DNA of 64,000 nucleotides from Xiphophorus maculatus (taxonomy: Eukaryota; Chordata; Actinopteri; Cyprinodontiformes; Poeciliidae). Each line of letters starts with the position of its first letter. Positions within the stretch are counted from its first letter, which is position 1. The position numbers and the translations under genes were made by a program. Positions 1-64,000 of the stretch are shown piece by piece. The DNA is taken from positions 5,126,501 through 5,190,500 of the forward strand of contig NC_036444.1 of NCBI RefSeq assembly GCF_002775205.1, given 5' to 3'. The notes under the pieces were generated by a model that worked only from the letters and a program-made list of their open reading frames with translations, was not told where the DNA came from and did not search any database.

Positions 1-2
1 CT

Positions 3-104
3 GGGAGCAGCTACTCTCTTTCGGCCGAGGTGTTGAACAGGATGTCGGATGTTGATCCAAAGTCAGGCCTGCACAGCGGTGACATCAACGCAGAATATCT
101 GTAG
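3..104 (+). CDS. possible C-terminal end of an upstream gene (partial)
   Basis: A frame open from the window edge runs 33 codons and stops with TAG at 102-104. It contains an in-frame ATG at 42 and ends Asp-Ile-Asn-Ala-Glu-Tyr-Leu. Its composition looks coding (few rare codons, mixed charged and polar residues), and the DNA just after the stop turns AT-rich and non-coding. Poly(A) signals AATAAA occur at 684-689 and 774-779, which would suit a 3' UTR. I do not recognise the protein. A run of this length can also arise by chance, so this is only a candidate terminal exon of a gene lying to the left. Confidence 0.3.
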   Translation, partial: GSSYSLSAEVLNRMSDVDPKSGLHSGDINAEYL

Positions 105-1625
105 TAAACAGGATAACAAACCACAAAAAACTAGAAGAAAAGAGAAGGAAAACCTTTATGCACTGGAAAGTGATGACAGGAAAAGAATTTATTACAGACG
201 GACCAGGAAGGAGGTTCTATCTAAAACAGCTGTGAAAGATGTTAAGGTTCTAATTTGGGATGCAAGTTATTGACTTATGAGTTAATATAAAGTTGATTGA
301 TTTTATCTATCAACTTATGATTAATTTCTAAGAGACCATTTTCATGAAAACCTCAGTTTTCTCTTGTATGAAGACGGCCGGCCGCCTCTTCTGCATAACA
401 TAAAGGGCAACATTTTCATAAAATGCAGAATTTAAAAACAAAGTCATTCAATTTTAACATTAAATTCTCTCCTGGAAACAGAGCCGAGCGATATGGCTTA
501 AAATTAAAATCTCCAGATTTTTTTCATTCCAGGTCCAACATCCCATTTCAATGGATTTTTTTATTTTTTCACTCATTTTCTTTTGTAAAAAAAGAAATTA
601 CAAATCACAGAAAATACAGCTGTAACATTCTCATAATATTATAACTGAATTCTGGTAATGTTATGACTTTATTCTCATAATTTAATAAAATAAAATCTTA
701 GCTTTGTCCTAATATTTTATTGAAGAGTTGACCTGAATTCAAAGTCCAAATAAATAGACATTGTCAAACAAACAATAAAGATGGCGGCTAACTAATTAGG
801 AAAACTGGTGGGAAAAAAACATCCAGATTTTCCAAAAATCAAATCTTCAGAAACCAAAAATATTTAATTCAATCAATTTATCGACCATCCCTGCCTGGAG
901 GCAGCTGTAGATTCTCTTGTTCCGCTTCTAGATTCTCCTGCGTCCTTTTCTGGATCCTCCTCCGGATCTTACTGGATTTTCTTTGGGATTTTTCCCTCTG
1001 CTTCCTGCTGTTGGTTCTCCTTTGGATTCCGCTCCGTTTTCTGGATCCTCCTATGGATCGCTGAAGTTGTGCTCCGAGCTGCACGTGTTGGCAGAATAAG
1101 ACGGTCGCCCTGAGGAACAATGAGTTGGTGTCAGAGTGAATGTCTGTCTCTGTTTCAGCTGATTTAGCAGCAGGACGCTCAGTCTCAGTGCCTGACAATA
1201 ACACAGTGTATGGATGTATAAAGGCTTTATAATTCTGTATAAAAACGGTGCAAATGCTGTCGTGTCTCGTTTTTAAAGAGAGTATTTTTCTCTGCTATGT
1301 AAAGATTGTCGAACTGAATGAATGCTAAAGCTGCTCTGGGTGTCTTTTCTTCTGCTTCTCTCCCTGTTTGTTTATATTTTCACAGCAGTGAATGATTTGA
1401 GTTAAAACTTTCCCTTTCAGTGATGCAAAGGCTTCCCAGCTGCATGATCAACACGTTTAATGCATTAACGAATGCTGGAATAGAGGGTTTATTTTTCATT
1501 AAATATCTGTGGTTTCTTTTGGTCAAATAAAGGAATAATGTGACATTTTTTTTAAAGCTTTCATTCTGAAGTTTTTCCAGATGTGAAGCGTTGTTTGTGT
1601 TTCTACTTCTTCCTAAAAAACACAC
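105..1625. other. no recognisable gene; possible 3' UTR then intergenic DNA
   Basis: AT-rich sequence with AATAAA signals at 684-689 and 774-779. The block at about 880-1060 repeats TTCTGGATCCTCCT-like phrases and opens a 108-codon reverse frame very rich in Arg, Gln and Lys. No known family is visible in it and it looks like simple-sequence drift. No splice sites with coding potential were found. Confidence 0.5.
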
Positions 1626-2458
1626 CGTTGGTTTTTGGCAATAAGTTAATGTACTGCAACACCAGCCAAGCCCAGTTCATCGCCTAGCAACCCAAGCAGA
1701 GCTCTAGCACATTTGGCCAGCAGGTCTTACCACTGTATGCACTGTACAATGGCTGCTGGAAAAGACAAGTGTTTTGTTGTTGGTCCAAAGAGATGAAAAC
1801 ACAGTTTCTCTGTGAATCCTCTTCTCACTGACAGTCAGAACCGACACTATCCTGCCTCTAATTTATGTTTTTAAAGGTGACCTATTATGAAAAATTCACA
1901 TTTTGCACATTTTCATATTTCAGTTTAGGTGTCTCCTGCTTCTAAAAACAGCCTAAGAGTTCAAGATATCTAGATGTTTTTTGGCAAGTTAATGTTTTTA
2001 TTTGTTGTTGTTTTTTGCTTGGAAAATGAGCCGTTTCAAAAACCTTCCGATTGTTAAGTCACATTTGACGGGCACTGCGTTGTTACCTAGCAACCCCAGC
2101 AGGTTGTTGTTACCTAGCAACCCAAGCTGAACTCCAGCACGCTTGGTCAGCTGGTTTTACTACAATGGCTGCAGGAAAAGACAAGTATTTTGTTGATTTC
2201 CCATTCTTGTTTGTTGTTTAATTGCGCATCAGTTGGCAGCCATTTTGTGAGTGTAAATGTTGAGTTTGGGGGCGTGGCCAGAAGCAGGTTCTTTACATTT
2301 AAAGTGACAGGAGACCCTAAAACAGCTCATTCTGAGAGGAGCACACTCTAAAACCTCATTATCTAAGAATGATTTTGTGCAATAAATAAAATAAACATGT
2401 TTTTATGAACCATAGACATATCCTAACCTGTTCAAAGAAGCATAATAGATCACCTTAA
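1626..2458 (+). repeat. repeat family A, copy 1 (TTAA-flanked MITE plus a partial copy)
   Basis: The unit 1871-2458 begins TTAA-AGGTGACCTATTATG and ends CATAATAGATCACC-TTAA. The ends are inverted repeats flanked by TTAA, as in piggyBac- or Kolobok-type elements. It holds two perfect GTTACCTAGCAAC motifs (2082-2094, 2109-2121). The stretch 1626-1790 is a diverged partial copy of the same element. About 90 bp between the two (1780-1870) is shared with the flank of copy 3, so the true element may be larger than the TTAA-bounded unit. No transposase frame remains. Confidence 0.6.
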
Positions 2459-3296
2459 GACTTTGGTTTTCTGGCATAGACTCAGATTTGAACAAAGTTC
2501 ACAGCTTACGGTTGGATCTTTAGCTAATTTATTCCATAAACTTGTTTCATCCATTCAAAATCAGTTTGGGATTCTTTCCCTGTAGGAAAACTGGTCAGGA
2601 TGTTTGGGATCATTAACTCAGAGTCACATGTTGGAAAGCTCCTTTGCAGTGCAGGCTTTAGTGGGACCCAGTGGGAGGGCAATGGGCCCAGTTGGGTCAG
2701 AGATTATGAACCCATTCAACAAACAATTTACCCATCAGAGCATCAGACCACTTCTACAGAAATGAAATTAATACAAGGAGTCGTTTGTCGCCAGGAGACG
2801 GCGACCAGAGAAGATTTAATGAGAGCACAAAACAACTTCCTGCCAAGTTTTCCAAAACATTTGGACTCCAGTCTGCAGGAGAGAAAGAAACTGGGAGCAC
2901 TGGGGAGAATGGATCAACAAAAAGAGACAATGGAGAGGAAGTTCTGTGACCCAATGTTTTCATGTGAAATATGAAAGAGACGTTTATTAGCTTAAAACAC
3001 CAACAGAATCATTTATTTAGCTCAAATATCAGAGGAGCTTCTCTTGTATTTACAGCTCATGTTTGCATGTGTAACTAGTTAGTAACTAGTTACATTTACT
3101 CAGTTACATTTACTTGAGTAACTTGGAAAAAATATATTATACTTTTTTCTTTTAGTTGAATAATATTTTTATAAAGTGTTGTTACTGTAACATGAGTAAA
3201 AGTTTTGAAAACTTTCCACACTGAGAGCAAATTCAATGAAAAAAGAAAAAAGCAGGAGAAACAAACACAACAAGCTGAAGCTTCTGGTAAACATTT
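2459..3296. other. intergenic, no supported gene
   Basis: A 124-codon frame opens at 2600-2974 (+), but it matches nothing I recognise and has neither splice sites nor a paralogue in the window. Near 3080-3200 is a stretch rich in TTACTTGAGTAA-like phrases, resembling the termini of the hAT element at 54.7-56.2 kb, so it may be a degraded relative. Confidence 0.4.
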
Positions 3297-3535
3297 CACC
3301 TTGTCCTTTTTTATTTTTCCCATTTCACTTTTTCTACCCCATTTTTCCTTTCTTTAATTTTTCTTTTTCTTTTCCCCTTTTTTCATTTTCCCTTTTTTCC
3401 TTCTTTCTTTTTTTCTTTCATCTTTTATTATTTTTTAAATTTTCCTTTTTCCCTTTCTTTTTTCTCTCATTTCTTTTCCCCTTTCTGTCCTTTTTTCTTT
3501 CTTTCTTCCCTTTTCCTATTTTCTCGTCACCCTGT
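3297..3535 (+). repeat. long polypyrimidine (T/C) tract
   Basis: About 240 nt almost wholly T and C on the plus strand. The open frame through it encodes only Phe, Pro, Ser and Leu and is an artefact of composition. Such mirror-like purine/pyrimidine tracts can adopt triplex (H-DNA) structures. Confidence 0.8.
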
Positions 3536-4520
3536 TCTAACTCACAGTACTTGAGCTAAAGACAATAAGCATAATAAGATTTTTTTTTATGATTTGTAAA
3601 CGTGCTGCCTGAATATGTTATCTTGTAATCATGTCATTTATTTGTATACATTTTTTATCATTTTAGTCCTTAAAATACCAAAATTTGGACATAACTTTAG
3701 ATTTTTGTCGGTTTGATGACATCATTTTTAAATATTATATCAGACAGTTCAGATTTGTTTCCCATAATCACATCTGAACTGATTTCATGTAACTTAGAAA
3801 TCAAAGTTTCCTGGTGGAAGATCAGTGATTAAATTAAACCGAGTTCATTTCGTATCCATCAGATTATTTCTCCTCTTTTAGCTGCAGGGACGTTTTCACA
3901 GTAAAAGGAAAATGTTTGTCTGCAGCAGCAGCTGGAGAGCAACAGTCGCGTCTCTGTGAGCTGCTGCTGCTGACGGTCCCGTCTGTCACCAGAACGAACC
4001 TCCATCCTGAACAGAATAAGTTTAGTTTTTTATCTTGCTGTACAGTGATTGAAGCAGTGGTGTTCAAACAGGAGCGCATGGGCCACTTTCAGCCCTTTGG
4101 ATTATTTTCTGGGGCCCTCAGTCACAGTCAGTTCTTTAATGAACTGACTCTAAACCTCAATTTTCAGGATTCAGTTCAGCTGACAGAAATCGGGTATTTA
4201 CTTTCCGACTGATGGCCGCCCTTTTTTAAAATCTCAAAGTAAACAATATAACTATTTTAGTTGAAAATTTCAAATAAAATACACATGAACAGACATAAAA
4301 TATTAGGTGATTTCCCAAAGGAATTTAGAACTATAAACCCAAAGTGAAACAAATCAGTTCCACGTTTCTGGAGAAACCTTTAAAGGTTTATGCGGCGTCT
4401 GGATGTCTGCAGAAACACAAAGCCCTCATACCGAAGCAGAGCCAGTTTCTCCCACGTCACAGGCTGACTGAAGACTGGCAGTCCACTCTCTCTCGAAACA
4501 AACCCACTCAGGTCTGACGG
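3536..4520. other. intergenic, nothing recognised
   Basis: AT-rich. A CAG/CTG-rich patch at 3920-3975 and short overlapping frames on both strands carry no recognisable motif. No splice sites or repeats shared with the rest of the window were noticed. Confidence 0.4.
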
Positions 4521-4601
4521 CATCAAAGCCCTGAACCTCTGAACGTTCAGGGCTTTGATGAACGTTTGAGACTGACCACCAGCAGGTCAGTCTCAAACGT
4601 T
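4521..4601. repeat. two abutting perfect hairpins
   Basis: Hairpin 1: arms 4521-4536 and 4545-4560 (16 bp, CATCAAAGCCCTGAAC and its complement) with an 8-nt loop. Hairpin 2 starts at the next base: arms 4561-4577 and 4585-4601 (17 bp, AACGTTTGAGACTGACC and its complement) with a 7-nt loop. Both are perfect and the two share no sequence. Confidence 0.85.
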
Positions 4602-4775
4602 TTATCACGTGGGCCAAAATTGTCACATGAAAGATGCAAGATAAAAGTAAAACAAAAAAAGATAAAATCAACAGAAAGTCATCTAGTGATTCAATTATTT
4701 TGGGCTTGATAGAAAAAAAAATATTCTCAGTTATTAAAACAGGATTTGGGTCACTTTGTTTCAAAATGCTTGATA

Positions 4776-5265
4776 TTTTAAGGCAAGTTTATTATGCAAA
4801 ATTCATATTCTGCAGGTTTTTGTTTCTTCAATTTTGATCTCAGCTGCCTCTAAAAACATTAAAACGTAAAAAAAAACATTAAAAAGGAGAAACACCAGCC
4901 AGCTTTGGAGAATAAGTTAATGTTTTTAGGTGTCTGGAAAACAAGTCACAACTGACACATTGCGGTTACCTAGCAACCACAGCTAAACTCTGCCCTGCTA
5001 CCTAGCAACCAAACCAGAGCTCCAGCACATTTGGTCAGCTGGCATTACCATTGCATTGGCTGTATAATGGCTAGTGGAAAAGACAAGTGTTTTGACTTAC
5101 GATCAAGAAATTACTCGCTGCATTCTTGTCGGTTGTGCAGGAGGTTCCACTCTGGCTTTTCAAAGATGTAGCTATAAAATTTGGCATCTGTTTGCAGCCA
5201 TTTTCAAGAGTGAGTGTAAACGTTGAGTTAGGGGGACGTGGTCAGCAGCTTGACTTTACTTATTC
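4776..5265 (+). repeat. repeat family A, copy 2
   Basis: Same order of landmarks as copy 1: TTTTAAGGCAAGTTTATTATGC start, GGTGTCT, GTTACCTAGCAAC (4965-4977 perfect, a second degenerate copy near 5000), GGTCAGCTGGC, ATGGCT-GGAAAAGACAAGTGTTTTG, GCAGCCATTTTCAAGAGTGAGTGTAAACGTTGAG, then a GGGGGACGTGG stretch. It is diverged and its right end is not sharply defined. Confidence 0.6.
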
Positions 5266-5309
5266 GAAAAGTTTCTTCGTAAAAACATGAATACTTTATG
5301 TCATACTAA

Positions 5310-5742
5310 AAACTGAGGTCTCAGTTCGAGTAAAGTGAACTCTGGCACTGTTCTAATGCACCGGAGACTGCTCAAAAAGCAGGAAGTGAACTATAGTGCA
5401 AGGCATTCTGGGTAAATACAACCAAAACAAATGCAAAAGTATTGAGCTAGAGGGAGAAATGACTTGTGGTCTTTTACCAAAGACTTAAAACCGCTTCTCG
5501 TTTTTTGTTTACATTTTGTGAAGGAAGTTGTGCTCAGTGTCTTCGGAGGTTTTCCTGTCGTTTCCTTCAGTTGTTCTTGGTGCAGCGCCACCACAGGTGA
5601 GGAGGCGAACAGGTTTTTTTAATTAGTTTGTTTAATTTGACACACTGCAGTGTGAAAAAATGAACCATACCAGCAGAAAATGTAACAAAAATCACAGTTT
5701 TGGACGCTTATCGAACCGAGTCTACTGGACTATCAGGTGTAA
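5310..5742 (+). repeat. repeat family B, copy 1 (hAT-like MITE, left-truncated)
   Basis: Shares with 23470-24497 and 26675-27280 the landmarks AAAGTGAACTCTGG, GGAGACTGCTC, AGGCATTCTGGGTAAATA, TTTGTTTACATTTTGTGA, GTGCAGCGCC and the right end TCAGGTGT. It lacks the left terminus seen in copies 2 and 3. It lies just upstream of the CD59-like gene. Confidence 0.6.
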
Positions 5743-5996
5743 AAAACAAACCAAAACATAAAAACCCAGTTGGAGCAGAACCTGGATCAGGAATCAACGC
5801 AGATAAACAGTCTGAGCAGACGGGAAGCACCAGAGGCAGAGTGGTTGTTTCAGAGGAGGAGGAGGTTCTGAACACTGCGGGTCTTTGTGGTCCGGTGGAC
5901 AAAGAGCTGCTGTCCGGCGTCCTCTGCGGGTCACAGCCGAACAGACCGACACCGAGCAAGACGCTCCGCTAACAACTGCTTCACTTCAGCTGCGAC

Positions 5997-8900
5997 ATGA
6001 AGCGCTGCCTCGGACTGGTTCTGCTGCTCTGGTCCGGGATGCTGCATGTGGGTGAGTGGAACTGGACCCGGCAGAACCTGATCTTTAGAGACAGAGAGAG
6101 AGAAACAAACTGCAGAGGAGAAATGCTCTAAGGAAAATATTCACATTAGTTAAACATTTCTGATTTTAGTTTTGGATCAACTAACTTTCATTTTGTGATT
6201 TTGTCTCTAAGATTGAAGCTGTGAAGAGATTTTTGTTGCCACAGATTCACACATTTCTGATTTTGAGGTTGAGCACATTGCAAAAACACAAACCCTTACC
6301 AAATATTACTGGAGGTATCTTGAATTAAGACAAAACTAACATAATTAACTTTTCAACAAGATATAGGAACTTGTTTTAAGTCAACAATTCCTTAATATTG
6401 ATTTTAAAAAGTCAATATTTTGACTTTTTCACTCCTATAGAAACTTTTAGGTAAAGGGAAAAGGTGTGTGAGTGAAGCGGCCTTCACACCTGGCTCAGGT
6501 AAACCAGTTCTGTCAGGAGGAATGAGATAAAATCCCAGCAAACCCAAAAGAGTTTGATTTAATTCATAAAGTTGAGAGGTAATATTATCCACTACTAGAG
6601 AAAAGTGTCATAATCTATACATGTTTGGACTTTTAGTTTCATCTGTTCATTCAGTCTTTTTAAATCATTTGTTTATTTTGGTTTTAGATTTGGTTCTTTT
6701 ATTTTATTTCATTGTGTGTTTCATTAGGTTTGAGTTGTTCTTGATTCTGTTTTGGATTATTTACTTGCTGTTCATTCTCTTTCATTTTGCCTTCATTTAC
6801 TTATTGGTTCTTACTTAATGCGTTTCAATCTTTAGCTTCTGCTAAAGATTGAAACACATTAAAGATTGAAACCTTTAATGTCAGGGTTTCCCATCGCCTC
6901 ATTTCTTCTGCCTGTGTTGGAGAATTGAAAAGTGGCTAACTCTTAAATATGTAGGTGAATAAATCCCACGGAGACGTAATTCCTTGATAGCCACGACGGG
7001 TTTGGGAGATTTATTACTCTCTTCCACGGATTCGTCTTACAGCTTCATCAGTACAAAACCAAAAATCTCTCCGTATTCTTAACATCACCCTTTTTTATAC
7101 AATCTCATCTTTACTGATGTGAGTTGGAAAGTTTCGACCAATAGCAATACCGCCCTTGATTTACGTAAGGATCCTGGCAGCCCGTAGACTGAGTGTGTGT
7201 TGGACATCCTTTGAAATATTCTGACCTCTTGACCTGCTCCATTTCAGGATTGCCAAATAAGTCAAATCATCACAAATTATTGTTCTTATCTGTCAAAACA
7301 GCGTCCTTCCCAAGTCATATTTGGTCCAACTTTTGTGCTTCGCACGCAAGGGAAGGAAGAGCGTCCCGAAGAATCCTCTCGCAAAAACAACTCCATAAAT
7401 AATACTTCCTCTCTTACACCTGCCCTCTGTTTTCCAGCTGCCTCTACTCACCTCTGATTAGCTGAAGGCAGTTTTATTCAAAAATATGAAGGAAAAAAAC
7501 CAAACAAACAAAAAAATAAAACACACCTGGCTCAGGTGTAATGTGCCAGAATAATGAGAGAATCTCTCAATATTATTCTGGCTTTAGACAAATAGAAACA
7601 AATGTATTACTACCAGCTGAAACAGGAAACATTCAGTCTAATTTGACATCAGAGAAATGAAAAGCTCACAATTTATTTTTATTATTGATTATTGTCAATA
7701 ATCGATCTGAAATACAGTTCCCCAGAAATAAAACTTTTTAAGGTTTATAGGCTTTACGACCCGTAGATGAAAGTTTATTCAAATTATGTAAAAATTTGAA
7801 TCAGCTTTAAAAGCTTCTGTTCAGGGCTGGAATTAACTATCAATTAATCTATTGATTATTCTGACAATTAATCGAATAATAAATTTGGCACATTCTGCAG
7901 ATTTTTCATTCAACCGTTTAAACCTTTTAATACAAGATTAAAAATACATTAGAAGACGCAAATAAACTGTAGCGGCTAAAATCCTATATTTTAGGCTACT
8001 GGTTGTTGTGCTTGGAAGGCGTTGGTCTTACGTGCGTTCAGTAGAGATTATCATGCCGATCTTTAGTTTGACTTATAAAAAGGTCATTTATTGTACAGAA
8101 CAATGTCCATTGTTTTGCTACTTCCATGTAGTTACACGTAAATTCGACATCAAAACCCAAACCAAACACAATGGAAAACTGTTGCCTCTTCCCATTAACA
8201 ACACCTGAACCGAATCACGGTTGACCTTAAATACCCATCCCCCCATCAGACACACAGAACTCAAAATGAAATTCGCCCCCTGGTGGCGATAAACACAGAA
8301 AAGGATAAATGGCTCCTACATAAACAAATAATTCACTTCATTGTTCAAGTGAGAAAATCAACATTTCATTGCCTAAACTGTAATAAAATCCTTTAGTGAA
8401 CGTTTGATCATCTGCAGCTAAAACATATTTCCACATGTGAGAAGCTGAGCTCTTTCTGCTGGACTAACTTCAGCCCAGTGTTTCTGTTTTTACTAACTGA
8501 TTCATAACTGAACATCAGTTTGGTGATCAACAGGAGATTTTGTTTTACAGAATTTGAACCAGGTGAAGCTAAAACTGCAACTTGGTACAACGTTTATCCG
8601 ACAAACAAAGATTTTTTTGTATCTTAAATGCAAAATGTTTATATTTTTTCTCCAGTTTAGTCTCAATTAGTGGTCTAAATATGTTGCTTTTCAAGAAATT
8701 TACTTTTTTTTTTTTTAGCTGTTTATTCCAGGTAACGATTAATCAGTTATTAGTTGATGATTATGTCAATAATCAATTCGTTAATCTGAATAATCGTTTC
8801 TGCTCTACTAGTCTATATCAGTCAGATTTTCTTCTAAAAATGACATCAGATCTATGAACAATGGGAACCATCACCAGCAGCGATCTTCCTCCTGACTCTC

Positions 8901-10069
8901 TGCTCCTCTTCTTCAGGTTCTGGGCTTCGCTGCTACAGGTGTGCGGATTACACGGGTCGCTGCGAGAACGTGCAGGAGTGCACATTTGAAGACTCGTGCA
9001 TCTCTCTGAGCGATCAAGGTCGGTTTAACTAGACTGTACTTACACACACTTTCATACCAAAGAGCCTTCTATAGGACCCAAGATGACATGTTAGGGTTTT
9101 GGAGACTTCTCTCAGCATTTTGCGGCCTGCTTTAAAGGTGAACTTGCTTAAATGACCAGACCTGGGCTCTTCTGCAGCTGTTTGTCCTCTTAAAATCCTT
9201 TATCAGATGAATAAGCTTCTTCAATTCATTTTCTTCAATTAGCTTTTTAGATTATACTTCTTCACTCTCACTTTATACCAAATTATTTATTTGAAATTTA
9301 AACCTACAGCGTCGTATTAAGGCCATTGTAAATAGAAAAAAAGAAGCGTAAGTTTCAGCCAAAAAACTCAAGATATTTTCTAGAAAATAATTGGAAAATT
9401 TTGAGCTCCAAAAGTCGGAAATTTGCTAGAAAAACATCTGAAATTTTGATCTTAATTCCAGAAATTTTCCAGAAAAGAATTGAGTTTGAAAAGTTGAAAA
9501 TTTGACAGAGATATTAAAAATCTTCTAGAAATAAATTGGAAATTTCTGAGTTTGAAAAGTTGCCAGATTTGACTTTTGAGACTTTTCAAAAGTAAAACAT
9601 TTGTGACATTCAGAACTCAGACATTTCCAAGTTTTTTCTAGAAGATTTCTGAAATTTATATTAAAACTTCTGATTATTTTCTAGCAAATTTTAAAGTTTT
9701 TTGGCAAAAGTTTACTCCTCTATCTACAGTGGCCCTGATACACCGTCATACAAACCTCCACCACAATGTTCCCCTCAGGATTTTAAGACTTTTATTTCTT
9801 TTTTTGTCTTGTTATGTTTAAGTTTAATATTCGGACTCTGCCCAGGTTCTCAGGTGTTCTGTGTTACAGGTGGGAAGACGATCCGGCAGTGTATCCGGTA
9901 CACAGACTGTGATGTGTCCCGTCTCACCCAGATGTTCCCGTCCATCTCCAGATTCACGTACAGGTGCTGCAACAGTAACCTCTGTAACTCGGGCTCCACG
10001 GCCCCCGCAGCCGGCCTGGTCTTGGTTCTGCTGTGGTCCCTGTTGAGCCTTTGGTGGTTCTGGTTCTGA
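5997..10069 (+). CDS. cd59: CD59-like (Ly6/uPAR family) GPI-anchored glycoprotein, 3 coding exons
   Basis: Exons 5997-6051, 8917-9018 and 9870-10069 join in phase 1 with GT-AG introns to give 118 residues. Residues 1-19 form a signal peptide (MKRCLGLVLLLWSG...). The LU domain follows with ten cysteines (24, 27, 34, 40, 46, 60, 66, 85, 86, 91), opening LRCYRC and closing YRCCNSNLCN, the standard three-finger pattern. A Ser/Gly/Ala segment and a Leu/Trp-rich hydrophobic tail to the stop fit a GPI-attachment signal. CD59 blocks assembly of the complement membrane attack complex at the cell surface. The Trp of the human active face (W40) appears as Ile61 here. Poly(A) signal AATAAA at 10204-10209. 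The three-exon layout matches CD59, but a different Ly6-family member is possible. Confidence 0.75.
6052..8916. other. CD59-like gene intron 1, repeat-filled
   Basis: Contains a half-copy of palindromic repeat family C (about 6275-6440), unclassified AT-rich DNA with a short inverted repeat near 6825-6870 (AAGATTGAAAC phrases), and a nearly complete copy of repeat family E (about 7824-8806). The 69-codon frame at 7193-7402 has no recognisable content. Confidence 0.6.
7824..8806. repeat. repeat family E, copy 1 (ATTAATCGAT-rich terminal inverted repeats)
   Basis: The left end reads GGGCTGGAATTAACTATCAA followed by several ATTAATC and GATTATT phrases. The right end, reverse complemented, starts AGAAACGATTATTCAGATTA. 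Related copies lie at 16150-16660, 20915-21470 and, as fragments, near 28400-28470, 35475-35545 and 48955-49030. There is no transposase frame. The internal GAACCAGGTGAAGC and TTGCCTAAA... phrases recur between copies, showing one family. Confidence 0.5.
9300..9705. repeat. repeat family D, copy in CD59-like intron 2
   Basis: Reiterated phrases such as TTTCTGAGTTTGAAAAGTTG and TTTTCTAGAA in both orientations. The same material occurs at 13020-13640, 34360-34510 and 42560-42890. In two of those places it is the interior of an element with hAT-like ends. Confidence 0.5.
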
Positions 10070-10209
10070 ATCGCTGCAGCTGTTCTGGATATAAACGTTA
10101 ACTTTATATCGCTGGTTTTTTCAGGCTCCTGCGGCTCCTCAGGTCTCTTCTGTAAATCTGATTTTACTAATTTGAAATGTGATTTTCTGTTGGTTTAGCA
10201 GGAAATAAA

Positions 10210-11480
10210 ATGTTCTGGCTTGTAAATTCTGGTTCTGTTTTTTTTTGTTTGGTTCTCGGGAACAAGATGTTGTTGCATCCTTGAATCTGGTTCAGGTCAA
10301 ATTGGGTCAATCAGGGGTTTTTCTGTGGTGCTGAATTGAGGCCATAAAGTTTATTCCCAAATATTTTATTTTAAACTGAAAAAAAGAAGAAAAAAAAGAA
10401 ATGCAAAACAAAATTTCCTCTGAAAATAAAAAGATCTGAAACAGAGGAAAAAATAAATAAGAACAGTAGTTTTGAACTTTTTTAGTTTAAAATCTTTTCA
10501 GGATTGAAATAGTTTTTATGCTTCAAAAAAAAAAAACAATTTTCACATAAAAAAACAAAACAAACAACAAACATCTGAGCAAATTGTTGGCCCCAATTTA
10601 GCTCCATAGATCTCCTGATCAAAACCTTAATTTGACCTAGTTATAAAAGCAGGCTACTGAGTTACCTTTAAAGGACTATTAATTCTGGTAATAAATAAAC
10701 ACTTTAACACCAACAAATGTTATATAAACATTGATGATATTTTAGTGATTATGGTTCTTCCATACAGTCGAAATCTGCGTTGACCTTTGCTTCACTCTGA
10801 CCAGTCATTACCTTCAACTACTGAAGTCTAGACAGGATTCAAACTAATAAAAATACAAATAGACATCTAGCATAACTATGACATTTACTGCTTATAATCT
10901 TTCAACAGAACTTTTGTTCAAAAATCCTGAACTACAAGAAGAGGAAGCAGCGCCCCCTGCTGGACGAACATCTGATCTGTGGACCGAGTTTGCAGTTGGT
11001 CCTTTGGTTTCATTATTTTCACTATCAAAATGTTGCACTGCTCTCACTCAAAGAAAGCCTGCTTGCTTACAAACATCCTCTAATCTCACTTAAAACTGAA
11101 TTTGTGTATGGAAGTCCATTCCTGCCAAGAAAGAAAAAAAAACCCCAACAGAAAGTCATAATTTAAACTTTCAAAGTCAAAATTATGAGATATAAAGCCA
11201 TAACTTCAACTGGATTGATCTCAAGACGACAGCTATTTTAAAGTAGATAAATGATACAAAGAAGTTGCAGACAAAAAATACAAAACTAATTTATTTAAAC
11301 ATTATAAATAACAAGAACAATAAAGATTATTTTCCATCTACTGAGAGGTAAAATATCCAGAGCAGTCCTCTGAATATTCTTTATGTATTCAGTAAATAAT
11401 CTGGATATGTGAAAATCATCAATAATTTACAGAAACAAGAAAAAAGCACCACAAAAACATGACAAATCAACAATAAAACA
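10210..11480. other. intergenic between CD59-like gene and repeat A copy 3
   Basis: AT-rich, no supported gene. It includes a CTCF-like CGCCCCCTGCTGG core at about 10951-10963 and a 71-codon frame at 10878-11093 without recognisable motifs. Confidence 0.45.
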
Positions 11481-12240
11481 GGTGACCTTTTATGCTTCCT
11501 TGAACAGGTTGGGATAAGTTTATGGGCTATACAAAATACGTTAATTTAATTGTTTGAACAAAATGATTCTTAATTAGATTTTAGTCTGGTCAGTTCAGTT
11601 CTGCCTATTTTGAACTGTTTGGCCTCCTGTTACTTAAAATCCAAATAGGCTGCTGCTGGCCACACCCCCTAACTCAATGTTTACACATGCACATGAAAAT
11701 GGCTGCAAACAGATGTGCATTTATACAACCTGGGTGTTCTGCTTTGAAAAGCAGAAGCGGAGCCTCCTGTACAACCAACAAGAATGGTGCAAGTGGTTTC
11801 TGGATGGTAAGTCAAGAAACATATACTTGTCTTTTCCAGCAGCCATTGTACAGCGCATACAGAGTTAAAGTCATCTGACCAAATGGACTGCTTAGGTTGC
11901 TAGGTAACAGGTGGTACTGGGTTGCTAGGTAACCCACAGTGCCTGTGGGATGTGACTTAATCTAAGGTTTTTGAAATGGCTCATTTTCCAAGCAAAATAC
12001 CCACTAACTTTGCTTGAAAATTTTGTTTTTTTTAAAAACATCCATTTGGATGGGTTTAAAAAAACCAACAAAAAAACCAGTTGGGCTGTTTCTAGAAGCA
12101 GGAGAAACCCAAATTGAAAAATAAAAATGTGAATTTTGTATAATAGGCCCCCTTTAAAGAGCGAAATCAGAAGCAGGATAGAGTCTGTTCTGACTACCAG
12201 TGAAGATTCACAGATGAAGTCTGGTTTCATCTCTTTGGAC
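11481..12240 (-). repeat. repeat family A, copy 3 (reverse orientation)
   Basis: Reverse-complement landmarks of copies 1 and 2: GTGACCTTTTATGC at the left, ACTCAATGTTTACAC..ATGGCTGCAAA, CTTGTCTTTTCCAGCAGCCAT, two perfect GTTGCTAGGTAAC motifs (11896-11908, 11921-11933), and GTATAATAGGCCCCCTTTAAA at about 12138-12158. The next 80 bp (12159-12238) matches the DNA just before copy 1 (1785-1870). Either the repeat extends beyond its TTAA ends or both copies sit in one older repeat. Confidence 0.6.
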
Positions 12241-12396
12241 CTTCTCAGTACCTGGCGCTCTCTGTCTTATTTTTTTATTTCTCTTTGGTCCTTGTGGGTC
12301 TCAGAGGATGTTTGAACTTTGAACAGCTGGAATGAATCTAAATTTAAAGACACATTTGAGTACGAACACACTGAATCAGGAATAAGTTCTGTTCGT

Positions 12397-15300
12397 TCAG
12401 TCGCTCAGGTCTCCGGGTCCCTCCTCCTCAACCTGCCGTCCAATCACCTCCAGCTGCACTTTCTTCTTCAGCCCCTTCTGCTCCGTGTCTTTCTCCTGCT
12501 TCTCTGATTGGGCGTACCACGGCTGGGGGGCGGAGCCGTCGCAGGCGCGCCCTCCTCTGCGGAAACCCCCCCTGCCGGCTCTGACCAGCCCCCAGCCCTG
12601 CAGGTGAGTCTCGGACGTCCCCTCATGGACGCCCCGGGTCTGGTCCAGCTCCTTGGCGCTGAGCGACGACATCCGGACTGGCACCGTGTTTCCGAACTTG
12701 GAGTAGTCCACGCAGTAGCGGCCGTCTTCCTCGGTGATGATGGAGACGAACCGCCGCCCCCACAGGATCTCCTCGGGGGTGTAGGAGGTGCGAGCCTGCA
12801 TGGTGATGCCCGTCGTCTCCACCACACCTGGAAGAAGAAAAATATCAGAATCGGTTTGTGGAAACAGAACTATAAACCCCCCAATGCTGCATCAGAACCA
12901 CGTGGGCCAGGAGTCTGCAACCTTTATAATACAAAGATCCAGTTTGCTCTCAGTGGAGCCACAAATATTACATGCAACGGTATACAGGGCCATTGAAGAC
13001 ATAAAAAACGTAAGGAGTTAATTTCTGTTTTAAAAAAAGTCGGAAATGTTTTAGAAATGTTGGTAATTTCTGAATTTGAAAAGTTGAAAATGTGTTAGAA
13101 AAAAACTCAGAAATTTTGACATTAATTTTAGAAATATTCTAGAAAAATCATGGGAATTTCTGAGTTAGAAATTTAAGTAAATTTCTAAACGTCAAAATTT
13201 TTCAACTTTCCAAACTCAGAAACATCCATTTTTCTAGAAATTTTCTGAGTTCTCAAAATTTCTGAATTTTTTCTGACAATTTTCTAACTTTTCAAGCTGA
13301 AAGGCAAAAATTAGCTGGAAAAGCTCTGAGTTTGAGAAGTCGGATGTGTTTGACTTTTAGACGTGTGAAAAGTTGAAAATTTGCTATAGAAAAACTTAGA
13401 AATGTTTAGTTTTATTATCTAGAAAACATGGAATTTTTTTTAGTTTGAAAAGTAGAAAATGTAAAACTTTTCAAACTGAAAACATTTCTAAAAGTTTAAC
13501 ATTTTGGACTTTTCAAACTCAGAAAAATTCAGAAATTTCCAAGTTATTTCTATAAACTTTCTGAGATTAACTTAAAAATTTCTGATTTTATTTTATTTAT
13601 TTATTTTCAGAAATTTTACTCTTACATAGTACTGCCCCTTTAAGAGCCATCGTGAAAGAGCCACTTGCGGCTCGGGAGCCTCAGGTTGTAGACCCCCGGT
13701 CTACCTGTGTCAGGTGGAACCAGGTGAGGGCGGGGCCTGACCTTCCAGGATGACGATGATCTCCAGGTCTTCTGCGGCCAGGGACTGGGCGGACAGGTCG
13801 TACAGCGGACTCCCTCTCTCGATGGTGTGGCTGATGATCAGAGGAGAAACCAGGAAGATGCCGTTGCTCCTCAGAGGGTTCTCCACCTGGATGTCCAGCT
13901 GGCACACCGGGATCACCTCCCCCTCAGTCGTCACGGTGCGTCGGATCACCTGCGGGGAAACAGCGGCGCTTTCATTCGCATCGTATCCGGTGTTGGTGGT
14001 TCCAGAGGAACTGAAGTTTCACCTGCAGCTGCACGGTGGCGGAGATGATCATACTCTTCCTCAGGTCTCCGACTCGGAACATGAAGGTGGGTCGGCCGTT
14101 TCGAGTGGCGATGACGGCGTTCCTGGAGAAGATGAGCGTCTCCGCCCTCCGGTTGGCCTGCGCCGTCTTCATGAAGACGCAGCCGAGCATCACGGCGTTA
14201 ATGATCAGCCCCAGAATGTTCTGGATGATCAGCATGATGATGGCGACGGGACACTCCTCCGTCACCATCCTGCCGCCGAATCCGATGGTCACCTGGAGTC
14301 GGAAGGGGAGCGTTACCAAATAAGGGTTAGATTAGAGTCGAATTAGATTAAAATTAGTTATTTTAATTATTAACGTCTGCTAGACCATATTTTAGTGTTG
14401 TAGTTCGGCCGCCATCCAGCAGAGGGCGCCGCTGGTCATTCTTAAGTGGAACAAAGATGGCGGTCGGAGCCACATCAGAAAGGTAGAGGGAAATGGTCCA
14501 CAAGAGTCCGATTTGGGATACAAAAAGCATTTTATGCCGCTTTGTTTTGAAATATAAACACTCGACAAGCTCAATTGTTACCACTTTAATATTCTGATAT
14601 TCTGCTGAGCTGCATGACGGAGCAGCGACAACTTCTCATTCAAAAATGACTGATGTGCCGTAAAGGTGAGAACGTGATGGCAGGAAAACAGGCACAACAC
14701 GGAAAAGTTGTAACATTATGGAAAAATACATGATCCCAAGAAGCAAGGTTGAGTTTGACGGCTGTCATCAGTTAAACTTTATGGAGCAAAGTTTTAACAT
14801 TCTTTCAAGAGCGAATACAGACAATACTTGTACATGAACATCTCTCTGTTAACGGGGGATTTAGTGTTTAACATTTTATTCTTTTCATCTTTTTTTCTGT
14901 TCAGCAACTTCAGTGTTTCCTGTTTTGTTTTTATATTGTGTTACATAATGTGAGAAAACCACATGTGTCTATTTAGCTAAGTACAAATAACTAAAGTTAA
15001 AATTTTAGGATATCTTCCTTAAATTCAGCATATTATGGAAAATTAGCCCTTCGTCTTACAGAAAGATGATCGACCCACTTGATACAAGAAAAATAAGTTC
15101 TTAAGAAAGAAAACGTTTATCAACTAATCTTAGTCGATCGTTAAGATCAATCAACTTTAGTTTAACTCATTAATATCTTGCAGCAGCAGAGATGCTCACC
15201 TGGACTTCGATGGAGAAGAGGAAGGCTGAAGTGAAGGAGTGGATGGCGGTGACGCAGGGCACTGGACCCGTGTCGTCGTCTGGGTCACGGGGCTCCAGGT

Positions 15301-15833
15301 CTCCATGAGCGAAGGCCAGGAGCCACCAGATCATCGCGAAGAGCATCCAGGAGCAGAGGAAGGCCGAGGTGAAGATGAGGAAGGAGTGCTGCCACTTCAG
15401 GTCCACCATGGTGGTGAAGACGTCCTGCAGGAAGCGACCCTGTGAGAGAAAACGAGAAAACATCACAACATGGCTGACCTCCGACCCCGCTGAAGGCTCA
15501 TCTTTCTTCTTCGTCATGTTAGGATCACCTCTGCATCGAGTCCATCTAGTTGCATTTTTATAACAGAACTATTATTATCCTGATTTCAGAAATATGCGAA
15601 CGTTTTTCACCAGAACCGACCCGCATCCCGGGTCCACGTCTCGAACTAAACAGAAACAGACTCGGCCCATCTACCTGCTCCCTGATGTTCTTGTGAGCCA
15701 CGTTGCAGGATCCAGTTTTGGTGATGAAGCGAGCTCGCAGGGACTTGGTGCGGCTCCGGTTCGGCTGGTTCTGGTCCTCGGCCAGCCGGGTCAGCAGGAA
15801 CCCGTCCGGCAGGAGGCCCTTCCTGGCCAACAT
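12397..15833 (-). CDS. kcnj11l: Kir6-type ATP-sensitive inward rectifier K+ channel, 5 coding exons
   Basis: Coding exons in transcript order are 15833-15675, 15439-15200, 14292-14023, 13949-13742 and 12827-12397: 435 residues, every junction GT-AG and in frame. The ATG at 15833 follows an acceptor (TTGTAG|CACCATG), so a 5' UTR intron lies upstream. It opens MLARKG and shows the Kir6 motif HKNIREQGRFLQD, TM1 at about 68-92, pore filter Thr-Ile-Gly-Phe-Gly (135-139), TM2 at about 150-175, then a cytoplasmic domain with LRKSMII and DYSKFGNT. Kir6 tetramers pair with sulfonylurea receptors to couple ATP/ADP to membrane potential. Of the ATP-site residues, R51 and R206 (human R50, R201) are kept, while human K185 is R190, as in Kir6.1. 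The C-tail is long and lacks the RKR retention signal. This fits the fish Kir6.3/kcnj11l type; kcnj11 or kcnj8 are alternatives. Reverse-strand AATAAA at 12279-12274. Confidence 0.85.
12909..13699. repeat. hAT-like element with repeat family D interior (kcnj11l intron 4)
   Basis: The left end CAGGAGTCTGCAACCT and the reverse complement of the right end (GGGGTCTACAACCTGAGGCT) form the CAGGGGTCTGCAACCT-type terminal repeat common in vertebrate hAT elements. The interior is the TCTGAGTTTGAAAAGTT-rich family D sequence in both orientations. I could not see a clear 8-bp target duplication. No transposase frame is present. Confidence 0.55.
14383..15181 (+). repeat. repeat family F, copy 1, with CTCF-like and YY1-like motifs (kcnj11l intron 2)
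   Basis: About 800 bp resembling 31568-32192 in order: TTTAGTGTT..TAGTT, CCAGCAGAGGGCGCC (14416-14430), AAAGATGGCGG (14453-14463), TTTGGGAT.CAAAA, CATTCTTTCAAGAGCG, and a terminal block ATCAACTTTAGTTTAACT. Its right end stops about a dozen bases from the splice donor of kcnj11l coding exon 2. Confidence 0.6.
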
Positions 15834-16149
15834 GGTGCTACAATAACAGAACAACATGCAATATTTACTTCATCTGATGGGACAAAAGATCTTCGAAAGC
15901 AAGTTTTTAAAGCTGCTTTTCTTGCACATAAAACATTTTTCTTTCTTCCATTTTATTAAATGTTCAGGTTTGGTTTAATAAGCTGTGTTGCTAAAATAAA
16001 ACAGAAATAACTCATCACAAGCTGCTCGGTTCTGGATCTCTTTTCCTTTATGACACTAATGAATGTGAACCCAACCTGCAGCGTGCCACTTCCTGAAAGG
16101 TCGCCATCAGGTTTTATGAGTAAGAACATCCAGAACCAAACCCTCTGAC

Positions 16150-16660
16150 TTCATTAATTACAGTAAACCTGCAACTAAAGATTATCTCAGTAATGATTAT
16201 TCTGATTATTAATTGATTAATCAGTTAAAAACATTGGCACCTTCTGCAGATGTGCCAACCACTTCAGCCTCTTTTTTTTTTTTACACAATATTAGAAATG
16301 TATTAAAAGATGCAAATAATTCATTTACTTTTTAAATAAGAAAATTATTTTATTGCCTAAAACACAAAAACAGTATTTCTTTAGCTTCAGATGCATTTAG
16401 GATTTATTGGTCCTAAATGCATCTATTGGTCTATTGATTTGTTGAGTTATTTTTGATTAATTATTAGATAGCAAAAGTCGCTTAATAGAATTTTTTGTTT
16501 TTTAGCAGAACTTGGACCAGGTGAAACGAAAAAATGACACTTGAGTTCTGGGTAGAACAGATTTGGAGGTAAAGAAAGTTTTATATATGAAATGGAAAAT
16601 ATAAATATTTTTTGTACAGTTTTGACTTAATTACTGCTCTCAGGGTTTTCTTGTTCAATC
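16150..16660. repeat. repeat family E, copy 2
   Basis: TGATTATTAATTGATTAATC-type terminus followed by GGCACCTTCTGCAGATG, ATTAGAAATGTATTAAAAGATG, TATTGCCTAAAAC and GAACTTGGACCAGGTGAAAC. All have counterparts in copy 1 (7824-8806). Confidence 0.5.
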
Positions 16661-16899
16661 TAACGGCCATTTTTATTTTAATATCTATTATTTTAATATC
16701 TAAAGGAACAATCTGATCTCCCTGGCCTGATGCAGGAATAGTAAATAAGGTCACAGAGATCCGCTTTCAGCAGTTAGCGCTCCTTCACAATATTTCTGTG
16801 CTGTTGTGTTTCTGTTTTTAGGATCTGATCTCATCCTGCGCTTCGGTTTTCCCAGATTTTCCTGAAAGATCCTGGAAAATCCTGGAAAAATCGCCGATA

Positions 16900-17170
16900 A
16901 CGAGGAAACGACGCTCAAGTTAACGCGACTCCTTCACCGGGACACGTCGTTTCACCTTCATCCTCATCCTCCTCATCATCATTGGGTAGATAAACATCAG
17001 CACCTGCAGACGCGCGCACAGGAGTCCGAGCGCGCGCGCACACGGTTGCGAGGTCACGTGGTGTTTACCTGTTGAGGTGGGAAGCGGATCAAAGGTGATC
17101 GGGGGAAGTTTTCAGGACGTGATCCGCGACACGGACTCCATCATTCCCATCAGGATGTTCTGAGACAGGG
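16900..17170 (-). promoter_or_regulatory. candidate kcnj11l promoter and 5' UTR exon, GC-rich
   Basis: A CpG-rich patch in AT-rich surroundings (alternating CGCGCGC near 17010-17040) with a palindromic E-box CACGTG (about 17055-17060). On the minus strand a donor-like CAACAG|GTAAAC ends near 17070. With the acceptor just upstream of the kcnj11l ATG, this makes a plausible non-coding first exon. It is inferred from composition and splice signals only. Confidence 0.4.
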
Positions 17171-18474
17171 AGAACCGAGTTAGGGTGGAACAGGTGAGAA
17201 CACAGCTTCCGGTTCGACCCTTCAAAATAAGACGGCATGCAGGGTTTTTTTTTTTTTTAGGTCAAAAACGGATTTATGCTATTTTTATTTGTAAATGTAA
17301 AAATGTAAATTGTATTACCAACATAATAATAATAATAATTATTATTATTATTTTAATTTATTTATTTATAATATGTATTTTTATTATAATATCTGTTATT
17401 ATAGGTCACGTTATTTTCTACTTTGTCTTTCACATTTCGACTTCTTTTAAAAACTATTTTCAATCTTTTATGTGTTCAGTTCTTCAAGACAAGAAAAAAA
17501 TCATTTTTATAATTTTTCTTCTCACATCACACACAAGATAAAATCAAAAGCTGCTTTTAAACACTTTATATTTTATTCATCATCCATCCACTTAAATGTT
17601 CATACGGCTTTTAAAACGTCTAGTCTGAATTAAACTGTAAAATTAGATTTCCTGCTTTTTAATTGTATGAATATTTTAAACTTGACTTTATTCTGCAGGA
17701 TCCTGAACAGGTTCACTGTGCAGAGACTTCCTGCTGCCTGCAGGGGGCAGCAGAGCCCAGTTTAGATCCCATAGAAACATTTAAAGTCGTTATTGTCATA
17801 ATGTTACTGTCTCAGATTATCAGCTTCACCACCGAAGTTTGAACAAATTAACAACTTACAGTTACATGTTCCAGATCAGCCATCATATTATGACCATAAA
17901 TGTTAAGCAGATTTATTCTTTACCACTAAACTGATATCTTTTGATGGAGAAACAAAAAATATCATCCCAGTTTACGGACCACAAAGTCAGTAAAGTCAAA
18001 AGGTGTGTGTGCCCAAGATGGGCTTCACTTATTTTGTCTACCAAAATTCAAAAAAAAAAAAAAAGATACATAAAAATCTATAAAATATTCGATCTCTAAT
18101 TATTATATTAATAATTAGAAATCATAATTAGATCATAATTATTATATTATATTATCATAATTAGAGAGCATTGCTAAAATTAAATAACTTTAGCAATGCT
18201 TCTGACCTAAAAAAAAGAAAATAAATTTGTGTACATATATATATAACAGAGAGACAGGTGTGTATTAATGTGTATGTGAATTTTGCCCAAAATAATAATA
18301 ATAATAGTGTGTATGTGTTTGTAATGAGATTTTTGATCCGTGTGTTTGGAGCCACCTAGTGGTGTGATGAGTGACTGCATGCAACGGGTCCTGCAGGCGC
18401 TCTCTCGGCTTCCCCCGCCAGGATCCTGAGGAACTGCTGGTGGAGAGAAGCAGCTCTTCACTATTGTTTTTACT

Positions 18475-18587
18475 TAGGGTCATATTTTTCTAGTTCAACA
18501 ATTAACGAAATACTGTAAGATCATTTAACAATTATAAATATAATTTATAAAGTTTTCTCGTGGTTGGGCTGGAAAAATATGACCCTA
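18475..18587. mobile_element. 113-bp TA-flanked MITE (Tc1/mariner-like)
   Basis: Starts TA-GGGTCATATTTTTCTAG and ends CTGGAAAAATATGACCC-TA. The terminal inverted repeats of about 18 bp differ at one site and are bounded by TA dinucleotides, as for Tc1/mariner insertions. It appears to split an older repeat: GAACTGCTGGTGGAG to the left resembles GAACGCTGGTGGAG near 18937. Confidence 0.6.
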
Positions 18588-19290
18588 TGAGTGGGAGCTG
18601 CTCCAGTTGGTGTTTGTGGCTGACCGCTCGGTCACGACGCTAACTGTGTCTTTTGTTTCTCAGCTGTTGGACCACTTGCATGCAGTCAGTCACATTGTGA
18701 GAGTTTCATTTTGTATCGCACTAGGTGGGTTCAAAGTGTAAATTTATGAATGTATATATATTCACAAAAAAAGTTTTGTGAATGTAACTTTTAACTGTTA
18801 ACTTCTGTGGCAGTTGTCTGTTATTTTACTGTTTGATTTATGGAATAAGAATGTTTTGTTTTGTTTTTGAGGAATTGTTTAAACTATATGATCACATCTA
18901 AAAAAAAGAAAAGAAAGAAAAATAAAGAATTCAGAGGAACGCTGGTGGAGCTGTTGGACCACCGAGAAGGGTTTATATATATATATACTGTATATACTGT
19001 ATATATATAATTGTAATTCATCTTTCTTTTTAGCCTTGTTCACGTTTCTTCTGGACAAAAATTACAACAATTTGTGTCTATCTGCAAACAGACACAAATA
19101 TAAACACATCAGAGTATTTGTTTACGATAAATTAAGATTACTTCAAGACTCCCCCCCCCTATATACACCTTTACTGACTGAGAAGAAAATAAACTGCCCC
19201 TCATTCCTTATTTATTAAAGTTAGAATCCTGATCTCAGTTTCTTCTGTCATAATTTGTTTTTATTTACAGTAAAAGGGGCTCATTAGAGT

Positions 19291-19391
19291 ATATAATATA
19301 ATATAATATATTATAATATAATATATTATAATATAATATAATATATTATAATATAATATAATATAATATAATATAATATAATATAATATAA
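19291..19391. repeat. AT-only pentanucleotide microsatellite
   Basis: About 100 bp of (ATATA)n/(TATAA)n interrupted by TT at several points, giving inverted sub-blocks able to form cruciforms. It lies about 540 bp before the start codon of the four-module gene. Confidence 0.85.
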
Positions 19392-19834
19392 TGTGTCTGT
19401 AACTCCACCCTCTCCAGATTTCGGTCACATGACTTCAGGGAGGTTTGGGCGGAGGTATCGAGCGCTCCTTTTTTCAGCACCAGGCGCAGCAGCAGCTAGC
19501 TCTGGTACCTCCATCGGGTGTATTTACGGTTCTGCCCGATGATTCTGCGGCGGTGTCATTAAGTTCTGACACATGCCGGACATCGGAACCAGTCCCAGCT
19601 GTCTGTAACCGGACTCTCAGCTCGGCAGGAAGCTCGGATCTGTTTGGTTTGTTGTGTTGTGTTAGCCGGAAAAAAAAGCTAACGGACGGTTTAACCATTC
19701 GGAGCTCTGCCGAACCGAACTGGACCCAACTTGCTGAATGGACCGAAGCTGGAGGAAGCTGGAGGACCCGAACTACACGATGAGCTAACTTGTAGGAAGC
19801 GGGCCCGAACACCAGAACGAGTCCCCGCTCTCCC

Positions 19835-22800
19835 ATGATCACCATGGAGCCCACCCTCCAACCGAGCCTGCAGCCGAACCTCCAGGAGAACTCCTACAAG
19901 AGTGAGTATCTGCAGCTCCTCTGGCTTCTGTCCTGCTGATGCACCTGTGACCTTTGACCTCTGACCTACAGTGACGGAGGAGGACGTGAAGAGGCTGATC
20001 CACTTCCGGGCCTCCAACGAGGTTCTGTTCACTGGGAAGAGGAATTCGGCTAAGATCGCCTGGAGGTGAGGAGGTCTCAGCATGGTCTGGGCCGAGTCAG
20101 GATTGGTTCTGTGGTCCAGGTCAAGGTCTTGTCCTCTGAGTTGGATTGAACTCAGAGGACACACCTGCACTTTTTTAAAAAAGTTTCATCAGTTTTTTTA
20201 TTGAAAAAATTTGATTTGGAAAAATTTTCTTTTGCCAGATTTTGTTATTTTTTGTTACTAAAATGAATTGTTGTAATTTTTGTCCTTAAAATACCAAAAA
20301 TTTCCACTTAACTTTATACTTTGGTTCATCTGATGATGTAATTTTTGTTTTGATCTTTTACTCAGTACCTGAGCAGACTTTTTACCAAAATACTTTTTTA
20401 CTTTTACTTGAGTAAAACTACGCTGAAGTCGTACTACTCTTACTGGAGTCTAATTTTTGGAAACTCTGCCCTCGTCTGGAAATACATCAGATTAAACCCA
20501 GAGACTCCTGCTGTAGAACAAATGAATCCAGAGTTTTGGCCTCGTTTTAAATTGTCCCGTTCGACGTCTGCTGCCCGTTTCATCATCCGTTTCATCATTC
20601 CCCACACATGAAGTCTATAAACTCTCCGTTCTTGGGTTACCTCAGTCTCAGATGTTATCCTCTGTCGCTCCTCAGCACCATCCTGAAGGGTTTGGGTCTG
20701 GAGGGGAAGCTGACGGCTGACCAGATCGCCAAGAAATGGGACAACCTGCGGACCAAGTATAAGGTGAGTTCAGGTTATAGAGGCATAATCAGCAATTTAT
20801 AAACTGTTTTTCACATCAGCACAAACTGCTGTTCAAGACAAAACATAAAATAATTAAAGAGATTGTGAGAGTTAAGCAATTTACAGAAAAATGCATGAGT
20901 AAGATAACTGGGTCTGTAACAATCAATCGCATTAATCTTGAGAAATCGGTTATTCAAATAATCGTTGACTTATTTAGTAACTGATTAATCTAGATACAAC
21001 TAGAGTACAAAAGGCTATTTGCTGAAAGAACAGCATATTCAGAGTAGTAATTTAACCTAAACTGCAAAAAAAAAAAATTATGGTTTGCATTTAAGATAAA
21101 AAAAAAAACCTGGTCTGTAAAAATGTTCTACTCAGAACCCCCTAAAGTGGCGTAGTTAAAGTTCACCTGTTTCAAATTCTGTAAAAACAAAACAAATCTC
21201 ATGTTAATGTTAGAAGACTGTATGTTTTAGCTGCAGATGACACAAATCATCAATCATTCACTAAAAGGATTCCTTTTTTGTTGCATTTAGGCAATAAAGT
21301 GTTTATTTTCTTATTTAAAATATTTGTAATTTTTAATATATTTCTAATATTGTATAAAATAAGCTTAAGTGGTTAAAAGAAAAATTAGAAAATGTGCCAG
21401 TTTTTGTTTAACGATTAAATCGTTTAGAATAAAGTAATCTTTAGTTGACATCCTAATTTATACCAGGAATGCACTGATGTTAAAATTTGGACTGATATCA
21501 GCATATTATGACCGATAACTGATATTTGTTGATATATGTTTGTACACCGATTAATCATCAGAACAATCAATTAGTGAGATAATTTTTAGTTAGAGCTCTA
21601 AAGATAATAGATATTGACATTAATAAAGGCAAATTAGATAAATAGATGCATCTGGATTTATTTTAAAACAAAAAGAGCAGCTGTGAAGGAAATTTTTAGC
21701 ACAAACAGAACAAAACCTAGTTTTAGACAGATAAACTGGACCCGACCAGTCACCGGTATATGAAAGGACTGATCTTTTTAAAGTGAGCAGGAAGACATTG
21801 TGATTAATATAAAACTGGTTTGTTTCTGGGTCAAACCTGAACGTTACGGTTTGATTTCTTCAGGTAAAACTCGTATAACTTTGGTTGATTTTAGCTAGAA
21901 AAAAAGCAGTTTTTTCCTCAACATTTTGTTATTTTTGTGTCATGTTGAGCTCAACATGTTTAATAGTCAGGATAAATGTAGGAAAAGACACTCAGTACCA
22001 GACTGCCATTGTCTAAAGGGGGCAGGGAATGCTGTGTCACCACTTCCTTCCTTCCTGTCTCGTATCCTGTGACCTGTCTTTCCTTTCTTTCTTCCTTCCT
22101 CTCTCATGTCCTTTTGTCCCTCGTCTTACATTCTTGTTGCCATTTTCCGTCCATGTGACCTTCATTTCTTCTTTTTTGTCTCTGATTTCTTGCGTCCTAC
22201 TTCCTTTCCTGCAGTACTTCCCTCTTTCCTGATTTTCTTCTTTCTTTTCTTGTGGCCTTTCCATGTCCGTTCTTTCCCTGTCATCTCTTCCATCTATGAA
22301 GATTTGACTCTGAATCCCAAAACCTGTTAACCTGGCTCTGGTTAAGAGGGGAGCAGAAAGGAAGATGCATGTGCTTTCTCTCATTCCCCCAAAATTAGGG
22401 ATCTAGAGTTTTGAAGATAAAATCTGAATAAAATGCCACCACATGTTTTGTACATCACCAGATGTTAAGATTCACAACAAGGTAGCGTAAAAAACAGCAC
22501 ATCTCATTATTTACCTATTAGAACAACCTGTTACTATATGTCTTATTTTTGATACTAATGGCTTGCCATACAGTCTATGGAGAAAAACTGGAAGTGGAAA
22601 AAGTAAGAAATTTGTCTGACCTTGATGAACTCTACTTTCCTTTACTTCCTTCTTTCCTGTCTGTCTTTTTTCTTTCCTTATGTCCTTTCTTATTTCTAGT
22701 TATGTTTTAAATTTTTCTAATATTTTTGCTTCTGTTTTACTGGCTCAATTGACCAATTTAGATCACTTTTCAAAAGCACACACACAGTTAGATATCATCA

Positions 22801-25800
22801 GCGTAAAAATGGTGAAGGACGTGAATAAAAATACTGAATAATATCGACTAGATGGCAGAATACAGGATGAAAATAGGAAAGTGCCCAGTATTGAGCCATG
22901 GGGAACCCCAATAATTTAAATAGTGTTAACAAATGGAGCACTTTTTAGCATTTACAGAGTAATTACTAACAGCAGCTGCTACATTAATAAGGATTTTGAT
23001 GGGTTCTGTTATCTTTTTGGGTCTTTTTAATCAACTCCCCTAAATATTCCTGCATTAAACCCTCTGCTGTAACAGCTGGATCTCTCACAGAACCAGCCCT
23101 GCTGTGAGGACGCAGTCAGACTATAAACCGGCTTTAGCTCATCATTTATTTATCCCTCCTTCAGATGTTTGAGTTCTGTTCGTGTAGCTCAGCGGGACGG
23201 GATGTGACCAGGGAATCTGCATAAACACAACACCGAGCTGCAGGGGTTTTTAATAACACAGCAGTGGAGCGGTTCTGGGTTTGCTTCATCTGCTGCTGCA
23301 GCCTTTTTAAAGCTCTGATGTTAGCTAAACTTCTGCAGGAGTTCATAAAGAAAAACAGAAATTTAGAGTAATTTCAGTAAAAAATGAGACAACACTGGTT
23401 TTTTTTTTTTACCATTTCAAAACTTTGGTAAAAATCTCCTACATCTTTCCAGATACCTGGATTATTTAGGGTGCATTCACACCAGTCATGTTTAGTCTGC
23501 TTTAACCAACTCTACTTCATTTGTCTAGAAAGTCAGGTTTGTTTGGGGACGCAGTTGAATCAAACAAGCGAACTCTGGTCCACCTAAAAATCTCAGTCCT
23601 GGTTTGGATGAAGTGAATTCTGGTGCGGTACGAATCCATATGTGGATGTCAAACTGGAAACCGCTACAAAAGCAGAAAGTTGACTCAAACACAAGGCATT
23701 CTGGGTAAATATGACCAAAACAAAAGCGAGAGCGCTGTTAAAATCTGATGCTACTCTAGGTCTGGACAATAAATCAATAATTGGACATATATCAATAGAT
23801 TATATGTCCAATACAATATTCAGTAATTTCACCGAACGCAGAATCGCACAGCATTCTGGGAAATGAAGGCAGAGGAAAGACTTTAGCCACTCAACCTTTC
23901 ATGGCTAGCTAAGATAGATTTGTGGAATCAACTGACTCACTCACTCTATTGTTACCTAGCAACTCTCTCACTCTGGTTACCTAGCAACTCTCTCACTCTT
24001 TGGTTACCTAGCAACAGCCTGTTGAGTAACTTGTGCAGCAGCAGTTTCAGGTTTCACCACTGTGCCTCAAAACTACTTAAAAGTAAAAGAAACAAAGGCG
24101 TGGAGTGAAAACTGTGGATAAAACAGGAACGCTCATGCCATCAGTTTGGCAATATTTCAGAAATTTAAAACAAAAAACAAATCAATAATTATCAGTATCG
24201 ACTGACATGAAACGCTTACGTCATGCTGCGTTTTTCAGCCGTATCATCCAAACCTACTCCACTCTGTTTTTGTTTACATTTCGTGAGGAAGGAAGTTTCT
24301 CTCAGTGTCTTCTTCAGACGTTTTGTGTCGTTTCCTTCAGTGGTTCTTTGTGCAGCGCCCCCACAGGCGAGGAGGAGAACAGGTTTTTCAATTAGTTCGG
24401 ATTGTTTGACCCAGTGCAATGAGAAAGAGAATTACAGCAGCTGAAAATGTAGCAAATGTTGCAATTTTGGTTCCCAATCAGGTGTGAAAACCCCCTTACC
24501 GCTTCTACCAGTTACTGCAGTTTCTTGTCTGAGCCTGCAGGGGTCACTGTGTTCCTCTTTCAGGACCTGAAACAGCCTTACCAGGGCCAGGAGCATCTTG
24601 GGGTCGTGGTGGAGTCTTGGCCCTGGTTCCACATCATGGACGAAGCGATGCAGGGCCGCCTGTTTAACAGCAGCCTGGTTCTGAGTCCGGACAGTCCCTG
24701 CAACGCAGCCCACCCCCCCGACTGCCAGCCCTGCCAGAACCAGGAGAACACGGACATCCTGGAGTTCCTCATCAAGACGGAGATGGACGAGACGGTGACG
24801 GGCGAGCCGGTGGAGGAAGACGAGCCGGTCCACGCCGAGGCCCCGCCCACTGGCGGCGTTCCCATGGGATGGCGGAGGATGACAGAGTGCACGTATAAAA
24901 GTAGGTGAACCTTCCTGAGATCGTTATATTAACACATCAACATAATGATTTGGAAAAAAAAATACTTTTATGAGTTATTTTACTATGAAGTATTGCTACT
25001 CTTACTTGAGTAAAATTTCTCCACCCACTGTGAGTAACTTAAATGAAAACGTTTGTTTTAGCCAAAATTCAGACAGACACACAAACCTGCAGTTTTTGTT
25101 AAAGTTTTATATTGAAAGAAACTATTTTGGAAAAATATTTCTTTTGCTTGATTTTGTTACAAACATTTTTCAGGGATGAAAATCTAACAGTATCACAGAA
25201 ATGAACTTGACTCTTTAGCTGGACTAACATTCACCATAAAATTGTGAAAATTGGAATTGCAAAAATAAAATTACTGAATAGAAACACGCCACCAGTTTTG
25301 ACAAAACGTTTTTGCACCAGGATGAGGTGGTTTTTTGGCTGTATTAAAATTTTGTGAATTTAACAAAATTGCAATGGAAACACTTTGTATCAGTCATGTG
25401 ATGAACAACCGGATGTGACAGGAACTGGTTGGAAGATGATAGTGCAGCATGTTTTGTTTTTTAGTGACTTATCACATGAACAAACTTATTCATGTGTGAT
25501 TTTAATTGCGTTTCTTACTAACTGGACATAGAATTGTGAATTGTGTTTTGTAGACATTAGCATATCGTCATAGTTTTGTGGACATTTGTAATGGAAACCC
25601 AGCTAGTGATTTTATTATTTTCACCTTGTGCTTCTGTTTCTAACCCGATTTTTCTGCCCAACAGTGACCGAGGCAGAAACCGAGAGGATGATCAAACTTC
25701 GAGCTGCAAACGAAGCGCTGTTCACGGGGAGAAAACACTCGGCCAAGCCAGCCTGGAGGTGAGATTCCCTCACTTTAAATTATAACTTTTTCAGCCTAAG

Positions 25801-28800
25801 TTAGAAACGTTGCCTTTGTTTTCCTCAGAGCCATCCTGTTCGAGCTCGGCCTGCAGGGGCGGCTGACCACAGAGCAGCTGGCCAAGAAGTGGGACAACCT
25901 GAAGAGGAGGTATAAGGTACATAAACCGCCTGGACCCCCAGAGCCTCCTGCAGCGATGCTGTAGGGAGAGAAATCTGCCCCAATATTACTGCAAGCAAAG
26001 AACATGTTCCAAAAATAAAAACTAGGAATCCACCAATATGGAAATGTTTAACATTGCTGTTAGAGTCGGTAACAGTTACTTACTGTCACATGACAGCAAA
26101 TATGTGACAGCCTCCTTCACTTCCCCCACAGAAGCAAACGGAAACAAGATGGAAATAAATACTGGTTGCTAATATTAGAACAGTTTTATTTACCAAACTG
26201 ACACAAATATGTAAAAAAAAAAAAAAAGACAAATCGGATATTGTACATTAAATGAATAAAAATAAAATAATTTCCAAACTGCATCATTGAAACTTTACAA
26301 CATGTATGCAGTAGTTGATCTACTTTTTTATAGTTTGCTATATTTATGGAGGGTTTTTTTTTCAAATTGTTTTTCAAATTTTAATTTTTTTCAGATTTAC
26401 TTTTTGCAAAAAAAGATTCTGATTTATTTATCTACTTATTTTACTGAATTTTATTTTTTTCCAAAAAATATAGAACAAATTTAACAAATTGCATTTTTGT
26501 CAATAATACTGGAACAAATTTCTCTCCATACAGTGAAGGCATCGAGGTGCCTGTGGAGCTCTGAGAGATCCAAAACACTTTGTCTGGCTTTTTACAACGT
26601 CTTTAAATTTGTGATATAAATGGTTCCAGGGGCAGGAAAAGCTTTACAGCACCAGCTGTTAATTAGAGCCTTACGGTGCATTCAGCCCTGTTTGGTCCAC
26701 TTTAATCGAACTCTGGTTCATTTGTCTAGAAAGTTCGGTTCGTTTTGTGAGGTGTGAACGAGCAATTGAACTCCAAAAAAGAAAACTCTGGCCCATCTAC
26801 AAACCTTGTTCTTTGTTCGGTTAAAGTGAGCTCTGGTGCGGTTTAAATGCTTATGTGAATCCAAGCAGACTGGAGACTGCTCCAAAAGCTGGAAGCAGAC
26901 TATAGTGCAGGGCATTCTGGGTAAATACAACCAAAACAAACATGAGAATTTAACCCTAGCAGGAGAAATGATTTATTGTCTTTTACCAAAGACAAAAGAC
27001 AAATCATACAACCGTTAAATTCTGATGATACTCCATTTTTGTTTACATTTTGTGAAGAAGGAAGTGTCTTCTTTTGAGGTTTTTGTGTTGTTTGATTCAG
27101 TAGTTGTTGGTGCAGCGCCCCCTCAGGCAAGGAGAGGAACAGTTTTTTCACAAGACTTGGTTCATTTGACTCAGTGCAATGTGAAAGTGAACTGCAGCAG
27201 CTGAAAATGTAACAAATGTTAGAATTTTGGTCCCCAATCTAACTGAATCTACCAGACCATCAGGTGTGAAAACTTCCTTAAATGATGGTGATGAGGATCT
27301 GTGTGCGTCTCCTCCAGGAGCTGAAGTTTCCGTCCCGCGGTGTGGAGGCCAACCCAAGCTCCTGGCCCTGGTTCTACCGGATGAACGACGCCATGGAGGG
27401 CCGAATGGCCAACGCCGCGCCCATCCTCGCTCCCATCGTGGAGGACGGAGACGAGGAGTGCGAGACTCTCTTGCCGACGCCAAAGAAACGAGCGCGGCGA
27501 AGCCGGGGCGGGATGGCCGAGTTCCTGACGGAGTCTGAGATGGATCTGTTGGTCGATAACGAAGAGAAGATCGGATCATCGGCTCTGGGAGATCTACATC
27601 GGAACACAGAGTTCACCTACAAATGTAAGAGACCGGAAACAGGAGGGGGTTGTTGTTGGGTTGTACCTCTCTGTGGATGAGTTCACTCAGATTAATGTGC
27701 CGGTGAAACTGGAAATGTCCACAGTAACAGAAGACGACACGAGGCGACTGATTGAGCTGCGAGCTGCTAATGAGGTTCTGTTCACTGGCAGGAGGAACAC
27801 GGCGAAACCTGCCTGGAGGTCAGGAATGTCAACACTTACACTAACATCACTGACGGAGACCAGGCGTCCCATCACTAATATAACAGGATTATTTTATTAC
27901 GTTGTGTTCAATTGATTTAATTGTGACATTTAATTGACCATCCTTCCTGTACGGCGAGAATGTGGGAAAATATTTTAATACAACTGAAATAAAGAACCAT
28001 TTTGTTGGTAAATCAATTAAACATAATATCAATAATCCTATTTTATTAGTAATAGAGCCTTGGTCTCCATCACAATCACAGTTGAAACACCTTTAATATT
28101 CATGATTCCAGCTAAGCTTCCTGTTTAAAAAGGTTTTGGTTCTGATTCAGGGGGATTGTGAAGGAGATGGGTCTGACTGGGAGGATAACTCCAGACCAGG
28201 TGGCCAAGAAATGGGACAACCTGAAGACTAAATTCAAGGTTTGTCCTAAAGTATCGACTGTTTTACTGTGAAAAATGTCTTTTTTTTCTCTCAAATTCAC
28301 AACAAACTTCATAAAGTTAGTAAATTTATTTATCTGACAGAAATTAACAATTAAAACCTGATTAAAAATCCCAAGGAAAAACTAAATAGGACAGATAATT
28401 AAGGCTGAAATGATTAATTGTGACAAATCGATTATTTAAATAATCGATTATTTAGTTATCGATTAATCGTTAACAGACACAGAGACTCAAAAAAGATCAT
28501 ATGTTGAAAAAACGATACGGTATATTTAGAACAGTAATTGGGACAATTGGGGAAATTATTTCTGTCATTTGTAATTTCTTTTTTTAGAAAAATAAAGCGA
28601 GGAAGAATTGATTCAAATTGGATCTAGTACAGAAAAATATTAAATGTTATTTTTAAACCATAATGCCCGACGTATCTGCACTGCAAAAACATAAAATCTT
28701 AACAATTAATTCTTGTCTAATATATAGTACAAATATCTTAGTATACTTGAAATACGACAAAACTAACTTACAAGTAACTTTTCAGAAAGATATAGGAACT

Positions 28801-31800
28801 TGTTTTAAGTAAATAATTCCTTAATATTGAAAAGTTCTAGTTTCACTAGCAGATCATTTCATTAATAACAAAACATTTTTCCCATGTTATAAGTGAAATA
28901 ATCTAGTACTTTTTCACCAATATAAACAATTATTAACCCAAACAAGCTCTTATCTGTTGCTGAGAAGTTACTTGTTAGTTTTGTCTTATTTCAAGTGAAA
29001 TAAGATATTTGTGCTAGAAACTAGACCAAAATTACTTTAATATTTTGCGTTTATACAGTGTGTTTCTTATAATTACTCCCAGATTCTCTGGAAACTGTTG
29101 CGAAGGTCATTCAATTATAAACTATGTAAATTTATCAGAATAAATCCGTCTTTTTAGTGCTGCTGGTTCTGAATCTTGTGTCCTGCCTGTGAAGGACCTC
29201 AAGTTTCCTCCTCGCGGTATGGAGGCCCAGACCAACCCGGCCTCCTGGCCCTGGTTCCAGTTGATGAGCGACGCTCTGGAGGGCCGGCTGGCCGATAAAG
29301 CCCCCAGAGTGACACCGGTGTGGACCAGCGAGGAGGACGCCGTGTTCGGGTCGTCCCCGCCCCCCGACTGTCTGATGGGGGAGCGGAGCGGCATGTCGGA
29401 GCTGGACAGCATGGTGGGCGGAGACCACGGCGAGGCCGACGCCACCGTCACCTACATCGACGCCAGCGGAGAGGAGTGCGCCACGCCGTCAGAGCTCTCC
29501 TACAAAAGTACGTACAAGTACTTTCCTGGTTCACACTCTATGATTTTCTTCATCTTTGTGTCTTTACTATTAATCAATAAGCCTGTCATGATAACACATT
29601 TTGTTGTCCCAGAAGTTATTGTGATAAATATAATAATATTGTTTTGAAGTCAGTTTTAAGTAATTTAATGATAATGGAATAATAATGCAAGAACACATTC
29701 TCAGAGATCATTAAACTTTAAATTTTAATGAACATTTAACATTGGAACTGGAAGACATTTTAATTACCCATTATATATCAACAAAACAACAGACACAACA
29801 AAATAAATGATTTATGAAGTTGCTGTAAACAAATTTGACTTTCAAACAAAAGACTTGTTGAGACCAAAACATCAGATTGAAGACATTTGTCCTACAGTTT
29901 TAGAGAAACAGGAGAAAAACTATAAATCATGCAAATGGAAATTGAGCTTGTTTTAATTGATCATTCTATTAATCGATTACTTTATCTTGTATGTACATTA
30001 CACAACTTTGCATAGCTCCTATTAAGGTAACCTAAAGAGCATGTATTTTGCAAAAATTTAATAATTTCTGCTCATTTTAAAATATTCTTTTGTTAAGGAT
30101 GAAATAATTTTATATGTAAATTGCACAGTACCACATTGCATCAACAGGTGGCGCAAATGTTTAATTTATTACTATTAATCTGAACTAAAAATAGATATTC
30201 TTAGTCAAAATCAACAATTAATATTTTGCTTAAAATCATATTCATGTTGGAATAGTTTAGCAGGAAGTCAGGACTTAATTATTTCATAAACTGGCCAATG
30301 TTCCGGTTTATCTCGGTCCGGTTTGTTTTGGATTTCTTATTAACACTAAAACTAACTGAGGTTAGATCAGTTTACATGCAAAACCCCTCGGATGGAGCTG
30401 CAGGAAACGTTTCCTCTGCTGTAATGATGTGGACACAAGCTGCTTATCTGATCTGAACTCATCCTGAATCCGTCTCATCTGTTTGTTCAGGAAGAAGGAA
30501 AATATGGGTCGCTGCTTCAGAACCTCCAAAATACGGGACAGATCCACCACAACGCCAGGCTTAACAACATGATAATGTGTTATCGTGATGTCAATGCACA
30601 ATATTTTTTATTTCACCAACATTTGAGATGAATCCACCTAAACAAGATTTAATTTGATTCTGCTCTGAATGTGAGTGAATGTAAGTAGTTACTGCCCATC
30701 TCTGGCCATTTCCATCTGACATGACAGATTAAAAAGAGGAATTTAATCAACATAATATTTTTATTTATCTCTTATTACTTACATCTTTCCAGCTGATGTC
30801 TTTAAAGCAAGATCGCAACCTCAAGCATAGTGTAAATAATGTCTTTAAAACTAATCCAATAGCAACTTGCATTTTTATTCTAAAGCACATTACTTATTTA
30901 TCATTAAGTTTTGTTTAAACAACTGGGTTAAATCGTTCTCACCTCCATGTCCAGTTAAAAACTCCTGGCACAAACTATAAAAAGCTAGAATCACTGAGAG
31001 TTTTCTTTTGTTCCCGTTACGTTTTATAGTTGCAGAGTCTCCGGTTCTTTGTACATTTATCCATGTAAGTCTATAAAATACATTTTTCGACGTAGCTGCG
31101 ATTTTTGACCGGAAGAATCGATTACAGACGAAGCACAGTTGCGCCACGCTTTCTACGTCGACATAATATTTTTATCCAGATGTAAGTCAGTAAGGAGAGG
31201 AGTGCCATCTAGTGTCTGTGAATACAAATTGCAGGCTAAAGTCAACATCCGGGCTTTACGCGGACCTTTGGCAACGGTATCAGTGATTCAGGGGGAAAAC
31301 GAACCAAACTTACCAGAGGTCAAACAGCGAGTAATTTCCAGGAACACGTGACTGCAGCGGCTCTCTGTTGCGTCTGCTTCCCAGTGAGCGACCAGGACAC
31401 CAGAAGGATGATCAAACTCCGAGCTTCCAACGAGGTGCTCTTCACCGGGAGGAGGAACGCTGCCAAAGCTGCCTGGAGGTGAGGCGGAGATGCTTCCTTT
31501 TGCAAAAAAAAATAAAAATAAAAATGAGTAGTGGTTCGTTAGATTAAAACCGGTTCCAGTCGGTTAGCTAAAAACTTAGAACATTTAGTGTTATAGTTTC
31601 GTCGCCATCCAGCAGAGGGCGCAGTTGGTCATCGTTAATAACCGGAGCCGTTGATACAAAAACAAAGATGGCGGAGGTTTCCAGAATAAAGAGAAGCGAT
31701 CCAAACGGTGTCCGGTTTGGGATGCAAAATGCACTTTGCGCGATGATAGAAAAGCCGTGGGTATAACGTAGAAAACAAAATAATTTAAAAAACATAAGAT

Positions 31801-33929
31801 TTTGATTTTGATGGCTGTCTGAGTTGATTTACTTCATGGAGTGAAATTTTGACATTCCTTCAAAGCGGTATTTCTGTTTAAGTATCTCTCTTTTCAAGGG
31901 TATTTAAGTTTTTTATACGTTTAATTTTTTTATCTTTTATATTTGTAGTCATCACCAAAAAGGTTCTTGTTTTTGTTATATATTCTTAAATATGTCTGTT
32001 TAATAATGTGAAAAAAACAACTTTTTCTGTTTATTTAGTCAGTATTTAATACAGCTGACACAAAAATGTCTCATTCAGCATATTATAAAAAACAGCCCTT
32101 TATGTGGTGGATAGACGGTTGGTCCTGTTGAAACAAGCAAAAACTCAGGAAGATCAGCCAACTTTAGATTAACTTATCAATGGATAACTTGCATCCCTAG
32201 TTGATGATGATGTTATGACCTGCTTCCTCAGAGCCATCTTGAAGGAGCTCAGCCTGCAGGGAAAAGTTTCCACCTACCAGATGGCAAAGAAGTGGGACAA
32301 TCTGAAGAGGAGGTACAAGGTGAGACATTCCTACCATCCTATCACAGGGAATGGTGAGGCTTAGTCCACATGTAGCTGGATATCTCTGAAAATTAATACA
32401 TTTTTATGTATTTTGGCATTTAATCCACATGAAAAATGACCTTTTTTTATCACTAAAAGTGATTATTTATAGAGACTCAACTTAAAAAAAACACCAACAT
32501 ATCCACATACTGGCTTTTACAAGATTCCCAGTCAACATTGTCTTGTGTTTTATTAACTTTAGGAGTTCTGGTTAGAACATATTTACAAACTAAGAAGTTT
32601 ATTTACTCTTAAATGCAAAATGTATATATTTTTGTACATTTACTTTTTTATTTGCATTCCTTCAGCAAATGGCCTTTTGTAGAGTTTGTTTTCTCCAGTT
32701 TTTGACTATTCAATTACTAAATTAGTTGATCATTAATTCAATAATCATGATTTACTCAATCGTTTCAACCCTATTTCTGTTGTGAGTCAGGTCCCTAAGA
32801 AAGCAGTATTCTGGAAAGTCAACTTTTTTTAAGCTTTACATCATGTTATAATGTTATTCCCTCATCAAAACAGACCTGGCGTGTTGCTTTGAATCTTTCA
32901 TGCATGTTTGAGAAATGTTTTAATTTCCATGACAACCATTCAGCTGTGCAAAACGTCTAAGTGGACCTAGCCCTGCCTATGAGACACGGCTCCTCCTCAG
33001 AGCTGCAGTTTACAAGCGCCCAAAGTCCTTGCAACTCCCTCACTGAGCTCCTTCAGACTAGCCAGCAGCAATTAGCAAACACCTGATAGAACTGAGCATC
33101 TGCTGAGCTCATTACAGGAGCTACTTCTCAGTGAAACACTGGTAGAAACGTTGTTAAAGGGTTAATAGAGGAGCCATGTTGCGATGACTTCCTGAAGGAG
33201 GAGTTTCAGAAAGAGCAGGAGTTTTTAAAGAGACAGAGACACAATTTTAAAACGTTAAGATGCACAGTCTTATCTGATAGTGTTTTTATAACAACTGAAG
33301 GTAACATAGTTGCTTAATTATGCTATAAAATGGGACTGTGTGCCACATAATACTGCCTCTTTAAATTTAATTGAAAGTGGTCTTGAACTAAATTTGGTGA
33401 AAGCTGCAGAAACCGTGTCCCACCTTCTGTTCAGGACCTGAAGTATCCTCCCGTTGGGATGGAGAGTGCTGCTGACAGCGCCTCCTCCTGGCCATGGTTC
33501 CACCTGATGAATGACGCCATGGAGGGGCGTCTGGCCGGTAGCGCCCCCCTCCTCACTCCTCTAACTCAGGATGACGACCAGCACCCAGACCCCGCCCCCA
33601 GACACAAGCTCCGCCTCCCTCCTGCGCAGCAGCCGTCCTCCTCCACGGACTTCCAGGAGCCGTGCGGCGGGACGCTGGGTGGACTGGAGCGGGAGTGGGA
33701 GGCGGTGGAGCGGGAGCGAGCGGCGTTGGAGCGGGAGCGGGAGACGGTGGAACGGGACCGGGCGGCGGTGCAGGTGGAGCGGCTGTGGTTGGACCGGGAG
33801 CGGGCGGCCGTGGAGCAGGACCGCGCCCTGGTGGAGCAGGAGAGGGCGGCGCTGGTCCGGGACAGGGAGGCGCTGAACCAGCGGGCCCTGATGATGAACC
33901 CTGTGGGACACCTGAACAGCCTGATGTAG
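19835..33929 (+). CDS. four-module tandem Myb/SANT-like (trihelix) DNA-binding protein, 13 exons
   Basis: Exons: 19835-19901, 19972-20065, 20676-20763, 24564-24900, 25665-25758, 25829-25916, 27318-27624, 27725-27818, 28151-28238, 29195-29507, 31385-31478, 32232-32319, 33435-33929. They total 2247 nt, 748 residues, all GT-AG and phase-consistent. After a 22-residue leader come four homologous domains at about 23-105, 196-275, 359-440 and 524-606. Each reads (T/S)xx(D/E)xxRxIxxRAxNEx-LFTG, AKxAWR, KKWDNLxxxxK, then SWPWF. This is a Myb/SANT-like (trihelix) fold: three helices, probably sequence-specific DNA binding in the nucleus. Linkers are acidic and variable; a basic PKKRARRSR patch lies in linker 2. 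Residues 668-734 form an Arg/Glu-rich coiled coil, likely for dimerisation. Starts at 19835 or 19844 are in frame; the second has the better context (ACCATGG). AATAAA at 35316-35321 is a possible poly(A) signal. I know no named vertebrate gene with this layout. Confidence 0.85.
20915..21470. repeat. repeat family E, copy 3 (opposite orientation)
   Basis: TCTGTAACAATCAATCGCATTAATC at the left, then CGGTTATTCAAATAATCG, GAACAGCATATTCAGAG, TCACCTGTTTCAAATTCTG and TGCAGATGACACAAATCATC, with a terminal GTGCCAGTTTTTGTTTAACGATT. These are reverse-complement counterparts of copies 1 and 2. It sits in intron 3 of the four-module gene. Confidence 0.5.
22029..22285. repeat. CT-rich tract (TTCC/CTTT) in intron 3
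   Basis: Pyrimidine-rich on the plus strand with CTTCCTTCCTTCCTG and TTTCTTCCTTCC runs. Frames on both strands here have biased composition (Ser/Leu/Phe, or Arg/Lys/Glu on the reverse) and are not genes. A smaller similar tract is at 22633-22690. Confidence 0.7.
23470..24497 (+). repeat. repeat family B, copy 2 (hAT-like MITE) with a nested insertion
   Basis: Left end GGTGCATTCACACCAG and right end CAGGTGTGAAAACCCCCTT form imperfect terminal inverted repeats. The interior matches copy 3 except for about 500 bp inserted at 23757-24253. The right end lies 66 bp before exon 4 of the four-module gene. Confidence 0.6.
23751..24259. mobile_element. insertion inside repeat B copy 2, flanked by CTACTC, with three X-box-like motifs
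   Basis: CTACTC at 23751-23756 and 24254-24259 bracket sequence absent from the matching position in copies 1 and 3, so this is a later insertion with a 6-8 bp duplication. It carries three perfect GTTACCTAGCAAC motifs at 23951-23963, 23976-23988 and 24003-24015. Paired CAATAATT..CA/TCAATAGAT phrases occur near its ends, but no clear terminal inverted repeat was found. Confidence 0.5.
25665..27624 (+). other. trihelix module 2 (exons 5-7)
   Basis: Exons of 94, 88 and 307 nt. Domain text MIKLRAANEALFTGRKHSAK, ELGLQGRLTTEQLAKKWDNL and SWPWFYRMNDAMEGRM. Its linker holds the only clear nuclear-localisation-like patch in the protein, Pro-Lys-Lys-Arg-Ala-Arg-Arg-Ser-Arg at about 27480-27506. The first and second exons are only 70 bp apart (25759-25828). 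Confidence 0.85.
26675..27280 (+). repeat. repeat family B, copy 3 (hAT-like MITE)
   Basis: Left end GGTGCATTCAGCCCTG, right end CAGGTGTGAAAACTTCCTTA. Landmarks: TTTGTCTAGAAAGTTCGG, AGGGCATTCTGGGTAAATA, TTTGTTTACATTTTGTGA, GTGCAGCGCCCCCTCAGGC. It ends 37 bp before exon 7 of the four-module gene. Confidence 0.65.
27725..29507 (+). other. trihelix module 3 (exons 8-10)
   Basis: Exons of 94, 88 and 313 nt. The intron before it is only 100 bp (27625-27724), with a weak pyrimidine tract before CCACAG; retaining it leads to an early stop. The split codon at the entry makes Leu here where the other modules have Met. The acceptor of exon 10 is GTGAAG, weaker than the others. Confidence 0.8.
28681..29057. 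repeat. palindromic repeat family C, intron 9 copy
   Basis: The two halves are inverted: AACTTACAAGTAACTTTTCAG...GATATAGGAACTTGTTTTAA on the left and AAGCTCTTATCTGTTGCTGA...GTTACTTGTTAGTTTTGTCT on the right, with CACTG/CTGCAAAAAC-like ends. Other copies: 6275-6440 (half), 34107-34830 (interrupted), 40565-40920, 46070-46323. Confidence 0.65.
29508..31384. other. intron 10 of the four-module gene
   Basis: AT-rich, no exon candidates. A segment at 29640-29950 (TTGAAGTCAGTTTTAAG, AATAATGCAAGAACACATTC, AAAGACTTGTTGAGACCAAA) reappears inverted at about 59190-59500, so it belongs to a dispersed repeat. The reverse 79- and 85-codon frames near 30.5 and 31.0 kb have no recognisable content. Confidence 0.45.
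31385..33929 (+). other. trihelix module 4 plus C-terminal coiled coil (exons 11-13)
   Basis: Exons of 94, 88 and 495 nt; the last includes the stop. SWPWFHLMNDAMEGRL is followed by a Pro/His-rich linker and then about 65 residues dominated by Arg-Glu-Arg and Glu-Arg-Glu in seven-residue steps (33680-33880), predicted to form a long charged coiled coil. The reverse frames across this GC-rich stretch are shadows. Confidence 0.85.
31568..32192 (+). repeat. repeat family F, copy 2, with CTCF-like and YY1-like motifs (intron 11)
   Basis: Same layout as 14383-15181: CCAGCAGAGGGCGC (31609-31622), AAAGATGGCGG (31664-31674), GTTTGGGATGCAAAA, GACATTCCTTCAAAGCGG, and the terminal block CCAACTTTAGATTAACTTAT. 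No coding capacity. Confidence 0.6.
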
Positions 33930-34106
33930 GCGGGACGATGTGGAGACGCAGAGCGTCATCCTGCTGTGGATCCAGACTGATGCTGCTGGGGGAAAAAAGG
34001 CTGGTCCTGGCTCAGGTTCAGATCCTGGTTCTGCAGGTCCACCGGGTTTATCAGGGAGTAATCGTCTCCTTCTATACTGCTCATCATCTCGGAGTCAAAC
34101 CGACTC

Positions 34107-34830
34107 AAATCACAAAATCTTACCAAGTACGTTTGGTCTAGTTTCTAGTGCAAATATCTTAGTTTTCTTAAAATAAGACAAAGATAACTGAAAGGTAACA
34201 TTTCAGCAAGATATTAGACGGAGGTGTCCAAACATTTTACAAAATGGGCCTGAATCCTAAAGTTCAAAGTACTCAGGGGCCGTACTGTCCTTCTAATTTA
34301 AATAAAAAATAATGCTCTTATGAATTAAAGAAATGTTTGTATGTGCTCAATACAACAGCATATTAGAGCCAATGTAAATAGGAGAAAAGTAGTAAATTTT
34401 CACCAAAAAACTAAACTAGATTAATCTCAGAATTTTTTTTTTTTTTTTTTAGAAAAAAACATGGAAATTTCTGAATTTCAAATGTTGAAAATTTTTGAGT
34501 GATTAATTTGAATAATTTGAGTGAAATTATTCCAGGGCACAAACTTTACGCATCCCTGATATAGTAGCTTGTTTTAGGTCAATAATTATTTAATATTGAT
34601 TTTAAAAAGTTTTAGTTCCACTGGCAGGTTATTCCACTTTGTTATTCAGTGTTATACAGGAAAAGGTTCACTTTGTCAATATTAAGGAATTATCAACTTA
34701 AAAGAAGCTCTTATAAATCTCCGAAGTTACTTGTAAGTTAGTTTTGTTTTATTTCAAGTCTACTACAATATTTTCACTAGAAACTAGACAAAAATACTTA
34801 GTAAGATTTTGTATTTTTAGTGTTTTTATT
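34107..34830. repeat. palindromic repeat family C split by a hAT-like insertion
   Basis: The left half (34107-34217) ends AGCAAGATATTAG and the right half resumes at ATATAGTAGCTTG (about 34558), together making one family C unit. The intervening 34218-34557 starts AGGTGTCCAAACATTTT and ends CAAACTTTACGCATCCCTG, i.e. CAGGG(G/A)TGTCCAAA-type hAT ends, and contains family D sequence. Confidence 0.6.
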
Positions 34831-36749
34831 ACTTTTTTAAAATGTAAGACAGCTTTCCTCCTGGTAAGAAACTGCGTAATCGGGTGAAACGGCGGCCTCT
34901 TTGGGTGAACTCTGGAACTGAATCCTCATCCAGTCACATCTGCAGCGACTGTATGAGTCCATCACTGGTTAAAAGAAATAAGTTTGTTTTATTTTTATAA
35001 TCTCCGACGTTCTGCTCTGTAATTTATGACCCGAGTTGAAGAAGAAGAAGAAGAAGAGAGATGCAGCAGTTTCCGTCCTGAAGTGCTTTCACAGAAGCAG
35101 CGCCCCCTGCTGCTGGAACAGACATTTTAAAAAACGTTTGAATGTTTTACACCATGTTGTAAAAACTGCCTTTTAATTTTCTGTCCTGACATTTGTCTGT
35201 TCATGTGTCAAGTTTCTGTGGAGGATTAAAACTCTGAGTCTTTATCGATTTGATAATATGATCAAGTTGTCCACTTTCTCTTATTTGGTTTCTTATGAAT
35301 TGGATCAGGTTATTGAATAAAATCGAGCAGAATTTTACATTTAAACAATGCAATAAGCCTTTTAACTATCTATCTAATGTTGTTTGTGCAAAGTCAAGAA
35401 TTTTGTTCGTTGGGCCCCAAAGCCGTAGCCCAGGGCCCCACATCCTTCTAAATCCGGCCCTGCATACCGAGTAGGGCTGAAACAAATGGTAGTGATGAAT
35501 CAATTATTGAAATAATCAACTAATTTAGTAATCAATTAATCATGGAGTATAAAGACTAAAGGCACATTGGTGAACAAAACCTATTAAGAGCAGTATTAAG
35601 TATTAAGAGACCTATTAATCTATTAGGGCCTTTAAGAATAGATGAGAGCAAACATTTATTTAACATGTATAAGTAATACGTTCCATAATAAAGTAAACAA
35701 CATTTTAAACAAAAATATTTTATGAAATTCACAAAAAATCCTGATTAGTTTATAAATTTTGTACACAAAGTAATAAAACACATAAAAGTAAAAATAATTA
35801 TAGGATATTGAAGTAACCACTGAGAGAAAAGATTGAAGATTAGTTTCCTTTCAACTCAATGCAGTAACATTCCTATAGTGAAAGTCAGTGTGAAAGTTCA
35901 TAAATCAGCAGCTGAGCACCAGGAAACACTGAGTGTCATCAGCATACAGTCTTCACAAAGGTAAAGTCTGTTTCTCCTGAAGGTGTTTCACAAAGGCTGC
36001 ATGTAGGTATCAAAAAAGACAAGGATGTAAAACTGAGCCTTGTGGAACACCGTATTTAAATGATTATCGGTGCTTACAGAAACAAACCTCTTTTAAGCAG
36101 GAAATATCAGGATGTTTAAGTAAACCGTGTCAGAATTATTACTGATCAATATTTTGATTTAGGTGAAAATTAATATCTGACATGATCATGGATGAACTGA
36201 AGCTTTCACACCCTGGAGGCAACGAGAAAAACGGGCTCAGGGCAACTGCACTGGAAACTAAAACTTTGATGCTGCGACACTCCCTGAACGCACCACGCGG
36301 CGGTTTGACCGGAACAATCAGCCGTAGACCCAGACGAACAACTTCATGCTGTTAACAGAAGCCATGAACCTGAAACTTCAGGTTTAACATTCAAATTCTT
36401 TTCAAACTGAACAATTGTGTGGTTCCTCAAACTTTAGATCCTCTGTGGGGTTTAAACCTGCACACTGTTTGGATTAATAGCAACAAAGACGATTTACGTA
36501 GATTTTGAAACAAGTAACACAAATTAATAATGACTAATAAACATAAGTATAATCAAAAGGGTTATTTTTACACTATTAAAGTGTTAAATTCTGATAGAAA
36601 CTCAAAGAACCGGTGCAAGCTAAAAGTAAACATTCCTAACTTTTAAGTTAGGAGTGTTTGTGAGTGTAATGTGAATGTAATTATCTATAAAGGAAACTTA
36701 AGGAAACTTATCCGGCCTCCGCAGCCGGACTGTGACTGTGCAGCTGCTG
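34831..36749. other. 3' flank of the four-module gene and intergenic DNA
   Basis: Contains (AAG)n at 35038-35057, a CTCF-like CGCCCCCTGCTGCTGG core near 35101, the poly(A) signal candidate at 35316, a family E fragment near 35475-35545, and TGTCATCAGCATACAG...GAGCCTTGTGGAACACC (about 35933-36050), which resembles 22792-22912. That pair is a dispersed repeat I cannot classify. No gene seen. Confidence 0.45.
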
Positions 36750-36829
36750 ATTGGCTGTTTGTAGGCAGCAGGGGGCGGAGCAAGTTCAACCTGTTCCTCC
36801 TGGATTCCACCTGAGGCCGATCACAGTGA
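36750..36829 (+). promoter_or_regulatory. candidate FAM3 gene core promoter
   Basis: An inverted CCAAT box (ATTGG, 36750-36754) and a GC box (GGGGGCGGA, 36771-36779) lie 50-80 bp before the start codon at 36830, in a short GC-rich island. No TATA box. The CAGCAGGGGGCGGAG context also resembles a CTCF core. Confidence 0.45.
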
Positions 36830-39800
36830 ATGGCAGCCGGACGTAAGAAACATGTTCTCCTTCAGAGTCGGTCAGTTTGATCTCATTTCTTCATGATTTT
36901 GATTTATTTCTCTGCTCTGTTTGAAGGTCAGCTGGCTTACCTGAACAGGTGTTTACAGTAGAGCAAAATTACCTATACAGGCGTTGGTTGTTAGCAGTAG
37001 AGAAAACATACCTGTACAGGTGTTAATCATAGAGTAAGTTACCTGTACAGATATTAAATGTTAGCAATAAAGCAGAAGTACCTGTACAAGTGTTAATAAT
37101 AGAGTAGAAATAATTTTATAGGTGTTAATAGTAGAGGAAATATCCTGTACAGGTGTTAGTTGTTATTAACAGAGTAAACATAACTCTACAGGTGTTGATA
37201 TTATTACCTTTACAGGTGTTAATAATACACCAAAACATTCTATGCAGGAGTTAATTGATAGTATTAGATCAGAATTACCTTTTCAGATGTTAATGGTGTA
37301 GCTAGTTTATCTGTTCAGATCTTAATGATGCAGCTAGTTTACCTGTTCAGGTGTTAATGATGCAGCTAGTTTACCTGTCCAGGTGTTAATGATGCAGCTA
37401 GTTTACCTGTGCCGGTGTTAGTGAGGTAGCTAGTTTACCTGTCCAGGTGTTAATGAGGTAGCTAGTTTACCTGTCCAGGTGTTAGTGAGGTAGCTAGTTT
37501 ACCTGTGCCGGTGTTAGTGAGGTAGCTAGTTTACCTGTCCAGGTGTTAATGATGCAGCTAGTTTACCTGTCCAGGTGTTAGTGAGGTAGCTAGTTTACCT
37601 GTCCAGGTGTTAATGAGGTAGCTAGTTTACCTGTCCAGGTGTTAGTGAGGTAGCTAGTTTACCTGTCCAGGTGTTAATGAGGTAGCTAGTTTACCTGTCC
37701 AGGTGTTAGTGAGGTAGCTAGTTTACCTGTTCAGATCTTAATGATGCAGCTAGTCTACCTGTTCACCTGTTAATGAGATAGCTAGTTTACCTGTCCAGGT
37801 GTTAGTGAGGTAGCTAGTTTACCTGTCCAGGTGTTAGTGAGGTAGCTAGTTTACCTGTTCAGATCTTAATGATGCAGCTAGTCTACCTGTTCACCTGTTA
37901 ATGAGATAGCTACTTTACCTGTCCAGGTGTTAGTGAGGTAGCTAGTTTACCTGTCCAGGTGTTAATGAGGTAGCTAGTTTACCTGTCCAGGTGTTAGTGA
38001 GGTAGCTAGTTTACCTGTCCAGGTGTAACTCGTGTATCTGGTACAATCCTGCCTCATCTGTTTGCTAACGGTTAATATTTCAGGTATTTCCTTCCAACAG
38101 TCTGGATTTGATTCATTTCACCTGCTAAAGATTTTAATTTCTGCTGTTTTAAAGTGAATCATGAACCGGAGTTTCACTGAAAATGTTTCTTATCTTATCT
38201 TCCTGTAATCTCAGTGAGTGAAGTTCAGATCTTTATCTTGATCAAACGTTAAGAGAGAAATGAGCGAATAAAGTTTGGCAGTGAGTCAGTTTGAGACGAC
38301 ATGCCAGTAAAACTAAAGACCAAACCAACCGGAAAGCCCAGCTTCTTGTCTCCCAGGATTTTCTGCTTCGTCTGTTAAAGTACATAAAATATTTCAGTGT
38401 TTTTGTTGCTTTGTTTCTGAACGTTCTGCCTGCTGATCAGCAAAGAGTCTTTGTTGTATCAGCGATGGAAAGGTGTTGACATCTTGTGAATCCTGATGAG
38501 GTTTTCCTCAAAGCATCAAGAAGAAACCAGTTTCTAATGTTTCACTTCTGACAGAAAAAGTGAAGATAAAACTTTGCACTGTTCTGTGCGAGAAGAGCAC
38601 AAATGTGTCAGAAAAATGATCATAGTGTTCTTATTTCTTATCTGACTTCTATAAAATATATGCCTTGCATTAAAACTGAGAAAATTAATGTTTTGATTAT
38701 GTTTTGAATGTTTTGAACCCTAACCCTAAAATGCAAGAAATAACTAAAATAATTTCTCTTTTATATTGGACAATTAAGTGAATTTGACAAAATTACAGCT
38801 GTACTAGGAACCAGTTTGTTAGATTTTATGAAATATTTCATCCTATCTGAAGATTATGAACCGAGACTTTCTGAACTAAAGAGTAAATTAGTTCAGCTTC
38901 TGCCCTTTACTGAACTTTAAGGAATTACAATGGCTGCAATGCGCCACAACAATGGGAAAAATAAAAACAGCAAACATTTGTTGCTGAAAAAAAAAAGAAG
39001 AACAACTCAAAAATGACTTTTTCACACCGTCTGTGTCGACTTTGTGCCTCGCGGAGCTCCGTTGCCGTGGCAACCAGATGACGACAGCTCCGCTAGCCAA
39101 TAGAGCAGAGATTAAGTTCAAGTGTGTCAACGGCAAAAAACACGCAACATTTTCCTCTCAACAGAACCCAAAACCTGTAACGGACCGTTTAGTTTGGCTA
39201 CATTAGATTTTCAGGTTTGATGTTTATTTATTGAGTTAATTTCTGTTGCACAATAGGCTCATCTGTAGTTGATTAATTGAAGGATTACTAACAAAAATAC
39301 ACACAGAACGACGAACGTTGCTTCCATAAGACAGTCAGAAAACTGTATGGAACCAAGCTAACTGCTTTACGTCTTCTTCTTTGCTCTCCAGCATTTTTAT
39401 TATGAATTTTCAAGCATTTCCACTTGAAAATACTTGATGGAGATTTTACACAAAAACATACCAACACAGCAAGATCTTAGTGATGAGAAAACATCTAAAT
39501 ATAAGAGAGGCTTACTGTAATCATATACAATAACAAATAATGTTACGAAATGAACAGGCGGCTTTCTTTACCCTGCCAGTTCACAGCATAAATGAATAAC
39601 TGAGGTTTTTAATACAGTTCAAAAGTACTTTATTGACCCCAAAGGGACATGAAACATTGTTGTAACTCATTAATTTAAGATTCTTGAAAGAGTTATTTCT
39701 GGTGATGGCTGTGTGCAGAACGATCTCCTGCAGCAGTCTGTATTACAGAGAGTCTGAAGAAGCCTCTGACTGAAGACACGCTGACAGCCTCATGAAAGCT

Positions 39801-42800
39801 CAGAGTTAGCCATCATTTTCTTGATTTTCTGATGAATCATTCTTTCTGATAAGAATGGGATGATTCACATTTTTATTTCCTGTTTTTGATTCATGTGAAT
39901 CCTGGTGGAACAGGAAACCAGAAAATCCCAAACAAAAACATCCGGCAATCTGCAGCAAGTTTCAGTTTATTTCTCCTCATGTCTGTTCAGGAAATGCTCA
40001 GCGCTCACTGCTTATTTTACTCTATTTATTTTATTAGTTTTATGTATATCTGAACATAAAACGATGCATAACAATGGCTGTATCCGTACAGAACCTCTGA
40101 ATAAACCCCTGCAGCCATCATCTGTGTTCGATCCTTACTGTCTCTTCAAGACGCTCCAACTTTTCCCTTATTATTAGTTATTTGCAGAAAGTCATTATTT
40201 TATATCTGATTGTAAAGATCAGTTTAAACTGTCGACTCGTTAACATGTTTGAACAGTAATCTTGGTCTGAAGCTGATTTGTTCACAGATTATTGATGCGT
40301 TTTAACTCTAATCTAGTTTGTGTTTTTCTTCAGTTTGTGCTGAAGTTCATTTTAAATCCTTTTATCTTTGGTATAATCTTGAAACCACTCGGAGGATTTA
40401 CCGGCCGCAGACGATGATTCATCCTCTCACCTGTCTGACCTGTTTGCCCTGAAAAACTCAACACTCACAACGTCACTTCTTATATTTCAGGGAAAAACAA
40501 CATTGGGAGTCAATGCAACGTCATCAGATGTGAGTTTCAAACCTCCCTGATTTTATCAGTTTGATAAAACTGGAAAAACACAAAAATCTTACCAAAGTGT
40601 TTTTGTCTATTCTGGTGCAAACATCTTAACATACTTGAAATAAGACAAAACTAACTTATAAGTAACTTTTCCACAAGATATAGGAGTTTGTTTTAAGTAA
40701 ATAATTCCTTATTGTTGAAAAAGATTGTTTCACTTATGGGAAAATATCTTGTAAGTAAAATAATATTTTTCATCAATATTAAAGTATTATTGACTTAATA
40801 CAATCCTCTGTATTTTGCTATAAAGTTATTTCTATGTTAGCTTTTGTCTTATTGCCGGTGTACTAAGATACTTGCTCCAGAAATTAGACAAAAATACTTG
40901 GTAAGATTTAGTTGTTTTGCGGTGAGCGTCCCGGTTTTTGTATCGCTCCTGCTGCAGAAATAATCTGACCGGTTCAGAACCTGGTCAGAAAATCTTCATC
41001 TTTATTCTCCTGTTGTTTCTCTAAAACTGACTTTTTTTCATTTATCTTTTTGTCTTCCAGGGTTTCTCCAGGCGCTGACGTTCTTCATCATGCTGCTGTT
41101 CATCGTCGTCATCTTCCTGAAGCTCTACAACGACCAAAACATCACAGGTCAGAACCTCCAGATTCTGCTGGGAGAGACGGTTTCTGTGTCACAGTGATGA
41201 TGGTGATGATTAGGATGATGTCAATAAAAGATGATCTTGTTTTCTCCATAAAAAGAGATTCATTTCAGGTTTCCTGGACGATAAACTGAGTCAATTTTTT
41301 TGTTTTTGAAAATTGTATTTCTGGAAATACAATTTTCCAGAAATACAATTTCCGGAAAATTGTTTTTCCAGAAATTGTCTGGATTTTTTTCCACCGGTGT
41401 CATAGTTCAGATCGCGTGATGTCACCACACCCATATCCGCCATCTTGTTTGACCAATGTGTTTTTTATCTTTGATTTATTTGGACTTTTAATTCAGATGA
41501 GCTCTACGACAGAATACTAGGGATAAAACTTTATATTTTTAATTACAAGAATAAAGTCAGAATACTGTCGTAATATTAGGAAAATAAAGTAGTAATTTTA
41601 TGAGAACTGCAACAAAAAATACAAATTAAATGAGGGAGATTGAGCATCTTGTGTAGTTACACTTTGGTACAAGTTTTGCAGATAATACTCAATAGAAACA
41701 CTTAATCTTTTTTCTGGTAAAATTGTGTTTTTATTTCTGCGAAAATTATGACTATTCTCTCATAACAAAACAAAAATGATCACAGTTTGGCCTTAGTATT
41801 CTGTCGTCCAACTCACAGAAGGGATGTTTGGAAAAAAAATGCATTTTTTGAAAATGTTTTTTGTAATTTGTAAAGCAAATTACAAAAAACCTGATTGAAA
41901 TATGACCTGATTTTGGATTAAAAAGAAATTTATTTAACTATTAATTGTTTCTTCTCTTGCAGATATAACTAAAAATGCGCTGAGCTCCAGTCAGACCTCC
42001 AAGTTGGGCTCCAACGCAGGTGAGTCTGAACCCGGTCAGAACAGACCGGGTCTTGTGGGTTTGTTGGGATCTGATTTGTGTTTTTTCCTGCAGAAGGGCC
42101 ATGTTCCAGGAAGAACGTCTGTCCAGGGAATCACATCAGTTTCTTCGTCCAGAGCGGAGCTGCGAACGTCGTTCCTCCAAAGATCTGCGTCAACAACAAG
42201 CTGTAGGATCTCTGTCCTCTTCTTTCTGTCTGCTCTCTTCGTCTCTTTATGGACGTTTAATTCAGTTTGTTTGGTCTTTTTTGTTGTTTTGTGTCTCTCT
42301 GGACCTTTTGCTTTATTTCAGTCATGTTGTTGTTCAGATGATGTTTGTCGACTCTCAGTGTTTTGTTGCTTCAGGGCTTTAGGAACCGTTTTGAACAACG
42401 CTGACACCGGAATCAACATCGTGGTGGTAAATGGTGAGTGATGGGGATTAAACCCTCATAACTAATTTTAACTAGTTTTGCATTTATTTAACTTAACCTG
42501 AAATATGTATTTTTTATTTACTTCTAAAACTTTTTTTTTTATCATAAAAGCTGCTGTTTTTGCGACGTGCATATTAGAGTCATTGTTCAAAGAAACTTAA
42601 TAAATAGGAGAACATTTCCACCAAAAAAATTCAGAAATTTTCTGAATAAAAAAGGACAATTTCTGAGCTTGAAAAGTCAAAAAATTGCTTAAAAGTTTTT
42701 TGATTAATTTCAGAAATCTTCTAGAAAATTCTTGGAAATTTCTGAGTTTCAAAAGTTGAGAATTTGACAGAAAAAACCTGAAATTTTCAGATTTAACCAG

Positions 42801-44607
42801 ATAAATAATTTAGGAAAAACTAGGAAATTTCTGAGTTTCAGAAGTTGAATATTTTTTACTTTTAATCATTCTATTTACTTTCTTTTTTTCTCAACTTTTT
42901 TCCCCATAATTTTGCGTTTTCTAATTATTTAGATTTTGTCTTATGAGTTCAACATTTTCGTCATCATTTGGACTCCAATTTTAAAATAGGTGATCAGCAA
43001 AGTAAAAAAAAAAAAACATAAATAAAAATATAAAGTTACTCCATATCTTTTTTTCTCTAGGTGGCCCCTATATCCTGTTACAGTTTTTCATACAGATTAG
43101 AAGCTAAATAAAATGATTTTTAGTATTTTTTAATAATAAGTGGTAACAGGCCGCAGAACCCGTCCGGAGTTCTGATCTGACCTGGTTTGTGTCCGGCAGG
43201 TAAATCCGGAGACGTCCTGAAGACGGATCACTACAACATGTACAGCGGCGGTAAGTCGCCATCATGAGACCGGATTCTGTCGGATCCAAACGGATCCTGA
43301 TGCTGATGTTTGTGTTGCAGAAGTGGAGCCGCTCATCGAGTTCCTGAAGAACATCGAGGTGGGTTCTGTGGTTCTGATGGCCGTCTTCGACGAGGGATCT
43401 AGAAGGTCAGTTTTCCTAAAGACGCTTCATATCTACGGAGAAAAGTTTAAATCTGCTCTGAGGAAATAAGATGAAGTTTCTAGAGAGCAAAACTTATTAA
43501 AGTCTGAAAAAATGCCAGAAATAATTTGATCCCAGTTTGTTTTATTAGCTTCATTAAAATGAAAGTTTGACATTAATTTTATATGATTTATGATTTGATC
43601 ACAGAAATACAGTCACGCTGTAATCAGACTTTCTTCATAACTAAAGATTTTTACTGTCAGATTATTTATCAGAAACATGAAGAAATTTGTTTTATTTCAA
43701 ACACGTGAGAGGATACATTATATTTATAGACAAATAAATGGGTAACAACGTTGAATTAGTTATTTACTTATAGTTCCTAATATCTATTGTTAATTTATTA
43801 ATTTTTATTTATTTGTTCACTTCTACTTATTTATTAATTGCTTTATCCGTTTATTTTAATCATTTTATTTACCTGCAAATATTTTGCTATTTATTATTTT
43901 TTTACTTATTGATTTAGTTTTTGTTTGTATTTACTGTCAATTGTTTTTATATTCAGTCAATATTTTTTTCCATAATATGTTTCTGTATTTTTTCACTAAT
44001 ACTTATTTATTAATTGCTGCTCGTTCATTTTAATTTATTTACTTGTTGATACTAATTAATTATTAGCTAAATAATCAATTCATTTACTTACTGATATTAA
44101 TTAATTAATTATATAAATTACCTATTTATATAATAAACAATTATATATATAGTTTCATATATTATATAAATATAATTTATATACATTTTTACATAGAATT
44201 TTTTCCTAAATTAATATTTATTCATTTTTTTAATAAATAAATATTTATTTACTTACTAATATTTATGTATCAGGCCCAACATCCAGTGTTTTGTCCCATC
44301 AGGTTAAATGAGGAGGCCCGGACTCTGATCGCGGACCTGGGCAGCTCCGTCATCCATTCCCTGGGATATCGGGATAACTGGGTGTTTGTTGGTGGGAAAG
44401 GGACGACGGGGAAAAGCAACTTCGAGAAGGTAAAGTCATCAAATGAAATTAATTTAAACCTGCTTTGCTGACTCCTCTGTCTGCTGTGAAACTGAAATCT
44501 GATCCATTCGTGTGTTTCAGCACATGAAGAGCGACGATTCCAAAAACAAGTACGAGAACTGGCCTGAGATGGTGGAGATGGAGGGCTGCATTCCCAAATA
44601 CGTGTAA
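36830..44607 (+). CDS. FAM3 family secreted/type II cytokine-like protein (FAM3C-like), 10 coding exons
   Basis: Coding exons: 36830-36842, 40491-40529, 41061-41147, 41963-42019, 42094-42202, 42375-42433, 43200-43250, 43321-43405, 44303-44429, 44521-44607. Together they give 237 residues, all GT-AG and in frame. A basic N-terminus precedes a hydrophobic segment (about 18-40) acting as signal or type II anchor. A short linker leads to the FAM3/ILEI fold with its landmarks: C-x5-C near residue 70, [47 protein letters not shown], and [17 protein letters not shown] at the C-terminus. FAM3 proteins are secreted via ER/Golgi; relatives act in metabolism (FAM3B) or epithelial plasticity (FAM3C). The globular part is closest to FAM3C, but the N-terminus differs from the four mammalian members as I remember them. 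Poly(A) signal AATAAA at 45126-45131. Confidence 0.85.
36940..38030 (+). repeat. 32-bp minisatellite in FAM3 gene intron 1
   Basis: About 23 regular 32-bp units at 37290-38030, preceded by about 350 bp of degenerate units. The unit core is TTACCTGTCCAGGTGTTA followed by (G/A)TGAGGTAGCTAG or AATGATGCAGCTAG. A four-unit higher-order block, marked by TTCAGATCTTAATGATGCAG, recurs 128 bp apart (37729 and 37857). Most units carry the E-box CAGGTG opposed to ACCTG. Confidence 0.9.
38031..40490. other. rest of FAM3 gene intron 1
   Basis: No exon or promoter supported. Near 39621-39660 is a GTACTTTATTGACCCCAAAG block, the kind of tail found at 3' ends of fish LINE/SINE copies; a similar one is at 49783-49815. 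The 90-codon frame at 39905-40177 has no recognisable motif. Confidence 0.45.
40565..40920. repeat. palindromic repeat family C, FAM3 intron 2 copy
   Basis: ACTTATAAGTAACTTTTCCA...GATATAGGAGTTTGTTTTAA on the left and ATAAAGTTATTTCTATGTTAG...CTTGGTAAGATTTAG on the right, an inverted arrangement around about 40740. Confidence 0.6.
42560..42890. repeat. repeat family D copy, FAM3 intron 6
   Basis: ATATTAGAGTCATTG, AATAGGAGAACATTTCCACC, TTTCTGAGCTTGAAAAGTC and repeated TTCTAGAAAATTCTTGGAAA phrases match the other family D copies. The intron also contains A-rich runs near 43000. Confidence 0.5.
43440..44300. other. AT-rich FAM3 intron 8
   Basis: Dominated by TTATTTA/TTAATTA phrases with imperfect direct repeats (ACTTATTTATTAATTGC twice, about 43825-44025). 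No coding capacity and no transposon ends recognised. Confidence 0.5.
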
Positions 44608-46069
44608 TAATCCTGGAAAAATCAGCAAGAAGCTGCAGGACGGGATCTTTAGGACTTACGTATTAAACTGATCTGGATGAATCCATGAGATCCTCCACAT
44701 CCTGCAGAAAGCTGGGCCTGATGCTGTGACTCAGAGTCCAGGTTAAATTAAAATAATCCGGCCACCTTTGGATGGAATAATTAATCTGTATTCAAAGGAA
44801 AACAGGAAACATCTAAACATTCTCCACTGATCCAGGATCCTAATCCATCTGGAATAATCCTGCTGCTGCTGACATTTAACTTTCCTCAAAGTCCAGCTTC
44901 TCCTGCAGGAGCTTCTGGAGACAATTTCCAGACTTCAGCAGATTAAAAGCAAATTAACAGATTATTAGGGGATCATGAGGAGGCACGGTGTTTTTACAGG
45001 AAGGGGATTTGATGAATTTTCATTGTCAGATAGAAAAAGTGGGAAAAGGTAAAAAAATATAAATATTTCTATTAGAATGAAACATTTATATTCTGGTTTT
45101 TAACTTATTTTTCTGTTTTTTATTAAATAAATCATGTTTTTACTTTATGATCTTTGTTTTAAACTTTCATTTTAATCGTAAAGAAACCATTAATCAACTG
45201 AAATAAACAGAAAAAGCAGACTAGTTAGTTAGTTAGTTAGTTAGTTAGTGACAGATACAAAATAACAGGGACAAATTCCAGAATTTTGATTAAAGTCAGA
45301 ATTTTTAAATTAAAGTCAGAATTCTGAATTTAAAATCAGAATTCTAAGATTAATGTCGGGTTTCTTCTTTTTTCCAGTGACCCTAATTTTCTTCCGAATG
45401 TTTTTGACTCAGCCGGAGTTCGGTTTGTTTGTTGTTTTTTTTAACATATTGAATCTGGTCTTAAACTTTAAATTGATAGCGAGTGAATGCCAAATTAAGA
45501 GAGCGGTTTGAAATAAAAGTGTTTTTATAATAAGCAACCTTACATTCCAGCTACTAAAAGCTGCTCTGGTAGATCTGCTGTCGCCCTGCAGTTACTAAAA
45601 TAACCACAGACAAGACTGGAATAAATTCTTCCTGGAAGTAAAACAAGAAGGACCGGAGGAACAAAGGCAACTCTAAAACATTCCAACCCAATTAAGGAAC
45701 AAACACAACGGTTGTTTTGTTGAGGAAGAAGGTGAAAAGTCATCAGTTCTGAACAGATTGACCCCTCTGACCCCAAACGGATCCAGAACTTTCAGGAGGA
45801 ACTGAATAGTTAATATAGAGAAGAACTGTTTCTGTTCTGGTCCGAACTGTGAGCCCTTTTTTCTCATCACAACTTTCCCCAATCTATCTAGAATATGTAG
45901 AGGAGAAAGATTCATTTGTGTGGATTATTAGATTATTTTGTGTTGTGAAATGTAATTTCTAAGCAATGGAACAATAAAAATACAGCAAAGCGGCTCAATT
46001 TACAGCTCTACATGAACTCTGCTGCCATCTAGTGGTTAAATGTAAAATAACAACAACAAAAATAACTAA

Positions 46070-46323
46070 CTGCAAAAGCGCAAAATCTTACCACGTATTT
46101 TTGGTCTAGTTTCTTTTGCAAATATCTCAACACACTTGAAATAAGACAATGTATTCTTGTGAAATAATATAATAGTTCAACCAGTAGTGTTTTGTCAATA
46201 CTAAGCAATTATTGACTTAAAACAAGTTCCTATATCTTGCTGAAGTTATTTGTGACTTTGTTTTGTCTTATTTCAAGTGTATTAAGAGTTTTGCACTTTA
46301 AGATTTTGTGTTTTTGCAGTGAA
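46070..46323. repeat. palindromic repeat family C copy
   Basis: Starts CTGCAAAAGCGCAAAATCTT and ends AAGATTTTGTGTTTTTGCAG, a clear inverted pair of termini. The interior is shorter than in the other copies. Confidence 0.7.
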
Positions 46324-48165
46324 GTTATAGCATATAAACTCTGAGTATTAAAAAGTATCCACATATAAAAAGTTTTGAGATGGATTAATTTAAATATGTC
46401 AATAAATGTTGCATTAATTGTTGTAAATCGAGTCCAACATTCCCAGTGCATGTGTGACTTTTAAAAACTGAGGCGATCCAAACCAATAACATGTGGATAA
46501 CTGAGGTTAAAAAAGTGTTAAGTCTAGGGTTCCCAACAATAAGTTGAAACTATTTTCTTATGGAATGAAATTTAAACATATTTTAAACTTGTTTTAAGAG
46601 CCTATAAGACTGCAGAAAAAGCAGCTGTGTTTATTTAGGGAGGACCTGACTTATTTGTTTTTCTCAAGGAATTTTGCAGGAAGTTCACTGTTTAATTTTG
46701 ATAACTCAAATAAAACAGAAGAAACTCAGAGATAAGGGGACAAACAGTGACAACTGAAGACAAACAGACAGAGGACTTGTCCTACCGGATTTAAAGTTCC
46801 TGTGGATCAGATGAAATCAGATTTCTTGGTTAATTTCTCCTAATTATATTCAGTGTTGTCTGAACAAACACTTCACATCCTGCAGACCTCCTGTTCTGAG
46901 AGCAGTTTTAACCCTGAAGCAACAGAAATGACTTTTTAAAGCTAGAAAATTTCACATCTCTTCCTCTTCACTTCCTTTGTTGAAAATCATCCACAATTGC
47001 TCAAGTAAAGCTCCAAAAATTTAGAATATTATGAAAAATATCATGAAAAAGAGATTCTTTTTGTTAAGCATTTCAGAAACAGTCCAGTTCTTTACCTCTC
47101 AAACATATACCCTCCTTTCAACGTTTTATGAATGTGCTACAGCGTTTTCTGAGACATTAAATTTTGAGTTTTCATCATCTGTAATCGTCGCACTTTCTTT
47201 GTTTCTTTTTTCACCTGTATGATTGAGTACATTTCTGGTGCAATACCAGTTTCTGCCAGAAGATGGCAGTAGCGGCAAATACCAGCGAGGCTAACTTCAG
47301 GCCTAGAAGAAGCTCAGAGTCACGAAACCATTTTTTAATTTTTTTTTAAAGAAGCAGGTTTCTGTTTTAACAGGTGGGTGAAGTCTACAATAAATCGATA
47401 AGGTACCATTTCAGTAAGTGTTTGAGTGGAGAACAGTATTTTATTGACACAGATTGTATTTTGAGGAATTCCTGTGTGTATTTTATTAGAAGTGACTGTT
47501 AACTGCCGCTAGCCTAAATGCTAACTACCGTCGGTGAAACTGTAGAGTGCTTCCCATTACCTTCTTCGTAGAAAACGTTTGGCGGTTTTACGGTTATTAA
47601 CCCCGTAATTTTTGGTTAGAGGGCAATTACAATGTATCTTTTGGTTGTTTTAAAAGTTTTGTCAGCTCTAGTGTCCTTTATTTGACAGTTGTCAAGCAGA
47701 AAGCGTGTTATGAGAAAGAGAGAAGACATTTGCTCAAAGATCAGTCCACACATTCTAAGAAAATAACAATAAATAAATAAATTACGAGAATAAAGTAACG
47801 AAATTATGAGAATAAAATAATAATACGAGAATAAAGTCGTAGTACTACAAGGCACCATAATATTACGACTTTTTTTCTGGTAATATTGGCACCAATTCTT
47901 GTAATTTTATTTTTTTTTTTTTGTAATTTTATTTTTTCCTTAGTTTGCCCCTAAATACTCAAAGTACAACATTGGAAATGTATTTCTATTAGTAATGTTA
48001 TGTGAGCTGAGTTCATGATTGTTTGTCTGTTGTAATTAATATGTTTTATTTTTTACATAATATGTAACAGACTGTACAAACAACTGTGCAATTATTAAAA
48101 TCTAAGTCGTACATTTTATAAAAGCAGTGTAAGTATAATTGCACTATATTACTTTACTAAAGAAA

Positions 48166-49715
48166 CTGATTTCTATTTTCACAGAATAAAAACACACAAA
48201 TCATCTGCCTTTACATGAAACCGGACAGCATGGGTTGATAATTGAAATCGTATATGGAGTCCAGCAGCAGAGCAGATGGAGAAGGTAAGAAAACTGGAAA
48301 CATGATGCCAATCAGCAGTTTTTCTTTTGTTTTGTTTTTTAACCTGAAACCAGTTGAACTGTTTCTGTTGCACTGAGAGTTGAAGGATGTATCTCAAAAG
48401 GCTGCAAACAACGCCACCTTGTGGAGTTTTAGAGCTGTTGGATCAGGCTGGGAACACCTGATTTCTCTCACTCTGACATTCAGTTTCCCAGCACCAAGTG
48501 AACTGACTGCTCAAACAAATGTTTTTCTCGTTTCATTTCACAGGAAAAAGGTGCACAAACATCTGCTGCAGCTTCCAGACTCCTGCTGCTTTAATAATCT
48601 GCTGGTCAAGTCTGATGCGACGGGACTTCAGCTTCTTCTGCTTCCTGCAAGAAAACATGCAGTCATGATGGAAACCTGAATAGAGAGGTATCAGAACCGA
48701 TCTTTTTCCTTTACTCTTCTCAGCAGACAGTTTCTGTATCAACATTGTGAAGTTTCTTTATTCAGACCTTAATAATTAAGTGTCTGCTGATATTCAGTGC
48801 TCTGATAATCAGCAGACTCTGATAATCTTCAGATTGTGGAGAAATGTTCTGCAGACGGTGATGTTTCCTCAAGAGACTCCGACGGTCTAGAACTGTGTGA
48901 ACGACCTTTTCTCTGAACATGTTAGCAAACTAAAACCTCTCTGAATATATATTAGGGCTGTTGTAAACAATTATTCTAGTAATCAAGCAATCTATCAATT
49001 ATTCTTATGATTAGTCAAGTAATCAAATAAAAAAAATTATAAATAAAATCTTAGTAAATACTTCCATAACAGCAGTAATAACATTGGATATCAACATCGG
49101 CCCAAATTTTCAGATTTGTTCATCCCTAACAATTAGTTTTCTGTAGTTTAGAAAATTAACCTGTAACAGTAATGGGTCACTTTTTTAGTTAACCTGAACA
49201 AAAATTATAGAAAATCTGAAAAATCAACAGGCTCACAAGAAAATCCATTAAAAAATCAAATTTTTTTTAATGGATTCATATTGAGTCAATTTAACAGGTG
49301 AACTCTCACATTGCTCAGCCACTGATAGCCAAATTTTGGCGTGCAAAATCCAGTCATGTGATGAAAAACGTATGTTTTTTTTGTGTACCGGGCCGGTACA
49401 CATGTACATCGCTTTATCATACATACATATCGTATCATAAATCCCTAAGGCTCCACAAGGTGGCGCTGTTCGGAACCTTTTGAAGCAGATCCTTCAGCTC
49501 ATAGTGTAGCAGGGACAGGTCAACTGGTTTCATGTAAAACACCTGCTGATTAAAATCACGCTTCCAGTTTTCTGACCTTCTCCATGTAGATCTGTTCTGC
49601 TGCTGGACCTGAAACTTCCCATATTCCAGTTATCTACGTATGTTGTCCAGTTTCACGATGGCGGACAAACTGATTTGTGAGTAAAAGCGCTTCTATTCTG
49701 CGAAAACAGAAATCA
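48166..49715. repeat. 1.55-kb inverted repeat with arms of about 260 bp
   Basis: The left arm 48166-48425 (CTGATTTCTATTTTCACAGA, TCCAGCAGCAGAGCAGAT, GGAGAAGGTAAGAAAACTGG, CGCCACCTTGTGGAG) matches, reverse complemented, the right arm 49451-49715 with the same order of landmarks and scattered differences. The 1.03-kb spacer contains AT-rich DNA and a family E fragment. It could be a fold-back transposon or an inverted duplication. Confidence 0.65.
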
Positions 49716-50227
49716 GATTTTTTAGTAATGGCTTTTGCTGTGATAATGGTTATACTCCATTTATATAATATAGATAGATGTACTTTATTCATCCCAGCAG
49801 GGAAATTACTTTGCAGTTACAGCATAGAGACAAGACACAATAACAACTACCACTGAGTAGTAGTTGTAGATAAAATAAAAAATAAAAATAAAATATAAAA
49901 TGCTGTTAATATAAAAAGCAACTTAGAGCAGTCCTTGCAAAGATAATGTAGTAATTACACAATTGTTTGTACTGTCTGCTATTAAGTATAAAATCAAACA
50001 TGTTAATTAACATAGACAAAAAAAGCATGAACTTAGCTTACATTACATTATGTAATCAAGCAGGTTATGATTGTAAATATTAATCATTGTTCAACTGATT
50101 GACAGTTAATGCGTCCTCAGTTAAGCCATTAACTAAGTAGATAAATATCTGCTTATACTGGTAAATATTTTTTTATTCATGTAACATCATAGTTTAATAA
50201 GCTGCAGCCAAAACATCACACATATTA

Positions 50228-51132
50228 TCACTGTGTAGAACATCCCATCTTTTGCACTGCTGCTGCAGCTCCAACAATTGCTCCCAGATTAACTCCAACA
50301 CCAGCTCCAATAGCAACTCCTATTGGTCCTCCCAGAACTCCAACAGCAGCTCCAACACCTGCTCCAGTAGCAGCTCCAGCAGCAGCAGCCCCCAGAGTAG
50401 CACGCATAAATGAGTTGTCTTTCTCTGCCTGCCTTCTTGCATCTTCAGGATCAATTTCTGGATTTTCTCTGATTAATCGATCTACTTCTTGTTGCTTGGC
50501 TCTCTGCGCCTCTTTAAACATTTCATTGGTGTAGAAACTTCCTCCATTTCCCTTTACCAGTCTGTTGATCTTCTGCACCAGTCCCCTGACTTGACCAGGA
50601 TCCTCAACTGTGTTGTCAAAGACATGATATTTATCTTCAAATGTCTGGAAGAAGGCACACTGACTGATGAAATGCCGTAGAGGTCTGTGTTTTAGTAACA
50701 TTTCTCCTATTGCAATATTTTCCCGTTTTAGTTCGTCTCCATGGGTAAACAGGATCATAGTGTATGTGGCTGCTTCATTGCCAAAAATTTTCTGGATAAT
50801 TTTTAAGCTTCTTTCTTCTTCTGTGGTGAATCTGGTCGGCTGGAGCACAATCAGGAACACATGAGGACCAGGAGCCGCCAGGCAGATGCCTTTCGCAATT
50901 TCTTCCATAATCTCTTTATGACTTTTATTTGTATCAAACAGACCTGGAGTATCAATAACAGCCAGATTTAAACCATCAAAATCATTGATTTTCTTCTCAC
51001 AGACCGATGTCATAGAGGAAAAAGAGAGACAAGAATGAAAAAATCTTCCTCCCAACATGGTGTTTCCTGCTGCACTTTTTCCAACTCCAGTTTTCCCAAG
51101 AAGAACAATCCTGAGCGCCGTATCTTTATTAG
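50228..51132 (-). CDS. GIMAP family (AIG1-type) GTPase, terminal exon, with glycine-zipper tail
   Basis: The exon probably starts at 51132 after an acceptor (CCAACAG|CTAATAAAG). The frame extends 28 bp further but has no ATG there, so the start lies in an unseen upstream exon. Visible: P-loop GKTGVGKSAAGNT, DTPGLFDT (G3), the GIMAP box HVFLIVLQPTRFTTEEE, THGDEL in the G4 position, then the helical C-terminal part KINRLVKGNGGSFYTNEMF. After about 200 residues a helix rich in Gln, Glu and Arg leads into about 55 residues of Gly/Ala/Val with repeated GxxxG, probably membrane-inserting. It ends Gly-Cys-Ser-Thr-Gln. GIMAPs are membrane-associated GTPases linked to lymphocyte survival and immunity, and are expanded in fish. 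Reverse-strand poly(A) signal at about 50177-50172. Confidence 0.88.
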
Positions 51133-51734
51133 CTGTTGGAGAATTTGAAGACAACAACAAAGAGGGAGAATTTTAATTCTGATAACTTCAAAGTAACTTA
51201 AAATATGTCTAAGGATGCCAGTTACAGAATTAGATGTTTCTTTTTAGATGTATAGATTGGGAGGAGAATTTAGATGTTTAAATTTTCAGCTAATAATGTC
51301 TGCAGAAATATTTTTGTATTAGATTAATAGTTTTATAGACTTAGATCAACCCCAGTATTTTCATATACATGAGTTGCTATACTTTCAGTAACATTAGTAA
51401 GCTTGCACCAAGCTTATCTGAGCTCCTGCAAAAAATAATGTTGGCAGAGTTTTAGATTCCTCAAGAAAAGACACTGTGTCTCATTACACCGATGAAGTGG
51501 TTTCCACTCAGTCTTCCTTTAGATAAGAACTGTAGTTCTGGATGCCTGAAGTTTGCGGCTGTCTGAGTGGAATCTTTTCCCAGACGCTTCATCCTAGCAG
51601 CTGCTGCTTGGCTTCTTTGCTCATCAAACCCACAACTCACTGCCCCACCAGATGCCTTATTGTTCATAAGAACTGCTCTAATAAGATGTTGTGTCTGGGC
51701 AGAGAAAGTTAAATTAATCAATCTAGTTCTGCCA

Positions 51735-52140
51735 GTCACGTTTATTTGTATAGCACATTTCAGCAACAAGGCATTTCAAAGTGCTCTGCATCAAAAAAAC
51801 AAAAATACAAAGTCAGAGACGACTCACTCAGTAATTACATTTTATCAAGTGCCATGTTACACATCAGATGGTTGATTGATGTTTAATTTATAATGTTTCA
51901 AAAGCAACTCTAAACAGGTGGATTTTTAGTCTAGATTTAAAGGAACTCGGTGTTTCAGCTGTTTTGCAGTTTTCTGGAAGTTTGTTCCAGATTTGTGGTG
52001 AATAGAAGCTGAATGCTGCTTCTCCATGTTTGGTTCTGGTTCTGGGGATGCAGAGCAGAACCAGAATAGGGGATTAACAGGCTTCTGCAGCACTTGATGA
52101 AATGCAGAGAGGGTCATGCAATCATTTGAATCAGGGTTTC
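51735..52140 (-). repeat. LINE-derived 3' tail and associated repeat
   Basis: The reverse complement of 51735-51792 (AGCACTTTGAAATGCCTTG, GCTGAAATGTGCTATACAAA) matches the plus-strand tail at 56325-56385. The adjoining sequence (TTGCAGTTTTCTGGAAGTTTG, GCTGAATGCTGCTTCTCC) is of a kind I recall as common in teleost LINE/SINE repeats. The 102-codon reverse frame at 51461-51769 overlaps it and is not supported as a gene. Confidence 0.45.
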
Positions 52141-54540
52141 TGCAACAGAGACAGATCTAAAATACATTCATTGGTTAGAGCTCTGGTAAATTAACAGCTA
52201 TGTACTTGTATCACCTGCTCAGACCAAGATGTTCAACCGGTCCCTTTGACTATACCAGGTGTCCTGCAGATGTAATATGTGGCTCTGCCTCACCAGACCT
52301 GAGTCAAATAATCAGGCAATTAGCAGCACTTTGGAGAACTTGACTGCACTGAGGAGGTAATTCAGCAATGTGATTGTGATTGAGGTGTGTTTATCCAGGG
52401 ACACATCTAAAAGTTGCAGGACTCGTGACTTGGATTTGAGGATTCCTACTCTAAAGGATAAGATTTCCATCAAGACTTGGCTTTAACATTTTATTATTAA
52501 CTTAAGGCAGAGAAAAAATAAAAAACAGTCTTCACTCTGGGCCTTCTGCTAACAATTACCCACAAATCATGCGTCGTCCTGCTTGTCTCAGTGAAGCCAT
52601 GCACAGAGACTTAAACTTTCTTTTAAGTCAATCAATCTGCCTAAGTTCCGCCTTGGCAGGTAGCACAGTCTCACGTGGATCAGGATTTGTGACCCAACTG
52701 GTCTTAACTGGTTTCTGTCTTGTAAAACCTTAGGGGCCTTTCCGAAGTGAGTTCAAACTCAAAAGAGAAAACAACTCCAAATAAGGCAAAGGCTCTTTGC
52801 AGCTTCCTACAATCTAGGAATTGTGGAAACGTTCTTAGTATTTGAGTATTATTATTGCTACACAAAGAAATCAGAGCTCTCTTAACATGACTTAAAACAC
52901 AAAAAACATCTAACACTGCATTTTATTCTGCCAAACTGAGATGCCAAGCAAAACAGGAGACATAAGGAAAACCAAGGAAGTTTACACAGGCGGGAAGTGG
53001 CTAAACCACCGGTGAGAGTTTAGGAGGGGATCGAGGTAGAGCCACCAAACTCTTCAGAGAAAAGAAATGGAGCAGAAGAGGGACAAACTGAGCACAAATC
53101 AGGAAAACTTCACCCCATTTTGTTTTGTTTTGGCTGAGAGACACATGATCCTGTTAGTTTTAAGTTTAACTGTGCATGCTGTGTTTTGTCCTGGATTGTT
53201 TTGATTTAAAAAAATATATATCAAAGCGTAAATTATATTAATAATTAAAATTTTGCACATTTTAGGTAGTTTTAAATTTTTTTTTACCTGGTATCCTTAA
53301 ATCTTGAAGTATCTGAGAATCCTTAAATTCTATTCACTTAAAATTTATAATGCTTTCCAAGTCAGTGTTGATGTTTCACATCAAATTTCAATTTTGTTAT
53401 GGGTTGAATATACATACTTTAATGAAATAGAAAATAATTGTTGCCTCTGCAAACAAAGAGAAAACTTCATGGAAAACTTTTTCATTCACTTGTGCAAAAA
53501 AGAAAGTTTGAAGGGAAGTCATTTCTGAAAATTATTAAAGGTTAAATGTTAGGACTAGAAGATATTTAAACAAAAAAGTACATTTTGATATTTAATGATA
53601 CTTAATGGAAGGTGTAATATTTTATATTTCAGTATAAAAACAACTGAAACAATGAACCTGTTAGAGGTTAATTATTAAAAATTTTCTGATAAGATTTGCC
53701 CTCTATAGATAATAAGCTATTAATCATAAACTCTTATTACCAGCTGGACGATAGTTGGTCATTTCCATTATGTCCCTGCAGGCTGTTGATTTGTAACGAT
53801 ACAAGGTTGTTGATTTCTTGGCAACTAATGTTTGTATCAGTTCTGTTTTATGGTCCGGGTTCTTGGCTCCTCCTTTTGGATCTGCCTGCCAATCTGTCTG
53901 ACAGGGCAGTCACTGTCAGAACTATGCAGGATGCTTTCAAATAGAAAACCATGAGGGAACGTAATAAACTAAATGTTTTGAGAAACACACACATGTAATA
54001 GTTCACTACATGTATCTATTAGTTACGACTGTTAGATGGGTTGCTTGGGAAGCAACTCTTCTAGAGCAATTTCCACTAAATCAGCTCAGAAATTTGTAAA
54101 AAATCAAACCAGATGTTCAAACGCTATTTGCTTTGTACAGAGAGTCTGGACGTTGGGCCTTTGGAGAAATAATTGCTTGCTAGAGGCGTGGACTCTGTTG
54201 AAGTTTTAAACTTTACCCAGTTGCTAACATTTAGCCAGGATGTATATAATGCGCGAGTTCTACGCTATGAAGCTTTCCAGAAATTCCCTGCATTGTAAAC
54301 AACCGTCCTCCTCTGCGCAGAGAGAAGTGCCGAAACAAACTAGATGGTTGTTGCTGTTAATTAAATATTTGGAAGTGTGGCCAACACAGATTGAATGACT
54401 CCCATGGATAGAATAGACGTCACTTCCTCCATTGCCACTGCAGCAGAGGAAGTGAATAATAACTGAAGTTATGTTTGGACCCAAAGAGGACTGATCTGGT
54501 CAGCACACAGTTTCAGTTGTTACAGCTAGAAACCAGCGAT
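52141..54540. other. intergenic, no gene recognised
   Basis: AT-rich with short open frames only. The upstream exon(s) of GIMAP gene 1 should lie somewhere to the right of 51.1 kb, but I could not identify one. CAGTCACTGTCAGAACTATG near 53908 and a CCAGATTTG patch are not informative. Confidence 0.35.
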
Positions 54541-54692
54541 CAGGTTGAACCTTCAGAGCCACATAAAGACAGTTACAAAGTCGGCCTTCTGTCACCTGAA
54601 GAACATTTCCAGCATTAGAGGACTAATGTCTCAGTAAGATCTAGAGAAACTCATCCATGGGTTTGTCTTTAGTTGCATTGATTACTTCACAG

Positions 54693-56226
54693 CAGTGTTG
54701 TATAAAGTACTGAAATATCAGAGTCAAGTAAAAGTATAAGTACCTCTCCAAAATATCACTTTGGTAAAAGTCCAAGTCACTGACTGAAATGTTACTTGAG
54801 TTAAAGTCTTAAAGTATCTGAAACTTCTTGTACTTAAGTATGGAAAGTACTGTAAAAATGGATGTACTCAAGTAATGTAATGAAAAGTACAAGTAAAAAG
54901 TAAAACAAGGCAAATGCAGTTTGAATGACATTTTTTATATTTTGGTAAACTTGTCAAATACACTTAAAATAATGTACCCAACCAAGTGCAGGCAAAATTA
55001 AACCTGCTAATAGATATACCTGCAGGCATCATTTAGTTAAGAAAATTAGGTGCTTTACCTATAGCACAAGGTTACCTTAACCTGCTTTACAACTGAACCA
55101 GCTTCTTAGTAAACCCTCCAGGACAGAAAATACAAAGTTTTTGTAAGCCTTAAGTTTTCCCTTCAAGTAAGGTCAGTGCTGAAAATGAGAAAAATAAATA
55201 GTACAGAAAATGCGGCCAACATGAAGAAAAAGATCTGTTACGATTACTCTACTTCACAAATCAGTGAATCAGTCAATGCTACAGTCAGTAGGTGGTGCAC
55301 ACAACTGGTCATTATGCAAAAGAAAAAAAGAATTGGGAGGGAAATGCAGCTTATTGGCTTCTGTAAACCTGGTTTTGAACTTGCATGCCTTTCCTATATT
55401 CGTTAAATTTAGTCTAAATTGCTATCGCTATGGCTTCTGTCCCCCCTTGAACAGAGGAGTCTAGGTAGCCTGCTACAGTCAACATTAAGCCTAAGCTAAA
55501 TACACCACGTGTGGAACTGAAACAATGCCAAACAAAGTTCATTTATGGTCAACGTTTCACAATACAGTAGTGCCTAGTGACCAAGCTATAGTTACTGAAA
55601 CAGGAGGATTGTAACCATTTCATAAGAAGTTACCTCGATGTGTTTCTTCAAGTTGGACGGGGAGTTTTTGTAAGATAGAATTTCCACATCTTCGGGCAGG
55701 AATAACATAAACTGCATGCGGTACGACGAATCTTTAACACCCACGAAAGAGTATATTGTGTTTAAATAAGGCCATGGGCTCTCATCACCAGCTGGTGGTT
55801 CCCCTGGAGCCGCGTCCAATGTAGTTGCAGTCGTTGTGGTCTCCGTCTCCTCCTCCATGTGGCTGCTGCTGATTGCGAGACTTGCTTTGTGTTTAATGGG
55901 AGAAGCGAAACAGGTGTAGCCTATTGGTGGTGATGAACAAGCCCAGGCAAGCAGGCTACCGACTTTGTTCAGTAGCCTGCTTGCTACTTGCTAATCAGTA
56001 GGTGGGGTCAAAACACTTTGTTTCTCTCTCTCGATTTTTTGTAACGAGTAACTAAACCACACATTGAAAATGTATCGGAGTAAAAGTACGCAATTAAGTT
56101 CGGAAATATAGTGAAGTAAAAGTGAAAGTTATCAAAAATTTTCATACTCGAGGAAAGTATGAAGTACTCCAAAATATACTTAAGTAAAGTAGTGAAGTAT
56201 TTTTACTTCGTTACTTTACAACACTG
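54693..56226 (-). mobile_element. hAT-superfamily DNA transposon, 1534 bp, non-autonomous
   Basis: Ends CAGTGTTGTATAAAGTA and TACTTTACAACACTG are imperfect inverted repeats. A perfect 8-bp direct repeat CTTCACAG flanks them (54685-54692 and 56227-56234), the hAT hallmark. Subterminal regions are packed with AAGTAA/TTACTT-type phrases, as is usual for hAT transposase binding. The only coding remnant is a BED-finger-like exon on the minus strand. Confidence 0.85.
55592..55858 (-). pseudogene. hAT transposase N-terminal (BED zinc finger) remnant
   Basis: An 88-codon frame starts MEEETETTTT and contains WPYLNTIYSFV and then LSYKNSPSNLKKHIEV, the second half of a BED finger as in hAT/ZBED transposases. 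Where the finger's Cys pair is expected, the text reads MQFMLFLP, with both cysteines replaced by Phe. The catalytic DDE and dimerisation regions are absent, so this is a dead remnant. A donor-like GTAACTT after the His-Ile-Glu block would fit the original exon end. Confidence 0.6.
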
Positions 56227-56390
56227 CTTCACAGGTCTGCCTAAAAAGATCAGAGAGCTGCAGCTGATCCATAACGCTGCTGCTGCTGCTCTGACTAAAA
56301 CCAGGATGTTTTTATGTTTCTATGATGTAAAAGCACTTTGAGCTGTCTTGTTGCTGAAATGTACTATACAAATGAACTTGACTGATTTCT

Positions 56391-57110
56391 AAAACTACAG
56401 TGAGAATGCATTTCTAAAGCTGCACAGAAAATGTAGCTAATAGCTCTGTTCTGTGTCTGGGTTCCTGTTTGTCACCAATATTATTTGTGGTGTTAATGCA
56501 CAAAATCTGAAGGTAAGAGAGAGGAAAATATTTTCTTGTTTGTCACTTCAGGGTTTCATTCTTGCTTTTTGCAGTTGATGTGGTTTTGTTAGTTTGTTGA
56601 AGAGTAAACCTTCAGCATGGACTGAAGTGATTCATAGCCAGCTGTTTGTCTGAGGCCAACAACTGGAAATGGGTGGATCGATTCTTTTGGTTCAAGGATC
56701 AGGCTATGTTACAAACAGAAGAGTGAAAGTATCATGATATGTTTTATACAAGTGGTGAAGTTGAAGGTTGTGAAAATAAGGTAAAATTTTTCTATATATG
56801 CCATATGAGAAAAGTTGCCAAGACAGTAAGCAATGGGAGACAAGAGAAGCGAAACTCCTTATCAGATGAGAGAAGTGGAAGAACATTAAGTAAACTTGTA
56901 AGACCAAAAGCAGTACGCACAATAAAAAAAGTAAAATGAGTCCATGAATAAAATAAATAGAAAATCAAAATTTTATTTTACTGAAAAATAGCAAAATTCT
57001 GAGAAAAGGTTGAGAGCTTTTTCCTGGTTTGTGGTGTTTGGTTTGTGCACCAACTGTCCTTTCACACATTGCTAAGAACACCTAAATGTTGCCTAGGTTG
57101 CTGCTATATA

Positions 57111-57152
<42 letters not shown>

Positions 57153-59900
57153 CTATTTGTTTTTTCTAAATTTTATGTTCATTAATTGGATGAAAAGAAG
57201 CAGCTGAGCAGCGTATTTAATATCTATACTTTCATCCAATGTCCTGGAAAAGTAGATGCAACTCTTTTTGAAACTTCAGCAGAAAGAAATCCATCAAAGT
57301 CGGTTCATCATTATAGTAACATGACTTAAAAACATCATCGGACTTATTTTAAACTAATCAACAGGTAGAGAACGCCCTCTGCTGGAAACAAGTGACAATA
57401 TCAAAGTGCACTGATTTACTTTATATTTTAAACACTAAACCTTTCGTTTTATAGAAGTTATTTTTCTTTCTGCTGAGGACATTGTGGTATTGGCATGTCG
57501 ATAATTATACGGATAACTGAATGTGTAATAAAACTAATGACAGTTTTTGATGAGTCTTTTCAAACAGTTACATTTCCAAGTGCTTTATGCAAAATTATTG
57601 AACCCCTTTTTCTCTGAGGGAAACCAATTACCGTCAGAAGTTGCCTAATGACTAAATGGAGTCCATCTGTGTATAAATAAAAATAAATTAACAAGAAATA
57701 TAAAGAACTAGAAATATGACAAAAACATGGATTGAAGATGAGAAAGGAAAGAATTTGTATAAAATACAAAAGTCTGTATTAATTTAAAATGTTGGTGAGA
57801 GAAACAGAAGAAATTATTTTGATTATTCAATAATTACTAAATGACATGTTGTATTTGATTGGAAAGAAAAACAATAAATGCGAGGGATGTAGAGGGAAAC
57901 AAAATATAGAAACTGATGAAATGTGAAGAATATGGATCTGAAAGAAGGAAAAGAGTCTTAAAGGAATATTGGGAACTGAAGTAAATGATGAGGAAATTTA
58001 TATATGGAAAGCGTTATTTTTTCTTTATGACAGAATTTAAAAAACAGAATTTAATTGGTTTGAGTTAAGGCTGTTACACATACATGTTGCTCACGATCTG
58101 TTATAAAAAAGAAGAAGCAGGTTCCAACAAGTTTTGCTTTTGGCATAAAGCCACTTTGGTTTTCACCAACGTGTGTTTTTATCTTGGTTTTAACCTCAGC
58201 GACAGCTCGTCTTCTGTTACACTGGTAAGAAAATAAGGTTATTTATCAACATTGTTTTTGATAAACTTTATAATCTGAAGGTGCAAATGATAAAGTTAGT
58301 TACTTTATTCTCATCTTCGGTCTAGTATCAACTTTAGCCACATTAGACTAGAAACAATCTGCTAACCCCAGTGGTGAATGTCTAGAGACGACTCTATTAA
58401 TGGGAACAGTCTAATAAGTGTTGCTGCATTTTAATGCTTTGGTGAAGACAGTCTGTATTTTCTTGCCTTGTTTGACACCAGGGCTCCGTTTTATAAGCAG
58501 GTTAAGCAAGTTATGGGTGGCAGTTATTCTGAATAAACTAGTATCTGTGTGATACTCTTGAGTTTTCGGTTTCAGAAATGGAGACATCAAGTTAGCTCTG
58601 AGTTAAAGCTAAAGTATGTAACTTTTATAAAAATAATAGATTCTTTTTTACATATTTCTTGAATATGTCACTATATTGTGACAATATGCTATGAGACACA
58701 TAATCTACAAAAATCTTTTAGCCCCTTTGCTTTTTCTCAGTGCTAACTAGAAATGACCAATCAGTGCCAGGAGGAGGATCTCAGCGCTGTTAATCACCAT
58801 CCATGTAGCGCTACTCATTCACAATGATGGCAGATAAACTGTTGTCCTATAAAGATAAGTTGTTTCTGCGCCATTAGCACATTGAGCAGCCAGTACATGA
58901 GAGTGATTGACAGCGCTAAGACTCTCCTCCCGTCTCTGATTGGTTATTTTTGGTCAGGCTGCATTTGCGTTGCATTTTTTCAGACAGCATATAGACTGTA
59001 TATAAAAACTCTAGGCAAGCCGAACACGCAGGGTAGACTCGTGACAAATATGTGATGAACAGACCAGCTAAGCCTGTCCCAATAATCAATAAATCAGTTC
59101 ATCGAAAGATAAATTAAAACAAACTCAATCATTTCCATTTGCATGATTTTTCTCTTCTTTCTTTTTTGTACCAAAACCTGGATAGCAAAAGTCTTCAGTC
59201 TGGTGCTTTGGCCTCAACTATCCCCCCTTTTTTTTGAAGGATAGTTTTGTTTACAGATTCTTTATAATTAATTTTATTTGTTGTTTCTGTTGTTTTATTT
59301 ATTTTGGATATTTAAAATGTTTTCCAGTTCCAGTGATAAAAAAATCATTAGGATTTAAGGTTTATTGATCTTTGAGAATGTGTTCTTGCATTATTATGTC
59401 ATTAACATTATATGATTTGAAAATGGTCTCAAAACAACAATATTATTTATCACAATAACTTGAGACAATTTATTATAATAATAATATAATAATAACTTTT
59501 GTTATTGTGACAGGCCTACGACCAGCATCAGATATGATTTTCATTCTACAAAACTTATTTTGACTAACATGTCAACTACATGTGTTGATTAAGTGCATTT
59601 AAATCGAAATGGAATAAAATAAAGTAGACGATTCTTTGTTGTTCCATGTTGGTAAGAGTCAGACGTGTCAATGGCAAAGCGAAAGGAAAGTGACAGTTTA
59701 CAGGTTAAGACACTAAAACCAGAGCAATAATAAAAAAATTAAAAACTATAAGAACCAATCGGAAAAAACAGGAGCCACAAAAGTTTTGATAGGCTGTTTA
59801 GTAAAGAAGAATAAAACTCAGGATGGAATAAAATGAAATGTATTATTTGAACACAGCTTATGGTCATCAAAAAGGTTTCTCAGATTTATAAAATATAAAT
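56391..59900. other. intergenic between hAT element and GIMAP gene 2
   Basis: Contains (TA)n at about 57103-57150, a CTCF-like CGCCCTCTGCTGG core (about 57372-57384) and a repeat shared inverted with 29640-29950 at about 59190-59500. Near 58050-58230, a short stretch ends TACACTG|GTAAGAAA and could be a non-coding first exon, but nothing else supports it. Confidence 0.4.
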
Positions 59901-59920
59901 AAAACAGTCAGGTGACACTG

Positions 59921-60090
59921 ATGACAGCATACCTGGAGAACCGGTTCGGTCTGTTGAAGCTCATGTTTTTCATTGCAGACCTCATCATAACGAACCCGGG
60001 TGTATGTTTAAACGTGTTGAAGGAAATTGTAACCTGGAGTTTTCTGGATATACAGCTTCAATGGATTTATCACCAACATTCGCTATTTTG
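59921..60090 (+). other. unassigned open frame ending at a splice-donor-like site
   Basis: From ATG 59921 the frame reads MTAYLENRFGLLKLMFF... through about 57 residues, hydrophobic with several Trp, to TTTTGG|GTAAGT. The donor is strong and the DNA is less AT-rich than its surroundings. Its phase (0) does not match the phase-1 entry of the GIMAP exon at 61610, so a direct splice would break the frame. It may be an upstream exon with another between, or chance. Confidence 0.2.
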
Positions 60091-60273
60091 GGTAAGTAAA
60101 TAGAGCTTCTTTTAGTACTTTGCTTTTTTTAAACATGAAACTGAACAAGAGTACCAGAACATGGTGGTTACACCAGAAAATGTCATTTTGAATTGTTTTG
60201 TTGCTTAAATAAAATCAATGCTGATTTCAGTTTAGCAGTTTTTTATTGTTTTCATCAGTCATATGTGTTATGT

Positions 60274-60753
60274 TGTTTTGAACTCTCCGAACCCACATGC
60301 AAAGACACTCTCAGGAGATCAGATTAAAGATTTATTTACAAAAGACAATTGGTGTGTAATGCAGGAGCGTCTGATCAGGAGCGGACCAGTGTGATCGAAC
60401 AGCTGGTAGGTGGGCGTAACTCGTCAGGGAGCTCAGCGGATGGAACTGCAAATCCCGTACTTCGCATGGAGTGTCCAGACAGCAGGAGCCTAGGAATCAC
60501 AGAAAGGTACAGGACAGGTAAGCGTGCGAAACAGACTGGATATGTTTCTAGAGATCTCAGGACCAGATGTACCACAAAGGCAACAACACTCTGGCGACGA
60601 AGTGCCGGGAACCCGCTCCTAATATGCTCCCGCTGATGATCCACAGGTGTGCCGAAACACACCTGTGGAGAGGGTGTGTAAATACGCCAGCGAGCTCTCG
60701 AACGCCACCTAGAAGGAAACCAGAGGAACTGCCGAAGCTGCAGATCCTGACAA
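60274..60753 (-). mobile_element. candidate solo LTR
   Basis: A GC-richer block with TG...CA-like ends. On the minus strand it begins TGTCAGGATCTGCAG and ends GTTCAAAACA. The direct repeat TATGT lies at 60269-60273 and 60754-60758 (the longer match ATATGTGT is at 60261 and 60753). A minus-strand AATAAA at 60336-60331 sits about 57 bp before the end, as expected for an R-U5 boundary. No internal retroelement genes are next to it. Confidence 0.4.
60641..60668. repeat. perfect 11-bp hairpin
   Basis: CCACAGGTGTG (60641-60651), loop CCGAAA, CACACCTGTGG (60658-60668), inside the candidate LTR. Confidence 0.8.
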
Positions 60754-61044
60754 TATGTGTGCTAAATCTAAGATCACAGATAACAAAAACGCTAAGAAAA
60801 ATAAATATTAAGCTGAAATCTGCATTTATTGAAATAACTGTCTTAAAAGTTAAGTTTAGCAAATTTTAGCAACAAGAAAATTCAAATAGGCTTCCATGAT
60901 AAAAAGATAAACATAAAATCATGTGACAGTGGGAAAATAAAGAGAAGTACTGAAAAGTTGTAATCCAGATGAGAATTAATCAATGTTCTGGTAATTATTA
61001 ATTGAAGTCAATCAAATGAGTTTTTAGTCTTTATTTAGGCTGTA

Positions 61045-61073
61045 TTCACACCAGGAAAGTCCTCTGGTGTGAA
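61045..61073. repeat. short hairpin of hAT-MITE type
   Basis: TTCACACCAG (61045-61054) and CTGGTGTGAA (61064-61073) are perfect inverted repeats. They resemble the CATTCACACC / GGTGTGAA ends of repeat family B, so this may be a collapsed MITE. Confidence 0.5.
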
Positions 61074-61609
61074 CCGAAAGTGGACTTTGTCTTTTCCATA
61101 ATGGTAGGGAAACGCTTCACTGGGACCAGTAATCTATTTATGTCAACAAAAGAATGACCTGGAATGACTTAACTAAAGTACAGAGTTAAATCTGGCAGGA
61201 AAAGGTTGGACTTAAAAGAAAATAGCTGTAAATAAGGTAACAGTCTGGTCAGTTTCAGGTATTTATCGAATGTTCATGAAAAGATATTAACTTGTCTATT
61301 AGCTGAACTATAGGACCTATTCTAAGTACTTCTTTGCTGTGTTTGTTATTTTTGCTGAACTGCAGCAAAGTATACAACAGTGTTAATTTCTTTAGAAGAT
61401 GTTAGCTACAAACTGAAATAGATTTTTGAGGATTATTAGCAAAGTTTAAAAGTATTGTTTTCTTTTTTTATTATTGTTTTTGGAATTGTCTACCTGTCAA
61501 ATAAATTTACTTCGAGATTAATAAATCTAACCATAACAGATCTGTTTGTCACTGACATCTGTTGAATAAAAATCACTCTCAGCTTATTTGTTTTCTAATT
61601 CTCCGACAG

Positions 61610-62313
61610 CTAAAGAGAAGACGAAGCTCAGGATTGTTCTACTGGGGAAAACTGGAGTCGGCAAAAGTTCATCAGTAAATACCATCTTAGGGAGGAAAGC
61701 TTGTATGGCTGAAAGTCATTCCTCTCTGACATCGAGTTATAATTTTTGTTATGAAAGTCATGACTTAAATCATGATTTAAGTCTGACTGTTATTGATACT
61801 CCAGGCCTGTTTCAGACACACAAAAGTAATGAAGAGATTTTGGGAGAGATTGGTAAAAGCATCAACATGGCGGCTCCTGGTCCTCATGTGTTTCTGATTG
61901 TGCTGCAACTGATCAGATTCACACCAGAAGATAAAGAAACCATGGAAATAATCAAGAAGTTGTTTGGAGAAGAAGCAGCCAGATACACTATGATCCTGTT
62001 TACCCAGGGAGATGCGCTGAAAATGGTAAACATTAAAATAGAAGATCTGTTAGAAAAATCCGAGCCTCTAAAACGCTTAATCAATCAGTGCTCCAGCTTG
62101 GAGAAATTTGAAGAGAAATATCATGTCTTTGACAACAATGTTAAGGATCCTGCTCAAGTCAGTGGACTGCTGCAGAAGATCAACAGACTGGTTAAGGAAA
62201 ATGGAGGAAGATGCTACACCAATGAAATGTTTGAAGAGGCACAAAGAGAAAAACAAGAAGAAATTAAACAACATCTCAGAGCAGTGAGAGAGAAGAGATG
62301 TGTTCTACAGTGA
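61610..62313 (+). CDS. GIMAP family (AIG1-type) GTPase, terminal exon, short C-terminus
   Basis: The exon starts at 61610 after CTCCGACAG|CTAAAGAG. The frame continues 22 bp upstream but begins with TTG, not ATG, so a spliced upstream exon is needed. Visible: P-loop GKTGVGKSSSVNT, DTPGLFQT, the GIMAP box HVFLIVLQLIRFTPEDKE, TQGDAL at the G4 position (paralogue: THGDEL), and EKYHVFDNNVKDPAQV. It follows its paralogue at 50.2-51.1 kb closely through NEMFEEAQREKQEEI, then ends after about 16 residues with REKRCVLQ. The Gly/Ala membrane tail is missing. The end is a polybasic stretch plus a CaaX-like motif, which could be farnesylated. 3' UTR sequences of the two genes are also similar (GGCTGCAG..TTATTAAAC). 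Confidence 0.85.
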
Positions 62314-64000
62314 TAAAACATCCGCAGCATTCATCCTCTGCTGGTTTGGCTGCAGTTTATTAAACCCCAACGTTCATGAATAACAAAAATATTTACCAGC
62401 ATAAACAGATATTTGATTATCCTGTTAAATATTTACTGAAATATCTGAGCAGCTGAGCTGAGGAAGGAGGAGCCATGATGTCGTTATTTTGAGATTGTTG
62501 GTTTGATTCCTGACTTCCCTCAGTCACGTCTTAGACTGTCAACCAGACAGTGAATGAATCTGCAAACATCTGAATATGACTTTTACTGTACAGGAGTAGA
62601 AACAAATACAATTTAAATGAACAACACATTATCGTAAGCTGCATATTTATCTGAGTTTAGAAAAATGTCTGAGTAATTATTGATTTATCTGGTGTTATTA
62701 TCTCTTGAATGGTGTAAAACACATTTTCACAGCTGTTGACAGCAAATCAAGAAGGGACAGTTTACCCCAATCCCATGAACAAAACACTAGTCAACAATAA
62801 CAACAAATCTGCTGGAGCATAAGTGTATTGTTGTTGTTGTACTCTCTACTTCCTCTTCTGAGAATGGAGATGTGCTACCAGCTCTCCGTCTAACGGGTGA
62901 AATGAGTTTCCTAAATCTGCTGGGATTTACCCTGTCCAGAACTGAAGTAAACTCTGTTTAAGCTGGTGTTGAGAAAGACTCGCCTGGTTCCTGACCACCT
63001 CCATCCAGATGTCTCTCCCTTCTTCCCACTGTGAATTAGCCAGACTGAGCAGCCTGAAGTCCACTAGTTTCACAGCACACCTGTTAACGGTCGCACTTTC
63101 TCTTTATTACAACTTGCACTTGGTACTGAACCAGGTTGGTTTTAGTAATGCTTTGTAATTAATCTTAATTTTAAACATAATAAATCAGTTATTTGATTAC
63201 TTCAGTTTCATTGTCACAACTTTAACAAATATTAAAACAAAACTTTTGCTGTAGATTATCATAAAGTGACACAATCAAGTCAGAAAAATATTCATGTTCA
63301 AGATTCTCTTTTTTTTAAACCAAAATCATCCATAGAAACATAATGAACTTTTATAATTTTCTGTATTTGTCAACGGAGTTTAAGTCTATTTATCTAAAAA
63401 GTAAAACAGTGTTTAATTACTCAGAGCACAAACAGAATTACTGTTAAAGTGTTTAAAGCCCAATCATGATGTTTTAAGAAAAGTCTTTCAACTTGTTTTA
63501 ATATGCCAATAACAAACATCACCAGCGGATGATGAACCTGCGTTTTGTCAACCTGTGTAGCTTAAATACATTGTTGTAAATTTTGGGATTTTTATCTAAT
63601 TACATTTTTTCTGAAATATTTAAAACTAGATCTCTGCTTCAGCAGGACAGTTTATTTTAACTGTTTCAGTCAGACACAAGCTTCTCTGAAAATTTATTTT
63701 AGTTAAAAATCTGTGAAGGTTTTGTAAATATTGACTGTAGTTTCTTCATTATTATAATTATTTTCTTTTCTGTCATTTTAAGAGCTGACACGTGCCCTCA
63801 ATGTTGTTTTTTGTAAAATGCAGTGGCAAGATGGCACCTACAGGTGGAGCTTCATGGAAATCTGAACCCAGTAAGTTTTATTTAACTCCAGAGTGTTGAA
63901 CCCAATAATTTTTCACGATTTTTAAAACTTGTTTAAACTTAAATGATGAAAATGAACGACTTTTAGCCTCATAAAATAAAAAACACACCAAACATGATGG
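62314..64000. other. 3' flank of GIMAP gene 2, no further gene recognised
   Basis: AT-rich; no coding exon, RNA gene or transposon end identified. ATGGCACCTACAGGTGGAGC (63832-63851) at the right edge begins a short frame that could be the first codons of the next gene, but the window ends too soon to judge. Confidence 0.35.

Follow-up and report, generated by a model that had tools for sequence, protein, structure and literature searches.

A gene of Xiphophorus maculatus appears to encode four trihelix modules in a row on one predicted chain, followed by a long helical tail. The gene lies on the plus strand at positions 19835-33929 of the window, by which we mean the whole 64,000-nt stretch that was analyzed (GCF_002775205.1, NC_036444.1, 5,126,501-5,190,500, forward strand). 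It looks real and little described, and to our knowledge trihelix proteins outside plants have been little studied. On balance, we think it probable that the product is a nuclear, sequence-specific DNA-binding protein whose four GT-1-like modules engage clustered short sites by avidity, and that its array arose from a one-module gene by duplication of an exon cassette.

Results

Gene structure and exon cassettes

The gene model was traced from the DNA and consists of 13 exons, the coordinates of which are collected in Table 1. All 12 introns have GT-AG signals, their phases follow the repeating order 1, 2, 0, and the frame is open throughout its 748 codons and stop codon. The modules are three-exon cassettes. 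Exon A is always 94 nt and exon B is always 88 nt. Exon C is 337, 307, and 313 nt in modules 1 to 3 and 495 nt in module 4, where it also holds the tail and the stop codon. Each B-to-C junction is in phase 0. Cassettes 1 to 3 are bounded by phase-1 introns, so that in-frame duplication or skipping of a cassette is possible. These 13 exons, the 12 splice-signal pairs, and four PF13837 matches support the initial annotation of a single gene for four trihelix modules, here followed by a tail predicted as a helix, and the exons would be joined in a single mRNA.

Table 1. Features of the four-trihelix gene, its flanks, and related loci. Positions are those of the window unless contig C17 is named.
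Feature	Position	Strand	Content or basis
Exon 1	19835-19901	+	Start codon, short leader ending ..NSYK, phase-1 donor
Module 1 exon A	19972-20065	+	Trihelix helix 1 and start of helix 2; limits inferred from GT-1 alignment
Module 1 exon B	20676-20763	+	Remainder of helix 2, helix 3 (KKWDNL)
Module 1 exon C	24564-24900	+	Fourth helix (SWPWF), acidic linker 1
Module 2 exon A	25665-25758	+	Gene model, Pfam
Module 2 exon B	25829-25916	+	Gene model, Pfam
Module 2 exon C	27318-27624	+	Fourth helix, linker 2 with basic NLS-like PTPKKRARRSR (NLS inferred)
Module 3 exon A	27725-27818	+	Gene model, Pfam
Module 3 exon B	28151-28238	+	Gene model, Pfam
Module 3 exon C	29195-29507	+	Fourth helix, acidic linker 3
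Module 4 exon A	31385-31478	+	Gene model, Pfam
Module 4 exon B	32232-32319	+	Gene model, Pfam
Module 4 exon C	33435-33929	+	Fourth helix, linker, long charged helix, stop codon
E/R/A-rich C-terminal helix, residues 665-738	33675-33896	+	AlphaFold2, exon 13 peptide
Dispersed repeat, intron 3	24261-24479	+	79% identical copy at 27030-27239, intron 6
Inward-rectifier K-channel, three pieces	12.4-15.6 kb	-	Pfam
ILEI (FAM3-type), two pieces	43.2-44.5 kb	+	Pfam; one above, one below gathering score
One-module paralogue	C17:6662915-6664982	-	Four-exon model of 82, 94, 88, 732 nt; 331 aa
Second four-trihelix array	C17:12599262-12601708	one strand	PF13837, within 2.5 kb; exon span C17:12599251-12601796

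Two other ways of reading these exons were weighed. The model might have joined by mistake what are separate genes in tandem, or a duplicate that has decayed. Modules 1, 2, and 4 start with a Met codon, which in principle could mark a first exon of their own. However, each exon A starts at an acceptor with its first codon split by the intron (Leu in module 3 and Met in the other modules), all three exons C before the last end in a splice donor rather than a stop codon, a single leader exon and a single tail were found, the frame is unbroken, and the modules show a purifying pattern. We consider this reading highly improbable, and separate tandem genes were rejected on the splice signals, the phase, and the absence of any first or last exon inside the array. 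The second reading accepts one gene and holds that its main products are splice isoforms with one to three modules, always ending in exon 13, with the four-module chain as one of several. It draws on the symmetry of the three cassettes before the last, any of which can be skipped with the frame kept open, and on the paralogue described below, which shows that a chain of one module plus a tail is viable. Each module has retained its own conserved sequence, which is what use of all four would predict, a point that does not separate this reading from use of the full chain. We rate splice choice as unlikely, though the least so of the alternatives.

The rest of the window gave no convincing fifth module or pseudo-exon; the best leftover match has an E value of 0.005 and an internal stop. 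The initial annotation placed the gene between kcnj11l and FAM3, and this naming is borne out by the inward-rectifier K-channel and ILEI pieces on either side. The window also contains two AIG1 (GIMAP-type) GTPase frames identified by Pfam, at 50231-51172 (minus strand, 179.3 bits) and 61570-62310 (plus strand, 178.2 bits), and a CD59/Ly6-like exon at 9695-10066 (plus strand) that scores 32.1 bits with Pfam CD59, just under the cut-off of 33.9.

Introns 3 and 6 have two blocks in common. The copies at 24261-24479 and 27030-27239 each lie about 80 bases upstream of an exon C. The first is a genome-wide dispersed, high-copy repeat (4108 first-look candidates, 40 scored). The second block (23466-23724 versus 26671-26940) is 71% identical. 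These blocks were considered as a trace of duplication and are not taken as module history, the 24261-24479 copy being a dispersed repeat.

The modules are trihelix domains

Pfam profiles were used to identify the modules. Scanned singly, modules 1 to 4 match PF13837 (Myb_DNA-bind_4) with 37.2, 42.7, 38.0, and 38.0 bits, all above the gathering score of 27 bits, and the HMM check proposed in the initial annotation thus comes out in its favor for all four. The whole 748-residue protein matches PF13837 in four stretches with 137.8 bits (E = 1.6e-40). Neither a SCAN domain nor C2H2 zinc fingers were found among the 15 Pfam families that match the 748-residue protein at E values up to 1. A profile built from the four modules and the paralogue was compared with PDB sequences, and the best solved relatives are the plant GT-1 structures 2ebi (E = 3.3e-4) and 2jmw (E = 6.2e-4), aligned over profile positions 3-72; the next match has an E value of 0.51. 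The similarity is weak and the match needs the profile, as module 4 alone gives E = 0.14 with the solved GT-1 trihelix. GT-1 also differs in being a plant protein with one trihelix in the solved fragment.

Four landmarks had been claimed for every module. RAxNExLFTG, KKWDNL, and SWPWF are indeed present in all four, whereas AKxAWR holds in three, module 1 having AKIAWS. The 61-codon cores encoded by exons A and B are 59-70% identical in protein between modules. Their codon positions 1 and 2 are 77-83% identical, and their third positions just 42-62%. The likeness of the modules is therefore not due to chance, with protein identity and positions 1 and 2 kept while third positions diverged. Rough dN/dS values from these short comparisons are 0.31, 0.22, 0.16, 0.10, and 0.22 for five of the six pairs; in the remaining pair, modules 3 and 4, dS is beyond correction. 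As far as such comparisons go, the module cores fit old duplications held by purifying selection.

Exon C carries a further conserved element. The motif SWPWFxxMxxA is present in all four modules. AlphaFold2 predicts residues 20-29 of the exon 13 peptide as a helix with modest confidence (mean pLDDT of 72 for residues 21-30). An excerpt of PMC6686422 describes plant trihelix proteins with an amphipathic fourth helix, and SWPWF matches the start of this fourth trihelix helix. Each module would form a small basic helix bundle, with helices 1 to 3 from exons A and B and an amphipathic fourth helix from exon C.

Helix 3, with the pattern AKKWDNL(K/R)xx(Y/F)KxLK, is the likely recognition helix. 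With segment limits set by eye, it is the most alike of the three segments among the modules, with a mean identity of 0.70 versus 0.66 and 0.59. Between the modules and the paralogue, with the same kind of limits, the loop/helix 2 segment has the highest identity (0.57), followed by helix 3 (0.55) and helix 1 (0.38). That helix 3 is not the best-kept segment in the comparison with the paralogue counts against the favored reading of the protein, and so do the modest PF13837 scores of the single modules.

Linkers

The modules are strung together by acidic linkers of 73-80 residues. The net charge is +3 to +8 for the modules and -6 to -11 for the linkers. The initial annotation described the linkers as completely divergent, which is too strong. 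The sequence (T/S)YK closes each of linkers 1 to 3, and a weak EFLxxxEMD segment (BLASTP E of about 0.01) is common to linkers 1 and 2. The basic stretch in linker 2 may be a nuclear signal, and it sits at a similar place to TRKRRKV in the linker of the paralogue.

The C-terminal tail

The tail is predicted by AlphaFold2, run on the single sequence with no alignment, to be a 74-residue helix (residues 81-154 of the exon 13 peptide). The block means of pLDDT are 87, 97, 98, 98, 99, 99, and 95 over residues 81-150 and 76 over residues 151-160. In its heptads, one position is V, L, or M in 11 of 11 cases, but three and four residues later the helix mostly has E/D and R. The best fraction of hydrophobic a/d positions, with Ala left out of the count, is 0.57 for this tail compared with a 95% level of 0.50 in shuffled sequences. 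The same fraction in the paralogue tail is 0.50, which equals its own 95% shuffle level. The GCN4 zipper gives 0.80, above the tail of the four-module protein.

These values qualify the earlier description of the tail as a coiled coil. The helix is predicted and its heptad pattern exceeds the shuffles, but it has half the hydrophobic core of a normal coiled coil. The proposal of eight domains per dimer is weak and unproven for the same reason, since each heptad of the tail is hydrophobic at just one of its two core positions. The prediction would suit a weakly formed coiled coil as well as a charged helix on its own. The helix could space the protein or associate with itself.

A one-module paralogue in the same genome

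The whole genome (704 Mb, 101 contigs) was searched with the protein, and the best 60 of 177 candidates were scored, giving 50 matches. Among these, a single match to a domain part lies outside the window locus, at C17:6663434-6663649, where a tail match adjoins it in the same frame; the remaining outside matches in this set cover the tail region only. The hit lies in a four-exon gene model with one trihelix domain (PF13837, 34.5 bits) and an E/R-rich C-terminal stretch. The paralogue resembles the four-module gene in several respects. Its first exon ends in TEFTYK in the same phase as exon 1 of the four-module gene, both sharing the final YK. Its domain exons are also 94 and 88 nt with phases 1/2/0, its fourth-helix motif is SWPFF, nearly SWPWF, and its tail is of the same E/R-rich type. 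It differs in having one module, which is 43-51% identical to the four modules over 61 residues, and the modules are nearer each other (59-70%) than to the paralogue.

A second search used residues 1-203 of the paralogue. All 18 candidates were scored, and the 15 matches are the paralogue itself, the four-module gene, and one match at chance level (E = 8.4). Two loci of the family were thus found in the genome, one with one module and one with four. The search could miss distant split-exon relatives, as four pieces of the four-module gene itself have E values of 0.37-0.74 and two of 2.4-2.8.

The paralogue bears on where the array came from. Given a one-module gene with the same phases and tail type in the same genome, the array most simply grew, and probably did grow, from a one-module gene by repeated duplication of the three-exon, phase-1 cassette. 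The direction would follow from the modules being nearer each other than to the paralogue; cassette loss in the paralogue may instead have occurred, as the tree of trihelix domains described below leaves the five family rows unseparated. To order the duplications, 15 topologies rooted on the paralogue as the presumed outgroup were compared, with the protein, the full codons, and codon positions 1 and 2 as data sets. The AU test rejects none of the 15 at 0.05, and the best tree differs among the three data sets. Helix 3 reads TK/RR/TK/RR in module order, which might hint at a duplication of the pair of modules 1 and 2 into 3 and 4; the topology tests neither support nor reject it.

A different source for the array would be a recently domesticated Myb-like protein of a PIF/Harbinger transposon, amplified in tandem. 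PIF/Harbinger elements encode Myb/MADF-like partner proteins, which gives the proposal its starting point. The two family members have their introns in common and just two loci were found among the candidates scored, unlike a recent element, and we regard this origin as very doubtful compared with descent from a one-module gene.

Other trihelix arrays in the genome

A genome-wide PF13837 search gave 23 matches, 11 on contig C17 and 12 on other contigs. It undercounts, as both the four-module gene and its paralogue are missing from the matches, their domains presumably being interrupted by introns. Four of the C17 matches form a second array on one strand. Their exons of 363, 360, 339, and 354 nt have AG and GT signals, and every one is in phase 1 at both ends. 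They are compatible with a single gene of four trihelix cassettes, possibly with further exons in between. The C17 array is like the four-module gene in having four trihelix domains in a row as cassettes between phase-1 introns. It differs in that each domain has one exon and belongs to a separate trihelix branch. Two further groups of matches, each on one strand, lie on C17, four at 12.839-12.844 Mb and three at 12.858-12.861 Mb; they may belong to one or two additional multi-trihelix genes.

A tree of 15 domains was built from the window family (five rows) and ten of the 11 C17 matches, the dropped match being a short fragment with a stop; it took none of the 12 from other contigs. Three domains with a stop inside the PF13837 stretch entered the tree truncated where their open frame ends. 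The ten C17 domains split from the window family with 100/100 support. Of the 12 inner branches, 1 is starred and 8 are open, and the window-family rows are unseparated. The four-module gene is not alone in having four successive trihelix domains, and from the exon and domain patterns, amplification of trihelix cassettes seems to have happened more than once.

Discussion

The four-module protein is best compared with trihelix and SANT-type proteins that carry more than one domain. ZSCAN20, ZSCAN20-like, and ZSCAN29 are vertebrate proteins with SANT (trihelix-type) domains. These proteins differ from the four-module protein in having SCAN and zinc-finger parts, which it lacks. Their domain motifs look more like those of the C17 array than those of the four-module gene. 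The initial annotation held that vertebrate trihelix proteins carry one domain. This does not hold in general, given the four-trihelix array on C17 and an opossum ZSCAN20-like protein that an excerpt of PMC3706607 describes with a second SANT domain. Plant GT-2 type proteins have two trihelix domains and a fourth amphipathic helix, and the plant family includes a long C-terminal helix able to form a coiled coil, according to the excerpted text of PMC6686422. The likeness lies in more than one trihelix per chain, the fourth helix, and the long C-terminal helix in the family. GT-2 differs in being a plant protein with two domains rather than four, and it is likened here by description, not by sequence. 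A well-described four-trihelix vertebrate protein, which would have spoken against the novelty claimed for this layout, did not turn up in the excerpts of open-licence PMC literature that were searched. A steelhead study reports up-regulation of a "myb/SANT-like DNA-binding domain-containing protein 4" (PMC7901748), and nothing in the excerpt ties it to the four-module gene.

The domain family and the basic charge of the modules suggest how the protein may work. As the four helices 3 are alike, clusters of short, mutually similar GT-type sites are the most likely target of the array. Each site would be bound weakly, and affinity and selectivity would be gained from contact with several sites at once. 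It is plausible that, as suggested earlier, the protein would recognize a long or repeated DNA site.

Protein binding is a further capacity of trihelix and SANT-type domains. The modules could mainly be protein-interaction domains of the SANT/MADF type, in which case the protein would serve as a scaffold on chromatin and not as a reader of DNA. The stretches that match PF13837 also give weaker Pfam matches to MADF and other Myb/SANT families, and the aromatic fourth-helix motif is kept in all four modules and nearly so in the paralogue, both of which would suit a scaffold. The closest solved relative is, however, the DNA-binding GT-1 trihelix, and the modules are basic, with helix 3 their most alike segment. 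We therefore hold the scaffold reading to be quite unlikely and keep DNA binding as the favored one.

The arrays on two branches invite a broader and decidedly speculative proposal, to which we give little weight. Trihelix domains of this fish genome would have been amplified into homotypic arrays at least twice, in two branches, by duplication of phase-1 cassettes. The products could make up a class of nuclear factors that read repeats. They would count or bridge sites that occur in clusters, for example in satellites or transposon families, and splicing would determine how many modules each chain has. If this is true, the homotypic trihelix arrays of fish would be a counterpart in logic to tandem zinc-finger arrays.

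On the favored reading, this gene shows clearly how one DNA-binding domain can become four inside a single gene. Its one-domain relative is still present in the genome, and the exon phases agree with such a path. Should the array read clustered sites, avidity and spacing in trihelix DNA recognition could be studied in it as a natural system.
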